Origin: an uncultured Bacteroidia bacterium
GTDB taxonomy: Bacteria; Bacteroidota; Bacteroidia; NS11-12g; UBA9320
Length of the DNA stretch: 64,000 nucleotides
Direction of reading: 5' to 3'
NCBI GenBank assembly: GCA_943789165.1
Contig: CALSTB010000005.1
Coordinates: 217,001 to 281,000 of the forward strand
The translations under genes and the position numbers were made by a program. Shown here one piece after another: positions 1 to 64,000 of this stretch (positions are counted from its first letter, which is position 1; each line of letters opens with the position of its first letter). Under the pieces are notes generated by a model that was not told the DNA's origin, made no database searches, and was given only the letters and a program-made list of their open reading frames with translations.

Positions 1-198
1 GCCTTTAGTTTCCCAATGTGCCGAAATGCAAATGATGGCATTAGGTTTTGGTAATGACTTCCCGATACGTTGCCATTCCTTTGAGAACGTGTTGTCCTCA
101 ATTGCGTTCATCGGACTACCATGACCAATAAACAGAACCGGCATGCGCTCACTGGTTGGAAAGCTGGAGGACAATGAATGAAGGCTATTAAGATTCAT
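1..198 (-). CDS. DODA-type extradiol dioxygenase (YgiD-like), C-terminus outside the window
   Basis: This is the first 66 codons of a minus-strand gene cut by the window edge. The N-terminus reads PVLFIGHGSPMNAIEDN and then ICISAHWETKG, the metal-binding start of the class III extradiol ring-cleavage dioxygenase family (LigB/YgiD type, often annotated 4,5-DOPA dioxygenase). The His of GHGSP and the His of SAHWE are the expected iron or zinc ligands. The ATG at 198 starts an 18-residue extension before the Met (codon 19) of the conserved MPVLFIGHG block, so that internal Met is an alternative start. In bacteria these proteins are soluble and their true substrate is usually unknown. Family assignment is firm; substrate is not inferable. 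Confidence 0.85.
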   Translation of the reverse strand, partial: MNLNSLHSLSSSFPTSERMPVLFIGHGSPMNAIEDNTFSKEWQRIGKSLPKPNAIICISAHWETKG

Positions 199-274
199 TT
201 GGGATTTATAATATAGAACCGTTGTTGGTCTACACGTTACAGATATAAAGGAATTTTACGACAAATTGTTTGTC

Positions 275-306
275 AAAAAAAAATCCCCGGCATAACCGAG
301 GATTTT
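275..306 (-). terminator. Rho-independent terminator of groESL
   Basis: A stem pairing ATCC(T/C)CGG with CCGGGGAT (283-303) around a TTATG loop is followed on the minus strand by a run of nine T. It lies about 20 nt after the groL stop codon and faces the right way to end the groES-groL transcript. Confidence 0.85.
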
Positions 307-326
307 TATTCTTTAGTTGGATAGGC

Positions 327-1973
<1,647 letters not shown>

Positions 1974-2001
1974 TTAAATGATTTTCTTGTTATAAATTAG
2001 T

Positions 2002-2271
2002 TTAAATAATGGCGAGTATGTCAGACTCTCGCATCATAAGGTAATCTGTTCCTTCAACATTGATTTCTGTACCAGAATATTTTCCATACAAAACAACGTC
2101 TCCAGACTTAACTGTAGTTGGCTCGTCTTTTTTACCAGGCCCAACTGCTACTACTGTGCCTTTTTGAGGCTTTTCTTTTGCCGTATCAGGAATGTATATC
2201 CCTCCGGCTGTTTTTACTTCTGCTGGTGCAGGTTCAATAAGAACTCGATCTGCTAAAGGTTGAATTTTCAT
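2002..2271 (-). CDS. groS: Co-chaperonin GroES
   Basis: 89 residues, usual length for the 10 kDa co-chaperonin. It begins [12 protein letters not shown], has the mobile-loop region ([19 protein letters not shown], about residues 19-37) that docks on GroEL, and ends with the typical ESDILAII. It caps the GroEL cage in the cytosol. It is the first gene of the groES-groL pair. The upstream gap (2272-2433) must hold the heat-shock promoter, but I see no certain match there. Confidence 0.98.
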
Positions 2272-2433
2272 ATTTTTTAGAAACTAATTTGTTTAGACTT
2301 CAGAAGTCACATTTTGTGCCAAATCTTTATTTGGTATGATATGGCAAAAAGGTAAGTCAGTTTGTCAGTGTAACATTACTTTTGACAGGATATAGAGATG
2401 TCAGTCTTAAACCTGACAGTATGTGAAGATAGG

Positions 2434-2763
2434 TTACTCTGGGTTTGCAGGAGCTTCTGGAGCATACTGCAAAGGATCTGGTAACTCAGCATTGTCAATC
2501 TGCTCTTGTATTACAGATTTCTCACCACTGCTATCACTTGAGCTAGATAAGAACAAGTTGCTTGTCATGGTTAAAAACAATAAAGCAACGGCTAATCCCC
2601 ACGTTAGTTTTTCAACTATTTCGTTGGTTCTTTTAACACCCATGATTTGAGATCCTCCAGAAAAGTTGGACGCGATTCCTCCACCTTTAGGTTTTTGAAT
2701 CAATACGATAAACGTAAGTGCTACTGATGCGATTATGATAAGGGTTAAGATGAGTGCGTACAT
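2434..2763 (-). CDS. secG: Preprotein translocase subunit SecG
   Basis: 109 residues with two predicted membrane helices (about 3-22 and 56-74) separated by the conserved loop QKPKGGGIASNFSGGSQIMG, which identifies SecG. The protein sits in the inner membrane and assists SecYE/SecA export. The acidic, Pro- and Ala-rich C-terminal tail (from about residue 78) is longer than in Escherichia coli, which is common in Bacteroidetes. It is the last gene of the run miaB - sigma-54 activator - lptE - TPR protein - secG, with 8 nt to the preceding stop. Confidence 0.96.
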   Translation of the reverse strand: MYALILTLIIIASVALTFIVLIQKPKGGGIASNFSGGSQIMGVKRTNEIVEKLTWGLAVALLFLTMTSNLFLSSSSDSSGEKSVIQEQIDNAELPDPLQYAPEAPANPE

Positions 2764-2771
2764 TTCTTATT

Positions 2772-3794
2772 CTAAATTTGTTCTTGCTTGATTTTTTCAA
2801 TCAGGGCTGCAAAATACGAGAACTTTTGCGGATTTTGCAAACGCAATTTTTCATAAATCTCTATGGCTTTTTCTGGTCGACCTTGCTTTACGTGAAGTTG
2901 TGCCAAAGATTCAGTAACTAGTTCAAAACCAGGCTTGTCACTGTCAACTTTGTGTACTTCGGTTCGATCAACATCCGTTCTAATACGAGATATATTTGGA
3001 CGGTTTTTAATAAAGTTTTCGAGTAACTGACTTGCTTCAGCACTCATTTTAAGTTTTCGCGGTTTAGGTTCAGTTGGTACTTCTTCCTCTTCAAGACTAT
3101 CTAACCAAGAGTAAAAGTCTTGCTTATTAGGTTTTTGTCCTTCCTTTTGCTTTTCTAATTTAGGCAGTTCTACTAATGGATCATATACCTTAATCGGCTT
3201 CCTTTTGACAAGTTTTGCGTCATTCTCATCACTAACTTGGGACTGTAACTCAATGAGTGGGTCGTAGAGTATAGTTGGTTCAACCTTTTCTTTTTTAGGA
3301 GGATCTAGCTGAACAGGTGCGCTCTTTTCTTGAGGATTAGGTTCTACTATTGGTTTCTCTGTCTTGGTAATGGGTTTCGGTATATCTTTTTTCTCAGTAA
3401 CGGGAGTTGTTACTTTAACCACTTCAGTGTTTTTGGTCGAAACGGTCTCCTCTGATGTTTTGGTTTTAGGCGTTTCGGAAATCGTTTTAACAACAAGATC
3501 TTCTTTGCTTATTGCAGGGGTTACCTTTATGGAGGCCGATTCCTTTTTCTCTCCTAAGTCGATGGCATTATGAATAAAGTCGTACAATACCTCTCGATCA
3601 CCTGCAAACAAACTGGCGGTTTTGATTGATTTTTTAAGACCGAATTTGTTTTCGTTTTTTAAACATTTGGCTTCCAATGTATGCAAGGTGCCAAACCACG
3701 GATATTTCTTTTTTAAACCAGCTATGTCAACCAATGATTCGTTACCAATGTTTTGGTAATTAGAAACGTACGATATGATTTTAGCTGAATCCAA
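2772..3794 (-). CDS. Hypothetical protein with a C-terminal TPR unit
   Basis: 340 residues without signal peptide or membrane helix. The N-terminal 75 residues are a compact domain (YPWFGTLHTLEAKCLKNEN). Then comes a long Lys/Glu/Pro/Thr-rich low-complexity linker (about 90-250), and finally a region with one clear tetratricopeptide-like motif (SLAQLHVKQGRPEKAIEIYEKL, shown here only as SLAQLHVKQGRPEKA, about 290-325). Proteins of this build are common next to secG and lptE in Bacteroidetes; no function is established that I know of. It starts 1 nt after the lptE stop, so it is translated from the same message. A scaffolding role at the envelope is only a guess from context. Confidence 0.75.
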   Translation of the reverse strand: MDSAKIISYVSNYQNIGNESLVDIAGLKKKYPWFGTLHTLEAKCLKNENKFGLKKSIKTASLFAGDREVLYDFIHNAIDLGEKKESASIKVTPAISKEDLVVKTISETPKTKTSEETVSTKNTEVVKVTTPVTEKKDIPKPITKTEKPIVEPNPQEKSAPVQLDPPKKEKVEPTILYDPLIELQSQVSDENDAKLVKRKPIKVYDPLVELPKLEKQKEGQKPNKQDFYSWLDSLEEEEVPTEPKPRKLKMSAEASQLLENFIKNRPNISRIRTDVDRTEVHKVDSDKPGFELVTESLAQLHVKQGRPEKAIEIYEKLRLQNPQKFSYFAALIEKIKQEQI

Positions 3795-3795
3795 A

Positions 3796-4302
3796 TTACC
3801 AGTTAAGGGCTGCTTTGTTAAAAATTTCTTGAGCCAAATTGTCTGAAATGGATTCTATCAAATCGGCTTCGACGTCCGCTAGGGATTTGCTCGCATCAAA
3901 ATCTTCAAACTGCGTGAATCGCTGATCGAAGGCAAGGTGACTCGCTTTTTCACTCACCATTTTCATTTGAACGGATATTTGCAACCTGTTTTTTGAAGCG
4001 GTTGAATTATCAGCCGCGCCAACAGGGTTTACCGAATAGTCTACTACATTCCCTTCAATAGCGAAGTCGCCATTTTCGGAAATGAGGTTTAAATTGGTTT
4101 GAGTTAAAAATTTATTTCTAATTTTATCGGTTAAGGTCGGACTCAAATTAGGGGCGACGATGGGTGCCTTGTTTTCAATAAACGCAACACTTACTGTTTT
4201 AATGCTATCAGGGAAAGTAACACCATTTAGACTGTAAATGCCACAGGAGGTCCACTGTGTCATCACGATAACCGATATGAAAAGTGACTTAATCCAATTC
4301 AT
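3796..4302 (-). CDS. lptE: LptE-family LPS assembly lipoprotein
   Basis: 168 residues from the chosen start [14 protein letters not shown], which gives a normal signal peptide ending in Thr-Ser-Cys (residue 20) and then GIYSLNGVTFPDSIKTVSVAFIEN. That GxYSxxG start and the following fold are typical of the Bacteroidetes LptE family, the outer-membrane lipoprotein that plugs LptD during lipopolysaccharide insertion. An upstream in-frame Met would add 14 residues inside the preceding gene and spoil the signal peptide, so I reject it. The gene overlaps the end of the sigma-54 activator by 14 nt. The lipobox is non-ideal (Trp at -3). Confidence 0.85.
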   Translation of the reverse strand: MNWIKSLFISVIVMTQWTSCGIYSLNGVTFPDSIKTVSVAFIENKAPIVAPNLSPTLTDKIRNKFLTQTNLNLISENGDFAIEGNVVDYSVNPVGAADNSTASKNRLQISVQMKMVSEKASHLAFDQRFTQFEDFDASKSLADVEADLIESISDNLAQEIFNKAALNW

Positions 4303-5536
4303 ATTGCTTGATTTTACGGTATAACGTTCGTTCTGAAATGCCAAGGTCTTGTGCTGCTCGTTTTCGTTTTCCGTTGTTTTTTAATAAAGCCTTCTTTATC
4401 AATTCTTCTTCTTTATCCTCTAACGATAAATTTTCCTCCAACGAAACAGAATCCTCTGGTTCAATAATGTAATGGTCGTCATCGTCCACTACTTCTTCTT
4501 CGGGTCTATGAATCCTCATGTCTGACCGAACGTCTTCATGGTCTGAGGCTTCTGACAAAACACGTTTGATAATGGCTTCGTTGCCTTGGAGTATTTCTTC
4601 TTTCGAATTACTTTTCTTCAATAACTCCAACACAATCTTTTTCAAATCCGACATTTCATTTTTCATGTCGAACAACACTTTATAAAAAATGTCTCGCTCT
4701 GAAAAATCACTATTTTGTTGCCCGTTGCGACTTGCAAGCGCAGGCAAGTTTGTGGTGTGCTCTGGAAGATACTTGCGTAAAGTGGCAGCCGTGATGTGGT
4801 GGTCTTGCTCTAAAACAGCCAATTGTTCAGTTAAGTTTTTTAGCTGTCTAATGTTCCCTGGCCATGAATATTTTAAAAGCAACTCTTCTGCCTCAGCATC
4901 CAACTCAACTTCTGGTGAATGATACTTTTCGGCTAAATCAAAGGCAAACTTTCTAAAGAGTAAATAGATGTCTTGATTTCGTTCCCGTAAAGCAGGTACT
5001 TTTATCGGCAAGGTCGATAGTCGATAGTATAGGTCTTCACGGAATTTGCCATTTTGTGTTTCGGCAAACAAGTCTTTATTCGTTGCTGTGATAATCCGAA
5101 CATCGGTTGTCATCACTTTCGACGATCCCACCTTAATGAATTCGCCATTTTCTAAAAGTCTTAGTAGTCTCGACTGCGTTTCAAGCGGTAACTCGCCAAT
5201 TTCATCTAAGAATATGGTTCCGCCATTAACGGTTTCGAAATATCCTTTTCGATTGTCTATAGCGCCGGTGAACGCTCCTTTTTCATGACCAAATAATTCT
5301 GAGTTGATGGTTCCATCAGGAATGGCACCACAATTAATGGCGAAAAATGGACCGTGTTTACGGTTGCTGAGTTGATGAATGATTTTTGAAAACGACTCTT
5401 TACCAACACCGCTCTCTCCTTGGATGTATACGGTAATATCCGTTGGAGCAACTTTGACAGCTGTTTCCAAAGCATAATTCAGGCGGGGAGAATTCCCTGT
5501 AATTCCAAATCTATTTTTGATTTGTTGTAAATTCAT
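4289..5536 (-). CDS. Sigma-54-dependent transcriptional activator without receiver domain
   Basis: 415 residues. The AAA+ domain begins almost at the N-terminus: Walker A GESGVGKE at 40-47, the sigma-54 contact loop GAFTGA at about 87-92, Walker [13 protein letters not shown], and arginine-finger region [11 protein letters not shown] linker follows, and a Fis-type helix-turn-helix closes the protein ([20 protein letters not shown]). It should remodel RNA polymerase-sigma-54 at -24/-12 promoters. There is no receiver, GAF or PAS domain in front, so its control is not by a classical two-component partner within the same chain. It overlaps miaB by 4 nt (ATGA) and lptE by 14 nt. The same arrangement with lptE is familiar in Bacteroidetes. 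Confidence 0.93.
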
Positions 5537-6963
5537 GAATGCACTACCTCCTTGCTTAATAGGGCACTTTCAAAATGTGGATTTAAACCTACTGCCTTTC
5601 CAACCATGCTGTTTGATGTTGATTTTTCTATCAGAACGTCCACGTACTGACCTTTCGAATAGTTTTCTCTTGGGAAAATAACCGAGATGTTTTCATCACA
5701 TTTACCCATTAAATCTAATTCAGATCGTTTTGAACGTCCTTCAACAAGCACTGTCAAAACCGTGCCAACTCGTTCTTTGTTCTTTCGGGCTGACATGTTT
5801 CCTTGAAGTTCAATAATCTCAGAAAGTCTCCTTTTCTTGACTGGTTCTGGGACATCATCTGCAAATTTTCGGGCTGCCAATGTACCTGGTCGTTCCGAAT
5901 AATAATACATATAGGAAAAGTCAAAGTCTGACCATTCCATCAGTGACAGCGTGTCTTGATGTTCTTCTTCTGTCTCAGTGCAGAAACCCGCAATGATGTC
6001 GCAGCTAATGCTACAGTTCGGAATGATTTCTCTAATACGACTTACCTTGCCCATATACCATTCGCGGTCATAAGTCCGATTCATTTTATCCAATATCCGG
6101 CTATTTCCCGACTGAGCAGGTAGGTGTATGTAGTTGCAAATATTGACATGTTTTGCCATGGTGTGCAACACGTCATCAGTAATGTCTTTTGGGTGTGAAG
6201 TTGAAAAACGCACACGTAAAGTTGGGTCAACAAGCGCCACTTGGTCTAGCAGCTTGGCAAAGTTTACCGAAGCATTTTTTTCTTCTTCTGATAACTTTTT
6301 AAACTCCTTCTTTGGTCCACCACCATACCACAAATAACTATCAACGTTTTGACCCAATAGGATGACTTCTTTATACCCTTTATTAACAAGGTCTTGCGCT
6401 TCAGCAACAATGGTTTCTGGATCTCGACTTCGCTCTCTGCCTCTAGTAAATGGAACCACACAGAAACTGCACATATTGTCGCAGCCTCGCATAATGGAAA
6501 TAAAGCCTGTGACTCCGTTGCTGTTCAGTCGGGTAGGTGTTATCTCCCCATAGGTTTCTTCTAAAGATAGCAACACATTGATGGCTTTATTGCCGCCATC
6601 TACTTCAGCCACCAAACTTGGTAAATCTCTATATGCGTCAGGACCAACCACGATGTCCACGAGTTTTTCTTCCTCCATCAGTTGGTCTTTAAGTCGCTCA
6701 GCCATACAGCCAAGTATGCCAACGATTAATTCCTTATTTCGTTTTTTATTGCCTTTTAACTGACTAAGTCGTGTTCGTATTTTTTGCTCCGCGTTGTCGC
6801 GAATAGAACAAGTATTAATAAAAACTATATCGGCACCTTCTTCCGTGTTTGTTGTGCTGTATCCGTTTTCAGCCATAATGGTGGCTACCACTTCGCTATC
6901 TGCAAAGTTCATGGCGCAACCATAACTTTCTATATAGATTTGTTTGTTGTTGATGTTTCCCAT
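5533..6963 (-). CDS. miaB: tRNA-2-methylthio-N6-dimethylallyladenosine synthase MiaB
   Basis: 476 residues. This radical SAM methylthiotransferase adds the 2-methylthio group to i6A37 of tRNAs reading UNN codons. The N-terminal UPF0004 domain shows its three cluster cysteines in [16 protein letters not shown] and LGCMAERL. The radical SAM motif is GCDNMCSFC (CxxxCxxC, near residue 160). A TRAM domain closes the protein. It is the first gene of the run leading to secG and has its own promoter element 24 nt upstream. The stop overlaps the start of the sigma-54 activator (ATGA). Confidence 0.97.
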
Positions 6964-6986
6964 TTCGGAAGTTTTTCCTAAGTCCG

Positions 6987-6994
6987 CAAAGATA
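6987..6994 (-). promoter_or_regulatory. -7 element TATCTTTG of miaB
   Basis: An exact match to the Bacteroidetes TAnnTTTG element, 23 nt before the miaB ATG. It predicts a short leader of about 19 nt. No convincing -33 TTTG is visible at the right distance. Confidence 0.5.
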
Positions 6995-7092
6995 ATGTAT
7001 TGCGTGACAATGTGGCAGTATTTTGATTTGATTTGTCGAGAATAATGTGTTTATCGGCGGCATTTTTCTGACAGGTTTAAGACTTACTAAAT

Positions 7093-7869
7093 GGTTCTGT
7101 CGCGTTAATCTTAGTAAATAGCGAAACGATTAATTTGCGACCATGAACTACAAACACCATCGATATCCCAAATCTATAATTCTTCAAGCGGTATATTTCA
7201 AGTTGAGATTTACATTGAGCTATCGCGACGTTGAAGAAATATTGAGAATTAGAGGTGTGAGAGTAGACCACTCAACAATTCAAAGATGGGTCTTTAAGTT
7301 CTCTCCTATTGTTGAAGCCAATATGCACAATCGGAAAAAGCAGGTTTGTGATAGTTGGAGGATGGATGAGACCTACATAAAAGTGGGTGGTAATGATAGA
7401 TATCTTTATCGAGCGGTTGATAAATATGGAAACACAGTTGATTTTCTGTTAACCAAGCGAAGAATGAAGGGTTCGGCTCAGAAGTTTTTGAACAAGGCTA
7501 TAGGGAATAACGACAAACCAAGGATAATCAACATTGACAAGAGTGGAGCGAATACAGCAGGGATACGTACAATTAATAAACGAAGTCTTTCACTAAAGAA
7601 GATAAAGATAAGACGAGTTAAGTATCTAAATAATATTGTTGAACAGGATCATCGGACTATTAAAAGGCGAATAGCAATAAGTACAGGATTCAAGGAATTT
7701 GAATCAGCCCAACGAACGTTGGCTGGAATAGAAATCATCAATATTATCAGAAAGAATCAACTCAAAGATTCAAGATCAAGTTGGTTTAACACATTTAAAT
7801 CTTTAGCAGCTTGATGAAAAGTGAAATCCCTCTACTTTTGGATACTAGAGGGATTAACGCGACAGTACC
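7093..7869 (+). mobile_element. IS6-family insertion sequence, 777 bp
   Basis: Terminal inverted repeats GGTTCTGTCGCGTTAATC (7093-7110) and, reverse-complemented, GGTACTGTCGCGTTAATC (7852-7869) agree at 17 of 18 positions and carry the family's CTGTxGC core. They enclose a single transposase gene. The 8-bp flanks (7085-7092 and 7870-7877) do not match, so no target duplication survives. The right flank begins inside the 3' end of an IS3-family element, whereas the left flank is ordinary chromosome. A deletion or recombination therefore followed insertion, as expected of replicative IS6 elements. Confidence 0.93.
7143..7814 (+). CDS. IS6-family DDE transposase
   Basis: 223 residues, near the usual 230-240 of the family. 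It begins with the IS6 helix-turn-helix region (LSYRDVEEILRIRGVRVDHS) and carries the DDE catalytic residues in WRMDETYIKV, INIDKSGAN and NIVEQDHRTIKRR. It looks intact and could be active. Two Ile/Arg-rich segments show an AT-rich codon style unlike the neighbouring miaB, consistent with recent arrival. Confidence 0.95.
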   Translation: MNYKHHRYPKSIILQAVYFKLRFTLSYRDVEEILRIRGVRVDHSTIQRWVFKFSPIVEANMHNRKKQVCDSWRMDETYIKVGGNDRYLYRAVDKYGNTVDFLLTKRRMKGSAQKFLNKAIGNNDKPRIINIDKSGANTAGIRTINKRSLSLKKIKIRRVKYLNNIVEQDHRTIKRRIAISTGFKEFESAQRTLAGIEIINIIRKNQLKDSRSSWFNTFKSLAA

Positions 7870-8068
7870 CTACCACGAATCTTTGCAGAACTTAACTCCT
7901 GCTGAGGTTTACTACGGAAAAGGCGAAGTGAAATTGAAGCAAAGGAAAAAGACCAAAATCAGGACACTTAAGGCTCGTAAAAAACAGTATCAGAAATTTA
8001 AACTAAATTAGCATGAACTCTCTCTTAGTTTTTAACTCAAAAAGTTCAACTTTCGCTGAAGACGTACA
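7870..8068 (+). mobile_element. 3' remnant of an IS3-family element
   Basis: This stretch repeats 11413-11611 with no difference that I can see. It holds the last 47 codons of the IS3 transposase (frame open to the stop at 8011) and the complete right inverted repeat ending in TACA. Its 5' part is missing because the IS6 element replaces it. The short ORF that appears to run 7811-8011 is a fusion of IS6 tail and this remnant and is not a gene. Confidence 0.9.
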
Positions 8069-8207
8069 TACCCTTTTGGAGAAATCAATACACAATAATA
8101 TGTTTCAATTCTGACGGTATACATAATAGGGCAATCGCAGAACCACCAATTCCTAGAACGCATTATGAAAACAAATATATTTTAAATTTAATTATTATCT
8201 TTGGCAT
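8069..8207 (+). other. Possible decayed coding remnant next to the IS end
   Basis: From about 8083 a frame stays open to the TGA at 8208-8210 and reads a plausible protein tail (FNSDGIHNRAIAEPPIPR), but it has no start because the IS boundary at 8068 lies upstream. It overlaps the promoter of the next gene. This may be the end of a gene truncated by the IS, or chance. Confidence 0.25.
8196..8203 (+). promoter_or_regulatory. -7 element TATCTTTG, 4 nt before the start codon
   Basis: Exact TAnnTTTG with the 4-nt spacer gcat before the ATG at 8208. The spacing would put the transcription start at or beside the ATG. Confidence 0.45.
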
Positions 8208-8840
8208 ATGAAGTATATACAATACTTGGAAATCAAAAAAATAACCTCTTTTTTAATTATAAGTTTCTTTCTTGTACTTGCGTTTGGAAGTAGTGATGAG
8301 GATGAGGATGATTCTACTAATACAGAGGTAGAGATATCAATACCTTTACCCTCTGAACAAGTTAGCTTTAGTGCACTGATTGACTCTATGTACAATGTGT
8401 ACGAAGAACAACCAAATGAGTTAAAAAAGTCAGCAGTAAAAAAGGCGAGAAATAGTTTATTAGAAGAAATAAAATTCGAACGTAAAGTGACGAATTGGAT
8501 AGGGAAACTAACTGACATGAGCACTAATGGTAACGGCAATGCGACCATTGATATCACTCTTCTTGGGAGTAGAGCAGAGGTCGAAACGTCAGGCTACCCT
8601 ATAACGTTGGGCACAAATCTATACAATGACATATCATCATTATCAACCGGGGACACTGTAGTCGTCTGTGGTAGCTTTTACCCAAGCCCTGACTATATGG
8701 GCAAATATGAGTTTGAATATCTTTATGAAAAGTCTTATACAGAGTCTGGCTCAATGTCAAATCCTGAATTTTATTTTAGATTCAAATCAGTTGAAAAGTT
8801 CGTTCCAAGCTCAGGACAAATTGTTCCTGACAGTCAATAG
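8208..8840 (+). CDS. Hypothetical exported or membrane-anchored protein (island cargo)
   Basis: 210 residues. An N-terminal hydrophobic segment (about 11-27, ITSFLIISFFLVLAFG) is followed at once by an acidic stretch SSDEDEDDS, so the protein is probably exported or held by one membrane helix. A Cys where many such proteins have a lipobox is absent. The body has alternating hydrophobic residues and a segment SLSTGDTVVVCGSFYP that resembles the GDxVxVxG strand pattern of OB-fold proteins; this is only a resemblance. It stands alone between IS ends, is AT-rich, and has no recognised function. Confidence 0.65.
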   Translation: MKYIQYLEIKKITSFLIISFFLVLAFGSSDEDEDDSTNTEVEISIPLPSEQVSFSALIDSMYNVYEEQPNELKKSAVKKARNSLLEEIKFERKVTNWIGKLTDMSTNGNGNATIDITLLGSRAEVETSGYPITLGTNLYNDISSLSTGDTVVVCGSFYPSPDYMGKYEFEYLYEKSYTESGSMSNPEFYFRFKSVEKFVPSSGQIVPDSQ

Positions 8841-8907
8841 TTCGTTCTGAAGGAAATGTAGTGTCTTTTCATGCTTTTGACTTTAGCAGAATTACAACAC
8901 ATCTTTA

Positions 8908-9035
8908 GCTGATAATTTAGATGGTACTGATGAAGTTCGTTCCAATATTGGAGTTATAGGTGCCCACAATGTTTATAAAATAATACTACTCTTCGGTCTG
9001 CTGAGCTTTATGAATTAAGCATTAGAGGCAATTAA
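8908..9035 (+). pseudogene. Possible frameshifted C-terminal remnant of an unknown gene
   Basis: One frame reads ADNLDGTDEVRSNIGVIGAH and then, after a shift near 8975, another reads NTTLRSAELYELSIRGN before a TAA at 9033. Both halves look like protein but there is no start codon or upstream continuation. It would be the tail of a decayed cargo gene. Evidence is composition and continuity only. Confidence 0.3.
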
Positions 9036-9040
9036 AAAAA

Positions 9041-9484
9041 ATGAAGATACAGATTATCATAGGGCACGTATTTACTTTACTATTGGGTGGGCTCATATAT
9101 ATTTTATTTCGTCAAGACACATTAAAAATGTTCAGTTGGTTTGATAATATTAATGTATCAGCAGCCATATCAGAACTTAGATTGTGCACAGTACCCTTAT
9201 CTGGTCATTTTCCTAATTGGTTTTTATATTCGCTTCCGGATGGTCTTTGGTTATTCTCATATCTTTCAGTTTTGTTGGCGGTTTGGGATAATGTAATTTC
9301 AAAGCACAATATTCATTGGTTACTTTTAGTTCCTATGGTTGCTATATTCTCAGAAATCGGTCAACTTTTCGAAATAGTCCCAGGAACTTTTGACATATTT
9401 GATTTAATATTTTATTTATTGGGAACAGTTCTCCCTATTTTAATATTTACTAATTCAAAAACACCAAGAAATAGCACGAGATGA
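9041..9484 (+). CDS. Small polytopic membrane protein (island cargo)
   Basis: 147 residues with about four hydrophobic segments (near 5-24, 66-86, 90-112 and 118-137). The loop LPDGLWLFSYLS and the motif SEIGQLFEIVPGTFDIFD give it a VanZ-like look (an acidic-x-x-Gln turn between helices), but I cannot assign the family. It starts after an A-rich tract at an ATG and has no partner gene nearby. It probably sits in the inner membrane. Function unknown. Confidence 0.65.
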   Translation: MKIQIIIGHVFTLLLGGLIYILFRQDTLKMFSWFDNINVSAAISELRLCTVPLSGHFPNWFLYSLPDGLWLFSYLSVLLAVWDNVISKHNIHWLLLVPMVAIFSEIGQLFEIVPGTFDIFDLIFYLLGTVLPILIFTNSKTPRNSTR

Positions 9485-9734
9485 GTAGCAAGAATCAAAT
9501 AGAGCCTATTTTTTCTCATCAACTCTGTAAATACTGTTAGAGAATTTTAACCTATCACTTCTCATAAAGCAATTGAATGACGGAGGATTACAAGCAAAAA
9601 AAAACGGAATAGTGAACTAAAATTCAACTATTCCGCTCTGGTAGAGTCTATAAGACTCTTATCTAACCTTTAAGAGTATAGTTTATGCTATTAAGTGCAA
9701 AAACCACAGCTGTTAGTATTCATAAAACTCGATC
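9485..9734. other. Non-coding stretch inside the island
   Basis: No ORF of note. It contains the minus-strand terminator at 9596-9635 and a short inverted repeat GAGTCTATAAGACTC near 9644. It ends where homology to the IS3 transposase begins. Confidence 0.5.
9596..9635 (-). terminator. Orphan minus-strand terminator
   Basis: CGGAATAGT pairs with ACTATTCCG (9605-9613 with 9627-9635) and is followed on the minus strand by nine T. It is a good intrinsic terminator, yet no minus-strand gene lies upstream of it; the sequence there is IS3 material. It may mark a gene removed by IS-mediated deletion. Confidence 0.6.
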
Positions 9735-10128
9735 TCGTCAACATAGATAGAGCGATATACACTGGAAGCTGTGTTCCTCTATGAAGGCAGAAGACGTTAA
9801 AGCTACCTTAAATGAAGCCTTACTTGCTTCGGACGTTCCAGAGAACAGAAGGCCTAAACTTCTTTCGGACAATGGATCATGTTACATATCACTAGAACTT
9901 GCCAATTACCTACAGATCCAAAATATGAAACACGTTCGAGGTAGGCCTCTTCACCCCCAGACTCAAGGAAAGATTGAACGTTATCATAGATCCATGAAGA
10001 ATGTGGTCAAATTGGACAATTACTTCAGCCCGGAACAGCTGGAACAAAAACTTAATGAGTTCGTTTATTATTACAACAATAAACGCTACCATGAATCTTT
10101 GCAAAACCTGACTCCTGCAGAGGTTTAT
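9735..10128 (+). pseudogene. Fragment of a diverged IS3-family orfB transposase
   Basis: From the Trp-Lys-Leu-Cys-Ser-Ser-Met codons near 9763 the frame follows the orfB product of the intact copy downstream (SDNGSCYIS, GRPLHPQTQGKIERYHRS, LTPAEVY) with many synonymous and some amino-acid differences. The 5' half is missing, and the frame upstream has a stop (9748). The 3' end is cut exactly at 10128, where the next IS begins. It therefore belongs to a second, older IS3 lineage in the same genome. Not functional: the first catalytic Asp is gone. Confidence 0.88.
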
Positions 10129-10217
10129 TGTATACCGTCAGCAAAAAGTGAACTATTAAGGGTAAAGATTTAAGAGAGAGGTTTTAATATATTTATAACC
10201 CTTTAAATCACCCAGAG

Positions 10218-10568
10218 ATGGTAAAGAAGAAAAGTACAAGTTCACTGATCAGTGAATTAAAAAGAAAGACTAGAAAGGTCTACAGTTCAGAAGAAAAGAT
10301 TAGAATCATTATTGAAGGTATGCGTGGAGAAACCACGATTGCCGAGTTATGTCGAAAAGAAGGTATTAGCCAGGGCAACTATTACAAGTGGGCCAAAGAC
10401 TTCATGGAAGCAGGCAAACGTCGTTTAACAGGCGATACCATGCGTGAGGCCAGCACTACAGAAGTTCAAGAGCTCAAGGGGGAAAACCGTTCATTAAAAG
10501 AACTGGTAGCTGAACTATCCCTAGAGGTAAGAACTTTGAAAAAAAACGTAAATGGAGAAGACTCATAA
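10218..10568 (+). CDS. IS3-family OrfA (DNA-binding subunit)
   Basis: 116 residues. It has the helix-turn-helix of IS3 OrfA (TIAELCRKEGISQGNYYKWAK, here cited as ELCRKEGISQGNYYKW) followed by a leucine-zipper-like coiled coil (about 80-108, ENRSLKELVAELSLEVRTL). OrfA binds the IS ends and represses transposition. Its last codons contain the slippery heptamer A AAA AAC, from which a -1 slip would continue into orfB. Without slippage it stops at 10566-10568. Confidence 0.93.
   Translation: MVKKKSTSSLISELKRKTRKVYSSEEKIRIIIEGMRGETTIAELCRKEGISQGNYYKWAKDFMEAGKRRLTGDTMREASTTEVQELKGENRSLKELVAELSLEVRTLKKNVNGEDS
10541..10547 (+). promoter_or_regulatory. Programmed -1 frameshift site A AAA AAC
   Basis: The heptamer lies in phase for OrfA (codons AAA AAA AAC at 10539-10547). 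After a -1 slip the reading continues as Arg-Lys-Trp-Arg-Arg-Leu-Ile-Arg-Pro-Lys-Tyr-Met and enters orfB with no stop. This is the classical way IS3 elements make the OrfAB transposase. Confidence 0.8.
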
Positions 10569-10579
10569 GGCCCAAGTAT

Positions 10580-11554
10580 ATGCATTACAGTCAACAAGAG
10601 AAATACGAGTTGATTCAACTTGTAGAGCAATCAGATTTGGGTGTTATCCGCACTCTGAGAGAGCTTAAAATTAACAAAACAACATTTTACAACTGGTACA
10701 GAGCTTACACCGAGTTAGGCTATGAAGGACTGGCACGTAAGCCCAGCAAAAGGCAAGGTTCTTGGAATAGAATCAATGAGCAAGACCGGGACAAGGTAGT
10801 TGAGATAGCTTTAGAAAGGCCAGAGCTTTCGTCACGTGAAGTGGCCTGGCATATTACCGATACGTACAGCTATTACATCAGCGAATCTAGTGTTTATCGC
10901 ATACTAAAAGAAAATGGATTAATAACCACACCATCCTTTAGAATCATGAGTGCTTCGGACAGTTTTAAGGATAAAACCACACGAGTCAACCAGATGTGGC
11001 AGACGGACTTCACTTACTTCAAGATCTTCGGTTGGGGTTGGTATTACCTGTCAACCATATTAGATGACTATAGTCGATTTATAGTCAACTGGAGGCTGTG
11101 CTCTAGCATGAAGGCACAAGACGTGAAAGATACCCTAGATCAAGCCTTATTGGCCTCTGAGGTGTCACAGACCAACAAGCCAAAACTACTATCTGATAAT
11201 GGATCTTGTTATATCTCAAACGAACTTGCAGAATATCTTGGCAATCAAAATATGGAGCATATTAGAGGCCGTCCGTTACATCCACAGACCCAAGGAAAGA
11301 TAGAACGCTATCACCGATCCATGAAGAATGTGGTCAAACTAGACAATTATTTTAGTCCTGAACAACTGGAAAGAAAACTCAACGAGTTCGTGGAGTATTA
11401 CAACTACAAACGCTACCACGAATCTTTGCAGAACTTAACTCCTGCTGAGGTTTACTACGGAAAAGGCGAAGTGAAATTGAAGCAAAGGAAAAAGACCAAA
11501 ATCAGGACACTTAAGGCTCGTAAAAAACAGTATCAGAAATTTAAACTAAATTAG
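10580..11554 (+). CDS. IS3-family OrfB transposase (DDE)
   Basis: 324 residues from the first ATG; the active form is probably the OrfAB fusion. The N-terminal part has a second helix-turn-helix region (RTLRELKINKTTFYNWY), and the integrase core carries the DDE residues in MWQTDFTYFK, LLSDNGSCYIS and GKIERYHRSMKN. The tail is strongly basic. It looks intact. Its last 199 bp, including the IS end, recur at 7870-8068. Confidence 0.95.
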   Translation: MHYSQQEKYELIQLVEQSDLGVIRTLRELKINKTTFYNWYRAYTELGYEGLARKPSKRQGSWNRINEQDRDKVVEIALERPELSSREVAWHITDTYSYYISESSVYRILKENGLITTPSFRIMSASDSFKDKTTRVNQMWQTDFTYFKIFGWGWYYLSTILDDYSRFIVNWRLCSSMKAQDVKDTLDQALLASEVSQTNKPKLLSDNGSCYISNELAEYLGNQNMEHIRGRPLHPQTQGKIERYHRSMKNVVKLDNYFSPEQLERKLNEFVEYYNYKRYHESLQNLTPAEVYYGKGEVKLKQRKKTKIRTLKARKKQYQKFKLN

Positions 11555-11574
11555 CATGAACTCTCTCTTAGTTT

Positions 11575-12462
11575 TTAACTCAAAAAGTTCAACTTTCGCT
11601 GAAGACGTACAGTACTAATGTGGTCCATTATCCCAGATTCACCGTTCTTCGACTTTTCGGCTAAGATTCTTCTATCGTTGTCATTTTCTTCCTCTGCAAT
11701 GTCTAGTATCGTCTTACCATTAGAGACATATTCAGTTTTGGGATGATACATGTAAACCCCGTCTTTGGAAATCAGGGCACCAAATCCACTGGTGCCTAAA
11801 TTCATGTTGTCAATAATGGTTTTTAGGTGATTCAGCGAAATATCTACCGTTACCACGCCTAATGGCTTTTGTTTCTTTGTAATTGAATCGACTTCATAAA
11901 ATACAGATGAATAGGTTAAAATGGTTGTCTGAGCAACTGGACCCCAATATGGTTCTCCCCACCCATCTCCACCGTTTATTGCATCACTGAACCATTGGTA
12001 TATCGCAGTATCCGTATAGTCATAGTCTATATACTCAAAATGTGTAAATCCAGAGTTTTTATTTGACTTCCGGTAATAGGGAGCGTATAACCGCTTGGAT
12101 GGGTCGTATCCGTAAGGACGGTATGCAATGGCCGACCCATAATAATTGTCGTGTTTGCTGACTAATTCTTTAATTTTTTCAAGGCATTCGCGTTCGGTTA
12201 ATATTCCATCGGTTAGGTGTTGAGCAATGGCATCCGTCCTGTGCATCGCCTTGATTAAAACTTCTTGAATACTTTCAGCCCCATCTTTCGTAATGTTTTG
12301 TAACTCCTGCTTGATTACGGTCTGAGTTTTATTGTGGTAGACGACATAGTCCCAAATAGAGATACCCACAGACACCAAAAAACCTAATGCTAAGATGATA
12401 AGAATCGACCTTGTCAGCTTCGTTGCAGGGCTTCTATGTTTTAACCTTGTTTCTTCGCTCAT
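11575..12462 (-). pseudogene. dCache (PDC) sensor protein, truncated by IS3
   Basis: The gene starts at 12462 with a short basic N-terminus, a membrane helix (about 16-36), and a periplasmic double-Cache/PDC domain (GSAIAYRPYGYDPSKRLYAP, GEPYWG, LGVVTVDISLNHL, SKDGVYMYHP). Codons after 11612 come from the IS end and give a spurious tail to a stop at 11575. The expected second membrane helix and cytoplasmic output domain (phosphatase, kinase or cyclase) are missing, so signalling is lost. The left side of the island (7077-7092) could hold the last codons of this gene, which would have sat just upstream of miaB; that is inference. Confidence 0.85.
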
Positions 12463-12754
12463 TCCATTAAAACATTTAACAAATCATTATTAACTTGGTA
12501 TTATTCTGAATCAAATTATCAATCTGCAAGGCCTGAAACCGATAAGCGGACTTATCAAATTTAGCTTTGAAAGACTCACTGGAACCTATACATGATACAG
12601 ATTGAATGTCCATTTCAGTCACCGAATGTAATTAAAGAATCATTTAATACGAAGACAATCGCTAATTAACCTAAGACTAAAAGCGCAATTGGTAGGGGTT
12701 TTGGTGTTATATCAGGTATATAAATATGAACCGAAATAAACCATTCAGGCAATC
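12463..12754. other. Intergenic region before the DbpA-like helicase
   Basis: About 290 AT-rich bases between divergent genes. Apart from the -7 element at its right edge I see no RNA gene, terminator or clear repeat. Confidence 0.5.
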
Positions 12755-12762
12755 TACCTTTG
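12755..12762 (+). promoter_or_regulatory. -7 element TACCTTTG, 4 nt before the start codon
   Basis: Exact TAnnTTTG match with the spacer ccgt before the ATG at 12767. The ATG cannot be moved far downstream because the helicase Q-motif region follows closely, so the near-leaderless geometry is hard to avoid if this is the promoter. Confidence 0.5.
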
Positions 12763-12766
12763 CCGT

Positions 12767-14080
12767 ATGACAGGGCGCAATAAAAATCAGGAAGATATCT
12801 TGGCGAAACTCGGCATTACGGCGTTAAATCCAATGCAAGAAAAGGCGCATGACGCGATTTCGAACCATCCAAATACAGTGTTGCTGTCGCCTACTGGCAC
12901 TGGTAAAACCTTGGCATTTTTACTCCCCATTTTGCCGATGTTAGACCCAAGTTTGGAGCAAATACAAGCCCTAATTTTGGTGCCATCAAGGGAACTCGCT
13001 ATCCAAATCGAACAAGTGGTTCGTGAAATGGGAACAGGTTTTAAAACAAACGCCGTTTATGGTGGCCGAGCTGGGACAAAAGATAAAATAGAACTTCAAC
13101 ATCCACCAACCATTCTGATTGGAACGCCTGGCCGAGTGGCAGACCACATCAAACGTGAAACCATTCAGATTGACCACGTCAAAATATTAGTCCTTGATGA
13201 GTTCGATAAGTCACTGGAAGTAGGATTTACGGAGCAAATGCAAGAAATTGTGGAGTCACTGCCGAACGTACAAAAGAAGATTTTAACGTCGGCAACTCAA
13301 AAAGTGAAAGTGCCTGCATTTGTTGGCGTTCGGGATCCCATGCATTTGAACTTTTTAAGAAATGCCAACCATCAACTTGATGTGAAGTTGGTTGTTTCCA
13401 AAAACGAGGACAAGCTTGATGCCATTGTTCAATTGGTTCGTCACATAGGCGACGGAAATGGCATTATTTTTTGTAACCTAAAAGACAGTATTCAAAAGGT
13501 AAGTGGTGCATTGAAGTCGAATAAGATCGACCATACCTGTTTTTACGGCGGATTGGAGCAAATTGACCGAGAACGCGCCTTAATTAAGTTCCGAAATGGA
13601 ACACACCGCATTCTCATAGCCACCGATTTGGCTGCCCGCGGAATTGACGTGCCTGACTTGGATTTCATCATCCATTTTGAATTACCTCCGCGACCGGATG
13701 AGTTTATTCATCGCAACGGTAGGACTGCCAGAATGAACAGCGGTGGAACTGCTTATATACTTAAATGGGATAAAGAAGAACTTCCTGTTTTTGCTAAAAA
13801 CGCAGAAATGATAAAACTAAAATCTGCTCCAAAACTGTTGAAAAAAGAGTGGGAGACCATCTACATTTCAGGCGGCCGAAAAGATAAAATATCGAAAGGA
13901 GACATTGCGGGATTGTTTATGAAGCAAGGTCAATTAGGTCCGGACGAGCTTGGTGTCATTGAGTTGAAACAAGACTGTGCTTATGTATCGGTACCACATA
14001 AAAAAGCACAACAACTGATTCATGAACTGAACAATGCGAGGCTGAAAAAGAAAAAAGTGCGCATCAGTCTGTTAAAATAG
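12767..14080 (+). CDS. DbpA-like DEAD-box RNA helicase
   Basis: 437 residues. All helicase motifs are visible: Q-motif region GITALNPMQ (16-24), motif I SPTGTGKT (41-48), Ia PSRELA, Ib TPGR, motif II as LDEFD instead of DEAD, III SAT, V ATDLAARGID and VI HRNGRTAR. The C-terminal 75 residues match the DbpA RNA-binding domain (IYISGGRKDKISKGDI near the start, VRISLLK at the very end), which in E. coli binds hairpin 92 of 23S rRNA. A role in large-subunit assembly is therefore likely. The protein is cytosolic and its gene stands alone. Confidence 0.9.
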   Translation: MTGRNKNQEDILAKLGITALNPMQEKAHDAISNHPNTVLLSPTGTGKTLAFLLPILPMLDPSLEQIQALILVPSRELAIQIEQVVREMGTGFKTNAVYGGRAGTKDKIELQHPPTILIGTPGRVADHIKRETIQIDHVKILVLDEFDKSLEVGFTEQMQEIVESLPNVQKKILTSATQKVKVPAFVGVRDPMHLNFLRNANHQLDVKLVVSKNEDKLDAIVQLVRHIGDGNGIIFCNLKDSIQKVSGALKSNKIDHTCFYGGLEQIDRERALIKFRNGTHRILIATDLAARGIDVPDLDFIIHFELPPRPDEFIHRNGRTARMNSGGTAYILKWDKEELPVFAKNAEMIKLKSAPKLLKKEWETIYISGGRKDKISKGDIAGLFMKQGQLGPDELGVIELKQDCAYVSVPHKKAQQLIHELNNARLKKKKVRISLLK

Positions 14081-14104
14081 CCCATCACCTGCTTTGTTGT
14101 ATCA

Positions 14105-14629
14105 ATGCAAACCAATAACTTTAACACATTGAAACTTTGGTTAAGCATATTGATTATTTGTGTGAGCATGGTATCAGCCTCAGCTCAAGAATTCGAAGTT
14201 CCTTCGGACTATACTTTTGATTCAACCACCAACTATGCTGCGTACGATTCATCCATCATTGCCTGTTTTCACTGGCTCATGAATGAACCTTGCAATGTTG
14301 ATTTGGTGAAAAGGAAGTCAGCACGAAAATTCCTTAACGACTGGATTGAAGCTACGCCAACGGTAACCGTTACAATTTCACAAGATGTATTGCCCTATTT
14401 AGAAAGCAGTCCAGACTTAGTCCTTTATTTTATGGGAGGATGGGTTGTTCACGCACTTAATGCAAGCGATTACGATGAAGTTTCAGCAAGCTTGGCCGGA
14501 ACAGAAGCAGTTTTGACGTTTTACACAAAAAACAAATCCTTTTTACGACAAGACGACCACATTGACCGCTTGTTAGTTTTAAAAAAGAAAGGAAAACTAG
14601 AAAAGCGAATTCGCAGGAGTGTTAAGTAG
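14105..14629 (+). CDS. Hypothetical secreted protein
   Basis: 174 residues with an N-terminal signal peptide (hydrophobic 10-24, cleavage after SASAQ near residue 28). The mature part is mixed alpha/beta, with the segments FHWLMNEPCNVD and VLYFMGGWVVHALNASD and a basic C-terminus. Many Bacteroidetes genomes have such proteins of about 170 residues with no assigned role. It begins 24 nt after the helicase stop and may be cotranscribed. Location is probably periplasm or outside the cell. Confidence 0.7.
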   Translation: MQTNNFNTLKLWLSILIICVSMVSASAQEFEVPSDYTFDSTTNYAAYDSSIIACFHWLMNEPCNVDLVKRKSARKFLNDWIEATPTVTVTISQDVLPYLESSPDLVLYFMGGWVVHALNASDYDEVSASLAGTEAVLTFYTKNKSFLRQDDHIDRLLVLKKKGKLEKRIRRSVK

Positions 14630-14713
14630 TTTGATATGACGGAAGTCAAAACGATCGTGCACCATTTCAATAGTCCTTTTTAAATATATTCGCATCAGTC
14701 AACCTAAACGCCT

Positions 14714-15496
14714 ATGCCTCAACGTAAGTTTTTATCCCTTGTATCGATTATTCTTTGTCTTTCACTTTTTGGGTGTAATGCCTACAAAGACGTAAGTTTA
14801 TCAAACGATGTATTCTTAAGCCATAAAATTTGGAAAGAGAATTACGATAAGTATGTGTATTTGGTTCACGACGATGGCAAAACGTATACGTTAGACGATG
14901 TGACGGTTGTAAAAGACTCCACCAATACAAAGGTGAAAGTACTCTCAGGTACTTCGAATCTGTTGGTGGCAGATTCCATGACCAAAAAGTCGAAGAATGA
15001 AATCAAAAAGGAAAAGCGCAAGGAAGTCCATTTGTATTTAACCAAGGATGAAAGTCGAGAAATAGAAGATGGGGCAGGCATAGAACTGGATGAAACAGAT
15101 ATCCAAAAAGTGACGATGCAGGGCCGTAAATACAAAGGGGTTTTGGCAGTTGTGCTGGGTATTGTGGGTGTTTTTGTTGGACTAATCTTGTTGTTGTTTG
15201 TCGTCTTATTTATCGCCTTGTTAACTAATGGCAGCGGCGGGGGCTCTGATTCAAATTCTGATCCACAGTGTTATGTCGCAACGATGGTATATGGGTCTAC
15301 CGAGTCTCCAGAAGTACTAACGCTCAGAAGATTTAGAGACCAATATTTAAAACCATACAAACTGGGAAGATTGTTCATTGATTGGTATTACAAAAACTCT
15401 CCGAGTTTTGTGGCCAGACATCAGTCAAATTCAGTCCTCACGTCAGCCATTAAAACTATCTGGGACATATTGATTAGAGTGATTAATCGCTTCTAA
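14714..15496 (+). CDS. Lipoprotein with a C-terminal CFI-box domain
   Basis: 260 residues. A type II signal peptide ends in LFGC (Cys 21). The middle is charged with a Lys-rich stretch. A strong hydrophobic segment (about 142-170) and a Gly/Ser linker follow. The C-terminus has the CFI-box pattern CYVATMVYGSTESPEV, then RRFRDQYLKPYKLGR and WYYKNSPSF. This Cys-centred box is a known but uncharacterised C-terminal module in many bacteria. An outer-membrane lipid anchor plus an internal membrane helix in one protein is odd; the helix may insert in the outer leaflet or the lipobox may be fortuitous. Confidence 0.8.
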   Translation: MPQRKFLSLVSIILCLSLFGCNAYKDVSLSNDVFLSHKIWKENYDKYVYLVHDDGKTYTLDDVTVVKDSTNTKVKVLSGTSNLLVADSMTKKSKNEIKKEKRKEVHLYLTKDESREIEDGAGIELDETDIQKVTMQGRKYKGVLAVVLGIVGVFVGLILLLFVVLFIALLTNGSGGGSDSNSDPQCYVATMVYGSTESPEVLTLRRFRDQYLKPYKLGRLFIDWYYKNSPSFVARHQSNSVLTSAIKTIWDILIRVINRF

Positions 15497-15497
15497 G

Positions 15498-16118
15498 GTG
15501 CGTAGTTTTTTACTTGGATGTTTGATTGTATTTGCCGGACCGACGTTTGGGCAATCGGCATTTACAGTAAAGTATTTTGGTTTAACCATTCATCCGTTTG
15601 GTGATAAAACCGCTCATTTACAACCAAAAAAGCTTGACCCAAACGCTGTGTTTGTGTTGAATAAAGGGCTTTTCGTGGGGTATGAAAAATTCTTATATGA
15701 AGACCTAATCTCAGTAAAATTCATACAAGGGGTAATGACAGATTGCTCCGACGGTTTGGCTGAGGTGAGTCATTTAGGCATCCGAGCCACGTTGTTACAA
15801 AGCGATAAACATAGATTCTGTTTTGGTATCGGACCAACTTTAATCGTAAGAGAATCCTGGACTAGATTTGGTAAAGACTATACGTCATCAGGCTTTTTTA
15901 ATGAAACGTATTCCAATCGACTTGGGGCCTTGCAATGGAAGTTTGTGCCGTATGCTTTTGAGTTAGAATATGATTATTGCATCACGCCAAAAGATAACTT
16001 GTCAGTGAGTTTAACACCAGGTATTCCTTTGGCAAACATCATTTCCATAGGATGGAAACATTGGATTAAGGTAAAAACGTTCGATACCGACGTGCAGTTA
16101 TACGTTCCAAAATCTTAA
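15498..16118 (+). CDS. Predicted outer-membrane beta-barrel-like protein
   Basis: 206 residues starting at a GTG one base after the preceding stop; no ATG gives the signal peptide (RSFLLGCLIVFAGPTFGQ). The mature part has alternating hydrophobic strands rich in Tyr, Phe and Gly (FCFGIGPTLIVRESW, FELEYDYCITPKDNLSVSL) as in small Bacteroidetes barrels. It is tightly coupled to the CFI-box lipoprotein gene and the two are probably translated from one message. Function unknown. Confidence 0.7.
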   Translation: MRSFLLGCLIVFAGPTFGQSAFTVKYFGLTIHPFGDKTAHLQPKKLDPNAVFVLNKGLFVGYEKFLYEDLISVKFIQGVMTDCSDGLAEVSHLGIRATLLQSDKHRFCFGIGPTLIVRESWTRFGKDYTSSGFFNETYSNRLGALQWKFVPYAFELEYDYCITPKDNLSVSLTPGIPLANIISIGWKHWIKVKTFDTDVQLYVPKS

Positions 16119-16224
16119 GACGGTAGCCAGCTTGGTGATTATTTTGGTACAGGATAACATGGTTTTAATCTTGCATTCGTTTCTTGTATTTGGCGACAGT
16201 ATCAACGTGATTTGTGTGTAACGA

Positions 16225-17139
16225 ATGAAAACAATCTTAGTCACAGGAAGCAACGGTTTATTAGGTCAGAAACTAACAGACTTATACCTCACCAAACCCA
16301 ATGTGAAGCTTGTTGCTACGGCAAGAGGACAAAACAGACATCCAGTAACGGAAGGGTATACGTATGCTGAAATGGATATCAGCGATGCAGGAAACGTGCA
16401 GACGGTAATGACTCAGTACAAACCTGATGTGGTGATTCACGGAGCAGCTATGACCAATGTGGATGCGTGTGAATTAGACCCAGAGGCGTGCGAATTGCTA
16501 AACGTAACCGCTACACAACACCTTGTCGATGCTGCCAATCAAGTTGGAGCACATTTTCTATTCGTTTCTACAGATTTTATTTTCGACGGCACATCTGGAC
16601 CTTATAAAGAAGAAGACAAGCCAGCGCCACTCAGTATCTACGGACATGCGAAATTAAAGGCCGAACAGATTGTGATGAACCAGTGTACATCTTGGGCCAT
16701 TGCTCGTACAGTATTGGTATATGGTTTGGTAGCCGACATGAGTAGAAGTAACATTGTTCTTTGGGCTCGTGAAAGTTTGGCCAACCACAAAAAGATTAAT
16801 GTGGTTGACGACCAGTTTCGCTCACCAACCTTGGCTGAAGATTTAGCCATGGGCTGTGCACTCATAGCCGATCAAGAGGCCAAAGGCATATTCAACATTT
16901 CCGGTAAAGACCAAATGAATATCTATGAACTCGTGCAGCGAGTTGCTACCTATTTTGGTCTAAGTATGGAACATGTTTCAATGATAGACAGTGCCAGTTT
17001 AAACCAGCCGGCCAAACGTCCACCAGTTACAGGTTTCGATTTGTCGAAAAGCAAACGCATACTTGGATACAACCCGCATTCGTTTGATGAAGGAATCGCC
17101 ATCATTTATGACCAATTTTTAAAAGCGCAGAAACCATGA
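16225..17139 (+). CDS. RmlD-like NAD(P)-dependent sugar-nucleotide reductase (extended SDR)
   Basis: 304 residues. The Rossmann motif is TGSNGLLGQ (7-15), the catalytic pair is in the YGHAK motif (YxxxK, about 143-147), and the substrate-side sequence DQFRSPTLAEDLA is typical of RmlD (dTDP-4-dehydrorhamnose reductase) relatives. No rmlA, B or C lies nearby, so a rhamnose pathway role is not shown; related enzymes reduce other 4-keto sugars or act as SDR dehydratases. It is cytosolic. Its stop overlaps the next start by ATGA, linking it to a T9SS cargo gene. Confidence 0.85.
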   Translation: MKTILVTGSNGLLGQKLTDLYLTKPNVKLVATARGQNRHPVTEGYTYAEMDISDAGNVQTVMTQYKPDVVIHGAAMTNVDACELDPEACELLNVTATQHLVDAANQVGAHFLFVSTDFIFDGTSGPYKEEDKPAPLSIYGHAKLKAEQIVMNQCTSWAIARTVLVYGLVADMSRSNIVLWARESLANHKKINVVDDQFRSPTLAEDLAMGCALIADQEAKGIFNISGKDQMNIYELVQRVATYFGLSMEHVSMIDSASLNQPAKRPPVTGFDLSKSKRILGYNPHSFDEGIAIIYDQFLKAQKP

Positions 17140-19520
17140 AAAAAATCTTAGTCCTTTTAGTCTTTAGCATTATCGCAAGCTCTGTGTTTGCCCAATACAG
17201 CCGACCATATAGAGTAGCCTACAATGCTGAGAAGAAGTCTTACCTAGTAACCAATAGGGGCGATGGTAAGGTGTTGGAACTTGACTCGAATTATAAATTG
17301 AGCACGGTGATTACTGGCTTGGTCGACCCAAAAGATTTAGTTGTGGGGAATGTTGGTGGCAACAAAGGCTTATTGGTCATAGACGACAATAAAATTGTGG
17401 TGTACGATGCTTCTGGATATAACAAAATCATTTCATTCAATATTGCGAAACTAAGTTGGTCGGAGTACGAAGACATTGAAATGGATCCGCGTGATCCTAG
17501 ATATTTTTATTTGTCGGATGTGGGCGCTGGAAGAATTATCAAAGGCAAGGTGGGGCCACCACCGTTCTACACACCAACATATACGACTTTGGTTTCTACA
17601 GGTTTAAACCGACCAAAAGGCTTACTGTTTAATAGCAAAAATGAGTTGTTGGTGGTAACCGATGATTCTTTAGCGAAAGTGGTAAAGATTGATACAGCTT
17701 CAGGAAAACTGACCACCGTTTTTACACCAGGGGTGGATAGTTTAAACAGTATCACGCAAGACAATGAAGGCAACTATTTCATCACCAATTGGGAGGATAG
17801 TTATCTATACCGTTGCGATAAAGATTTTAAAAATTTAACCAAATTGACGGGGTATAACAAACCTGCTGGAATGGCAGTCAACACCGAGTTAGATTTACTC
17901 ATTGTGTTATGTCATTTCTGCAACAAAATGGAATTTCACAAACTGCATTACGTTGAGCCAAACTCGGGCGCAGGTGGATGTCCTGGGGATTCGATTGAGG
18001 TGAATGTCTCAGTAACCGCAGAAGGCGTTGGGACGTATAACAGTGGCAATGCATTCGAAGTAGAATTGTCAAACGCCTCTGGAAGTTTCGCGAAACCTAC
18101 GACTATTGGAAAAGTAACCAGCACCGACAAACCGAAGTATATCAAGTGTTTGATTCCAGGTGACGCTTCAGGAAATGGATATAAGATTAGAATAAAATCA
18201 ACCAGTCCGAGTTTTTATTCATCTGAAGAATCAATCAGTGTTTTTAATAAACCAGACTTAAGTAGCGTCGTTGAGAATTGGTCGTTATGTAAAGGATCAA
18301 CCATTGAAATAGGCAGGTCTTCAGCAGCCGACGAATCGTATCATTGGAAGAACGGTGGTTTGTTGTCAGATTCCACTATTTCGAATCCATCTTTTACGGC
18401 AAGTGATACTGGCTATTATGCATGGACATTAACTGCCACCGACACTATATATCAATGTAAGAGCGAAGTGGAAGTCCAAATTAATGTCAATCCCGACATT
18501 CAACTGGAGAATCTCAATCGCAATGTGGAATTATGTGCAGGTGATTCTGTTCATCTTGGAGTGAGTAATTCTCCGTACACGTTTACTTGGTTCCCAGTTT
18601 CAGGTCTAAGTCGAACAGATACGCCAAATCCTAGGTTTGTTGGGTCATCGAACCAAACGTATACCATTAAGGTTGGAGATTTGAAAACGGGTTGTAGAGG
18701 CATAGATTCGGTGAACGTGAAGGTGAACCCATTACCTGATATTGTAGTTGAAGATTCACCCTATAGTCTTTGCGCTGGATCAGACATTAACTTAAACGTG
18801 ACGACAACGACAGGCGTTCAATTCTTATGGTCTCCGTCTTTAGGCTTGTCTGGTGTCAATCAACAATCACCCTTGTTTTATTCGGAAAAAGACGGTGAAT
18901 ACGTGTATACTGTCCAAGTCACGGATCGATACAATTGCAAAATAAGTGCAACTGTTCAAGTGGTCAATAATGCCTTGCCGACGGGTGCTTTGACAGAAAT
19001 CGGCGGTGCTGGAAATCAAACTGAAGGTTTCGAAATATCGGCAGACGGAAATATGAATGGCAGCGCTTATTGCGTATTACGCCTTGTTTCACGATCTGGA
19101 CAACCTCATGCGATTGATACGTTTTATCAATTGCCAATAGGGGGATATAAGCTGGGTGTTGCATGGAAAGACACTGCCTTTACTGAAGGGTATTTACAAT
19201 TTGTTTCTGATTCGGGTTGCGTTCAAAACAGCGATACATTAACCATGTTGTGGTTAAGTGTTAAAGATGTTTTTGTGACTGGAATAGAAGTCTATCCTAA
19301 TCCGACAAGTGCGACAATTCACGTACAAACGGGAGGGGTGTTTGTTACATCCATTGTGGTTACCTCACTCAATGGCGTGGTTTTAGACGAGCAACATCAA
19401 TTACTTCCATCCAGCATGCATAGCGTTGACCTTTCACGGTACCAAAACGGCGTATATATTTTGCATTTTACGGATGAACTAGGCTTACATTATCAGCAAA
19501 AAGTGGTAAAGTTGGAATAA
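17136..19520 (+). CDS. Secreted NHL-like propeller protein with T9SS sorting domain
   Basis: 794 residues. A signal peptide (MKKILVLLVFSIIASSVFAQ) is followed by a beta-propeller region (about 25-265) with repeated strands such as NRGDGKVLELD and SLNSITQDNEGNYFITNW. The middle has several PKD/Ig-like modules with paired cysteines (ELCAGDSVHLGV, SLCAGSDINLNV). The C-terminal about 75 residues are a type A T9SS sorting domain (VYPNPTSATIHV ... NGVYILHF ... KVVKLE). It should cross the outer membrane through the T9SS and be released or anchored on the surface. Confidence 0.88.
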   Translation: MKKILVLLVFSIIASSVFAQYSRPYRVAYNAEKKSYLVTNRGDGKVLELDSNYKLSTVITGLVDPKDLVVGNVGGNKGLLVIDDNKIVVYDASGYNKIISFNIAKLSWSEYEDIEMDPRDPRYFYLSDVGAGRIIKGKVGPPPFYTPTYTTLVSTGLNRPKGLLFNSKNELLVVTDDSLAKVVKIDTASGKLTTVFTPGVDSLNSITQDNEGNYFITNWEDSYLYRCDKDFKNLTKLTGYNKPAGMAVNTELDLLIVLCHFCNKMEFHKLHYVEPNSGAGGCPGDSIEVNVSVTAEGVGTYNSGNAFEVELSNASGSFAKPTTIGKVTSTDKPKYIKCLIPGDASGNGYKIRIKSTSPSFYSSEESISVFNKPDLSSVVENWSLCKGSTIEIGRSSAADESYHWKNGGLLSDSTISNPSFTASDTGYYAWTLTATDTIYQCKSEVEVQINVNPDIQLENLNRNVELCAGDSVHLGVSNSPYTFTWFPVSGLSRTDTPNPRFVGSSNQTYTIKVGDLKTGCRGIDSVNVKVNPLPDIVVEDSPYSLCAGSDINLNVTTTTGVQFLWSPSLGLSGVNQQSPLFYSEKDGEYVYTVQVTDRYNCKISATVQVVNNALPTGALTEIGGAGNQTEGFEISADGNMNGSAYCVLRLVSRSGQPHAIDTFYQLPIGGYKLGVAWKDTAFTEGYLQFVSDSGCVQNSDTLTMLWLSVKDVFVTGIEVYPNPTSATIHVQTGGVFVTSIVVTSLNGVVLDEQHQLLPSSMHSVDLSRYQNGVYILHFTDELGLHYQQKVVKLE

Positions 19521-19530
19521 CCAAAACTTT

Positions 19531-19890
19531 ATGACGCACGAAGAAAGAATCGCTTTATGCAAAATATGCAGTAACCGTAGTTTTGATTCTAAACTAGGAA
19601 TTGCCTGTAGTTTGACAGGTCGTAGACCAGATTTTATTGGAACTACTAAAGATTTCATGAGGGATGAACATAAAATCGAAAAGGAACTGAAAAGAGAAGA
19701 AGAGGCTGCAGAAGACGAAAAAATATCAATAAATACCAAAATGGCAATTGGTGTGGTGTTGGTCTTAGCGGGAATCGTAGTGTACTTTATTACCAATGGA
19801 GGTTGGCTTTTTTATGGCGCTATTATCGTTGGATTGTATTGGATTGTATCAGGACTAAATGGAGACAAGCTAAAAATCAAAGAAGATTAA
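19531..19890 (+). CDS. Small two-helix membrane protein with N-terminal Cys motif
   Basis: 119 residues. The cytosolic N-terminal 50 residues have CKICSNRSFDSKLGIACSL, a CxxC plus third Cys typical of a small Bacteroidetes family; the fourth Cys expected about 16 residues later is Thr here (FIGTTKDF), so metal binding may be lost. A charged helix (about 48-68) leads to two membrane helices (71-87 and 91-109). It follows the T9SS cargo by 10 nt. Function unknown. Confidence 0.7.
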   Translation: MTHEERIALCKICSNRSFDSKLGIACSLTGRRPDFIGTTKDFMRDEHKIEKELKREEEAAEDEKISINTKMAIGVVLVLAGIVVYFITNGGWLFYGAIIVGLYWIVSGLNGDKLKIKED

Positions 19891-20768
19891 TGCACGATCA
19901 AATACAGCGCACTCACCGCCATCATGATTTTGTACAGGCGATGTGCCCAAAACAATTGTTTCTTTCGATTACTGGTCATTAAGATGCCCCAGCTAAGTAA
20001 AATCAAGAAACTCATAAACATGGTGTATGCCATCACATAGTGACCGACTGACGCGTGGTAAAAGCATAGCAGTAAACCGACCATAACCACGGAAATCGTC
20101 CCAAAAATGTTCTTACTTACCTTCTCACCCCATTTGGTTGAGATAGATCTATTGCCGACTGCGATATCTCCGTCTATGTTTTTAAGGTTTTTAATGATTT
20201 CTCTGTTCATCAACAAACTCATAAAGATGCCACCATACAGCAGCATAATCCAGTTGATGTGTTGGTAATACAACACAATGCTAAAAACTGCCAACACAGA
20301 AAGTATGGATGCCGTAAACTCTCGGATAACGGGAAGCTTCTGTAATTTGTGTGAGTAAAACCACAAACCAAAACTGAACGCGAAGAAAAAGAGGAAGACC
20401 CGCCAAGAAGCAAAGAAGGCAAACGCAAGTCCAATAGCATTTAGAACAAAATAGGTGTTCAGGCAAAACGACTTGCTGACAATCCGGTCAAACAATGCTT
20501 TGTGTGGACGGTTGATTAAGTCCTTTTCTAAATCGTAAAAACTATTGATGATAAAACCCGCTGCAACGATAAAGGTCGATGCTGCAATGATGAAGTGTAA
20601 TTCAAAATCTTTTAATACCTCCCAGTGACCTTTGTTTGGTGTGAAGATGTAAATGGCAGCGATGTACTGGGTCAATGCGGTAAACAGCACATTTGGCCAG
20701 CGAATGATGGAAAGTAGGCCTAAAACCTTGACGAAAAAATAGCGTTTTTTACGGCTGAGTAGTGCCAC
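19887..20768 (-). CDS. UbiA-family prenyltransferase (geranylgeranylglycerol-phosphate geranylgeranyltransferase type)
   Basis: 293 residues with about eight membrane helices. The two Asp-rich prenyl-diphosphate motifs are NSFYDLEKD (near 85) and NLKNIDGD (near 197). In Bacteroidetes this gene type next to mevalonate genes is usually annotated as digeranylgeranylglyceryl-phosphate synthase-like; the true acceptor in these bacteria is uncertain, and menaquinone or other prenylated products are possible. It lies 2 nt after the mevalonate-kinase-like gene and ends 4 nt inside the convergent small membrane-protein gene. Confidence 0.85.
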   Translation of the reverse strand: MALLSRKKRYFFVKVLGLLSIIRWPNVLFTALTQYIAAIYIFTPNKGHWEVLKDFELHFIIAASTFIVAAGFIINSFYDLEKDLINRPHKALFDRIVSKSFCLNTYFVLNAIGLAFAFFASWRVFLFFFAFSFGLWFYSHKLQKLPVIREFTASILSVLAVFSIVLYYQHINWIMLLYGGIFMSLLMNREIIKNLKNIDGDIAVGNRSISTKWGEKVSKNIFGTISVVMVGLLLCFYHASVGHYVMAYTMFMSFLILLSWGILMTSNRKKQLFWAHRLYKIMMAVSALYLIVH

Positions 20769-20770
20769 TT

Positions 20771-21712
20771 TTAAAAAGTAAAGACAACTTCAAGTGGGTA
20801 ATCCTTCAACCTCTTTTGAGCCTCGTCTAAATCTTGAGTAAACCCAAGGAAGTAACCTCCACCGCCACTACCACATAACTTTAGGTAGTAGGCATTTGAT
20901 TCAATTCCTTCTTTCCAAAGCTTGTGAAACACACTTGGAATCATAGGTGAGAAATTCTTCAAAGCCAAGCTGGATAACGCTTTTATGTTAGAAAACAACG
21001 GTACGATGTCGCGTTTTAAAAACGCTTGGATACAGGCATCGTTGTATTTCTTGAACTCTTGTTTGAGCATGTTACGGAAACCTTCTTGCTTCATTTTTTC
21101 CATAAAAATGTTGACCATCGGTTCCGTTTTACCTGGTTGTCCGCTATTAATCAAAAAGATAGCGCCTTTACCTGTGGCGTTGTTCGATGGCAACCCAACG
21201 GTTCCCATTCTCTCTTTCGATTTTATCAAGACAGGCAGGTTGAGGTAGCAAATCAATGGATCCAAGCCTGAACTTTTTCCGTGAAAATAACTCTCCATCT
21301 GACCAAAAATAGTCTTCAAAGAAGTGATTTGTTTGCTACTCGGTTTTGTGTTAAAATCAATCTTGTCTACAGCATAGCGATTGTAAATCGCAGCCACCAA
21401 GGCCCCAGAACTACCAACGCCAAATCCCTGAGGAATACTTGAGTCGAAACACATTCCTTCAGCGATATCGATATTGAATTTGTCAACGTCGAAGTTGAAA
21501 AGTAAGTCGCCAGATGATTTAAGATCGGCTAAATATGAGCCAAATAATTGAAGGTGTTCGTTTGACGTAAGTGTATCACCCTCAAGTGTTTGGTTAAATT
21601 TTAAGCTTCCTTTATACGAGTTGTAGGGAATAGACAATCCCATCGAATCCTGGATAATTCCATACTCTCCAAATAGGAGGATCTTAGCGTAGAAAAGGGA
21701 TTCTTTTAACAT
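20771..21712 (-). CDS. GHMP kinase of the mevalonate pathway (mevalonate kinase-like)
   Basis: 313 residues from MLKESLFYAKILLFGEYG. The GHMP motifs are AKILLFGEYG (motif 1), GVGSSGALVA (motif 2, phosphate loop) and LKLCGSGGGGYF (motif 3); KSSGLDPLICY matches the mevalonate kinase active-site Asp region. The start ATG overlaps the mvaD stop by one base (TAATG), so translation is coupled. An upstream in-frame codon would add 19 residues inside mvaD and is rejected. It would phosphorylate mevalonate, feeding phosphomevalonate kinase and MvaD. Confidence 0.88.
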   Translation of the reverse strand: MLKESLFYAKILLFGEYGIIQDSMGLSIPYNSYKGSLKFNQTLEGDTLTSNEHLQLFGSYLADLKSSGDLLFNFDVDKFNIDIAEGMCFDSSIPQGFGVGSSGALVAAIYNRYAVDKIDFNTKPSSKQITSLKTIFGQMESYFHGKSSGLDPLICYLNLPVLIKSKERMGTVGLPSNNATGKGAIFLINSGQPGKTEPMVNIFMEKMKQEGFRNMLKQEFKKYNDACIQAFLKRDIVPLFSNIKALSSLALKNFSPMIPSVFHKLWKEGIESNAYYLKLCGSGGGGYFLGFTQDLDEAQKRLKDYPLEVVFTF

Positions 21713-22728
21713 TATAATTTTGTTGGTCCTGTACCAACCGTATCGCAAATATACTGTCCATTTGCACAAAGTGCTGCAAGTTCATTGTCAATCAAGCGTC
21801 TTGCTTTGTCCACATCCTTTTCAGGATATAACATATGAACGTTTGCACCTGCGTCTAAGGTAAAAGCAATATGGCAGTCGTTTTGTTTGCGGAAATGTTG
21901 AATTTTTTGAATAATCGCCAAGGTATTTGGCAACATAAGAATAAAAGAAGGCGATGACGTCATCATCAATCCATGGAGCATAAGTGCTTCTGATTCAATT
22001 AGTTCGACAAAAGAATCTAAATCGCCATTCGACAAAATCTGCTTCAACTTTGACATGTTTTGTTGCGCAATCTCGAATCGCTTATCACTAAAAGGGTGGT
22101 TGTCTAATAATCCGTGACCAACTGAACTCGAGACAGATTTTTGTCCTTCATGCACCAATAAAATGGTGTCTTGGTACGTGTGGAAAACAGGATGTACGTC
22201 ACTATATGGAACAGCAAATAAGTCGCTGCTACCTGCATAATCTGGATGTTGTCCCCATTCAACTAATCCGCCGTAGACTGACCGACTGGCGCTGCCACTG
22301 CCTATTCGTGCCAAATTACTCGCCTCTTCGAAAAATGGTTTTTGTAATACGTCAAGCGTTTCTAACAAGCTACATGTGCATAGTGCTAGGGCGCTCATGC
22401 CACTCGCTGAACTGGCAATGCCACTGCTATGCGGAAAGGTGTTAGACGTGTGGATCTCGAAAGCGTATTCCTTTATAATGGGGTAGTCTTGAGCAATTTT
22501 TTCGAAGTAAGCTGCTACTTTGGGTTTGAATGCGGCGTTCTCATGACCATCTAAAAACACAGTCAGTTCGGGAGAATCACTTTTAGTCCACTTCAATTCG
22601 GTAGTGGTATGGCAATTGGATAAAGTAAAGCTAATGCTCGCGTTTGCAGGAATTTGAAAACCTTTCTTTCCCCAATATTTGACCAAGGCAATATTGCTTG
22701 GACTCTGCCATTTGACGCTTCCTTTCAT
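21712..22728 (-). CDS. mvaD: Diphosphomevalonate decarboxylase
   Basis: 338 residues from MKGSVKWQSPSNIALVKYWGK, the standard start of MvaD. SSGIASSASGMSALAL is the ATP loop, and the catalytic region GSGSASRSVYGGLVEW is intact. The enzyme makes isopentenyl diphosphate from mevalonate 5-diphosphate in the cytosol. It heads the operon mvaD - GHMP kinase - UbiA. A GTG two codons upstream is possible but less likely. A near-match -7 element (TATCTTCG, 22736-22743) lies 7 nt before the ATG. Confidence 0.97.
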   Translation of the reverse strand: MKGSVKWQSPSNIALVKYWGKKGFQIPANASISFTLSNCHTTTELKWTKSDSPELTVFLDGHENAAFKPKVAAYFEKIAQDYPIIKEYAFEIHTSNTFPHSSGIASSASGMSALALCTCSLLETLDVLQKPFFEEASNLARIGSGSASRSVYGGLVEWGQHPDYAGSSDLFAVPYSDVHPVFHTYQDTILLVHEGQKSVSSSVGHGLLDNHPFSDKRFEIAQQNMSKLKQILSNGDLDSFVELIESEALMLHGLMMTSSPSFILMLPNTLAIIQKIQHFRKQNDCHIAFTLDAGANVHMLYPEKDVDKARRLIDNELAALCANGQYICDTVGTGPTKL

Positions 22729-22793
22729 GAGCACGCGAAGATAACAAAGCTCTATACTATTTTGTTTCTAAATTCGTATTGATTGTAGACCCA

Positions 22794-23450
22794 ATGCAAC
22801 TCCGACAGAGATTTCTGGTATTGATGCTTTTTGTGTTCTCTCTGCAGACCATAGGTCAACCAGCTGTTAAACTCGATACCTTTGTACCGCCAAGGTTGTT
22901 GATTTCTGTGATGGCAGATCCGTTTTTTCTAACATACGAATATGCTGCACCAGATATAGGATTAGAACTACGATTAGTTAATCGGTTTAGTCTATACTCA
23001 AGTATTGGAACCTATCGGAGTACTGACTGGTTCAAACATCACATCCAAGCCAAAGGCATTCACACCAATACCCAGCTTCGTTATTACACAAAAAATACGG
23101 GATTTTTCTCGTTGGCTTACGGCTATCAAGAATTAACGAGACCCATGTTTGGGACTTTCCCATCTGCCTCTGGATATTATTTAAAAGAATCACAACTCAA
23201 CCAATTTTGGCACAACTTGACAATCAATGCAGGAATGAGATCTACCTCCGGTAAATTTCTAGAATTAGAAATGTTCCTCGGTTATGGTGTGGGAATTCGG
23301 AATAATCATTTTACTGGATTAACCGCATTTGAAAACACCCTAGTCGGTTTTGATAAAATTCCGGAATATGAACGTATTGGTGGGGCTAATCGGTCAGTGA
23401 TAAGTTCGGTGAACTGGAGTATCCGTGTGGCGTATATTATTCTGAAATGA
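22794..23450 (+). CDS. Predicted secreted beta-barrel-like protein
   Basis: 218 residues from the ATG at 22794, which gives a clean signal peptide (FLVLMLFVFSLQTIGQ). The mature part is rich in Tyr, Phe, Asn and Gly with strand-like alternation (FSLAYGYQEL, FLGYGVGIRNNHFTG), resembling small outer-membrane barrels of the DUF3575 kind. It lies between two isoprenoid gene groups, divergent from mvaD. Function unknown. Confidence 0.65.
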   Translation: MQLRQRFLVLMLFVFSLQTIGQPAVKLDTFVPPRLLISVMADPFFLTYEYAAPDIGLELRLVNRFSLYSSIGTYRSTDWFKHHIQAKGIHTNTQLRYYTKNTGFFSLAYGYQELTRPMFGTFPSASGYYLKESQLNQFWHNLTINAGMRSTSGKFLELEMFLGYGVGIRNNHFTGLTAFENTLVGFDKIPEYERIGGANRSVISSVNWSIRVAYIILK

Positions 23451-23453
23451 TTT

Positions 23454-24350
23454 CTATCCAATCATTTCTTCCCAACTCAAAATCGTATCGTACCCTTTGT
23501 TTCTAAAGTAGGCTTGGTCCTCTGGGTTGCCCACCACCAAGATAAAATCACCGCCCCAACCTCCTAAAGATTTAATCGTAAAAGGATAGTCTCGGAAACG
23601 TTGATATTTGATTGTGGGACGATTAAGGAGGTGGCTAAGTTCTCGTTCATGAGACGTCATGATGTACGAAAACTCAGGAAGTGTTTCACACGTCAACAAG
23701 TCATTCGTCAATTCGTTAAACAGGGCAATGTCATGTAGTGAAACATTTTTGACATCAAACTGCTTTACTTCTTCTTCCGACTGCTTCTTTTCTCCGAGAT
23801 ACACGAAGAATATCTGTTTGCTGAAACTTGGCTCAAACTGTGTTTTTTCCCAAGTCGCTTGACCATTTTCTAAATGGTATAAGATGGCGTTGTTTTCCAT
23901 ACCAGTAGCCACATCATAGCCACTGCCTTTAAATCCGGCATGCAACAACTCAATTGGGTCTACGCCCGACCATTTGGCCAGATTGGCGACTAACGTCGAA
24001 CTAGACCCCAAACCCCATTGTCGATCAAATTCTAAAGTTGTGGTGATGTCGTAACCTTGTTCGGATTGGAAGACGTTTGAATGCGTACTGATATACTGCA
24101 AAAGAGCGATAAGCCTTCTTTCAACCAATTCATCAACCGATTCTTCTACCGATAAATCCCGAAGCGAAAACTCGTTTTCGAACCAACAATTACCGTTATG
24201 GTCGATTGATTTCCAATGGATGGATGGTCTTTTGGATGGAGTCACCTGCATGGATTGCCCGCGTTTAGTGGGAATCGACAAAGCAGTGGCACCCGCCAAA
24301 ACGACGTACTCTCCTGTGAGCATTAATTTACCGGAAGAATAAAACTCCAT
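23454..24350 (-). CDS. GYDIA-family GHMP kinase
   Basis: 298 residues. GHMP motif 1 is SGKLMLTGEYVVLAGA, motif 2 WGLGSSSTLVA, and the name-giving segment is GSGYDVATG (GYDIA with one change), with motif 3 SLGGWGGDF. This family is almost confined to Bacteroidetes and is thought to fill the phosphomevalonate kinase step or a related one; that role is inferred from phylogenetic co-occurrence. It is transcribed apart from mvaD, from a promoter whose -7 element is 4 nt before the ATG, back to back with the next gene. Confidence 0.88.
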   Translation of the reverse strand: MEFYSSGKLMLTGEYVVLAGATALSIPTKRGQSMQVTPSKRPSIHWKSIDHNGNCWFENEFSLRDLSVEESVDELVERRLIALLQYISTHSNVFQSEQGYDITTTLEFDRQWGLGSSSTLVANLAKWSGVDPIELLHAGFKGSGYDVATGMENNAILYHLENGQATWEKTQFEPSFSKQIFFVYLGEKKQSEEEVKQFDVKNVSLHDIALFNELTNDLLTCETLPEFSYIMTSHERELSHLLNRPTIKYQRFRDYPFTIKSLGGWGGDFILVVGNPEDQAYFRNKGYDTILSWEEMIG

Positions 24351-24354
24351 GAGG

Positions 24355-24362
24355 CAAATTTA
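24355..24362 (-). promoter_or_regulatory. -7 element TAAATTTG of the GYDIA kinase gene
   Basis: Exact TAnnTTTG, 4 nt (CCTC) before the ATG at 24350. It predicts a leaderless or almost leaderless transcript. Confidence 0.45.
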
Positions 24363-24377
24363 GACGACTTCAATTAT

Positions 24378-24385
24378 TAATTTTG
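24378..24385 (+). promoter_or_regulatory. -7 element TAATTTTG of the divergent gene
   Basis: Exact TAnnTTTG on the plus strand, 17 nt before the ATG at 24403. Together with the minus-strand element 15 nt away it makes a compact divergent promoter pair. Confidence 0.45.
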
Positions 24386-24402
24386 GAGCGAAACGATTAA
24401 CA

Positions 24403-24933
24403 ATGGATAATTTAGGAATAGGAACAAGAATAAAACACACCACATATGGTCAAGGCATCATTTGCAGAATAGGTGTTGAGTACATGTCGATCAGTTTTTT
24501 TGAAGGCGGCTTACGTGAAATACCACGAACTGATGAAGGCATTGAAGTGATTGAAGCCATGGAAGCCAGTAGCAACATGGTGAGCTTCGATGAAGTGGAG
24601 GACATGCTTTATCGCATTTTAACAAAACACAGTGATACGTCAGAAGTTGTTGAAATCGCGGACAAGTTTAAAGGCGGATTGTTGGTGTTAGAACCAAAAG
24701 ACGAAAACCTTCAAGTTAAGGAAATTCCAATTGATACCTTTTTTCATAAAATTGTGATGGTGCGTGATCGACTAAGAGTCTTAGAGCAAAACATCAATTC
24801 ACATCCAGCTTTATCGGATGCAGATAAGGTAGGATTGCAACAGTATGTGACCAGGGCGTATGGTTCTTTAACCACGTTTAACGTGTTGTTCAAAAACAAA
24901 GACCATCAATTCAAAGGCGCCGGTAAGGGATAG
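24403..24933 (+). CDS. Conserved hypothetical protein
   Basis: 176 residues, cytosolic. The N-terminal 45 residues (GTRIKHTTYGQGIICRIG, then SISFFEGGLREIP) look like the SH3-like domain found at the end of UvrD-type helicases, where it makes protein contacts. The rest is helical (VEDMLYRILTKH, DRLRVLEQNINSH). I know similar genes in Flavobacteriales without a function. It is convergent with the J-domain gene, overlapping by 28 nt. Confidence 0.7.
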   Translation: MDNLGIGTRIKHTTYGQGIICRIGVEYMSISFFEGGLREIPRTDEGIEVIEAMEASSNMVSFDEVEDMLYRILTKHSDTSEVVEIADKFKGGLLVLEPKDENLQVKEIPIDTFFHKIVMVRDRLRVLEQNINSHPALSDADKVGLQQYVTRAYGSLTTFNVLFKNKDHQFKGAGKG

Positions 24934-25859
24934 TCCACTTCTTGTCGTTCAACGACTTCAATGATTTTGGGATTGGCTTTGGAAAAACGGATCATCACCC
25001 ATCGGTTTTGCCTGTCCATCAACGTGTTGTGTGTTACCTTTAGGTGTTTGACTATGGTTTTGTCGTGCCCCATAGGCTTAAACGAAATTTGTATTTGGTT
25101 GTGCCCATGAATATCATCGTAGTCGACGATAGCATGTTTGGCGTAGTGTTTCATGTGGTACACTTTTCTGTAATGGTTTAATAAAGGAAGGGCGGCAAGA
25201 GCAATGAACGTGTATAACAACCAAGTGCGGGTACTTTTTTTAAAATAGCTCGATACCTTATTGCCAGAATAGGCTTTAAACCGCATCATTTTGTAAAGGT
25301 TTGAGTAAATACCAAAACTGGCAAAACCGAAGAAAAAGAATCCGAGTACGGCATACATGTGAGCGTATGATTCTTCATCAACGAACCAATTTGAATACAC
25401 TTGTTGCCAACCAAATAGCGACAAAACTATCCAACCCAATACGCGGTACTCATACTTCAAGAAGTTGTCTTGTTTTTGATAATACAGCATGTCGATACGC
25501 AACTGTAGTCGTTCGACACGTTTTTTTCGTTCCTCGTATTCTTTTCTAGACCGTGGTCTTCGAGGGTCGCGATGCTCAGGTCTTTCATCATTGGCCTGTG
25601 CTGCTTTGGGTCTGTAGGTGGTTCTTGAGGTTGTTCGCCTTCCAGATTCTAAATAATAGCGAAGCTTAACATCGTGATAATGTCTAGTGTTGTCATCAGA
25701 TAAGGTGTCATAAGCCTTTGAAATGATTTTAAATCGTTCTCCATCTGAGTGCTTCGCAACGTCTGGATGGTGCAGTTTCGCCAGCTTGATATAGGCCTTT
25801 CTAACCGTTGCGTCGTCGGCAAAATTGGGAACTTCTAAAATTTTATAGCAGTTGATCAA
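24906..25859 (-). CDS. Membrane-anchored J-domain protein
   Basis: 317 residues. The N-terminal J-domain (about 3-68) has the essential HPD (HHPDVAKH) and the usual helices (ATVRKAYIKLAKLH). A charged Arg-rich linker (about 70-130) leads to three or four hydrophobic segments between about 135 and 235, then a C-terminal 80-residue domain, probably outside the cytosol. It should recruit DnaK to the inner face of the membrane. It is neither DnaJ nor CbpA, as Gly/Phe and zinc domains are absent. Confidence 0.85.
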   Translation of the reverse strand: MINCYKILEVPNFADDATVRKAYIKLAKLHHPDVAKHSDGERFKIISKAYDTLSDDNTRHYHDVKLRYYLESGRRTTSRTTYRPKAAQANDERPEHRDPRRPRSRKEYEERKKRVERLQLRIDMLYYQKQDNFLKYEYRVLGWIVLSLFGWQQVYSNWFVDEESYAHMYAVLGFFFFGFASFGIYSNLYKMMRFKAYSGNKVSSYFKKSTRTWLLYTFIALAALPLLNHYRKVYHMKHYAKHAIVDYDDIHGHNQIQISFKPMGHDKTIVKHLKVTHNTLMDRQNRWVMIRFSKANPKIIEVVERQEVDYPLPAPLN

Positions 25860-26022
25860 CAGTGGACTGGTTTTTGATTGTATTTAATCGGATACTTGCC
25901 AAAGCAAATGATTTTTTTTCAAATCTTCACAAATGGATTTGATACTTTGTGTTGCTTAACGAGTAGAACTAAATTTTAAGGTCTGTAAATATTATCACGT
26001 AAAGTACAACGTTAAAGTATAC

Positions 26023-27561
26023 ATGCTATTGCAGTTGGTACATAGAAGCAAATGGTTTTTGTTGGTTATGTTGTTGTCACAAACAGCATTTGGTCAGCAA
26101 CTTTTACCCCACACCTACAACTACGGTAAGGTGAAATTGTGGAACAATCCCAAGGCGGAGTTTACCTTTACCAATAACAGCGATCAACGGGTATTATTTT
26201 TACCTATTCCATATCAGCGTAACCTGTACATACATCTACCAGAAGGCTACATCCAACCTGGGGAGTCGGTGGATATTGAAGCGATTTATTATACCGAAGA
26301 TGAAGGTAATTTTTCCGTGCAACAACCTCTGTATTTAAGTGGTTGGTCGGAGCCTGTGTATTTAAGCATGAAAGGTAAAATACTCACGTTCCACCCTGAT
26401 GCACACATTGCTTGTCCGAACATGGGTCAAGAGCAAAAGGAAGAAGCGAGTTCTCAGATTGCTGAAATTGTGGTTAAAGACAAGGCCACGGGTGAAATAT
26501 TAAACGGAGTCGATATTTTGTTGGTCGGTCCTCAGAAAAACTTTTTTGTGGAACGCACTCGGAAAAAAAGCATTCCACTCAAAAAAATTGGTACCGGATT
26601 ATACCAGGTGGATGTGAGCAAACCTGGTTACATTACAAAACAAGAGTTGGTTTACATCAATAAAAACACACAGCAAATAATTGTAGAAATTGAGCGAAAT
26701 CCGAATGATTTTGATGTCATCGAAACAGTGCCAGAAACAAATAGTGACGATCAAATTGTTGAAATAGAAAAGCCTAAAGAGTCGGACCAAGATGCCATTG
26801 AGCGATTGCGTAAACAGATGGATGAGCGTTTTAAAGAACGTAAGATTATCGAAAAAGACGTGATGGTGATTAAAGAGACCAGCGATTCAACCATAACAGA
26901 AGAACCAGTTCCAGAAATCACACAAATCGATACCTTAGTTCCTGAAGTAGACAAAACGCCTAAAGAAGATTTTTCAGAATCGGGTGAATTAAACCCAGAG
27001 AAATATGCTTCAAATAACGTCGTCTTCTTAATTGATGAATCATCCAGTATGATGTTAAAAGGGAAAATGGATCTCTTGAAAATTTCGATGAAAAAGGCGG
27101 TATCTGCATTACGAGAAGAAGACAGAGTTACCATTATCGTGTATTCAAAACACGCCGAGGTTCGATTGGCCTCCACGCCAGGAAATAGAAAAGACATCAT
27201 CAACGCGGTAATTGATTCGCTAACTCCTGGTGGTAGATCCTATGGAGCGGAGGGATTGGCCATGTCATACAGGTTTGCCAAGCAAAACTTCATCGCCAGC
27301 GGTAACAACCAACTCATTTTGGCGACGGATGGATTGTTTAACTCTCCAGATTACACGGATCGCGACATGTATTCAATGGCGCAAACACACGCAGCTGTTG
27401 GTATCAAAACCACGGTTGTTGGGTTTGGAAAGAACAAAGAAGCCATTAGTTTTATGTTGCAATTGTCGGAGAATGGAAACGGTCGGTTTATTACGATTAA
27501 GTCACAAGCTGAAGCAGAAGACGCCTTGCTCAGTGAGATCATGCAGAATGCATTGCGGTAA
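26023..27561 (+). CDS. Exported VWA-domain protein
   Basis: 512 residues. After the signal peptide (WFLLVMLLSQTAFGQ) comes an Ig-like DUF1573-type module (about 35-125, YNYGKVKLWNNPKAEFTFTN), then a carboxypeptidase-regulatory-like module (about 145-225, IVVKDKATGEILNGVDI), a charged linker, and a von Willebrand A domain (about 335-505) with MIDAS residues in LIDESSSM and the Asp of ATDGLFN. VWA domains bind partners through a divalent metal. It probably acts in the periplasm or at the outer membrane, as OmpA-like gliding or surface genes often have such neighbours; the exact role is unknown. Confidence 0.85.
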   Translation: MLLQLVHRSKWFLLVMLLSQTAFGQQLLPHTYNYGKVKLWNNPKAEFTFTNNSDQRVLFLPIPYQRNLYIHLPEGYIQPGESVDIEAIYYTEDEGNFSVQQPLYLSGWSEPVYLSMKGKILTFHPDAHIACPNMGQEQKEEASSQIAEIVVKDKATGEILNGVDILLVGPQKNFFVERTRKKSIPLKKIGTGLYQVDVSKPGYITKQELVYINKNTQQIIVEIERNPNDFDVIETVPETNSDDQIVEIEKPKESDQDAIERLRKQMDERFKERKIIEKDVMVIKETSDSTITEEPVPEITQIDTLVPEVDKTPKEDFSESGELNPEKYASNNVVFLIDESSSMMLKGKMDLLKISMKKAVSALREEDRVTIIVYSKHAEVRLASTPGNRKDIINAVIDSLTPGGRSYGAEGLAMSYRFAKQNFIASGNNQLILATDGLFNSPDYTDRDMYSMAQTHAAVGIKTTVVGFGKNKEAISFMLQLSENGNGRFITIKSQAEAEDALLSEIMQNALR

Positions 27562-27657
27562 GCCGCAAGAAACCGCATTGTAAAGTTTTTGTACGTTTAT
27601 CCCCATTTCTTTCAAACTAATCACAACAGTTTACTTTTGTGTTCTCTTAAATAGTAT

Positions 27658-30210
27658 ATGAAAAAAATAGTTACCCTTTTATTTACGTTGGCGTTATTAA
27701 TGGTTTCGGTTAAGTCCTTTACTTATCGAAGTGGTGGAGTGCAAGGTTATACAAATGCCCCTTCTGAAGGCAATTGTACAAGCTGTCATACAGGCACATC
27801 ACTGAACGGTGGAAGTGGATCATTATCGAATATGACTTTGACAGATGTCAATGGCGGATCTGGTTACAAGCCCGATTCTACATATACATTAAAGTTAAAG
27901 TACTCTCAATCGTCTATCACCCGCTTTGGGTTTAGCATCACTGCGTTAGACGATAAAAACAAAGAACCTGCTGGTGATTTTACGATTACGAGTTCTCGTA
28001 CGCAGAAGAGAACCAAGACCGTTTCGAGTAAAACACGACAGTACGTTGAGCATACCAATGGAGGTACAGCAACAACGAGTTCTAATACAGCAGAGTGGGA
28101 ATTTGAATGGAAAGCACCTTCGTCAAATGTAGGAACCATCAAGTTTTACGCAGTTGTAAACGCTGCTAACGCAAACGGTGGCAACTCTGGTGACCAAATA
28201 TATGCAAAGGTATTTGACATGAAGGTCGACGGATTGTCAATCGCTACTGCAAACGCAAAAGATACCGTCGTGTGTGCCGGAGAAACTGTTTCCTTGCTAG
28301 GCAGCGGAACCAATACACCCACAGCGTGGTCATGGACTTTCCCTGACGGAACACCGTCTGTATCAACGAAGCAAAATCCAACGACATCATACTCAGGATT
28401 TGGCAAGAAACTCGCCATACTGCGCGTTCAAAACGCAGTTGGGATGAGTGAGCCGGATACACAGATTATAGATGTATTACAAGCGCCTACAGCTTTTATT
28501 CCTGGTGCCAAAACCTATACAATTTGTCCTGGAGACTCAGTCCAGCTTATTGCCAATTTTAACGCAAAATACAGCTATGAGTGGTCGACCGGATATAAAG
28601 GTGGCAACATCATTTATGCAAAAGCAGCTGGTGATTATTATGTATCGGTGAAATCGGGAGATTGCTCTAGAGTGAGTAACATTATAACGGTCAACCATTA
28701 TACCGTTCCAACGCCGACCATTACATCGTCGAGTAGTGCGGATTCCATTTGCAACAAAGCAGCAATTACGCTCACCGCAGGTGGTACGTACGACAGTTTG
28801 ATTTGGTATAACAACCTACAAGAAATTGGCACATCAACCGCCAAGACATTTGTAGTAAATGTAGATACAGGCTCAAGTTATCGAGTGAGAGGATATACTT
28901 CGGATGGTTGTTTGAGTGATTTTTCTGATTCGATTGTATATGAAGTAATTCCTAAAGACGAAGCGCCAAAGGTAATCTGTAAAGATCGTGAGCCTTTTAG
29001 TGTTAGTTTCGACTGGACAGGCATTTCAAGCCACAATGGTGTACAAGTAAGTACAGATAAAGGAAAAACGTGGAACACGCCTTCGTCAGGAGCCGCTGGC
29101 AACAAACACAAGCTAACAAGCTTAGATCCAGAAGAAGATTATGAATTGTGGGTGCGTGCTTTAACCCAGGCACCATGTTTTTATAGCGATGTGGCAAAAC
29201 AAGTGTGTCGCACAGGTAAGTGTAGCCCAATCGACGCATCGATTCAAGTGGATACCAATATTTGTAAAGGGGATGATGTACAAATTGAGATCAACGGATT
29301 GGCAAATGAGTTTTACTCCTTGCGATTTGAAGGTGGTGCCTCATTTACTGATACGAGTTTTACTTTTTCACCTCAGTTTGAGGGCAATTACACCCTCTTA
29401 ATCACCGACAGTAATTTTGTGGGTTGTCCACCAAAAAAGTTGGTCTTCCCGATCCATATTGATGAGATATCAGACCTAAGGTTTAAGACCAATAAGGCTA
29501 GCAATACATTCTGTACTGGAGACACGATTAAGTTTACGGCTTCAAGTGGAAACGATACCTATACGTTTTATGTAAATGAAGCATTGCGAGCAACTTCGTT
29601 GGATAGTTTTTACTACGAAAGCAAGTTTAATGATGGTGATTCAGCTTTTGTTGAAGTGACCAAAGGGGCATGCGAAGCAAAAAGTGAAAAGATATCCTTG
29701 TCTGTGGTTCCAACGCCAACGGCAACATTTACGTATTCGAACGTGGGAAGTGATTATTCATTCAAACCTGATAACGCCAATTATAAATCTTATTTCTGGG
29801 AGTTTGGAGATGGTTTTACCAGCGTGTTACAAGAGCCTGATCACAATTACAAATCGAGTGCAAACAAAACAGTTGATGCTCAATTAGACGTCGTTGACAA
29901 CAATGATTGCGAAGCGACATCTACCCAGAAAATTGACATTCCAGACTTTAGTAGTGTTGCAGAATTAGCAGAATTAGGCTTGAAAATATATCCAAGTCCA
30001 GCACAAGATGTACTCCATATAGAATGGTCTGAGTCAGTGAAATCTCAAACACGTGTAACAATCTATACAGTGGATGGGCAAAATGTTGCAATGTTTACAA
30101 ATAAAACCTCTGCTTTTTCGGTTGATTTGACGAATATTGTAGCTGGTTTATATGTTATTGAAATTCAAAGCGACGAATTAACAGTTCGTCAACGTTTGAT
30201 AAAGAATTAA
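27658..30210 (+). CDS. Secreted Reeler-like and PKD multidomain protein with T9SS sorting domain
   Basis: 850 residues. The signal peptide is followed by YRSGGVQGYTNAPSEGNCTSCHTG, cited here as EGNCTSCHTG, which has a CxxCH haem-type motif (about 39-43), and a Reeler-like beta domain (to about 195; RFGFSITALDD, WEFEWKAPSS). Four or five PKD/Ig or fibronectin-like modules follow, and a type A T9SS domain closes it (IYPSPAQDVLHIEW ... VAGLYVIEI). A similar N-terminal module occurs in NCBI choice-of-anchor families. One CxxCH could bind haem after export or simply form a disulfide. Confidence 0.87.
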   Translation: MKKIVTLLFTLALLMVSVKSFTYRSGGVQGYTNAPSEGNCTSCHTGTSLNGGSGSLSNMTLTDVNGGSGYKPDSTYTLKLKYSQSSITRFGFSITALDDKNKEPAGDFTITSSRTQKRTKTVSSKTRQYVEHTNGGTATTSSNTAEWEFEWKAPSSNVGTIKFYAVVNAANANGGNSGDQIYAKVFDMKVDGLSIATANAKDTVVCAGETVSLLGSGTNTPTAWSWTFPDGTPSVSTKQNPTTSYSGFGKKLAILRVQNAVGMSEPDTQIIDVLQAPTAFIPGAKTYTICPGDSVQLIANFNAKYSYEWSTGYKGGNIIYAKAAGDYYVSVKSGDCSRVSNIITVNHYTVPTPTITSSSSADSICNKAAITLTAGGTYDSLIWYNNLQEIGTSTAKTFVVNVDTGSSYRVRGYTSDGCLSDFSDSIVYEVIPKDEAPKVICKDREPFSVSFDWTGISSHNGVQVSTDKGKTWNTPSSGAAGNKHKLTSLDPEEDYELWVRALTQAPCFYSDVAKQVCRTGKCSPIDASIQVDTNICKGDDVQIEINGLANEFYSLRFEGGASFTDTSFTFSPQFEGNYTLLITDSNFVGCPPKKLVFPIHIDEISDLRFKTNKASNTFCTGDTIKFTASSGNDTYTFYVNEALRATSLDSFYYESKFNDGDSAFVEVTKGACEAKSEKISLSVVPTPTATFTYSNVGSDYSFKPDNANYKSYFWEFGDGFTSVLQEPDHNYKSSANKTVDAQLDVVDNNDCEATSTQKIDIPDFSSVAELAELGLKIYPSPAQDVLHIEWSESVKSQTRVTIYTVDGQNVAMFTNKTSAFSVDLTNIVAGLYVIEIQSDELTVRQRLIKN

Positions 30211-30231
30211 TCAAAGGTGAAATATTATCGA

Positions 30232-30262
30232 CCCGGGGGTGGAAGCATCCTCGGGTTTTTTT
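30232..30262 (+). terminator. Terminator after the T9SS cargo gene
   Basis: CCCGGGG pairs with CCTCGGG (one G-T) around a 10-nt loop and is followed by seven T. It ends the plus-strand transcript 22 nt after the stop and touches the convergent gene's stop codon. Confidence 0.8.
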
Positions 30263-31019
30263 ATGCTTCATTTTGCGACTGCTCTACCATTTCACGGGCG
30301 ACTTCCAGACCAAGATAGTTGTCAATCCATCCATGAATGACGTACAACAAAGGCGTCAAAACAACGGCTATTACGAACTTGTAGATGTAGTTCACAATGC
30401 CAATTCCAATAACGAGTTTTAAGGGCATGACGCCGCTTAAGTAAAAGGCGATGATGAGCACAACAAACGAGTCGATAAATTGAGAAACAAGGGTAGATCC
30501 AGTGGCGCGAAGCCATAGTTTCTTTTCTCCAGTGATACGTTTTATCCATTGAAAGACAGTAACATCAGCTATTTGTCCAATTAGGAAAGCGACAATGGAA
30601 CCAGCAATAATCCATAAGCCTTGCCCAAATACATATTTGAAAGCGTGGTCCATATTGGCAATGCCATTCCCTGCCTGACTGCTTATGTAAAAGTCGGCGG
30701 GTTTTAAACCAATGGAAAAATAGATCATGACAAAAGCATAGGATATCAGAATGACGGCGAAATAGCTTAAAAATCGAACGCCTTTTTTGCCGAAGTACTC
30801 ATTGATGATGTCGGTAAGGATAAATACTACCGGCCACAGCAACACACCAGCTGTTAAATTAAAGTCGAGATGGTTGCCAAAGATGTTGAGTCCGACGGGA
30901 CTATATCCCAAGCTTTTCTCCAATGAGAATATTTTACCGCCAATCAGTTCTGCCAACAAAGCGTTTGCAATAAATATACCTCCAAGTATGATGAATAATC
31001 GACTCTTTTTTGACTCCAT
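30261..31019 (-). CDS. Queuosine precursor transporter (YhhQ/QPTR family)
   Basis: 252 residues with about six membrane helices. LTDIINEYFGKKG and STLVSQFIDSFVV are the hallmark motifs of this vitamin/queuosine precursor ECF-like transporter family in the inner membrane. It would import preQ0, preQ1 or queuine for tRNA modification. It stands alone, with a full -33/-7 promoter directly upstream. Confidence 0.92.
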   Translation of the reverse strand: MESKKSRLFIILGGIFIANALLAELIGGKIFSLEKSLGYSPVGLNIFGNHLDFNLTAGVLLWPVVFILTDIINEYFGKKGVRFLSYFAVILISYAFVMIYFSIGLKPADFYISSQAGNGIANMDHAFKYVFGQGLWIIAGSIVAFLIGQIADVTVFQWIKRITGEKKLWLRATGSTLVSQFIDSFVVLIIAFYLSGVMPLKLVIGIGIVNYIYKFVIAVVLTPLLYVIHGWIDNYLGLEVAREMVEQSQNEA

Positions 31020-31023
31020 TTTT

Positions 31024-31056
31024 CAAACGTACAAAATTGCGACTAACAATGGCAAA
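31024..31056 (-). promoter_or_regulatory. Bacteroidetes promoter TTTG-N21-TACGTTTG of the queuosine transporter
   Basis: The -33 TTTG (31053-31056) and -7 TACGTTTG (31024-31031) are 21 nt apart, the spacing usual for the phylum. Four A separate the -7 element from the ATG, so the transcript should start at or next to the start codon. Confidence 0.6.
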
Positions 31057-31144
31057 CGATAGCGTATCCTGTCCTTGTATGAATTTCTATACAACTCCAG
31101 TGTTTACGGGATAACGCACTAGTTGTTGGCAATCCTACGTTATA

Positions 31145-31152
31145 TAGTTTTG
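31145..31152 (+). promoter_or_regulatory. -7 element TAGTTTTG, 6 nt before the start codon
   Basis: Exact TAnnTTTG before the ATG at 31159, which is also the start that gives a proper signal peptide. Confidence 0.4.
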
Positions 31153-31158
31153 TACATT

Positions 31159-32157
31159 ATGAGGATACTGTTTTTACTCTTACTGGCGATGCCGTTCTTT
31201 TCAAGTGCTCAAACTGCTGAGGCATGGATGGACGCGGCGAATCAAAAAATGAAAGAGGGCAATACATTAGGAGCGATAAAAGACTACACCGCTGCATTAG
31301 ATCTAAACGCTGAATTGGTTGATGCGTATTACGGTCGGGGAAGTGTGTATGCAGAATTGTTGATGCATGATATGGCAGTTTCTGACTTCAATAAAGCGAT
31401 TGAATTGGATTCAAATTTGGCGATTGCCTATTTTAATCGAGGTGTCGTTTACAACGCCAAAGGCTATCACACCTTGGCGCTAAAAGATTTTAATCGATAC
31501 GTTGACATGCGTCCGTTAGATCCACAAGGCTATATGGCCCGCGCTGAATACTACCAACAACAAGGCATGAAAGCCTTAGCCAATCAAGATTTCAAAAAGG
31601 TGACAACTCTTGAACCGGTAGATGCCGATGGATTTGTGAGTAGGAGTGAGGTGAAACTGATTTTGGGTGATACGGCTGGCGCGATTGACGACATTACTAA
31701 GTGTATCGAACAAAAGCCAGAATTTACAAAAGCGTACTTATTTAGAGCACAATTGTATAGCAATACTGGACAAACGACCCATGCCATTGATGACTTGGAT
31801 TTGGTCATTTTAAATGACCCTCGAAACGTAGAAGCATTGGTGACTAGAGGATTGTTGTACAACAACAACGGCGTGTTGCAAGCGGCTGTCGAAGACTTTA
31901 AACGCGCATTGGCGATAAACAGCAAGCTACCAGAAATCTGGTTCGAATTAGGATACAACCTACTTGAATTAAAGTCGTATGACGAGGCAATTGTTGCTTT
32001 TCAAAACAGCTTAATGACTGGCATTGCCGATACCGAACTTGCGTATTACAACAAAGGTGTGGCCGAGTTTAACAGTAAAAAGAGAACTGAGGCATGCAAA
32101 AGCATGAGCAGGGCTGGCGAAATGGGCATTGAGCACCAGGTGAAATACTGTAATTAA
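31159..32157 (+). CDS. Exported tetratricopeptide repeat protein
   Basis: 332 residues from the ATG at 31159; the signal peptide is RILFLLLLAMPFFSSAQ. About eight TPR units fill the rest, with classic positions such as AYFNRGVVYNAKGYHTLAL, AYLFRAQLYSNTGQ and AYYNKGVAEFNSKKRTEAC. A TTG 36 nt upstream would add an unlikely N-terminal extension and is rejected. TPR arrays bind partner proteins; the place is the periplasm or outer membrane. Convergent with the glycosyltransferase gene, overlapping by 4 nt. Confidence 0.88.
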   Translation: MRILFLLLLAMPFFSSAQTAEAWMDAANQKMKEGNTLGAIKDYTAALDLNAELVDAYYGRGSVYAELLMHDMAVSDFNKAIELDSNLAIAYFNRGVVYNAKGYHTLALKDFNRYVDMRPLDPQGYMARAEYYQQQGMKALANQDFKKVTTLEPVDADGFVSRSEVKLILGDTAGAIDDITKCIEQKPEFTKAYLFRAQLYSNTGQTTHAIDDLDLVILNDPRNVEALVTRGLLYNNNGVLQAAVEDFKRALAINSKLPEIWFELGYNLLELKSYDEAIVAFQNSLMTGIADTELAYYNKGVAEFNSKKRTEACKSMSRAGEMGIEHQVKYCN

Positions 32158-32909
32158 GCGGGTTCTTTTAGCTTAAAAATAGGGCTATTCGCGATTCCCC
32201 ATTTCTGAAGTCGGTACATCACACTAACGCGCAAAACACCTAAACCGTAGGTAACACTTCTTTTAAAATTAATGCTGGACGCTTCTTCGAAATATTTTGT
32301 TGGGCATGTTACTTCCCCAATCTCATATCCAGCAAAGCATATTTGAGCCGACATTTCATTGTCGAACACAAAATCATCGGAGTTTGCCTCAATATCTATG
32401 GTGTTAAAAATCTCTGTGGAGAAGGCACGATAACCCGTATGGTATTCACTTAACTTCTGACCCATCAGAATGTTCTGAGTCAATGTGAGAATTCGGTTCG
32501 CGATATATTTGTATATCGGCATTCCTCCCTTTAAGGCACCATTTCCTAAAATCCGAGATGCATACACCACTGGGTACACTCCATTGGCAATAATACTGGC
32601 CATGGCTCGAATAAGCTTAGGTGTATATTGATAATCAGGGTGAAGCATCACCACGATGTCTCCGCCTAGTTCAATGGCTTTGGCGTAACATGATTTTTGA
32701 TTGCCGCCATAACCGCGGTTCTGTTCATGTTTGACAATATGTTTGATGCCAAGTGCTTTACCAGCCTCGACCGTGTTGTCTTTACTCGCGTCATCTACCA
32801 AAACCACCTCATCCACAATGTCGAAGGGGATTTCGTTGTACGTCATTTCTAACGTTTTGGCAGCGTTGTACGCTGGTAATACGACAACTATCTTTTTGTT
32901 TGCTATCAA
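32154..32909 (-). CDS. Family 2 glycosyltransferase
   Basis: 251 residues. The GT-A nucleotide-binding start is IVVVLPAYNAAKTLEMT, the first acidic motif is VLVDDASKDNT, and the metal-binding acidic site is degenerate (MLHPDYQY). The fold and ASRILGNGALKGGMPIYK resemble dolichol-phosphate mannose synthase-type enzymes without the C-terminal membrane helices. It probably transfers a sugar to a polyprenyl phosphate or glycan on the inner face of the membrane. It lies 3 nt after nhaD and is likely cotranscribed with it. Confidence 0.85.
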   Translation of the reverse strand: MIANKKIVVVLPAYNAAKTLEMTYNEIPFDIVDEVVLVDDASKDNTVEAGKALGIKHIVKHEQNRGYGGNQKSCYAKAIELGGDIVVMLHPDYQYTPKLIRAMASIIANGVYPVVYASRILGNGALKGGMPIYKYIANRILTLTQNILMGQKLSEYHTGYRAFSTEIFNTIDIEANSDDFVFDNEMSAQICFAGYEIGEVTCPTKYFEEASSINFKRSVTYGLGVLRVSVMYRLQKWGIANSPIFKLKEPA

Positions 32910-32912
32910 AGC

Positions 32913-34247
32913 TTAGGCGTATATAAGGATGTAGGTAGCAGCACCGCATAAGTAACCGATAATTGCCAACCAACTGATTTTTTTAAGGTACCAAATGAAG
33001 TCAATTTTTTCAAGACCCATGGCAGCAACACCTGCAGCAGAACCAATAATCAATGAACTTCCACCAACTCCAGCACAGTATGCTAAGAATTCCCAGAACT
33101 TACCGCCTGCGGCAAACAATCCTGTTGGCTGTATTTCGTACATACCTTGTGCGGCTGCAACCAACGGTACGTTATCGACAATCGACGATAAGAATCCAAT
33201 GACTACGTTAATCGCATAAATGTTTCCAATCTTGCTATCAAGTGTTGCAGCCATTTCGTTCAAGTGACCATATTCCTGCAACGCAGCAACAGCTAATAAG
33301 ATACCAAGGAAAAACAGAACACTAGCAACATCGATTTTTTGCAAAACGCCTATCACACTTAACTCGTGTTTGTCTTCTTTGTTCTTAGCTCTATGTATAA
33401 TTTCAGTTACGACCCAAAGCACACCTAAACTGAGCATCATGCCCATAAAAGGTGGTAAGTGCGTAACGGTTTTGAAAACCGGAACAAACAACAATCCCAA
33501 TACGCCTAACACCAACACCAATACCCGTTCGTTGGGCGTCGTTGGGTTGATATAGTGTTCAACACCTTCCGACTTCATTGGTCGCACTAATTTTTGACCC
33601 TTTAGTTTTATACTTAAGATAAGGAGAGGAACGATGATGGCTACTAAACTTGGAATGATTAGATCTTTAACCATATGGCCCACGTTTGGTAATTGACCTT
33701 TTATCCATAACATCGTTGTGGTAACGTCACCAATTGGAGACCATGCGCCACCGGCGTTCGCGGCTACAACCACCATACCTACAAACAGCCAACGCATCGA
33801 CTTGTCTTTAACCAACTTACGTAATAGCGAAACCATTACGATGGTCGTAGTTAAGTTGTCGAGAATGGCAGATAAAAAGAAAGTCAACAAACAAATGATC
33901 CATAAAAGCTTGGCCGCATTGGTTGTTTTGATTCTATCTGTAATTACCGCAAAACCTTCGTGCGCATCCACTAATTCTACAATCGTCATGGCGCCCATTA
34001 GGAAAAACAAGATGCTTCCTATGTCAAATAGGTGATGCACCAGACCGCTGCGGTAACTGATACCATCCACACCATGTTCAATAATATGTTGGATTTCGTG
34101 GCCAGTGCCATCCATTGAAAAAACGTAAATGGCCCAACAAACCATACCGGTTACAAGCGCTGAGGCAGCCTTGTCGATTTTAATGTTATGCTCCAGTGCA
34201 ATGGCTAGGTAGCCAAGTACGAAAACAACGATAATAAATATTGACAT
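32913..34247 (-). CDS. nhaD: Sodium:proton antiporter NhaD
   Basis: 444 residues with about 12 membrane helices. NhaD-specific blocks are visible: ILDNLTTTIVMVSLLRKL, AGGAWSPIGDVTTTMLW (shortened from that block) and SSIVDNVPLVAAAQGMY near the C-terminus, where the two Asp-Asn pairs are thought to carry ions. It exchanges cytosolic sodium for protons, fitting a marine or brackish habitat. A TATTTTTG -7 element (34264-34271) lies 16 nt upstream of the ATG. Confidence 0.95.
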   Translation of the reverse strand: MSIFIIVVFVLGYLAIALEHNIKIDKAASALVTGMVCWAIYVFSMDGTGHEIQHIIEHGVDGISYRSGLVHHLFDIGSILFFLMGAMTIVELVDAHEGFAVITDRIKTTNAAKLLWIICLLTFFLSAILDNLTTTIVMVSLLRKLVKDKSMRWLFVGMVVVAANAGGAWSPIGDVTTTMLWIKGQLPNVGHMVKDLIIPSLVAIIVPLLILSIKLKGQKLVRPMKSEGVEHYINPTTPNERVLVLVLGVLGLLFVPVFKTVTHLPPFMGMMLSLGVLWVVTEIIHRAKNKEDKHELSVIGVLQKIDVASVLFFLGILLAVAALQEYGHLNEMAATLDSKIGNIYAINVVIGFLSSIVDNVPLVAAAQGMYEIQPTGLFAAGGKFWEFLAYCAGVGGSSLIIGSAAGVAAMGLEKIDFIWYLKKISWLAIIGYLCGAATYILIYA

Positions 34248-34308
34248 GTCGTGAAATTTTCGGCAAAAATAACCTAAAGTTATAACCTAATGTAAACAAT
34301 CCATAAAC

Positions 34309-34758
34309 CTAGGATAGTAGGCTTTTGTATGAAGGTATTGCTTCAAGAAATTCGTAGGTTTTACGGGCGTTTTCGACTTTACAGCATATCTGATTGGCAC
34401 CATTTGTTATGAGTAAATAGGGTACGTTTAAGGCAAAATTGTATGTGGATATTTGATTTAATGTGGTTTGGTTAACGGCTACTTTGGGTGCTTTGCATTC
34501 GATAAGAAAGATGGGCTTGGCATCTTTGTAAATGAGAATGTCAAATCGTTTGTTTCGATTTAAATATTTGATTTGTTTCTCTACAGTTATGTTGATAATG
34601 GGATAATCTAAAACCTGCGTAAGGTGGTATACGACCCATTGCCGAACTTCCTCTTCCGGCGTACATTGCAGAAAACGTTTACGTATTGGGTCGAAAAAAT
34701 ACAGTTTGTTTTTTTCAACACGTGTTTTAATACCAATGTTTTCCCAGTTAAATTGCAC
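34309..34758 (-). CDS. Stand-alone HsdR N-terminal-type nuclease-fold protein
   Basis: 149 residues from a GTG at 34758. The motif RFDILIY...PIFLIECKAP is the D-(E)xK core of the PD-(D/E)XK fold seen in the N-terminal domain of type I restriction HsdR subunits. No HsdM, HsdS or helicase domain is present nearby, so this is not a restriction system. Related short proteins sit beside holA in many Bacteroidetes. A TTG at 34791 would extend it 11 residues across the holA start; homologues as I remember them begin close to QFNWENIG, which favours the GTG. Confidence 0.78.
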   Translation of the reverse strand: MQFNWENIGIKTRVEKNKLYFFDPIRKRFLQCTPEEEVRQWVVYHLTQVLDYPIINITVEKQIKYLNRNKRFDILIYKDAKPIFLIECKAPKVAVNQTTLNQISTYNFALNVPYLLITNGANQICCKVENARKTYEFLEAIPSYKSLLS

Positions 34759-34784
34759 CCCTAATTGATTCTTTACCTCGAGTA

Positions 34785-35792
34785 GTGGCAAGTATAGCAG
34801 ATTTTCAAAAACTTATTACGGAAATAAAAAGCAGATCCTTCCGTCCTGTCTATTTTCTTGAAGGGGAAGAGTCGTACTTTATCGACAAAATCGCCAAAAA
34901 ACTAGAATCGACTGTATTAACGGAAGCTGAGAAGGCTTTTAATTTTCAAGTCGTTTATGGTCGAGAAGCCGATGTGCTAGATATATTGTCTGCTGCTAAA
35001 CGGTTTCCCATGATGGCGGAACATCAGCTGATCGTTGTGAGAGAAGCACAATTCTTAAAAGGCATTGACGGGATTCTAGACTATTTAGAAAACCCAGTTA
35101 AGTCGACGGTTCTTGTGTTTCTATATAAAAACAAGAAGGTAAGTAAGGCCACCAAACTTGGCAAAGCCTTAAAAAAGCACGGGGCATTTACCTCAAACAA
35201 GCTTTACGAGAACGAAGTTGCCGCTTGGTTGTCGGCACACGTGAAAAGTCTGAAGCTTACGATTCGACCAGAAGCTGCGCAACTCTTGGTGCAAACCATG
35301 GGCAGTGATTTACAAAAGATTTCTGGAGAAATTGACAAGGCGAAAGCGAATATAGGAGAAAGAACGGCGATTGAACTCGACGACATCGCACGCGGAGGGG
35401 GAATCGACAAAGAATACAATGTGTTCGAATTAACCAAAAGTGTTGGGAAACGTGATTTGGTACAAAGCCTTAAAATTGTCAATTATTTTAGCAGCAATCC
35501 AAAAGACAACCCTTTCGTTCTGGTATTGATCAACTTGTACAACTATTTTAAAAAAGTGCATTTGATTCATTTTCAGAAGTCAACAAACTCAACCGAAGTG
35601 GCAAAGGCCATTGGTATGAGTCCGTATTTTGTGAACGAATACATTGCTGCCGCAAGGAATTACAAGCCAGCAAAAATGAATCAAGTCTTTGATTTGTTAC
35701 ACGAATTCGATTTAAAAAGTAAAGGAATAGAGGGGGGGAAGGCAACAGATGGTGAACTTTTGACAGAATTGGTAGTAAGATTAATCAAGTAA
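34785..35792 (+). CDS. holA: DNA polymerase III delta subunit
   Basis: 335 residues with a GTG start (VASIADFQKLITEIK). PVYFLEGEESYFIDKIAKKL is the typical start of HolA, and the C-terminal helical collar includes NVFELTKSVGKRDL. The Walker A motif is degenerate, as usual for delta. It opens the beta clamp in the clamp loader. It is divergent from the HsdR-like gene with about 26 nt between the proposed starts. Confidence 0.93.
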   Translation: MASIADFQKLITEIKSRSFRPVYFLEGEESYFIDKIAKKLESTVLTEAEKAFNFQVVYGREADVLDILSAAKRFPMMAEHQLIVVREAQFLKGIDGILDYLENPVKSTVLVFLYKNKKVSKATKLGKALKKHGAFTSNKLYENEVAAWLSAHVKSLKLTIRPEAAQLLVQTMGSDLQKISGEIDKAKANIGERTAIELDDIARGGGIDKEYNVFELTKSVGKRDLVQSLKIVNYFSSNPKDNPFVLVLINLYNYFKKVHLIHFQKSTNSTEVAKAIGMSPYFVNEYIAAARNYKPAKMNQVFDLLHEFDLKSKGIEGGKATDGELLTELVVRLIK

Positions 35793-35847
35793 TGTATAGA
35801 TTTGTCAACCTTTTAATAATATTCAATAAGGAGAAACGTAATTTAGT

Positions 35848-37794
35848 ATGAAAAGAGCAATACTTTTAACTGCTGTTATGTCTACGATGATTGTAGCATA
35901 CGGCCAATCACCATCGGATTTACATCAAGCAAGTGCAAAGCAATTGATTCAAAAAGGTCAATTAGATGCTGTTGACGGATTTAGATTTGATCAGACTCCA
36001 ACTGCGGAATCTACAACACCAACTTCACATGGTAAGTACAGATCAGAAGTGTACGACTTTGTAAGAGTAGGTAACACGTATTATGATTTACAAACAAACG
36101 CATCTATTGGAAGACGTGCCTTGTTACATGACGATGGAACTATTTCTGTAGCTTGGACTTTCTCAAGTACGTCAAGTACCACATGGCCAGATCGTGGATC
36201 TGCTGTAAATTACTACGACGGAACTAGCTGGGGTGCGGAGCCAACAGCAAGAACTGAAAACATCAGAACTGGATGGCCTTCAATTGGCATGTTCCCTGAC
36301 GGAACAATGTACACCATTGCACACGATGCTACAGCAGGTGGTTTGGTGCTTTCAAGAAACACTGGAAAAGGAAATACAACTTGGACAACTGACGCTGGTA
36401 AAGTAGCGACTCATTCAGGTGGTAATATGATTTGGAACAGAACGGCGAACCTAGGCGACAAGATGTTTACATTGGTAAACTTCGCTGGTCAAGCGGATGA
36501 TCCAGATGTAAAAATCAAAGGGATCACAAATCCTACTTTATATGCTATGTCTAATGACAAAGGCAAAACATGGACTAGCTTAGACCTATTACCAGGATAC
36601 GATTCAGCTCGATACCTTGACGGTGGTGGAGATAACTATGCCATTGACGCAAGAGATTCAATCGTTGCTATTGTAATTGCTGGTCGATACAAAGACGTTA
36701 CTTTATTTAAATCTACTGATTCAGGAAGTACTTGGACAACTAGCATTATCGATTCATTCGCTTTCCCAAGATTTGTTTGGGGTAGCTACTTGGTAGACGT
36801 GAACAACCCAGTTACTTGTAACGATGGTTCTGTTGACGTATTAATTGACAACAATGGCGACGTTCACGTTGCTGGTGGAAGAGTAAGTTACTCTGACGAT
36901 GATACAACAGATGATTTAGCACGATCTGGTAGCTTCTTTGGTTTATACCACTGGAGTGAAAACCAGCCTAACTGGAAAGTATGTGGATTGCCAATCGATA
37001 TGGATGATCAGCCTGCAGCTTCAGGTGCTGCTTACGACATCACTGCAGAAACAACAAACAGCATGGGTGCTGACGGTAACCCAGCGAATGGATTAGCGTA
37101 CGCTGCACGATATGGTGGAACTAGTATTTCTACACACTCAAGTTTATCTGTAGACAAAGACAACAACATTTTCGTTACTTGGGATGCACCAGTTGAATTT
37201 ACATTTAACGATTACTTAGCGAATTATAGAGACGTACATATTTCTTACTCAACCGATGGTGGAGCAAGTTGGGCAACGACTCAAAACGCAACTCAAATTC
37301 GTTCTCAGGAAGCAGTTTTCGCTTGTATGACTAAGAAAACGGATGATTTCGTTCATTTCATTTTCCAAATGGACGCACATCCAGGTACTAACTTACAGAA
37401 CAGTGGTACAGGTAACTTACACCCGAACGTTGAGAACACTATTTACTATGCGGCTATTCCAGTTCAAGATTTGATGGACAGCGTTTTAGGCCAAAACACA
37501 TTGAACTTTGAGCCAGTTGTTAAGGAATCAAAAGTATTTGTGGTAAGTCAAAACCAACCAAACCCATTCTCTGACATCACCAATGTAGTTATTTACATGC
37601 GTGCTGGAAGTGATTTAACTTGTACAGTAACTGATGCAACTGGTAAAGTTGTTTCTACTCAAGACATGGGCTTTAAAGGTGCAGGTAACCACGATATCTC
37701 TATCGACGGTACTGACCTTACTTCTGGTGTGTATTTCTATACTTTAAAGTCGAAAGACAGTGAAGTAACCAAGAAAATGCAGATCGTTAAATAA
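35848..37794 (+). CDS. Secreted BNR/sialidase-like propeller protein with T9SS sorting domain
   Basis: 648 residues. After the signal peptide and a propeptide-like stretch comes a six-bladed-type propeller with Asp-box repeats (SNDKGKTWTSL, STDSGSTWTTS, STDGGASWATT). Catalytic residues of true sialidases cannot be confirmed by eye. The C-terminus is a T9SS type A domain (SQNQPNPFSDITNVVIYM ... SGVYFYTLKSKDSE). Codon use is unusually uniform and close to that of groEL, suggesting high expression. It is probably an abundant surface or secreted protein. Confidence 0.87.
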   Translation: MKRAILLTAVMSTMIVAYGQSPSDLHQASAKQLIQKGQLDAVDGFRFDQTPTAESTTPTSHGKYRSEVYDFVRVGNTYYDLQTNASIGRRALLHDDGTISVAWTFSSTSSTTWPDRGSAVNYYDGTSWGAEPTARTENIRTGWPSIGMFPDGTMYTIAHDATAGGLVLSRNTGKGNTTWTTDAGKVATHSGGNMIWNRTANLGDKMFTLVNFAGQADDPDVKIKGITNPTLYAMSNDKGKTWTSLDLLPGYDSARYLDGGGDNYAIDARDSIVAIVIAGRYKDVTLFKSTDSGSTWTTSIIDSFAFPRFVWGSYLVDVNNPVTCNDGSVDVLIDNNGDVHVAGGRVSYSDDDTTDDLARSGSFFGLYHWSENQPNWKVCGLPIDMDDQPAASGAAYDITAETTNSMGADGNPANGLAYAARYGGTSISTHSSLSVDKDNNIFVTWDAPVEFTFNDYLANYRDVHISYSTDGGASWATTQNATQIRSQEAVFACMTKKTDDFVHFIFQMDAHPGTNLQNSGTGNLHPNVENTIYYAAIPVQDLMDSVLGQNTLNFEPVVKESKVFVVSQNQPNPFSDITNVVIYMRAGSDLTCTVTDATGKVVSTQDMGFKGAGNHDISIDGTDLTSGVYFYTLKSKDSEVTKKMQIVK

Positions 37795-37840
37795 GCAAAC
37801 ACAATCCTAAGCGGAAGCGAAGGATGAGAAAAATAATGAA

Positions 37841-37869
37841 AAGGCTCTGAGAAATCAGGGCCTTTTTTT
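37841..37869 (+). terminator. Terminator after the propeller protein gene
   Basis: AAGGCTCTGA pairs with TCAGGGCCTT around GAAA and is followed by a T run. Placed 46 nt after the stop codon. Confidence 0.85.
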
Positions 37870-37914
37870 ATGTGCGTTGAATTGATAATGGATAATTGAG
37901 ATTTGATAAGTAGA

Positions 37915-39537
37915 TTATCGACACACATTTGTTGATTCATCCAATTGTATGAATGAATTTTTAGCAACATAGGCTTCTACCGGTAATTCTGGAAATGGAT
38001 AGGCCAAAGTCTTTGAGTGACTATACGTGTACCTCAAACTACCTTGAATGCGAGTTGAAAGTCGATTTGCAGTTTTGTATGTATCCTTACTCGCGGCATA
38101 TGATAATTGGAATGAGTTATAGTATTTGTGTTCTAGATTTTGACCCTCATTCCCGTCTCGGTCGTGAAATGGCAGCTGACCTTGAAACTTTGTTGTAAAC
38201 ACGATTGTTTTCATGCGTTTGGATTTGTCAAAAATAAACTCAACGCCAAAATCTGAATAGAAAATCACATAACCACTTTTGCCATAATATTAGCGGTCTT
38301 GTTAACTTCCTTTTTGTAGTATTGGTCTAGCTGTGTGAGAAGGTTTTGGAATCTTTTATCCTTCTGTTTGATTCCCATCAATTTGAGCCACGAATTGCCA
38401 TCGAGATGCAGTAGTGCGTTTGGAGAAGGCGCAAAGACGTCTAGTGTTACGATATCCGTTCCAACGGTGTTTAGCATAAAAAATGGGTAGTTGCTCCACC
38501 ATTGATAGTTGTACTGATCTGAAGGATGTACAAGATAAAATTGATCTTCATGACTTACTCGGATGTATTGTTTTAATACCGAAGTGATAGTATCTGAAAA
38601 CGTTGATGCGGAAACGTTAAACACCAAGGCGTCAATAAAGTCTGAAGTTGAAGAGATGTTTTTTGTGCAATAAACGAAGTGTATGCGATCTGGTGCCTCA
38701 ATCAGTTTCAACACATTGGCCGTAGTTGGGATGTTTCTAGAAACCATATGTTGGTATACTTGATTCATTGAGGATTTTCGTTCCAACATGTCAGTAATGG
38801 TTAATAATTCGTTGCCAGCGACGTCATTGCCAAGTACTGTGTGTAGGCGCTTGCCAACTTCCCACGCATCTCTAAAATCCAACGATTCTAAATTGGAAAT
38901 GCCTTGAACCTTGGTCTTAAAATCAGTAATGACGGCCGGATAAACACCATAGGTGATGCCAATTACTTTTTCGTCCTTAATCAAAAATTTAACGGATAAG
39001 CCAGGAAATTGTGGCAGCCTCCATATAAATACATACTGATATTCATTACCATTCTCGTCTTTAATGACCACCTTGCCGATTTTTTCTTCTAATTCAGCAA
39101 CGCTCATGTTGAGCTTTAATCCGAAAGGTGCTGTTCCCATGTAACCTTTAAAATCTTTAGATAAAGGCTTTTTTGTGAATGCATGCATTCCTTCATTTGA
39201 TAGATAACGAATGCGAAACACCATATACTTTTTTTTTAGGACTGCTCACTGCTTCGGGGGTTAGACACATGTCTAACATAACACCCGTCTTTATGGTTAG
39301 AATAGACGGATTGTCTTGGTTCAGTGTATCCTTGAAGACGTGCGTTTGCCTGCTTTTAAGCATGAGTTGCAAGTTGGCGTCATCGTAAGTTTTTCCAAGT
39401 TTTTTTAGATCCAAACCACTCGCCTGAGTAAAAGTGGCGTTGAATAATACACCAATCATGAACAGAATCCATTTGTATTGGATGTAGCGTCTGGGATGTG
39501 ATTTCAGTATAACGAGGGCTTTTAAAAAAGAGTGCAT
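37915..39537 (-). pseudogene. Exported protein gene broken by two compensating frameshifts
   Basis: Three consecutive reading frames form one protein of about 540 residues. Part 1 (39537 to about 39237) has a signal-anchor region and LTIKTGVMLDMCLTPEA. Part 2 (about 39229 to 38275) continues KYMVFRIRYLSNEGMHAF and carries GTAPFGLKLNMSVAELEEKIG. Part 3 (about 38279 to 37915) continues SGYVIFYSDFGVEFIFDKSK. The first break is an A9 tract (39229-39237) with one A too many; the second is an A4 (38278-38281) with one too few, so parts 1 and 3 share a frame. It may be a pseudogene, a phase-variable gene, or assembly error. Confidence 0.75.
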
Positions 39538-39742
39538 ACGACTTTGCTTTTGGAGAAGGCCACGTAAACTGTCCTTCTATCTCAAATTTAGTTAAAAAAT
39601 GAAAATGGATTATGCGGACCTAGTTGTGTCCCTTGCAATTAAGGAAGCCTTATACAACAACGTCCTGTTAACGCGCAAAGGGACTTATCTATATTCACAA
39701 AAAAATTAAAATATTCTGCATGTAATTTCTCAGATATATTTT

Positions 39743-39750
39743 TACCTTTG
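39743..39750 (+). promoter_or_regulatory. -7 element TACCTTTG of the tRNA-Leu gene
   Basis: Exact TAnnTTTG, 19 nt before the mature 5' end of the tRNA, a normal distance for a tRNA precursor. Confidence 0.5.
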
Positions 39751-39769
39751 CCGACCTTAAAATGAGGAT

Positions 39770-39851
39770 GCGGGTGTGGTGAAATTGGTAGACACGCTAG
39801 ACTTAGGATCTAGTGCTTAACCGCGTGAAGGTTCGAGTCCTTTCACCCGCA
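39770..39851 (+). tRNA. tRNA-Leu (anticodon UAG)
   Basis: 82 nt. The acceptor stem GCGGGTG pairs with CACCCGC, followed by the discriminator A; CCA is not encoded. The anticodon stem CTAGA/TCTAG holds the loop CTTAGGA with anticodon TAG. The T arm is GAAGGTTCGAGTCCTTTC with the invariant GTTCGA. The long variable arm (TGCTTAACCGCG) fits leucine. A T-rich stretch follows directly and may end transcription. Confidence 0.97.
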
Positions 39852-39895
39852 CTTTTTTTCTTAACACAACTCAACATTAACAATTTCATTAAGAC

Positions 39896-41290
39896 GTGAA
39901 CGTAACATTTGAAGAAAAAGACGCTTTAAATGCGTTGCTTACTATTGAATTAAATCCTGAGGATTATCAACCAAAAGTAGACGCAGAGCTAAAAAAGTAC
40001 CGTACAAAAGCCAATATCCCAGGCTTCCGCCCAGGTAAAGCCCCAATGGGTGTTATCAAAAAAATGGTGGGTACGCCAATGTTGGTTGATGAAATCAACA
40101 AACTAGCAAGTGATTCATTGTTTAAACACCTTGAAGACAATAAAATTGATGTGTTAGGTCAGCCACTTGCTTCAGAAGAGCAAAGTGAAATGGACTTTGA
40201 AAATCCATCTAACTTCATTTTTAAATTCGACCTTGGTCTAGCACCAAAATTTGATTTAAACATTTCGGCTAAAGACAAAATGACACGCTACCAAATCACC
40301 ATTCCTAAGGATGAGGTGGATAAGGAAGTTGACAACAACATGCGTCGTTTTGGTAAAATGTTGGAAATCGACAAAACCGAAACAGATCAAGATACGGTAA
40401 AAGGTATGTTGACTGAGTTGGATAAAGACGGTAACCCATTCGAAGGCGGTGTTGCAGATAAAGAAACTACGGTTTTACTAGAAATGGTAAAAGACAAAGC
40501 CACCCAAAAAGCCTTAATCGGAAAAAAAGTTGGAGACGTTGTGAAAATCAACATCTTTAAATTCTTTAACGACAACGAAAAGGTAATGGCAAGCACGGTT
40601 GGTTTACCAGCTGAAGGTGTAAAAGACTTGAACAAGGATTTCAACTTGGCGATTACAGAAGTGAAACGCTTCGAAAAAGCCAGTTTAGGTCAAGACCTAT
40701 ACGACCAAGTATTGGGTAAAGATGTCGTGACGACTGAAGAAGAATTCAGAGCGAAGTTGAGCGAGAACATCGAGCAATACTACAAATCAGAATCAGAAAA
40801 CCAATTGGATCACGCCATCGGTCATTTAATCACCGACAAACACGATTCAATCAATTTGCCTGATGAATTCTTAAAACGTTGGTTGGTAAAAACCTATCCA
40901 GAGAATTACAACACTGAGAATATTGAAGAATTGTACGGCAAGGAGTCTAACCACTTACGCCGTCAATTGGTGACAGAGAAAATCGTTTCTGAATTCAAAG
41001 TGGAAGTAACACAAGAAGACATCAATCAAATTTCTATTGGATACACGGCTCAAATGTTACGTCAATACGGTATGAGCAATCCAGACTTAGAAACCATCCG
41101 ATACTTCGAAGAGAAAAACAAAGAAGACAAAAACTATATGCGTAAGATTGGTGACATCGCCATTGACCGCAAAGTGACTGACCAAGTGAAAACGATGGTG
41201 ACGATTAAAGATAAAAAGATCGCGCTTGAAGATTTCTACAAAATGATTGAGAAACACAATCATGAACACGGTCATGAACATAATCACTAG
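39896..41290 (+). CDS. tig: Trigger factor
   Basis: 464 residues from a GTG. The ribosome-docking signature GFRPGKAPMGVI (about 42-53) is present. A middle PPIase-like region has diverged from FKBP (no clear active-site signature), and the C-terminal chaperone arms end in a His-rich tail (HNHEHGHEHNH). It binds nascent chains at the ribosome exit. It precedes clpP and clpX, the usual tig-clpP-clpX order. Confidence 0.95.
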   Translation: MNVTFEEKDALNALLTIELNPEDYQPKVDAELKKYRTKANIPGFRPGKAPMGVIKKMVGTPMLVDEINKLASDSLFKHLEDNKIDVLGQPLASEEQSEMDFENPSNFIFKFDLGLAPKFDLNISAKDKMTRYQITIPKDEVDKEVDNNMRRFGKMLEIDKTETDQDTVKGMLTELDKDGNPFEGGVADKETTVLLEMVKDKATQKALIGKKVGDVVKINIFKFFNDNEKVMASTVGLPAEGVKDLNKDFNLAITEVKRFEKASLGQDLYDQVLGKDVVTTEEEFRAKLSENIEQYYKSESENQLDHAIGHLITDKHDSINLPDEFLKRWLVKTYPENYNTENIEELYGKESNHLRRQLVTEKIVSEFKVEVTQEDINQISIGYTAQMLRQYGMSNPDLETIRYFEEKNKEDKNYMRKIGDIAIDRKVTDQVKTMVTIKDKKIALEDFYKMIEKHNHEHGHEHNH

Positions 41291-41420
41291 GGTTTTGTTT
41301 TCTTAGCAAAACAACGTGATAATGAATGTGGTCAGTCGACCACGAATTGTCGATTTTTTCGGATAAGCATACTGTGCTATAGTCAAAAAAAAACTGTTGT
41401 TTTGGTAAAAATTAGATACA

Positions 41421-42110
41421 ATGGATTACGGCAAAGAATTTAAGAAATACGCAACGCAACATATGGGAATGAACAGCATGCATGTTGATCATTACATTGA
41501 AAGTAGTATGCGTCCTACGGGTTTAACCCCAAATATTATTGAAGAACGTCAGTTAAACGTGGCGTCTATGGACATTTTCTCGCGATTGATGATGGATAGA
41601 ATCATCTTCCTTGGAGTGCCCATCAATGACCAAGTAGCGAATATCGTCATGGGGCAGTTGTTGTTTTTAGATTCAACAGACCCGAATAGAGATATCCAAA
41701 TTTATATCAATAGTCCAGGTGGTTCTGTATATGCCGGTTTAGGTATTTACGACACCATGCAGTACATCAACTCTGATGTGGCTACTATTTGTACAGGTAT
41801 TGCAGCAAGTATGGCTGCCGTATTGTTATGTGCAGGTACAACGGGCAAAAGAACAGCCTTGAAACATTCACGTACCATGATTCACCAACCATTAGGTGGC
41901 GCACAAGGACAAGCAACCGATATGGAAATCACTGTGAATGAAATCAAGAAATTAAAGAAAGAATTGTACGACATCATCGCACATCACAGTGGACAAATCT
42001 TCAAGAAAGTTTCTGCCGATTCTGATAGAGATTATTGGATGACGGCTGACGAAGCTAAGAAGTATGGAATGGTCGATGATATTTTAATGCGTGCAAAACC
42101 AAAAGCTTAA
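41421..42110 (+). CDS. clpP: ATP-dependent Clp protease proteolytic subunit
   Basis: 229 residues. The catalytic Ser lies in TGIAASMAAVLL (Ser 130) and the His in TMIHQPLGG (His 155), with the third residue in the SDRDYWM segment. It forms the double-heptamer peptidase barrel with ClpX. It starts 130 nt after tig, with a 3-nt gap to clpX. Confidence 0.98.
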   Translation: MDYGKEFKKYATQHMGMNSMHVDHYIESSMRPTGLTPNIIEERQLNVASMDIFSRLMMDRIIFLGVPINDQVANIVMGQLLFLDSTDPNRDIQIYINSPGGSVYAGLGIYDTMQYINSDVATICTGIAASMAAVLLCAGTTGKRTALKHSRTMIHQPLGGAQGQATDMEITVNEIKKLKKELYDIIAHHSGQIFKKVSADSDRDYWMTADEAKKYGMVDDILMRAKPKA

Positions 42111-42113
42111 ATC

Positions 42114-43352
42114 GTGAGTAAAGACGAAATCATTTGTTCCTTTTGTGGTAGAAAAAACGGTGACGTAGGCTTACTCGTTTCTGGCATTGATGCACACATT
42201 TGTAACGAATGTATTGAGCAAGGTCATCGAATTTTAAGCGAAGAAGAATCGCATAAAGCAAAGGTGGCAGCAGCTGCTGGTTTTAAAGTTGATTTGCTTA
42301 AACCAAAGGAAATCAAAACCCATTTAGATGACTACGTGATTGGGCAAAATGGCGCTAAAAAAGTATTGTCGGTTGCAGTGTACAACCACTACAAACGTTT
42401 GATGTCGACCAAAAAAGACGAAAACGATGATGTAGAGATTGAAAAATCGAACATTTTAATGGTGGGGCAAACAGGAACAGGTAAAACGCTAATAGCTAAA
42501 ACGTTAGCCAAAATATTAAAGGTGCCTTTCTGTATCGCTGATGCAACGGTATTAACCGAAGCTGGTTATGTAGGAGAAGACGTTGAAAGTATCATCACGC
42601 GATTGCTGCAAGCGTCTGATTACAATGTAGAGGCAGCAGAGCGTGGAATTGTCTACATCGACGAAATAGACAAAATCACTCGAAAAAGTGATAACCCAAG
42701 CATTACACGAGATGTAAGTGGGGAAGGTGTTCAACAAGGTTTGTTAAAGCTTTTGGAAGGAACGATTACAAACGTACCGCCGCAAGGTGGACGTAAGCAT
42801 CCCGACCAAAAGTACATCGCTGTAGATACCCGAAACATCTTATTCATTTGTGGAGGTGCTTTTGAAGGCATTGAGAACATCATTCAGAGACGTGTCGCAA
42901 CGTCTAAGGTAGGTTTCAAAAATGCATCTGAACAAAAAGTGACCAACGATAGAGATGCGATTCTTCAATATTTATCGCCTTTCGATTTACGTAGTTTTGG
43001 GTTAATTCCTGAAATCATTGGTCGTTTACCAGTCCTTACCAATTTGGAAGCACTTGATCGCGATGCACTGTTACAAATATTAACGGCTCCTAAAAATGCT
43101 TTGGTAAAGCAATATCAACGGTTGTTTGAATTGGAAGGTAAGACCTTGGAATTTGGCAAAGAAGTGTTGGATTACATCGTGGACAAAGCCTTGCAGTACA
43201 AGCTTGGAGCACGTGGTTTACGCTCTATGTGTGAAGCGTTGTTGCTGGATTATATGTACGAATCACCTTCTGATGAATCGTCTAAACATATCAAAGTGTC
43301 TCTTAAGGATGCAGAAGCCAAATTGAATAAGTTTCAGCTACAAGCGGCGTAG
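42114..43352 (+). CDS. clpX: ATP-dependent Clp protease ATPase subunit ClpX
   Basis: 412 residues from a GTG. The N-terminal zinc finger uses Cys 8, 11, 30 and 33 ([17 protein letters not shown]). The AAA+ core has GQTGTGKT (Walker A), VYIDEIDKI (Walker B) and the sensor-2 region GARGLR. Pore loop GYVGED is present. It unfolds substrates and feeds ClpP. It starts 3 nt after the clpP stop. Confidence 0.98.
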
Positions 43353-43365
43353 AGGAGGTTAAATT

Positions 43366-43631
43366 AAGTTGAAGTTTAAGATGAAGTTGAAGTTGAAAGG
43401 CGATTAGCGGTTGGCGATTTGCCATTAGCAATTATGAATTAGCCAACAGCCAACAGCCAATATCCAAAAGCCAAGAGCTAACAGCCAACAGCCAATCCCC
43501 CAAAAGCGAAGCGCCCTAACACCCTAATCTCCGCCTTAAGATTCTTCGGCTCTCCTAACGTCGAACCTCTGAATGACACGTAGCGAATTCAGTAATTAAA
43601 TAATTCAGCTTTGGTTGCAAAGTTCAATGAC
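43366..43631. repeat. Dispersed compound intergenic repeat, family A copy 1
   Basis: The copy has three parts: a degenerate AGTTGA/GAAGTT hexamer tract; a stretch of AGCCAAC-like heptamers and their complements (TTAGCGGTTGGC); and a 106-bp unique core (43492-43597, starting CCAATCCCCCAAAAGCGAAG). The core recurs at 44034-44139 with about nine of ten positions equal by eye. It fills the gap after clpX and does not code. Confidence 0.8.
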
Positions 43632-43639
43632 AGTAATGA

Positions 43640-43925
43640 AAATTTATCTGAGTGGCAAATTGCGTTGGCCCCACAGAAATGCGGGCCGGCGGAGGGGTGA
43701 ATTGAGGATGCCATAGAAAATCAGTAAAAGTGCTTGCATTTCCCGACGTATGGAGGGCCTTTTAGTAGATTTTCTTGGTATCCGAAAGAGCGCGCTGGAA
43801 GCATATTTCTGTGAGAGGCTTTCTGTTTCGTTTTTGGCCTCACCCCGATAACTATCGGGAGAAAACCAGGTTATAGGGCTGGTAAGCCCTAAGCGACGAA
43901 TCATCTTAGATTATTTGTGCAGGGG
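43640..43925. repeat. Dispersed intergenic repeat, family B copy 1
   Basis: GC-rich block with GTTGGCCCCACAGAAATGCGG and, near its end, the palindromic segment GGTTATAGGGCTGGTAAGCC. Both parts have counterparts, in the same order, at 51620-51755. A short hairpin CCCGATAACTATCGGG lies between them. It sits between the two family A copies. Confidence 0.7.
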
Positions 43926-43969
43926 GCAGTGTCGAATCTATATTGACCAATATATATCTACATTGGAAG

Positions 43970-44167
43970 TGTTGAAGTTGAAGATGAACGGCGATTAACT
44001 ATTTGCAATTATGAATTAGCCAAAAGCCAACAGCCAATCCCCCAAAAGCGAAGCGCCCTAACATCCTAACCCTCGCCTTGAGATTCTTTGGCTCTCCTGA
44101 CGTCGAACCTCCGAATGACGCGTAGCGAATTCTGTAATTCAATCATTTTTTTGCGAAGTTCAGCGAC
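43970..44167. repeat. Dispersed compound intergenic repeat, family A copy 2
   Basis: Same order as copy 1: GAAGTTGAAG tract, shorter AGCCAA heptamers, then the shared core 44034-44139. It ends just before the MFS transporter start. Confidence 0.8.
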
Positions 44168-44187
44168 AAAGACTTTCTTTGACAAGA

Positions 44188-45549
44188 ATGATAGTTAAAA
44201 ACGATCCGAAAATTATCAATGGTTGGACTTTTTACGACTGGGCGAATTCAGTATACAACCTAGTTATTACCTCCGTTGTTTTTCCAAAATTTTTCTTGGC
44301 GCAAACGAAACACCTTGAAGGACTTCCTCAAGATACCGTTTTGTTTTTTGGGAGAGAGTTTAACAACGTGGAGTTGTATTCGTACGTTTTCTCAGCATCC
44401 TTCATTATTGTTTCGTTTCTTGTCCCGCTACTCAGTGGTATCGCCGATTATTTGGGTAACAAAAAACGCTTCATGCAGTTCTTCTGCTACCTCGGAGCAC
44501 TGTCGTGTATTTCCATGTTTTTCTTTGATGTCAACCATCTGGAAATAAGTATGTTGTCTCCATTCTTTGCCAGTATCGGTTTCTGGGGAAGCTTGGTGTT
44601 TTACAATTCATATTTACCCGAAATTGCCACACCCGACCAGCATGACCGAATTAGTGCCAAGGGATTTTCATTGGGCTATATCGGTAGCATCATTTTACTT
44701 ATTACTATTATCGTAGCGCTTCAAGTGGTTAAAGACCCAGAATTGAGTCGAATGATACCGCGTTATGGCTTTATTGCTGTTGGACTTTGGTGGGCTGGGT
44801 TTGCGCAGATCACATACGTGAGGCTGCCAAATAATGTGTATGATAAAAAGCCTGAAAAGGACAAAGGATATATTTACAAAGGATACCGTGAGTTACGACG
44901 TATTTGGTCGGAATTGTCGGATCAAGCCCAGTTAAAAAGATTTCTACTTTCATTTTTTATATACAACATGGGCGTGCAAACCATCATGCTTTTGGCAGTG
45001 GTTTTTGCGGATGAAGAAATCAATTGGCCCATAGATGAAGTTACTGGAGAGGCTGATAAAACGGGATTGATTGTGAGTATTATCCTCATACAATTGGTTG
45101 CCGTTGTAGGCGCCTTGGTTATGTCTCGACTATCACGAAAAATTGGCAACATTGCCGTGATAAAAATATCTGTCATCTTCTGGTTTGGTATTTGCGTAGT
45201 GGCATATTTCATCACTGAACCTATGCAGTTTTATGGTTTGGCAGCTGCCGTTGGTTTCGTAATGGGTGGTATTCAATCCATGAGTCGATCCACCTATTCT
45301 AAAATGTTGCCAGAGACGACAGACCATGCATCTTATTTTAGTTTTTATGATGTGCTTGAAAAAATAGGCTTGATTATCGGACCATTTTTGTTTGGTTTTG
45401 CCTGCGGTCATTTAGGCGGAATGCGAAATGCCGTAATCATCTTAGGTTCTATTTTTATTATTGGCTTCATTAGTCTGTATTGGGTTAAGTCGATTAAGCC
45501 AGATAAAATCAAAGGCATTAAAGCAATTTCGGATACCAATTTAGTTTAA
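44188..45549 (+). CDS. MFS transporter of the Atg22/UMF1 type
   Basis: 453 residues from the ATG at 44188, with 11-12 membrane helices. The start INGWTFYDWANSVYNLV and the loop YNSYLPEIATPDQHDRIS are typical of the Atg22-like permease family, in which yeast Atg22 exports amino acids from the vacuole. The bacterial substrate is unknown. An upstream TTG would add three residues. It lies 7 nt before rsmE and may lead an operon of four genes. Confidence 0.9.
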   Translation: MIVKNDPKIINGWTFYDWANSVYNLVITSVVFPKFFLAQTKHLEGLPQDTVLFFGREFNNVELYSYVFSASFIIVSFLVPLLSGIADYLGNKKRFMQFFCYLGALSCISMFFFDVNHLEISMLSPFFASIGFWGSLVFYNSYLPEIATPDQHDRISAKGFSLGYIGSIILLITIIVALQVVKDPELSRMIPRYGFIAVGLWWAGFAQITYVRLPNNVYDKKPEKDKGYIYKGYRELRRIWSELSDQAQLKRFLLSFFIYNMGVQTIMLLAVVFADEEINWPIDEVTGEADKTGLIVSIILIQLVAVVGALVMSRLSRKIGNIAVIKISVIFWFGICVVAYFITEPMQFYGLAAAVGFVMGGIQSMSRSTYSKMLPETTDHASYFSFYDVLEKIGLIIGPFLFGFACGHLGGMRNAVIILGSIFIIGFISLYWVKSIKPDKIKGIKAISDTNLV

Positions 45550-45556
45550 GAGATAC

Positions 45557-46261
45557 ATGCACCATTTCTTTAGCCAAGAATTACACCAGAACCGATTTGT
45601 GTTAAGTGAAGAAGAAAGTCGGCACTGCGTTAAAGTAATGCGGCTATCAATGCACGACCAAATTAAGGTGTATGATGGCAAGGGTAAAATTTATGTGTGT
45701 GAGATAACGGGCACAGGAAAGCGAGTTGAAGCAACCATCATAGAGGTGTTAGAAGATCAGTCTGAACCAAGCCTTTCTCTGACGTTAGCAGTTAGTCCTA
45801 CCAAAAGTGCCGACCGCATGGAATGGATGATGGAAAAGCTGGTTGAAATTGGCATTGCCAAAGTGGTATTCATCAAAACTGAAAAAGGCGAGCGGTCAAG
45901 AATCAACTTAAAAAGATTGGAAAAGAAGGCTGTTTCTGCATTAAAACAATCAGGGAATTTGTGGTTGCCAGTCATTGAAACAGAGGTGCGATTCAAAACC
46001 TACGTAGAAACAGAACAAGCCCAAAATAAATTTGTGGCACATTGCTTTGATAAGGTTAAAGCGCGAATAACCAAAGGCTTAGAAGGCAATACAGTGGCGG
46101 TAATGATTGGTCCGGAAGGAGATTTCTCTGAGGCTGAAGTTAATCAAGCAAATGCTGCGGGATTTGTTCCATTATCATTAGGTTTGCCTCGTTATCGTAC
46201 TGAAACTGCCGCCGTAGTGGCAAGTACTTTATTAACCCATTTTAACGTTACCTTGGCATAG
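45557..46261 (+). CDS. rsmE: 16S rRNA (uracil-1498-N3)-methyltransferase
   Basis: 234 residues. The SPOUT trefoil knot shows MIGPEGDFSEAEV and LGLPRYRTETAAV, the S-adenosylmethionine loops of RsmE; the N-terminal PUA-like part has ESRHCVKVMRL. It methylates U1498 of 16S rRNA in the small subunit. Nothing unusual in the sequence. Confidence 0.96.
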   Translation: MHHFFSQELHQNRFVLSEEESRHCVKVMRLSMHDQIKVYDGKGKIYVCEITGTGKRVEATIIEVLEDQSEPSLSLTLAVSPTKSADRMEWMMEKLVEIGIAKVVFIKTEKGERSRINLKRLEKKAVSALKQSGNLWLPVIETEVRFKTYVETEQAQNKFVAHCFDKVKARITKGLEGNTVAVMIGPEGDFSEAEVNQANAAGFVPLSLGLPRYRTETAAVVASTLLTHFNVTLA

Positions 46262-46263
46262 AC

Positions 46264-46923
46264 ATGAAACAACGATTTTTCTTTTTGGGATGTGTGCTTT
46301 TGGTGTTGTGTAGTTCATTTACACAAAGACACTCTTTTCAAATCGCGAAAGTGAAATATAGCGGTGGTGGAGATTGGTATGCAAACCGAACGGCATTGCC
46401 CAATTTGATTAAGTTTTGCAATACGTATTTGTCGACCAACATCGATCCACAAGACCAAGTGGTGGAGCTGTCTAGCACAGATTTATACAACTACCCCTTC
46501 ATTTATTTAACCGGTCACGGCAACGTGGTTTTCTCCGATAAAGAAGCAGATAATTTACGTAAGTATTTGGAAGCCGGTGGCTTCTTGCACATCGACGATA
46601 ACTATGGGTTAGAGAAATACATCCGACCTCAAATGAAGAAGGTGTTTCCAGAGTTAGAATTTGTTGAATTGCCATTTACTCACGCCATTTACAAACAGAA
46701 ATATGAGTTCCCGAACGGACTGCCAAAGATCCATGAGCATGATGGCAAACCACCAAAAGGCTATGGATTGTTACATAAAGGTCGCGTCGTTTGTTTCTTT
46801 GACGTTGAATGTGATTTAGGGAATGGATGGGAAGATGCAGGCGTCTATAACGATTCGGAAGAAACCCGTCAGAAGGCCTTAAAAATGGGAGCCAATTTGG
46901 TTCAATATGCGCTAACAAACTAA
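46264..46923 (+). CDS. DUF4159 exported protein
   Basis: 219 residues with a signal peptide (FFLGCVLLVLCSSFT). The body matches DUF4159: VKYSGGGDWYANRTALPNL, FIYLTGHGNVVFSDKEA and GGFLHIDDNYG. The fold is related to glutamine amidotransferase-like or ThuA-like domains; no enzyme activity is established. It lies 2 nt after rsmE and overlaps the next start by one base. Confidence 0.9.
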   Translation: MKQRFFFLGCVLLVLCSSFTQRHSFQIAKVKYSGGGDWYANRTALPNLIKFCNTYLSTNIDPQDQVVELSSTDLYNYPFIYLTGHGNVVFSDKEADNLRKYLEAGGFLHIDDNYGLEKYIRPQMKKVFPELEFVELPFTHAIYKQKYEFPNGLPKIHEHDGKPPKGYGLLHKGRVVCFFDVECDLGNGWEDAGVYNDSEETRQKALKMGANLVQYALTN

Positions 46924-47795
46924 TGACTGATCAAAAGCGGTTATTGTTTGTGATTAACCCAATCTCGGGTGGAAAATCTAAATCACATGTTCCTGAGTTA
47001 ATCAAACAGCATTTAGATCTTGAAGCTTTTTCTTACGACATATTTTGGTGGAAAGTAGTAGACGAACTGCCAAATGCACTGAACCGATTCGTTGAAGAAA
47101 GTGGATATGCTGTTGTAGCCATAGGCGGCGATGGAACCATCAATGCAGTAGCCAGTTGTTTGGTAAATACGCCTGTTCGATTAGCCCTCATACCACAAGG
47201 TAGCGGAAACGGTTTTGCCAGGGAGTTCAAAATATCTCGTTCTATTCCTAAAGCCCTGAAGCAATTAAATAAGGCTACAGAACAATCAGTAGATGTTGGA
47301 AAAATCAACGGGAAGGTATTCGTTAATGTAGCTGGTTGGGGTTTTGATGCCAAAGTGAGTTACTCCTTTGCCACTTTGTCTAAAAGAGGTTTGGTGTCGT
47401 ATGTAAAGGCCATTAACAAAGATTTTGGTGGCGCCATCAATTTGCAATTTACAATCTACAGCGAAAAGGAAACCTTTACTAACGACGGTTTTTTATTGTC
47501 TATCGCCAATGGCCGACAATGGGGCAACAATTTCTACATCGCACCAAAAGCATCTTTTACAGATGGGTTTTTAGACGTGGTTTTCATCCGTAAACCTAAA
47601 ATATATCAAATACCCATGTTGGTTTTTTGCCTGTATTTCAAATTGCCAGATAAATTGATAACCACAAAGAAGGTTCAAAACGTCACTATCGTGAGTGATA
47701 AACCATGTTATACCCATGTGGATGGAGAACCTATGGAGAAAGTGGGAGAGGTGAAGGTGGAAGTGTTGCCGGGAGCCTTGCAGTTGTTGGTGTAA
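46923..47795 (+). CDS. Diacylglycerol kinase-like lipid kinase (YegS/DgkB type)
   Basis: 290 residues. The catalytic-domain signature GGDGTINAVASCL and the flanking INPISGGKSKSH and PQGSGNGFAREF identify the DAGK/sphingosine kinase fold. It phosphorylates diacylglycerol or a related lipid at the inner membrane face. Its start overlaps the DUF4159 gene stop (TAATG), so expression is coupled. Confidence 0.93.
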   Translation: MTDQKRLLFVINPISGGKSKSHVPELIKQHLDLEAFSYDIFWWKVVDELPNALNRFVEESGYAVVAIGGDGTINAVASCLVNTPVRLALIPQGSGNGFAREFKISRSIPKALKQLNKATEQSVDVGKINGKVFVNVAGWGFDAKVSYSFATLSKRGLVSYVKAINKDFGGAINLQFTIYSEKETFTNDGFLLSIANGRQWGNNFYIAPKASFTDGFLDVVFIRKPKIYQIPMLVFCLYFKLPDKLITTKKVQNVTIVSDKPCYTHVDGEPMEKVGEVKVEVLPGALQLLV

Positions 47796-47802
47796 GGAGG
47801 AT

Positions 47803-48030
47803 TTAAGATGAAGTTGAAGTTGAAGTCGAAGTTGAAGTTGAATGTTATGGTGGAACGGCGGTTAGCGGTTAGCTATTAGCGGTTGGCCATTAGCGGTTAG
47901 CGATTAGCCATTATTAATTAGCCAAAAGCCAAAAGCCAACAGCGAAGCGCCCCAACACCCTAATCATGCTGAGCCCTCTTGGCGTCGATCCTCTGAATGA
48001 CGAGCCCATTAAAAATTAAAAATTTAGAAT
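47803..48030. repeat. Dispersed compound intergenic repeat, family A copy 3
   Basis: AGTTGA hexamers, then TTAGCGGTTAGC-type units, then AGCCAAAAGCCAA units, then a shorter and more diverged core (GCGAAGCGCCCCAACACCCT, CGTCGATCCTCTGAATGACG). It lies between the convergent lipid kinase and menB genes. Confidence 0.75.
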
Positions 48031-48040
48031 TAAAAATTCC

Positions 48041-48880
48041 CTACGGAATCCACTTATCCTTCCCGAAGTCCGGTTTGCGTTTTTCAAGAAATGCATTTCT
48101 GCCTTCCTTGGCTTCGTCCGTCATGTATGCCAATCGTGTGGCTTCGCCTGCAAAGACTTGTTGTCCCACCATACCGTCGTCGGTTAAGTTCATGGCAAAT
48201 TTCAACATCTTGATACTGGTTGGTGACTTTGCCAAAACTTCCTGAGCCCATTCGTAAGCCGTTGATTCCAATTCGTTGTGTGGGATAACAGCGTTTACCA
48301 TACCCATGTCAAAGGCTTCTTGGGCATTGTAATTTCTGCCTAAGAAAAAGATTTCACGTGCCTTTTTTTGTCCGACCATTTTAGCCAAATACGCGGAGCC
48401 ATAGCCACCGTCAAAACTGGTGACATCGGCGTCGGTTTGTTTGAAAATGGCGTGTTCTTTACTGGCTAGTGTCATGTCGCAAACTACGTGTAGACTATGT
48501 CCGCCACCCACAGCCCAGCCTGGTACAACGGCAATGACAACCTTAGGCATAAAACGTATGAGTCGCTGCACATCGAGAATATTCAAGCGGTGATAATTGT
48601 CCTCACCCACATAGCCTTGATGCCCGCGGGCTTTTTGATCTCCACCACTGCAAAACGAGTACACACCGTCTTTGGTGCTGGGTCCTTCCGCCGACAATAA
48701 AACAACGCCTATAGAAGTGTCTTCTTGTGCATTGTGAAAAGCGTCTAACAATTCACTTGTTGTCTTTGGTCGAAACGCATTCCGCACATTCGGACGGTTA
48801 AAGGCTATTCGTGCAACCCCATCACATTTTTTATAGGTAATGTCTTCGTATTCTTTGACTGTTTTCCAGTTGATGCTCAT
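48041..48880 (-). CDS. menB: 1,4-dihydroxy-2-naphthoyl-CoA synthase
   Basis: 279 residues of the crotonase family. MenB-specific blocks: YSFCSGGDQKARG, VPGWAVGGGHSLHVVCD and TSFDGGYGSAYLA with the catalytic Asp, plus the C-terminal FGKDKWIP-type end. It closes the second ring of menaquinone in the cytosol. No other men genes are in the window. A TACCTTTG element (48897-48904) lies 16 nt before the ATG. Confidence 0.97.
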   Translation of the reverse strand: MSINWKTVKEYEDITYKKCDGVARIAFNRPNVRNAFRPKTTSELLDAFHNAQEDTSIGVVLLSAEGPSTKDGVYSFCSGGDQKARGHQGYVGEDNYHRLNILDVQRLIRFMPKVVIAVVPGWAVGGGHSLHVVCDMTLASKEHAIFKQTDADVTSFDGGYGSAYLAKMVGQKKAREIFFLGRNYNAQEAFDMGMVNAVIPHNELESTAYEWAQEVLAKSPTSIKMLKFAMNLTDDGMVGQQVFAGEATRLAYMTDEAKEGRNAFLEKRKPDFGKDKWIP

Positions 48881-48896
48881 TTTCGAATTGTTTGGA

Positions 48897-48904
48897 CAAA
48901 GGTA
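48897..48904 (-). promoter_or_regulatory. -7 element TACCTTTG of menB
   Basis: Exact TAnnTTTG, 16 nt before the start codon; gives a leader of about 12 nt. Confidence 0.45.
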
Positions 48905-49020
48905 TATGCAATTAATAATTAACGAATGCTACTGAACGATTTACAATAACGGATGAATAACTATTTTGAGTTGACATGTCTCCAATAGCTAAATGCCAAA
49001 AGCTAATAACCATTCTCAAA

Positions 49021-49062
49021 TCAGAAATCTAAAATCAGAAATCTAAAATCAGAAATCTAAAA
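49021..49062. repeat. Tandem repeat, three copies of TCAGAAATCTAAAA
   Basis: Three perfect 14-bp units end exactly at the bestrophin stop codon. A short GCTAAATGCCAAAAGCTAA stretch like the heptamers of family A precedes them. Confidence 0.9.
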
Positions 49063-49929
49063 TCATTTCAATATATCCTCCACATTCCCTTTGATCTTAT
49101 GGCAAAGCTCGTCTAGTGGAAGGTCATTGTCGTCCATTCCAAACGGGTCTTCAATTTCTTCGGCTAAGAGTTCCATGCTCACCAATACATAGAAGATGAA
49201 AACTGAAATCAGAATGGTGCCATATTGAAACGTAGAGACGAATCCAATCGGCAGTGTAACCACATAAATGAAGATGAATTTTTTTAGGAAGATGCTATAG
49301 GAATAGGGCATAGGCGTATTCAAAATCCGCTCGCATGCACCAGTGATGTTTGAAAAATTGTTGAGGTTGGTGTCGATGGTTAAGTAATCGTTTTCTGAAA
49401 TGGCATCTTCTTTTCGCATTTTTTGTAATCGCTCGTACATCCGTTGGGCAACAAAACTTGGCTTGTGCGAAGCCATTTTAAAGTCTCCATACGTGTCCTC
49501 ATCCATAGTATGGTGAAGTTTTTCACCTTGCTTTCTCAAATGCCATTTGAGTACATGGACGTAGTCCACAATCGATCTTGTAAAAAAAGCCTTGTCCTCG
49601 TCACTTCCTTTCGAAACCGATATCTTAAGCGCCAAACTCCGTGTGTCGTTGACCAATTCTCCCCATTTCTTTCGACCTTCCCACCATCGATCGTAGGCCG
49701 TGTTTGTTCTAAAAACAAGCAACAGCGACAACACAAAACCAATCAAAGAATACACCGCAATCGCATCCTTGAAAATGTGTAAGTCTTCCATGTAGGTCAA
49801 CTCGACATAGGTCAGGCCAAAGACAAACAACGATAAGATGATCATTTCTGGTAGAAGCACTCTTAGCGTATCACCTTTTGTAAACTTAAAGATATGTTGA
49901 AACCAAATTTTGGGGTTGTACTTAATCAT
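49063..49929 (-). CDS. Bestrophin-family anion channel
   Basis: 288 residues from the ATG at 49929 (MIKYNPKIWFQHIFKF). Four membrane segments are spread along the protein. The family blocks are LLVFRTNTAYDRWWEGRKKW and the C-terminal FGMDDNDLPLDELC. Bacterial bestrophins are pentameric cation or anion channels of the inner membrane. A TTG three codons upstream is less likely because it would overlap the -7 element TATTTTTG. Confidence 0.93.
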   Translation of the reverse strand: MIKYNPKIWFQHIFKFTKGDTLRVLLPEMIILSLFVFGLTYVELTYMEDLHIFKDAIAVYSLIGFVLSLLLVFRTNTAYDRWWEGRKKWGELVNDTRSLALKISVSKGSDEDKAFFTRSIVDYVHVLKWHLRKQGEKLHHTMDEDTYGDFKMASHKPSFVAQRMYERLQKMRKEDAISENDYLTIDTNLNNFSNITGACERILNTPMPYSYSIFLKKFIFIYVVTLPIGFVSTFQYGTILISVFIFYVLVSMELLAEEIEDPFGMDDNDLPLDELCHKIKGNVEDILK

Positions 49930-49935
49930 GTCGGA

Positions 49936-49943
49936 CAAAAATA
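49936..49943 (-). promoter_or_regulatory. -7 element TATTTTTG, 6 nt before the bestrophin ATG
   Basis: Exact TAnnTTTG with spacer TCCGAC. It supports the ATG at 49929 as the start. Confidence 0.45.
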
Positions 49944-49986
49944 GGATAAGCGATCAAAACCTGTAATGAAATGTGTAATTGGTCGT

Positions 49987-49994
49987 TATCTTTG
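49987..49994 (+). promoter_or_regulatory. -7 element TATCTTTG, 3 nt before the start codon
   Basis: Exact TAnnTTTG and only GGC before the ATG at 49998. Shortest spacer seen in the window. Confidence 0.45.
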
Positions 49995-49997
49995 GGC

Positions 49998-50990
49998 ATG
50001 CTTCAAAAGCAGATACAGCTACTAACCTTATTCTTAATAGTCTCCACATGTGTGCAAGGACAAGAGACAGAACCGGTGTTTGCATTTAACAATCCGTTTT
50101 ATGAGGATTGCCAGTTGGTGGATTTACAAACACACCTCTATATCAAGTCAAACGGCATAAAGTACTTAAGAAAAACGGCTAAAACTGGTAATGAAACGGA
50201 TCGAGTAACGGAATATTTTTATAACGAACGAGCTGATTTAGACTCTGTTATTGATGTTTGCGGTCCAATTCAAAAAAAGCTTAGCATATACAAATACGAT
50301 TCGCTCTTTAGGTTAACAATGAAAATAGATTCGTTTATTTCTAAGTCTGGATGGGATAGTGTCTACAGGAAGAATTGGACCTATAAGCCAAGCGGTGAAA
50401 TATTACATATTCAAGAAGGTTGGTCTTATTTCGACCAACCCGGATTTAAAAGGTTTAAGTTTATGCCTCAGATAGTCTATGACACTATGATTGGCGATAT
50501 GACGCGTTACGAGATGATCGGCCCACTATTAGACGTATATGGCAATGCATTACATGACGAAAACCCGAATTATTGGTGGCTTAGAGAAGGTGAACTCGTC
50601 CTGAAAGGCACGGACTCGCTATACACATCTTCTGAGTTCACTGATATAGGTGAGGAATTTGAATTACGTCAATTTTTATACAGGGGAGACAGCGCAACTT
50701 TAATGCGCATAAGTCGGTATGATGTTTTGATGCAAATCAAGGCGTGCAAGGTTTTTTATGAAAATGAATGGGTATTGCTTGAAGACCATAGGTATAATAA
50801 CGTGACTGGTAGTGAATTGATGAAAACCATTTACAACCCAGTTACAGGCATTAAGTCAACAACAACATTTCTACGAGATCGAAGCAATGGTCGAATTGAA
50901 AAAGAACTTTCTCCAATCACCGTCGATTCAGAAAACGGAAAGTCACCTCGCGTTTATGTTACGGAAGTGACCTACTTTTATTCGAAGTAA
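49998..50990 (+). CDS. Hypothetical exported protein
   Basis: 330 residues from the ATG at 49998 with a signal peptide (LLTLFLIVSTCVQGQ). The mature part has repeated YD/YN-type strand motifs (IYKYDSLFRLTMKIDSF, TEYFYNERADLDS) resembling the antiparallel sheets of YD-repeat or lipoprotein-binding folds. It has no membrane anchor. No recognised family; divergent from bestrophin. Confidence 0.7.
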   Translation: MLQKQIQLLTLFLIVSTCVQGQETEPVFAFNNPFYEDCQLVDLQTHLYIKSNGIKYLRKTAKTGNETDRVTEYFYNERADLDSVIDVCGPIQKKLSIYKYDSLFRLTMKIDSFISKSGWDSVYRKNWTYKPSGEILHIQEGWSYFDQPGFKRFKFMPQIVYDTMIGDMTRYEMIGPLLDVYGNALHDENPNYWWLREGELVLKGTDSLYTSSEFTDIGEEFELRQFLYRGDSATLMRISRYDVLMQIKACKVFYENEWVLLEDHRYNNVTGSELMKTIYNPVTGIKSTTTFLRDRSNGRIEKELSPITVDSENGKSPRVYVTEVTYFYSK

Positions 50991-51245
50991 AAATAATTTT
51001 AATGTGTTTTTTTTCAAAAGCGACATTGAGATCGTTTGATTTTTAGAAAGGCTAAAATCATCTTACTATCATAATCCGTCATTTTTGTTTTTTACTAGTA
51101 AAACAAGACTGCGCCTTGCAAGTCTCACAAAGTGAGAGTGTTAGGTAGTATTTTGTTGGATGGGAGACGCTAAATCTTCAAAGCGTCAATCACGTTTCAA
51201 AAAAAATCCTTGTTTTTATCGTTTACCTAGCCATTAATTTGCAGC

Positions 51246-51357
51246 ATTGAAAAGAAGTAATTTACATACCGCAAAAACAAGCACCAAGCTTTTGGTTCGG
51301 AGATAATCTCTCATAAAGATATATTGAAATCCCGAGCTTAGTCTCGGGATTTTTTTT
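51246..51357 (+). ncRNA. Candidate small RNA of about 110 nt
   Basis: A TTG (51210-51212) is spaced 21 nt from TTAATTTG (51234-51241), one mismatch from TAnnTTTG. This promoter-like pair would start a transcript near 51246 that ends at the strong terminator 51328-51357. No ORF is evident. I could not match it to tmRNA, RNase P, SRP or 6S RNA. Confidence 0.35.
51328..51357 (+). terminator. Strong intrinsic terminator
   Basis: AATCCCGAG pairs perfectly with CTCGGGATT around CTTAGT, followed by seven or more T. Confidence 0.85.
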
Positions 51358-51375
51358 GCCTAAAAATTTAAGACA

Positions 51376-51456
51376 ATGAAAACACGTATCCATATCCTAT
51401 GTAATGCTAACCCAGGGGCAATGCCTTTGGTAATAAGATTTCATAAGGAACCGTAG
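51376..51456 (+). CDS. Possible 26-residue small ORF between two terminators
   Basis: ATG to TAG encodes a peptide starting MKTRIHILCNANPGAM and ending RFHKEP. It is the only short frame neatly placed between the two terminators. There is no homology or ribosome-binding evidence; the transcript could as well be non-coding. Confidence 0.25.
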   Translation: MKTRIHILCNANPGAMPLVIRFHKEP

Positions 51457-51476
51457 ACGTTAACAAAATATGTGTA

Positions 51477-51514
51477 AACGCCTGGTTTCTTGTGAGAAGC
51501 CAGGCGTTTTTTTT
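51477..51514 (+). terminator. Strong intrinsic terminator
   Basis: A 14-bp stem AACGCCTGGTTTCT / AGAAGCCAGGCGTT (one G-T) with loop TGTG is followed by eight T. It must end a transcript made from the stretch just upstream, where no known gene lies. Confidence 0.85.
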
Positions 51515-51599
51515 ACCTGTCCATGCGATTTCATGCAATTTGAGTTTAATGCTAAGGTTGGTCAAAATAGACATTGTATTGAGTTTGTCGACTAAGAGA

Positions 51600-51775
51600 A
51601 TTAAGTGTTGTGTGAAGCGAGCGCTGGCCCGCCAAAAATGCGGGGGCGGCGTTGGCCTGAGCGATGGCAGTCATATTTTTGGCTTGTCTTTTTTGGTTAC
51701 TTTTTTTGACTAAGAAAAAAAGTGACTCGGGTTATAGGGCGGAAAGCCCTAAATGAAGAAAAGACTTGTCAGAAA
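51600..51775. repeat. Dispersed intergenic repeat, family B copy 2
   Basis: Contains CTGGCCCGCCAAAAATGCGG, a hairpin GTTACTTTTTTT / AAAAAAAGTGAC, and GGTTATAGGGCGGAAAGCCC. First and last parts match copy 1 at 43640-43925 in the same order; the middle differs. Confidence 0.7.
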
Positions 51776-51860
51776 CATGACCTACGGGTTTGATCGCATA
51801 GAATCAGAAAGAGAAATGATTAAGATAAAAAATACATAACCGTTTATCGACTTAACATGG

Positions 51861-52829
51861 ATGTTGTCGGTAGACACAACAGTTAAGAAAATGAACACGA
51901 ATGAAATAAATTGGATAACCTCTTGTCTACCCGACAAGTTTGTATATCCCTATTTTAAAGATAAGTATGCCTTGGAATTGCTTCAACTGGCATTTCCCAA
52001 CAAGGCCAAAATTACAGATGTAAAGCAATCAAAATTTGCCAGATTTTTAAACAAGAAATTGCTTAAAGACTTGTTGGCAAATTGCGGATCTGGCGAGGTG
52101 GATTTTAAGGAAGGAGACCAGACATGGACAACTGATACAAGCTTTCTTCGGTTGACTTTGTCGCAATGGGGTGACTTACAAAGATGGAAAAATGGAAACT
52201 ATCATCAGGTAAGTCGACCTGAGCTCAACTTGGTTTTACAAGTCAACTTCGATAGTGCTCACGACCAACATTTTTACAAGACAATCGGAAAGGAAGACAG
52301 ATTCTACTTTCGAAATACGCATCACCCTGAACATGAGAATTACAATACATTAGGTTGGCTGCGGTTGGATGTATACTTGGAGGCAGGTGAAGTACTGATT
52401 GAAGAAGTACAATCTGATTGGGTGAAAGAGGTTGCCCATTTTGAAAGAAACCTTAAGTCGAAACCTAAAGATCCAGAATGCATGTGCTTGGCATGTGACA
52501 AGCCTGGCGCATTGAGGTCGTATGTGAATCATTTTAAGACCTATAAAAAGCTTTGGGACGAAATGATTTTGAGTGCAGGGATTTGGTTCTTGGTAAAAGA
52601 GCTTGGTGTAAAAACAGTTTGGTATCACACGTTTGAAACGAGCAAACACTATAAAATGATGCCAGAGTATAGTTTACCTCCAAGGTCTGTGTACAGCAAA
52701 TTGCCAGAGCGTTTTGGATTTGAAAAGGTGGATGAAACACCAAGTCTAATTGCAGAATGTAAGGCGCTAGGAAAGCTTGTTCGACGTGCGAAGGCACGAG
52801 GAATGAAGTTTTACAAATTAGAATTTTAA
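51861..52829 (+). CDS. Uncharacterised protein coupled to rtcB
   Basis: 322 residues, cytosolic; an internal Met at codon 11 (51891) is an alternative start. A central segment LRLDVYLEAGEVLIEEVQSDW has the EExQSDW motif that I associate with polyvalent phage and plasmid proteins. Two cysteine pairs follow (MCLACDKPG), then a C-terminal block TVWYHTFETSKHYK and LPPRSVYSKLPERFGFEKV. No enzyme is known for it. It is 10 nt upstream of rtcB, so a role in RNA repair or tRNA metabolism is the obvious guess. Confidence 0.75.
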   Translation: MLSVDTTVKKMNTNEINWITSCLPDKFVYPYFKDKYALELLQLAFPNKAKITDVKQSKFARFLNKKLLKDLLANCGSGEVDFKEGDQTWTTDTSFLRLTLSQWGDLQRWKNGNYHQVSRPELNLVLQVNFDSAHDQHFYKTIGKEDRFYFRNTHHPEHENYNTLGWLRLDVYLEAGEVLIEEVQSDWVKEVAHFERNLKSKPKDPECMCLACDKPGALRSYVNHFKTYKKLWDEMILSAGIWFLVKELGVKTVWYHTFETSKHYKMMPEYSLPPRSVYSKLPERFGFEKVDETPSLIAECKALGKLVRRAKARGMKFYKLEF

Positions 52830-52839
52830 AAGAAGAAAA

Positions 52840-54237
52840 ATGAAACAGAATAAAATAAAAGGAAATCAGTTGAAGAAACTGGGTTTGCACGACCCAAAGT
52901 TAATCAGCATGGTGTTGGAGATTTTTCGAAAATCGATGAAGTATGCTTCTAAGAATCAGAAGGTAAACAAGCTTCAAGCGGTTTTAGAAAACCTTGATAT
53001 GTATAAAGAAGATGCGGTATTTGGGAATTTCGTAGCGGAATTCACGAATTCAAAAGTGGATATGACAAAGTCGTTAGAAGATCCAAAACCGTTTCGCATA
53101 TACGGCGATGAGGAGATATCTGAACCGGCAAAACATCAAATGTATTCGGCCATGAAACTGCCGATTGCACTGGATGGAGCAATAATGCCTGACGCACATT
53201 ATGGATACGGTTTGCCCATTGGTGGTGTTTTAGCCACCAACAACGCGGTCATACCATATGGTGTTGGTGTCGATATAGGGTGCAGAATGTGTTTGAGCAT
53301 TTTTCGTGAAGGACCAGAAATGATTACGACTAGACGAGACGAATTGAAATCCGTTTTGTTGTCGAATACAAAGTTTGGTCTGAAGGAAAGATTCGAAAAA
53401 CCCAATGATGCAGAGGTGTTGGATAGTCCGCTATTTGGTGAAATAAAGATGTTGAAAAGGCTTCAGATAAAGGCCTTTCAGCAACTAGGTTCGTCAGGCG
53501 GTGGGAATCACTTTGTGGAGTTTGGGGAAGTACATATCCCAGTAGATTCACAAGATCTTGGTGTAAAAGCAGGTAAGTATTTTGCCTTGTTATCACATTC
53601 TGGGTCACGTGGACTAGGGGCCAATATTGCAGTGCACTATACCAAGCTGGCAAAAGCACGATCGCACTTACCAAAAGGTGTTCAGCATTTGTCTTGGCTC
53701 GATTTAGACTCACAAGAAGGCATGGAATATTGGTTGGCGATGAACTTGGCAGGTGATTATGCTTCGGCTTGTCATCACGACATTCACAAGCGTATTAGCA
53801 AGGTGCTGAAACTTCAAGCAAAAGTCGTGGTAGAAAACCACCACAACTTTGCATGGAAAGAGCAACTAGCCGATGGTACAGAAGTGATTGTCCAACGAAA
53901 AGGGGCCACGCCAGCTGGCAAAGACGTGTTGGGAGTGATTCCAGGGTCCATGACTAAAAAGGGCTATATAGTTAAAGGTTTGGGGAATCCAGATTCTATT
54001 AACTCAGCCTCACATGGCGCTGGAAGAATGATGAGCCTTAGAGAAGCCAAGCAGTCGATTACACGGAGTGCAATGAACAAAGAATTGAAATTGCATGGAG
54101 TCGAGTTAATCGGAGGTGGTTTGGACGAATCACCGATGGCGTATAAGGACATCGATACTGTGATGGCACATCAAACTGATTTAGTGGAGGTTCTAGGAAG
54201 CTTCACACCAAAGATTGTCAGAATGGCAAATGAGTAA
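52840..54237 (+). CDS. rtcB: RNA-splicing ligase RtcB
   Basis: 465 residues. The manganese and GMP site motifs are complete: MPDAHYGYGLPIGGV, GVDIGCRMC (metal Cys), GSSGGGNHFVE, SHSGSRGLG, ENHHNFAWKE and the guanylylated His in SASHGAGRMMS. It joins 2',3'-cyclic phosphate to 5'-hydroxyl RNA ends. No Archease gene or RtcR is next to it. It is cotranscribed with the preceding unknown gene. Confidence 0.96.
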   Translation: MKQNKIKGNQLKKLGLHDPKLISMVLEIFRKSMKYASKNQKVNKLQAVLENLDMYKEDAVFGNFVAEFTNSKVDMTKSLEDPKPFRIYGDEEISEPAKHQMYSAMKLPIALDGAIMPDAHYGYGLPIGGVLATNNAVIPYGVGVDIGCRMCLSIFREGPEMITTRRDELKSVLLSNTKFGLKERFEKPNDAEVLDSPLFGEIKMLKRLQIKAFQQLGSSGGGNHFVEFGEVHIPVDSQDLGVKAGKYFALLSHSGSRGLGANIAVHYTKLAKARSHLPKGVQHLSWLDLDSQEGMEYWLAMNLAGDYASACHHDIHKRISKVLKLQAKVVVENHHNFAWKEQLADGTEVIVQRKGATPAGKDVLGVIPGSMTKKGYIVKGLGNPDSINSASHGAGRMMSLREAKQSITRSAMNKELKLHGVELIGGGLDESPMAYKDIDTVMAHQTDLVEVLGSFTPKIVRMANE

Positions 54238-54238
54238 T

Positions 54239-54270
54239 GGCATGAATTCAACTTGTAAGGAATTCATGCC
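54239..54270 (+). other. Perfect 11-bp hairpin after rtcB
   Basis: GGCATGAATTC pairs with GAATTCATGCC around ten bases, starting 2 nt after the stop. There is no T run, so it may be a 3'-protecting stem or processing site rather than a terminator. Confidence 0.6.
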
Positions 54271-54309
54271 GAATAATAACATGGCAAGAATTGCCTTAAT
54301 AGTTTTAAA

Positions 54310-54831
54310 ATGACATTATTTAATGAAACATATGTAGAAAAATTGTATTACAAATCAGACCAATTGATGTCTGAGGGCGAATACGCAGAAGCAAAAGAAG
54401 TATTGATTGAATTGTTGGGTGAAGATCCTACTTATGCATTGGCACACAACGCATTAGGTTGGTTGTACACCCACAAATTGTTGAACTACGAGAAAGCTGA
54501 AGTGCACTTGAAGTTGTCTATCAAGTATGGCAAGGGCGTTGTGGTTGCTTACACCAACTACGTGTCGTTGTTGTTAGAAACAAACAAATACACTGAGTTG
54601 AGAGCGTTTGTGGAAGCAAACATCGAAGTGCAAGGCATCGACAAAGCGTACTTTTTGGCAATGAAAGCGATCACCTACGAAGTGGAAACGAGATACGCCA
54701 TGGCTTTGAAAACTTTGAAAGAAGCAAAGACATATGCGTTGAACGACGCTTTCATCCAAGCGATTGAAACCGACGTAGCTCGGGTGAATCGTAAAATGGG
54801 AAAGTTCGCAAAATTGATAGCTTTATTTTAA
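54310..54831 (+). CDS. Small cytosolic TPR protein
   Basis: 173 residues, wholly helical, with three or four TPR-like units (AYAEAKEVLIELLGEDPTYALAHN is shortened here to AKEVLIELLGEDPTYALAHN, then LLNYEKAEVHLKLSIKYG). No signal peptide. Its codon use is strongly biased, so it may be well expressed. It follows rtcB by 72 nt. Partner unknown. Confidence 0.8.
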   Translation: MTLFNETYVEKLYYKSDQLMSEGEYAEAKEVLIELLGEDPTYALAHNALGWLYTHKLLNYEKAEVHLKLSIKYGKGVVVAYTNYVSLLLETNKYTELRAFVEANIEVQGIDKAYFLAMKAITYEVETRYAMALKTLKEAKTYALNDAFIQAIETDVARVNRKMGKFAKLIALF

Positions 54832-54833
54832 CC

Positions 54834-54863
54834 AAATCCCACCTGCAACGGTGGGATTTTTTT
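54834..54863 (+). terminator. Terminator between the convergent TPR and icmF genes
   Basis: AAATCCCACC pairs with GGTGGGATTT around TGCAAC, with seven T on the plus strand. It lies 3 nt after the TPR stop and may serve both directions. Confidence 0.88.
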
Positions 54864-54864
54864 G

Positions 54865-57800
54865 TTACATATTTCTTCTGTATTGTCCACCTACTTCAAA
54901 CAACGATTCGGTAATCTGACCTAGGGAGCAATACTTACAAGCTTCCATTAAGGCGTCGAAAACGTTTCCATTACGTAGAGCAGTTTGTTGCACTTGTTTG
55001 ATTTGTTCTGCAGCTTCGTCTTTGTACCGCGTTTGTAAATCCGTGAGTGTGTTGATTTGGAATTCTTTTTCTTCTGTTGTAGCTCGGATTACCTCTTTTG
55101 GCAAAATGGTAGGAGATCCTTTGCTACTCAGGAACGTATTAACCCCAATAATTGGAAATTCTCCAGTGTGTTTTAAGGTTTCGTAATACAGACTTTCTTC
55201 TTGAATCTTAGACCGCTGATACATGGTTTCCATCGCCCCAAGAACGCCTCCACGATCCGTGATTTTGTCAAATTCGGTTAATACCGCCTCTTCTACTAAT
55301 TCAGTGAGTTCTTCAATGATGAAAGAACCTTGTAATGGGTTCTCATTTTTAGAAAGCCCCAATTCTCTATTGATAATAAGTTGAATCGCAACTGCACGTC
55401 GAACACTTTCTTCAGTAGGTGTCGTAATGGCCTCGTCATAAGCGTTGGTGTGTAAACTGTTACAGTTGTCGTAAATAGCGTATAAAGCCTGAAGTGTTGT
55501 TCTAATATCGTTGAAGTCAATTTCTTGTGCGTGTAAACTACGGCCACTGGTTTGAATGTGGTACTTCAACATTTGGCTTCGTTCATCAGCCCCATATTTT
55601 AACTTCATCGCCTTAGCCCAGATACGTCGTGCAACGCGACCAATAACCGCATATTCTGGGTCAATGCCGTTCGAAAAGAAAAACGATAGGTTTGGACCAA
55701 AGTCGTTGATATCCATGCCACGACTTAAGTAGTATTCTACATAGGTAAAACCATTTGCCAGCGTAAAGGCCAATTGCGAAATTGGATTAGCTCCAGCTTC
55801 AGCGATGTGGTAGCCTGAAATGGAAACAGAGTAGAAGTTCCGCACTTTATTTTGAATAAAGTAGTCTTGAACGTCTCCCATTAATCTCAGAGCAAATTCC
55901 GTTGAGAAAATGCAAGTGTTTTGCGCCTGATCTTCTTTTAATATGTCGGCTTGCACCGTGCCACGCACCTGACTTAAAGTGCTGGCTTTTATTTGGTTAT
56001 ATACGTCTTGAGGCAATACTTTGTCGCCGGTCAAGCCTAATAACATAAGACCTAAACCGTCGTTGCCTTCTGGCAAGTCCCCATTGTACTTCGGTTGTTT
56101 AGTGCCTTTGGCTGAGAAGTAGGCGTCAATCTTAGCGCGCACCTCTTTTTCCAACCCGTTTTCTTTAATGTATAATTCGCATTTCTGGTCGATGGCCGCA
56201 TTCATAAAATATCCAAGCAACATTGGCGCTGGACCGTTAATCGTCATCGACACAGATGTCATTTGATGTGCCAGATTGAAACCCGAATACAGTTTCTTGG
56301 CATCATCTAAACAGCATATGCTCACACCCGCATTTCCAATTTTACCATAGATGTCTGGACGATAGTCCGGATCATTGCCATAAAGCGTTACAGAATCAAA
56401 GGCTGTACTGAGTCTTTTGGCGGGCATTTCACTACTTAAGTAATGAAATCGTTTGTTGGTTCTTTCTGGTCCACCTTCTCCGGCAAACATTCTTGTTGGG
56501 TCTTCACCTTGTCGTTTAAACGGGTAAATACCAGCAGTGTATGGGAATTTTCCTGGAACATTTTCTTGTAAGTTCCATTGCAATACATCGCCCCAGGCCT
56601 CATACTTAGGTAGGGAAACCTTGCTGATTTTTTGGTGAGAAAGCGACTCCGTTTTGGTTTCGACCTTGATCTCTTTATTTCGGACGAAGTACGAATAGAT
56701 GTCGTTTGCGTACGCAGCTTTCACGTCTTCCCATTCGTCGAGTAGTACCTTTAGTTTTGGATCAAAATCCAAAGAAATGGTTGCGTATGTTTCTTCTAAA
56801 TCTTTTATTAATCTGTCAGAATCAGTGACTTGCGACTCACGGATGGTGTCGATTGTTTTGCGTATGCTAAATAATTTTTGGGCTATTTCAGATTGTGACT
56901 TTGCCCATTTGTCGTAACCTCTGTTGCTTTCTGAAATTTCTGAGAGATAGCGAACGCGTTGCGGCGGGATGATGTAAATCTTTTCAGACTCTTCTACTTC
57001 TTCACCGTATGACGATGTAAATCCAGCAGAAGTCTTTTTGTTTATAGTATCGATGAGGGCGCCGTAGAGTGCGTTAACTCCAGGGTCGTTAAATTGACTG
57101 GCAATGGTGCCAAATACGGGCATGCTGTCAACTTCCTCTTCAAACAGTTTGTGGTTTCTTTGGAATTGTTTTTTAACGTCTCGTAATGCGTCTAAGGCTC
57201 CACGCTTGTCGAATTTGTTGATGGCAATCACATCAGCGAAATCCAACATGTCGATTTTCTCTAGTTGTGTAGCTGCACCGTATTCCGGAGTCATGACATA
57301 TAAACTCAAATCACTGTGGTCGGTGATTTCTGTATCACTTTGTCCTATGCCTGAGGTTTCCAATACAATAAGGTCATAACCCGCTACTTTTAATATATCT
57401 TTTGCCGTGTCGATATGTGCCGATAGAGCCAAATTCGCTTGTCGTGTAGCGAGTGAGCGCATGTACACACGTTCATTCCGAATACTGTTCATGCGTATTC
57501 TGTCGCCTAACAATGCACCACCAGTTTTACGCTTACTTGGATCAACAGAAATAATGGCAATAGTCTTTTCTGGGAAGTCATGTAAGAATCTTCTTACCAG
57601 TTCATCCACTAAGCTACTCTTCCCGGCACCGCCAGTTCCAGTGATTCCCAAAACGGGAGTGGAGATTGTAGCAGCTTCTTTTTTTATACCGTTTAGTAAG
57701 TCCTTGTTTTCCTCCGGATAGTTTTCCGCCGCCGAAATCACGCGGGCGATCGACATTTTATTTTTATGCCTGAATGATTCCACTTCGCCATTAAGAGAAT

Positions 57801-58245
57801 AACCTGTCGGGAAGTCGGATTGCTCAACTAAGTCGTTGATCATGCCTTGTAATCCCATAGACCTGCCGTCATCCGGATGATAGATTCTTGTTATGCCATA
57901 CGACTGCAAGTCTTCAATCTCAGAAGGGAGGATGGTGCCACCGCCACCACCAAACAATTTGATGTGGCTAGCTCCTTTTTCTTTCAGTAAGTCGTACATG
58001 TATTTGAAGTACTCATTATGACCGCCTTGATAGCTAGTCATAGCAATGGCATTAGCATCTTCTTGTATTGCGGTGTTGACTACCTCTTCGGCACTTCTGT
58101 CGTGGCCAAGGTGTATCACTTCACAGCCTGTCGCTTGTATAATACGACGCATGACGTTAATGGCGGCATCATGACCGTCAAATAGTGAAGCTGCAGTTAC
58201 AATACGAACTTTGTTTTTAGGAATATAAGGAGGCTGATTTTGCAT
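54865..58245 (-). CDS. icmF: Fused isobutyryl-CoA mutase IcmF
   Basis: 1126 residues in the IcmF domain order. The B12-binding domain (about 10-145) has [11 protein letters not shown] with the cobalt-ligating His 25. The MeaI-type G-protein chaperone (about 195-430) has P-loop [10 protein letters not shown] and NKFDKRG. The acyl-CoA mutase barrel (about 560-1126) follows. Ordinary methylmalonyl-CoA mutase is split into two chains without an internal GTPase. IcmF interconverts isobutyryl-CoA and n-butyryl-CoA and can act on isovaleryl-CoA, in branched-chain acid metabolism. A TATCTTTG -7 element is 18 nt before the ATG; upstream lie the sigma-54 cassettes. Confidence 0.93.
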
Positions 58246-58263
58246 AATTCAAATAGCGAGTTG

Positions 58264-58271
58264 CAAAGATA
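58264..58271 (-). promoter_or_regulatory. -7 element TATCTTTG of icmF
   Basis: Exact TAnnTTTG 18 nt before the icmF ATG and downstream of the cassette terminator, so icmF need not depend on the sigma-54 promoters. Confidence 0.5.
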
Positions 58272-58288
58272 TTCTTTTCAAAATTTAA

Positions 58289-58323
58289 GTAAAATAAAAG
58301 GCCGCCTAGTTAGGGCGGCCTTT
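58289..58323 (-). terminator. Terminator of sigma-54 cassette 1
   Basis: AAAGGCCGCC pairs with GGCGGCCTTT (58297-58306 with 58314-58323), followed on the minus strand by TATTTT. Directly before it stands the hairpin GCTC-GAGC (58326-58340). Confidence 0.88.
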
Positions 58324-58325
58324 AA

Positions 58326-58340
58326 GCTCGTAATTAGAGC
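58326..58340 (-). other. Conserved hairpin next to the cassette 1 terminator
   Basis: GCTC pairs with GAGC around a 7-nt loop, 2 nt from the terminator stem. Cassette 2 has a GCTCA/TGAGC hairpin in the same place (58731-58744) with a different loop. This suggests a conserved RNA 3' structure. Confidence 0.55.
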
Positions 58341-58363
58341 ATGGTAGTAATCAGTGGTTAGTT

Positions 58364-58489
58364 TTACTTGTCCCTCACGGGCTTAAGTGAGTAGTAGTAC
58401 AAATAGTAAAAACAGAATTTTAAATAATTTTCAAGTAGTAAGTAATAAGTAGTGTAGTATTTATCAAATGTTTTAATTTCTTCGTTCAT
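58364..58489 (-). CDS. Small tyrosine-rich ORF of sigma-54 cassette 1 (41 residues)
   Basis: ATG at 58489 to TAA at 58364 encodes a 41-residue peptide that begins MNEEIKTFDKYYTTYY and contains 11 Tyr, with the stretch FCFYYLYYYSL, and ends KPVRDK. It starts about 7 nt after the predicted sigma-54 transcription start. Cassette 2 shares IKTFDKYYTT. The central part is aromatic and uncharged enough to lie in a membrane. No known family. It could be a real peptide, or an RNA whose sequence happens to be open. Confidence 0.5.
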   Translation of the reverse strand: MNEEIKTFDKYYTTYYLLLENYLKFCFYYLYYYSLKPVRDK

Positions 58490-58507
58490 TTGAACAATTA
58501 ACTAAAG

Positions 58508-58522
58508 GCAATCGGTGTGCCA
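58508..58522 (-). promoter_or_regulatory. Consensus sigma-54 (-24/-12) promoter of cassette 1
   Basis: Minus-strand TGGCAC-ACCGA-TTGC has GG and GC in the exact sigma-54 spacing. The predicted start is near 58496, giving a transcript of about 200 nt to the terminator at 58289. Confidence 0.78.
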
Positions 58523-58625
58523 CAAAATGAAAAAAGTGATAAAAAAGTAAGTTAAACGGCATATAATCAAGTACTTATGTTGAAACGCTTTGGCTGATTG
58601 ACGGTGTGCCAAAATTGGTCATATG

Positions 58626-58657
58626 ATTCATAATGGGAATATATATTCAAAATGGGA
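58626..58657. promoter_or_regulatory. Direct repeat ATTCA(T/A)AATGGGA, likely activator site for cassette 1
   Basis: Two 13-bp copies (58626-58638 and 58645-58657), 12 of 13 equal, are 19 bp apart, near two helical turns. They lie about 110-140 bp upstream of the cassette 1 sigma-54 promoter, a usual enhancer distance. Confidence 0.55.
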
Positions 58658-58702
58658 CAAGGAACGTTTGGTTTGAAGAAGAATCTAAAATTGTGTCTAA
58701 CG

Positions 58703-58730
58703 AAAAAGGCCACCTTGTGGGTGGCCTTTT
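58703..58730 (-). terminator. Terminator of sigma-54 cassette 2
   Basis: AAAAGGCCACC pairs with GGTGGCCTTTT around TTGTG, followed on the minus strand by T. Compared with cassette 1, paired positions differ on both arms (GCCGCC/GGCGGC against GCCACC/GGTGGC), so pairing is kept. Confidence 0.85.
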
Positions 58731-58791
58731 GCTCAAGAGTGAGCTGGTTAATAATAAAGTTAAGTTAATTTAAAAACGCGTTAGCGTTTCA

Positions 58792-58881
58792 TTAAGTAGT
58801 AGAATCAGTAATTAATAACTTCAAGTAGTAAGTAATAAGTAGTGTAGTGTAGTATTTATCAAAAGTCTTAATTGGTGTCAT
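58792..58881 (-). CDS. Paralogous small ORF of sigma-54 cassette 2 (29 residues, probably frameshifted)
   Basis: ATG at 58881 to TAA at 58792 begins MTPIKTFDKYYTT, like cassette 1, then diverges (LLITYYLKLL). Relative to cassette 1 the DNA carries 5 extra bases (a second CACTA unit near 58842-58850), which shifts the frame. Without them it would read on through YYLLLE and stop after VINY. So the peptide is not conserved past residue 13. Confidence 0.4.
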   Translation of the reverse strand: MTPIKTFDKYYTTLLITYYLKLLITDSTT

Positions 58882-58900
58882 CCGATGTGTTAAGTATATT

Positions 58901-58915
58901 CCAATAGGTGTGCCA
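58901..58915 (-). promoter_or_regulatory. Sigma-54-like promoter of cassette 2
   Basis: TGGCAC-ACCTA-TTGG: perfect -24 and one mismatch in the -12 (GG for GC). The distance to its ATG is one base different from cassette 1. Confidence 0.55.
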
Positions 58916-59002
58916 CAACAGATCATCTTGCTTGTTTTTGGTATTTAAAACACTGTAAAACAACATGTTATGTTGAAATATGACAAAAGTTTATAAATGA
59001 AC

Positions 59003-59030
59003 ATAAAATGGAAAATGTCTCATAATGGGA
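59003..59030. promoter_or_regulatory. ATAAAATGGA/ATAATGGGA repeats, likely activator site for cassette 2
   Basis: Two imperfect copies of the same motif found upstream of cassette 1, again about 90-115 bp upstream of the -24/-12. A CATAATGGGAATA core is shared exactly between the two sites (58629-58641 and 59021-59033). Confidence 0.5.
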
Positions 59031-59093
59031 ATAAAGTCCCAAATGTGTTCACAAATTGGTGTATTTATTGGTTTTCGCTATTCCATTTTTTTG

Positions 59094-59101
59094 CACCTTT
59101 G
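59094..59101 (+). promoter_or_regulatory. Near-match -7 element CACCTTTG before nupC
   Basis: One mismatch to TAnnTTTG, with 4 nt (TCCG) before the ATG at 59106. Confidence 0.35.
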
Positions 59102-59105
59102 TCCG

Positions 59106-60446
59106 ATGTACATAATCAAAGGGTTTATAGGCCTTATTGCTTTACTGCTTATAGCATTTTTATTTAGTTCACACAAAAAGTCTATTAACTGGAGACTGGT
59201 TCTTTCGGGAGTTGGAATGCAACTTTTGCTTGCGTTATTAATTTTTAAAGTCCCAGGATTCGATATGGTGTTTGAATGGTTGGCCGCAAGTTTTACCAAA
59301 CTCTTGTCCTTTACAGATGAAGGTGCCCAATTTATATTTGGTACTTGGCCAGATACCGCACAGATATTTTCAGTTCAAAATGTAGACGGTACGTATAAAC
59401 CTGTCGCACATACAATTGGTTATGTGTTTGCCTTTAAGGTTCTGCCAACGATTGTTTTCTTCTCTGCACTTACGTCTTTGTTATATTACTTAGGGATACT
59501 TCAAAAGATTGTATATGGATTTGCTTGGATACTTAGTAAAACCATGCGTCTATCTGGTGCTGAGAGCTTAGCAGCCGCAGCCAACGTGTTTGTTGGTCAG
59601 ACAGAAGCACCCTTGGTCGTAAAGCCATACATCAAGGGCATGACTAAGTCCGAAATTCTTTGTTTGATGACGGGAGGAATGGCCACCATCGCTGGAGGCG
59701 TGTTCGCCGCGTTTATCGGTATGCTCGGAGGTGAGAGTGTAGAAATGCAACAAATGTTTGCCAAACACCTCTTAACCGCATCCGTTTTATCTGCGCCTGC
59801 GGCCATAGTTTTTTCTAAAATGCTGTTACCCGAAAAAGAGAAGGTAGACAAAGACCTAAATATTGATAAGTCTAAAATCGGTTCAGGACCCTTGGAAGCC
59901 ATTTCCATTGGAACGACTGAAGGCATTAAGCTAGCAGTGAACGTAGGTGGAATGATTTTAGTTTTTCTAGCGTTTATAGCCATGATTAACTATTTCCTAT
60001 CTGACGTCATTGGCGCCAATACTGGATTGAACGAATGGGTGCAAAACGTGAGTAATGGTACGTATTCTGAATTTAAGTTACAGATGATTTTAGGCTACCT
60101 ATTCGCACCTATTGCTTGGATCATAGGTATTCCATGGGAAGACACAATCCTAGCTGGACAGTTGTTGGGAGAGAAAACAGTCATCAACGAATTTATCGCT
60201 TACATTTCTTTAGGAAGTATGAAGGACCAAGGGTTATTGGTACATACACGAACCATTGTGATCATGACGTACGCACTATGCGGTTTTTCAAATTTCGCAT
60301 CAATAGGCATACAGATTGGAGGCATTGGGACTATAGCTCCGAATCAACGACCTACGTTAGCCAGACTTGGACTAAAAGCCCTATTAGGAGGAACCTTAGC
60401 TTGTTTAATGACCGCCGCAGTGGCAGGAATATTTTATGCATCATAA
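59106..60446 (+). CDS. nupC: NupC-family concentrative nucleoside transporter
   Basis: 446 residues from MYIIKGFIGLIALLLIAF. The family blocks are AAANVFVGQTEAPLVVKPYI (nucleoside-binding), MTGGMATIAGGVFAAFIGML (shortened) and near the end GFSNFASIGIQIGG. About ten membrane helices. It imports nucleosides with sodium or protons. The longer ORF reaching upstream to 59025 adds residues that do not look like this family. Its end overlaps the next gene by 11 nt. Confidence 0.93.
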   Translation: MYIIKGFIGLIALLLIAFLFSSHKKSINWRLVLSGVGMQLLLALLIFKVPGFDMVFEWLAASFTKLLSFTDEGAQFIFGTWPDTAQIFSVQNVDGTYKPVAHTIGYVFAFKVLPTIVFFSALTSLLYYLGILQKIVYGFAWILSKTMRLSGAESLAAAANVFVGQTEAPLVVKPYIKGMTKSEILCLMTGGMATIAGGVFAAFIGMLGGESVEMQQMFAKHLLTASVLSAPAAIVFSKMLLPEKEKVDKDLNIDKSKIGSGPLEAISIGTTEGIKLAVNVGGMILVFLAFIAMINYFLSDVIGANTGLNEWVQNVSNGTYSEFKLQMILGYLFAPIAWIIGIPWEDTILAGQLLGEKTVINEFIAYISLGSMKDQGLLVHTRTIVIMTYALCGFSNFASIGIQIGGIGTIAPNQRPTLARLGLKALLGGTLACLMTAAVAGIFYAS

Positions 60447-61182
60447 TCCAAATCAAAACAGAGGATTTTTATACGGAGATGGTTTTTTTGAAACCATGCG
60501 GGTGGTTAATTTCACAATCCCTTTGTGGGATTTGCACATGGAAAGAGCCAAAAGAACGGCAGAATATCTTGAAATGGATTGGCTGACGGGTGCTGAAATT
60601 GAGGCATTACGAGTACAGATCGGATATGGTGTAGTGAGTGAATCCTCCATTCTACGCGTAGACTTTTACCGAGATGGAACTGGGACCTATGTACCAGATC
60701 AAAACAACATTAAAACCTCTTTTGACTTTCGTCCTGCTTACTTCCCAAATGCGTCATTTACACTGTATAAGCAAGAATTTGAAGCGGCTTTAAATCTACT
60801 GCCTGTAACACCAGCAGCTATTTATTCTAAAGTGCTAAAACCATGTAATACGATGTCAAACTGCAAAACAAGTTCGGCTTTGTGGTATGTGAAAGCAGGT
60901 CTGCACTTAAGAAGTGTGCCTCACATTGAAGATTTAATCTTATTGAATGAACACAATAGGGTGTGTGAAGGCCTTACAAGCAACGTATTAATTCAGAAAA
61001 ACAAGAAATGGTACGGCGTTGCACAGGAAGAAGGACCTATAGAGGGGGTATATCAACGATTTTTGAGTGATTTAATCGAAATCAACTTTGGAACCATAAC
61101 GACCCAACAGTTGCGAAATGCGGATTGTATTTTACTAACGAATGCGGCACTTGGTATTCGTAAGGTAGAACTAGTTGGCTAA
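60436..61182 (+). CDS. Class IV PLP aminotransferase (ADC lyase/BCAT fold)
   Basis: 248 residues. The fold type IV motifs are RGFLYGDGFFETMRV at the N-terminus and the substrate/cofactor segment RVCEGLTSNVLI; the PLP lysine should be the Lys of SKVLKPCN. It resembles 4-amino-4-deoxychorismate lyase (PabC) or a branched-chain/D-amino acid aminotransferase, which cannot be told apart here. No pabA/B is near. It overlaps nupC by 11 nt and converges with pfkA, overlapping by 12 nt. Confidence 0.85.
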   Translation: MHHNPNQNRGFLYGDGFFETMRVVNFTIPLWDLHMERAKRTAEYLEMDWLTGAEIEALRVQIGYGVVSESSILRVDFYRDGTGTYVPDQNNIKTSFDFRPAYFPNASFTLYKQEFEAALNLLPVTPAAIYSKVLKPCNTMSNCKTSSALWYVKAGLHLRSVPHIEDLILLNEHNRVCEGLTSNVLIQKNKKWYGVAQEEGPIEGVYQRFLSDLIEINFGTITTQQLRNADCILLTNAALGIRKVELVG

Positions 61183-62154
61183 GATTTCTGCCATTTTAAT
61201 CAATTCTGGATTTACGTTTTTAGACTTACTAATAGCTACGTCAAAATCGGTCAAAACCACCTCACCTCCAACGATGCCTACAGCTTTAGATACTTCTCCA
61301 TTTTGTAAGGCACGAACTGCTTCATACCCCAAATGACTCGCTAAAACTCTATCGCGTGCGGATGGGCTACCACCTCGTTGTATATGTCCTAAAATCGTCG
61401 TTCTTACATTTATATCAGAGAATTCTTGTTCAAGCTTTTGCTGAATGGCCAAGGCTCCACCTTGTTTGTCGCCTTCAGCTACCACAATAATCGAAAATGA
61501 TTTTGTTCGTCTTGAATGATTTTTAAAATGGTCTATCAACTTGGCCATTTCACTATTCTCTTCTGGAATAAAAATGGCTTCTGCTCCCCCCGAAATGCCA
61601 ACGGCCAAGGCAATAAAACCAGAATCACGGCCCATCACTTCTACCAAAAATACCCGATTGTGCGAACCTGCGGTATCTCGTATCTTGTCAATGGCGTTTA
61701 CAGCTGTATTAATTGCTGTGTCGTACCCAATCGTGAAATCCGTACCAAATAAATCATTGTCGATAGTACCAGGCAAGCCGATTGTAGGTATCTTGTGCTC
61801 TTCAAATAATTTCAATGCACCTGTGTAACTGCCATTTCCACCTATACATACCAAACCATCGATATGACGGTGACGTAAATTATTTGCCGCTATAGATCTT
61901 CCCTCAGGCGTGAAGAATTCCTTGCACCGAGCAGTCTTTAGCATGGTACCACCATTTTGAATAATATTGGCAACCGACCTTGAATTTAATTCAATGAAAT
62001 CATTGTCAATCATTCCTTGGTACCCTTCCTTGATTCCATACACTTCTATACCGTAGTACGAAGCCGTCCGAACCACAGCCCTGATTGCTGCGTTCATCCC
62101 AGGTGCGTCACCTCCAGAAGTAAATACGCCAATCCTTTTTATCTTCTTGTTCAC
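61171..62154 (-). CDS. pfkA: ATP-dependent 6-phosphofructokinase
   Basis: 327 residues from a GTG (62154). The motifs GGDAPGMNAAIRAVVR, GNGSYTGAL, GTIDNDLFGTDFTIGYDTA (shortened to GTIDNDLFGTDFTIGY), MGRDSGFIA and HIQRGGSPSARDR are those of bacterial PfkA, with the Asp of TIDND as general base. It catalyses the committed step of glycolysis. A TTTTG run 4 nt before the GTG resembles the near-leaderless -7 arrangement. Confidence 0.97.
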   Translation of the reverse strand: MNKKIKRIGVFTSGGDAPGMNAAIRAVVRTASYYGIEVYGIKEGYQGMIDNDFIELNSRSVANIIQNGGTMLKTARCKEFFTPEGRSIAANNLRHRHIDGLVCIGGNGSYTGALKLFEEHKIPTIGLPGTIDNDLFGTDFTIGYDTAINTAVNAIDKIRDTAGSHNRVFLVEVMGRDSGFIALAVGISGGAEAIFIPEENSEMAKLIDHFKNHSRRTKSFSIIVVAEGDKQGGALAIQQKLEQEFSDINVRTTILGHIQRGGSPSARDRVLASHLGYEAVRALQNGEVSKAVGIVGGEVVLTDFDVAISKSKNVNPELIKMAEILAN

Positions 62155-62172
62155 AATGCAAAAGTGTAAAAC

Positions 62173-62205
62173 AAAGGCCGATGAAACTTCATCGGCCTTT
62201 CAATC
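62173..62205 (-). terminator. Terminator between the lipoprotein gene and pfkA
   Basis: A perfect 10-bp stem GGCCGATGAA / TTCATCGGCC with a T-rich minus-strand tail (TTTGTTTT). It ends the lipoprotein transcript just before pfkA. Confidence 0.85.
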
Positions 62206-62220
62206 ATTTATATAATAATC

Positions 62221-63114
62221 TTATTCGTCTTCAACCAATATTTCTAATGAAATAGTGTCGTCAACGCCAATTGAACTTACTTTAACCAAAGCAAATTTAC
62301 CTGTAGCACTCACTGGATTAACAAAAATTACGTCACCAGACTTAATTTCTTGCCATTGAGTTGTAGCAGCACTACTAGTGAATTCAGCTAACAATTCTTT
62401 TGAATCAGTCATTGCGCTGAATTTCCCTACTGTAAGGTTAGTCATGCGAATTTTTGTTGCATTTCTAGCCGACCAATCAGAAGTTTTTAAGAATGCATTC
62501 ACGTCGTCTGAACTAGGTGCTCCGAAGGATGAAGAACCATTGTCATCAACAACATAAATTAAATCCATCATCGCTGCTGAAGCACGAGCTGCAGATAATA
62601 AGTTAACCGACATATCAGTCATGTTTAAAGTTGATCCTACGTTAGAAGACTTTTGGTTTCCTAAAGTGATATCAATTTTACGAACCGCTTTTGGTAAAGC
62701 TGTTCTGTTGAAGGTAATCGACTTAGTAGTTGAGTTACCATCTTTGTCAGCAATTGTAAAGAACCAAGTTTCATTACCTGGCTTGTTTTCTACTGTGTTC
62801 ATGAAATCAATAGTGAAAGTTTCTTTATTGATTGTAGTGTCACACAGAGTACAGTTTAAAGGAGAAACCTGAGTACCACCGTCATAACTAACAGTTACTA
62901 CTAAAGTTTCAATTTTTGAATCATGCGAAGCTGTTAAACCAACTTTAAAATCTGATCCAGAAACGATGTCACCATCAGTAGATGTATATCCATCTCCTGC
63001 TAAGAAATTTAATTTAGGTTTTGTTGGTTCAGGATCTTCTGTTGTACAAGCTGTAAAAGTCAACGCGCTAACAGTAAGTAAGGCGATGAACATTTTGAAT
63101 TTAATGTTTTTCAT
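62221..63114 (-). CDS. Hypothetical lipoprotein with Ig-like fold
   Basis: 297 residues. Lipobox TFTAC (Cys 23) follows a hydrophobic signal; then a TTEDPEPTKP linker. The first half (about 35-140) is Ig-like (FKVGLTASHDSKIETLVV) with a CTLC pair; the second half has IDITLGNQKSSNVGS and VFVNPVSATGKFALVKV, close to the style of Bacteroidetes surface-exposed lipoproteins. Well expressed by codon use. Function unknown. A TATCTTTG element lies about 30 nt upstream. Confidence 0.8.
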   Translation of the reverse strand: MKNIKFKMFIALLTVSALTFTACTTEDPEPTKPKLNFLAGDGYTSTDGDIVSGSDFKVGLTASHDSKIETLVVTVSYDGGTQVSPLNCTLCDTTINKETFTIDFMNTVENKPGNETWFFTIADKDGNSTTKSITFNRTALPKAVRKIDITLGNQKSSNVGSTLNMTDMSVNLLSAARASAAMMDLIYVVDDNGSSSFGAPSSDDVNAFLKTSDWSARNATKIRMTNLTVGKFSAMTDSKELLAEFTSSAATTQWQEIKSGDVIFVNPVSATGKFALVKVSSIGVDDTISLEILVEDE

Positions 63115-63205
63115 TATTTAATGTCTATAAGTTTTGCGCAAAGATACATTTCGCTCCAGAAAAATTTATGTAATTGCTCAAACTTACCATTTTATTACAA
63201 GTGTC

Positions 63206-64000
63206 ATGGTTTTAAGCTGGATTGATTGGGTCATTATCGGCGCGTTTTTCGCGCTTTCCATCGGGATTAGTTTTAGGTATAAGAAATTGGGAGAATCGGG
63301 TCTAACCGGATTTTTCTTGGGTGGAAGAAATTTGCCGTGGTATTTGGCAGGTTTAAGCATGGTTGCCACCACTTTCGCAGCAGATACGCCTCTGGCCGTC
63401 ACGGAGTTAGTGGCCCAAGGAGGCATTGCTAAAAACTGGCTTTGGTGGAATGCCTTGTCAGGAGGTTTGTTAACAACGATCTTTTTTACCAGACTCTGGA
63501 GGCGTTCGGGCGTTTTGACAGAAGTAGAGTTTATTGACATTCGATACAGCGGAAAAGCCTCTAAATTTTTACGAAGTTTTAAGTCTGTATACCTCGGTTT
63601 ATTTATTAACGGAATGATCATCGCTTGGGTGAATCTCGCATTTATGGCTTTGGTTCAAGTATTTTTCGGAATTGAAGGATTCAAATTATACGCAATAACA
63701 GCCGGCGCAATGATCTTCGTTTTTGCTTATTCTTCGATTTCCGGACTGAAAGGAATTGCTGTTACTGACGCCGTGCAATTCATCATTGCCATTGTTGGTT
63801 GCATCATTCTGGCAGTTCTGGTTTTACAAAGTGATAAAGTGGGAGGCATTGCAGGTTTAAAAGCCAAACTACCGCCTTCAGCATTTGCCCTTTTTCCAAG
63901 TATAGGAGCAGAAGATGTTGCCTCTACCGGTGGTGTTTTACAAGTCGGTAAACAACTCACATTAACGTTAACCACCTTCCTAACTTACATTGGCGTATTG
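63206..64000 (+). CDS. Sodium:solute symporter (SSS family), C-terminus outside the window
   Basis: The frame is open from the ATG at 63206 to the window end (265 codons). It begins VLSWIDWVIIGAFFALSIGI and has the SSS signature region GFFLGGRNLPWYLAGLSM and ATTFAADTPLAVTELVA, then several membrane helices including the SSISGLKGIAVTDAVQF block. These carry sugars, amino acids or other organics with sodium; the substrate cannot be told. The shadow ORFs on the minus strand here are not genes. Confidence 0.9.
   Translation, partial: MVLSWIDWVIIGAFFALSIGISFRYKKLGESGLTGFFLGGRNLPWYLAGLSMVATTFAADTPLAVTELVAQGGIAKNWLWWNALSGGLLTTIFFTRLWRRSGVLTEVEFIDIRYSGKASKFLRSFKSVYLGLFINGMIIAWVNLAFMALVQVFFGIEGFKLYAITAGAMIFVFAYSSISGLKGIAVTDAVQFIIAIVGCIILAVLVLQSDKVGGIAGLKAKLPPSAFALFPSIGAEDVASTGGVLQVGKQLTLTLTTFLTYIGVL

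Follow-up and report, generated by a model that had tools for sequence, protein, structure and literature searches.

The Qrr small RNAs (sRNAs) of Vibrio are encoded in several sigma-54-dependent copies under the NtrC-type activator LuxO and act by Hfq-aided base-pairing. GlmY, which is also under sigma-54 control, mimics another sRNA, and the CsrB/RsmY systems operate through GGA motifs and CsrA. With Qrr, the locus described here has in common several copies of a predicted sigma-54-type sRNA gene, whereas antisense pairing was not above chance in our sample. GlmY differs in mimicking an sRNA and not mRNA leaders, and the GGA of CsrB/RsmY contrasts with UACU in mostly unpaired segments here. 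The likeness to these two would lie in the use of a decoy sRNA, as reported for GlmY/GlmZ-RapZ of Enterobacteria (PMC7073468), and in a short motif common to the sponge and to the mRNA targets of its ligand, as described for CsrB/RsmY-type sponges (PMC12119571).

CrcZ is described as a decoy for Hfq in Pseudomonas, where the protein represses mRNAs at ribosome-binding sites (PMC4063720), and as RpoN-dependent in Azotobacter (PMC6292655). By analogy, CrcZ may serve as a functional model for the present sRNA. CrcZ/CrcY of the Pseudomonadaceae (Hfq-Crc) resemble it as RpoN-dependent small RNAs acting as decoys for an RNA-binding protein, but they belong to another phylum and carry A-rich Hfq sites, whereas UACU repeats, the lack of an Rfam match and a putative ligand characterize the RNA described here. 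Within the Bacteroidota, the RRM-1 protein RbpB of Bacteroides thetaiotaomicron is reported to bind the multicopy FopS/GibS sRNAs; FopS represses susC by base-pairing, and RbpB counteracts FopS (PMC11697453). FopS/GibS likewise form a multicopy family with an unpaired 5' segment and a terminator, but FopS is reported to use the housekeeping sigma factor and to have 14 paralogues around the genome (PMC11697453), in contrast to the sigma-54-type promoters and single gene gap found here, and no Rfam match at threshold ties the present RNA to them.

Tandem cassettes in the nupC-icmF gap and their distribution

The window, that is, the whole stretch of 64,000 nucleotides that was analyzed, carries two tandem cassettes, copy A and copy B, on the minus strand of the gap between nupC and icmF, as read from the sequence and re-read by script (Table 1). 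The earlier note had described such a pair, each with its promoter, upstream repeats, short ORF and structured 3' end; the coordinates were recovered on the minus strand, and 11 copies in all share the promoter, the core and the terminator. The segment said to be identical in both copies is indeed CACTACTTATTACTTACTAC, and the terminators do differ by the reported swap, A-U to G-C. A leader of 7-8 nt before the ATG, also claimed, is present in the two copies of this genome and absent from all others.

The 11 copies are distributed over all five genomes of the genus (2, 2, 2, 3 and 2 in G000 to G004), and all of them sit between nupC and icmF; in G004, this gap is split over two contig ends, L013 beside icmF and L195 beside nupC. 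Every copy carries the -24/-12 element TGGCA(C/T)-N5-TTG, conserved in position, together with upstream boxes, a TTTGATRAATACTA core with UACU repeats and a terminator. Copy B DNA was searched against 58 genomes, and an RNA model (R1) made from six copies was searched against 38 genomes of the family and 108 of the order, the latter search including the family genomes and using stricter filters. R1 found no copy in the 103 other order genomes, 33 of them from the same family. Thus, a covariance-model search of the kind proposed earlier did retrieve the same promoter-hairpin order from further genomes, inside one genus only. Copy B DNA matches in G010 and G042 and a 15-bit R1 match in L012 were set aside as chance. 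An exact DNA pattern, run against the genome_contigs set of 84,980 species genomes (from which records near the window were possibly omitted), gave eight stretches, four from the genus and four single ones elsewhere (by title Fibrobacteres, Alphaproteobacteria, Anaerococcus and Anaeroplasma), which were taken as chance.

Nine loci, including the one holding both cassettes (L009), had no match in Rfam release 15 at the curated threshold, and all 20 matches listed by an Rfam scan of the window were below gathering scores. Among open-access titles and abstract starts, no UACU sRNA, sigma-54 sRNA, or RRM-linked or sponge RNA of the Bacteroidota was recognized. These results agree with the earlier remark that no such family had been described. 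Whatever the mechanism, these tandem sigma-54-type sRNAs, which occupy a single gene gap throughout a genus, look like a new RNA family.

Table 1. Features of the two cassettes and associated elements, with positions in the window and the basis of each assignment
Feature	Position	Strand	Basis and remarks
Copy A upstream boxes TTGGGACTTTATTCCCATTATGAGAC	59042-59017	-	Sequence; box kinds present 5' of 11/11 copies
Copy A sigma-54-type -24/-12 promoter, TGGCAC-N5-TTGG	58915-58901	-	Sequence
Copy A predicted sRNA, 188 nt	58703..58890	-	R1 match 58880-58702, 81.9 bits; conserved in genus
Copy A short Tyr-rich ORF MTPIKTFDKYYTT...	58792..58881, ATG 58881	-	Judged incidental; start codon unconserved
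Copy A conserved UACU-repeat core	58863-58820	-	Sequence and comparison
Copy A GCUC/GAGC hairpin	58744-58731	-	Sequence; all cells of its counterpart paired in A3 (six copies, copy A excluded)
Copy A intrinsic terminator	58730-58703	-	Sequence and fold
Copy B upstream boxes TTGTCCCATTTTGAATATATATTCCCATTATGAATC, direct repeat TCCCATTTTGAA / TCCCATTATGAA	58660-58625	-	Sequence
Copy B sigma-54-type -24/-12 promoter, TGGCAC-N5-TTGC	58522-58508	-	Sequence
Copy B predicted sRNA, 202 nt	58296..58497	-	R1 match 58485-58294, 222.3 bits (self-including score, copy B being one of the six sequences behind R1)
Copy B 5' hairpin GUUC/GAAC	58484..58495	-	Ten copies folded over nt 1-24
Copy B short Tyr-rich ORF MNEEIKTFDKYYTT...	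58364..58489, ATG 58489	-	Judged incidental
Copy B conserved UACU-repeat core	58468-58430	-	Sequence and comparison
Copy B second UACU cluster TTTACTATTTGTACTACTACT	58390..58410	-	Near-identical in 5/6 A3 rows, weaker in G004
Copy B CUU/AAG + CCC/GGG hairpin	58367..58387	-	Paired cells: CUU/AAG 72%, CCC/GGG 94%
Copy B GCUC/GAGC hairpin	58340-58326	-	A3 helix pairing
Copy B intrinsic terminator	58323-58296	-	Sequence; both partners changed in 3 pairs
TATCTTTG, sigma-A type -7 box before icmF, after terminator B	58264..58271	-	Sequence
Activator gene	4289..5536	-	Strong PF00158 match, Fis-type HTH; a candidate regulator at most

Promoter, structure and coding potential of the predicted sRNA

Boxes of four kinds, TCCCA(A/T), (A/T)TGGGA, GTCTC and GAGAC, were counted upstream of every copy over at most 190 nt. 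The 11 stretches contained 24 boxes, at least one in each, against 3.1 +/- 1.7 (maximum 9) in 300 shuffles, a comparison flattered by the choice of box patterns after these sequences had been viewed. The boxes of copy A are likely a binding site for a sigma-54 activator. A pattern derived from the boxes matched in four of the five genus genomes, G000 being the exception, against a single match in all for the backwards control. It caught the sRNA promoters of G001, G002 and G004 and, with the same boxes, another four sites in G003 and one in G004; three of these five lead into the start of a secreted protein of ~190 residues, while the contig ends first at the other two. Two unrelated-looking matches in G004 (C170 and C244) were also obtained. 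The G001 gene for the ~190-residue protein has both boxes and a TGGCAC-type element; for that of this genome, no TGGCAC-type element was seen, and a UACU leader is found instead.

Eleven PF00158 matches were detected in this genome, four of them strong: the activator in the window (Table 1) and three with a receiver domain, namely L101 (Fis HTH), L103 (HTH match below cut-off) and L102 (no HTH match). In G000, G002, G003 and G004, relatives of L102 are followed at ~150-210 nt by a gene for a secreted surface protein. The activators at G000:C5:123164 and 870876 and the one in the window are candidates for binding to the TTCCCA/GTCTC boxes. A text scan for an RpoN box over part of the genome gave no hit. 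The dnaK gene of this genome (named by eye) has a sigma-54-type promoter, TTGGCACTTGTATTGC. A sigma-54 promoter is also reported for dnaK of Flavobacterium psychrophilum, where chaperone genes have such promoters upstream and an adhesin operon is driven in part by one (PMC9723704), and predicted Bacteroidota sigma-54 regulons are described as enriched in chaperone genes (PMC12316311). The bare TGGCAC/TTGC pattern is no guide to promoters, since five of eight inspected matches lay inside coding sequence by eye, with L001, L002, L004 and L005 among them falling in one repeated sequence.

The interpretation of the cassettes as predicted sigma-54-driven small transcripts of ~190-200 nt is well supported by conservation, with predicted lengths of 181-210 nt over the 11 copies. 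Folding of ten copies over their first 24 nt gave pairs in nine (in one of them only two pairs) and none in G004 copy 1; the sequence of this 5' hairpin differs among copies, with pairing mostly retained. In A3 (six copies), the named helices were paired in 89.9% of cells, compared to 30-59% when slid. Three pairs were altered on both sides, and the covariation score was 0.120, exceeded by one slid version (0.133 at +3). Because the two-sided changes all fall within the terminator and a slid version scores higher, the structural support is mainly for the terminator and the hairpin positions. The consensus fold leaves the UACU core unpaired, whereas in some copies parts of it are paired when the sequence is folded singly.

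The earlier note had left the product as an sRNA, a peptide or both, and the comparison of copies retained the sRNA and rejected the peptide. In favor of short Tyr-rich peptides, alone or from dual-function RNAs, both copies of this genome contain ATG-led ORFs with IKTFDKYYTT a few bases past the predicted start. Among the 11 copies, however, an in-frame start after the predicted +1 and before FDKY is ATG in two (both from this genome), TTG in one (an ORF of 8 codons) and absent in eight; repeat changes of 5 and 14 bases shift the frame after FDKYYTT, and the reading frame of G004 copy 2 stops after FDEY. The Tyr richness results from UAC repeats in the RNA, and a peptide product is considered extremely improbable. 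Due to the eight copies without an in-frame start and the frame shifts, the Tyr-rich ORF was judged incidental and the cassettes were judged to be non-coding sRNA genes, with their own promoter and terminator and no conserved ORF. It is also very unlikely that the cassettes are 5' leader or attenuator elements of icmF and not independent RNAs. Their tandem position before icmF in all five genomes would suit such a role, but every copy comes with a promoter and a terminator of its own, and a copy with another one downstream has no gene to control. Additionally, the stretch that separates terminator B from the icmF ATG holds the TATCTTTG box, which is also present in the four relatives, so that icmF likely has its own promoter; the attenuator was judged unlikely for this reason.

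UACU repeats in the leaders of predicted surface-protein genes

A BLAST search with copy B and a search with 20 bases of the core revealed a 23-base perfect match in the sense orientation in G001, directly preceding the start codon of a predicted secreted protein. This connection with mRNA leaders is found outside the window. In this genome, the secreted surface-protein family showed a Por secretion tail above cut-off and SdrD_B just below it. The 13 rows obtained correspond to 11 loci in the five genus genomes, after removal of L135 (overlapping L132) and L136 (a weak match beside another gene). Ten of the 11 loci, all except L130, carry the UACU repeat in their leaders in the same sense as the sRNA. 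These leaders contain 2-6 TACT and end in TTGATGAA-ATG, the fullest form being TTTGATACTACTATTACTACTACTACTTAATTATTGATGAA-ATG. At L132, the gene start is frame-broken and the leader is retained. Since the repeat stands in different frames relative to the start (L124 versus L131), it is kept as RNA. Nine of the ten loci also share a TTCCCA/GTCTCA-type box followed by TCTANNTTT(G/A), a combination that, in a slightly stricter form, occurred in none of 231 sampled upstream regions.

How unusual this sharing is was assessed in a genome sample of 464 kb (20 stretches and the window, ~15% of the genome) with 368 ORFs and 231 free leaders. At least three TACT per 60-nt leader were present in only two of the 231 leaders, compared to eight of the ten surface-protein leaders. 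One of the two belongs to the ~190-residue secreted protein and the other to a response regulator, a stand-alone PF00072 protein whose leader, with at least three TACT, recurs in G003. The first 110 nt of ten sRNA copies contain 3-13 TACT, with only 3-4 in G004 copy 1. Across the 231 leaders, UACU-type hexamers were not commoner in sense (TACTAC: 5 sense, 8 antisense, 3 reversed). UACU as a general leader signal was therefore rejected, and the element is confined to few genes.

The leaders, 233 in this comparison, were also ranked by the highest score of a sense match with this genome's two sRNAs, with 30 shuffled sRNA pairs giving a best value over all leaders of 13.8 +/- 1.2 and at most 17.0. 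The response-regulator leader ranked highest (21.0), followed by the surface-protein leader L124 (17.4, barely above the best shuffle) and L118, an unrelated leader without UACU (16.0). The second surface-protein leader of this genome, L129, reached 13.5, within the shuffle range.

Genome-wide, TACTACTACT was not commoner than its reversed control in this genome (15 versus 22). By manual reading, eight of its 11 distinct sites lie outside coding ORFs, the C7 site being uncertain; some sites are in coding sequence or have no clear gene downstream. With ORFs called generously, ~8% of the sample counts as non-coding. The non-coding share was 18/69 for TACTACT, 7/43 for CTACTAC and 11/66 for ACTACTA, against 0/102, 5/117 and 6/118 for the reversed controls TCATCAT, CATCATC and ATCATCA. 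An accumulation of simple A+T-rich repeats in intergenic DNA may have other causes, and UACU repeats, as simple sequence, could be of convergent origin.

A possible decoy role and a second predicted UACU-related RNA

The sRNA thus repeats a motif that is present in the mRNA leaders of its presumed regulon. As both match in sense, they cannot pair together and can compete for a common ligand. We suggest, with a confidence that falls a little short of an even chance, that the cassettes encode a non-coding sRNA, expressed from a sigma-54 promoter, that acts as a decoy and titrates an RNA-binding protein, probably an RRM protein, off UACU leaders. Under this scheme, the sRNA level would rise through sigma-54 and an activator bound to the boxes, one ligand would read all UACU elements in leaders and sRNAs, and the sRNA would compete for it, drawing the protein off the leaders, whether these are repressed or activated by it. 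The RRM protein is a guess from what the genomes encode, and other ligands would fit the same sequence facts. Each of the five genus genomes encodes two RRM proteins, which in this genome have 128 and 86 residues and start at G000:C3:28690 and 70357; such proteins also occur in five of the seven other family genomes searched, which are without this sRNA. The decoy is preferred because the matches are in sense, no antisense signal appeared in the sample and two RRM proteins are found per genus genome.

Two other modes of action have to be weighed against it. Like the Qrr sRNAs, the RNA could be a sigma-54-driven antisense sRNA whose unpaired core pairs at translation starts, blocking or opening them. 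A long conserved segment, unpaired in the consensus fold, and several copies are features of known base-pairing sRNAs, and the leader of L023 (G000:C3), which encodes a predicted secreted protein and lay outside the pairing test described next, is perfectly complementary to the core over 14 nt a short way upstream of the ATG. On the other hand, when nt 21-115 of G000_2 were paired with 231 starts (~15% of the genome), the best energy was -25.6 versus -27.1 +/- 2.8 for shuffled sequences, and the mean duplex energy over the same starts, with this one query copy, was -12.5 versus -12.9 for 20 dinucleotide-shuffled versions. The number of core repeats also differs among copies, which would move a fixed pairing register, and the related leaders match in sense. 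The partial-genome sample weakened the antisense reading, which we now regard as rather unlikely. Less probable again is that the sRNA decoys another RNA, with an antisense sRNA or an mRNA containing AGUAGU repeats pairing with the UACU elements. An RNA ligand would account for the sense sharing as well as a protein does, and UACU repeats in a hairpin loop also suit pairing, but just one of the 11 distinct TACTACTACT sites in this genome faces a long ORF on the opposite strand.

If a protein decoy is correct, a single short element marks out the sRNA as well as its regulon, making the ligand and the regulon directly testable, and sigma-54 would stand above surface-protein expression through an RNA, as it does for carbon use in pseudomonads through CrcZ. 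The best-studied RRM protein of the Bacteroidota, RbpB, is described as working with base-pairing sRNAs (PMC11697453), and a sponge-type RNA would differ from these. A wider and more tentative proposal, to which we give appreciably less than even weight, is a Csr/Rsm-like circuit in which an RNA-binding protein reads the UACU leaders of surface-protein and regulator mRNAs and two classes of UACU decoys determine the free amount of this protein. The first class would be transcribed from sigma-54 promoters and the second from a sigma-A promoter with the same TTCCCA boxes as the surface-protein genes.

The candidate for the second class is another predicted sRNA, present in G000, G001, G002 and G004, with a ACTACTACTACTTT stretch, a terminator and promoter boxes resembling those of the surface-protein genes. 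In the two loci examined, it faces an rluD-like gene (named by eye) in convergent orientation. In each of the five genomes, the leader of a secreted PKD-domain protein (identified by Pfam on the G000 copy) contains a hairpin, GCUG(A/G)C...G(U/C)CAGC, whose loop holds AAUGCGACUACUACUACU. One pair of this hairpin is changed on both sides in G004, from A-U to G-C; this covariation amounts to one pair in one genome and was equaled by 98 of 500 shuffles. The second predicted sRNA of G004 shares 18 bases with the PKD loop.

Second predicted sRNA and conserved non-coding stretch

A second predicted sRNA was recognized from its sequence, in which ACTACTACTACTTT is accompanied by promoter boxes of the TTCCCA/GTCTATATTTG type and a terminator, and this candidate is conserved in four of the five genomes of the genus. 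Additionally, a non-coding stretch is conserved between locus L161 of the window's genome (G000) and locus L149 of its relative G002. At L161, a TATCTTCG-like box is immediately followed by TACTACTACT, with an intrinsic terminator approximately 160-190 nt downstream of these elements. An Rfam search of this stretch returned no match at threshold.

Positions of features in extracted loci (L) and genome contigs (C)
Feature	Locus	Genome position	Basis
Second predicted sRNA, G000 copy	L174, about 1350-1650	G000:C5, near 162860-163150	
Second predicted sRNA, further loci	L147, L139, L191		
Conserved non-coding stretch	L161, from about 1500	G000:C3:131352	
Conserved non-coding stretch	L149	G002:C23:30342	
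Activator gene with in-frame stop	L125, about 92-1309	G002:C41	
Sigma-54-type promoter TTGGCACTTGTATTGC	L006, 1501-1515	G000:C2:36437	sequence

Surroundings of the tandem cassettes

Between the upstream boxes and the promoter of copy B, one of the two tandem predicted sigma-54 sRNA cassettes, lies an orphan TTGGCAC (window 58606-58612), perhaps the relic of an older promoter; a similar TTGGCA(C/T) is present in G001 and G002. The boxes of copy A are overlapped by the listed start (59025) of the nupC ORF (window 59025-60446), and the methionine of MYIIKGF at 59106 is more likely to be the true start. Near the window start, ORFs at 7143-7814, 9781-10173 and 10580-11554 were judged by eye to be transposase-like.

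Promoter-like elements and activator gene elsewhere

The sigma-54-type promoter TTGGCACTTGTATTGC directly precedes a gene whose beginning resembles dnaK. TGGCACTTGTGTTGC is recurrent in G000; the four inspected copies (L001, L002, L004 and L005) sit in one repeated, apparently coding sequence rather than in promoters. The sigma-54 activator gene preceding the surface-protein gene carries an in-frame stop in G002 and is open in G000, G003 and G004.
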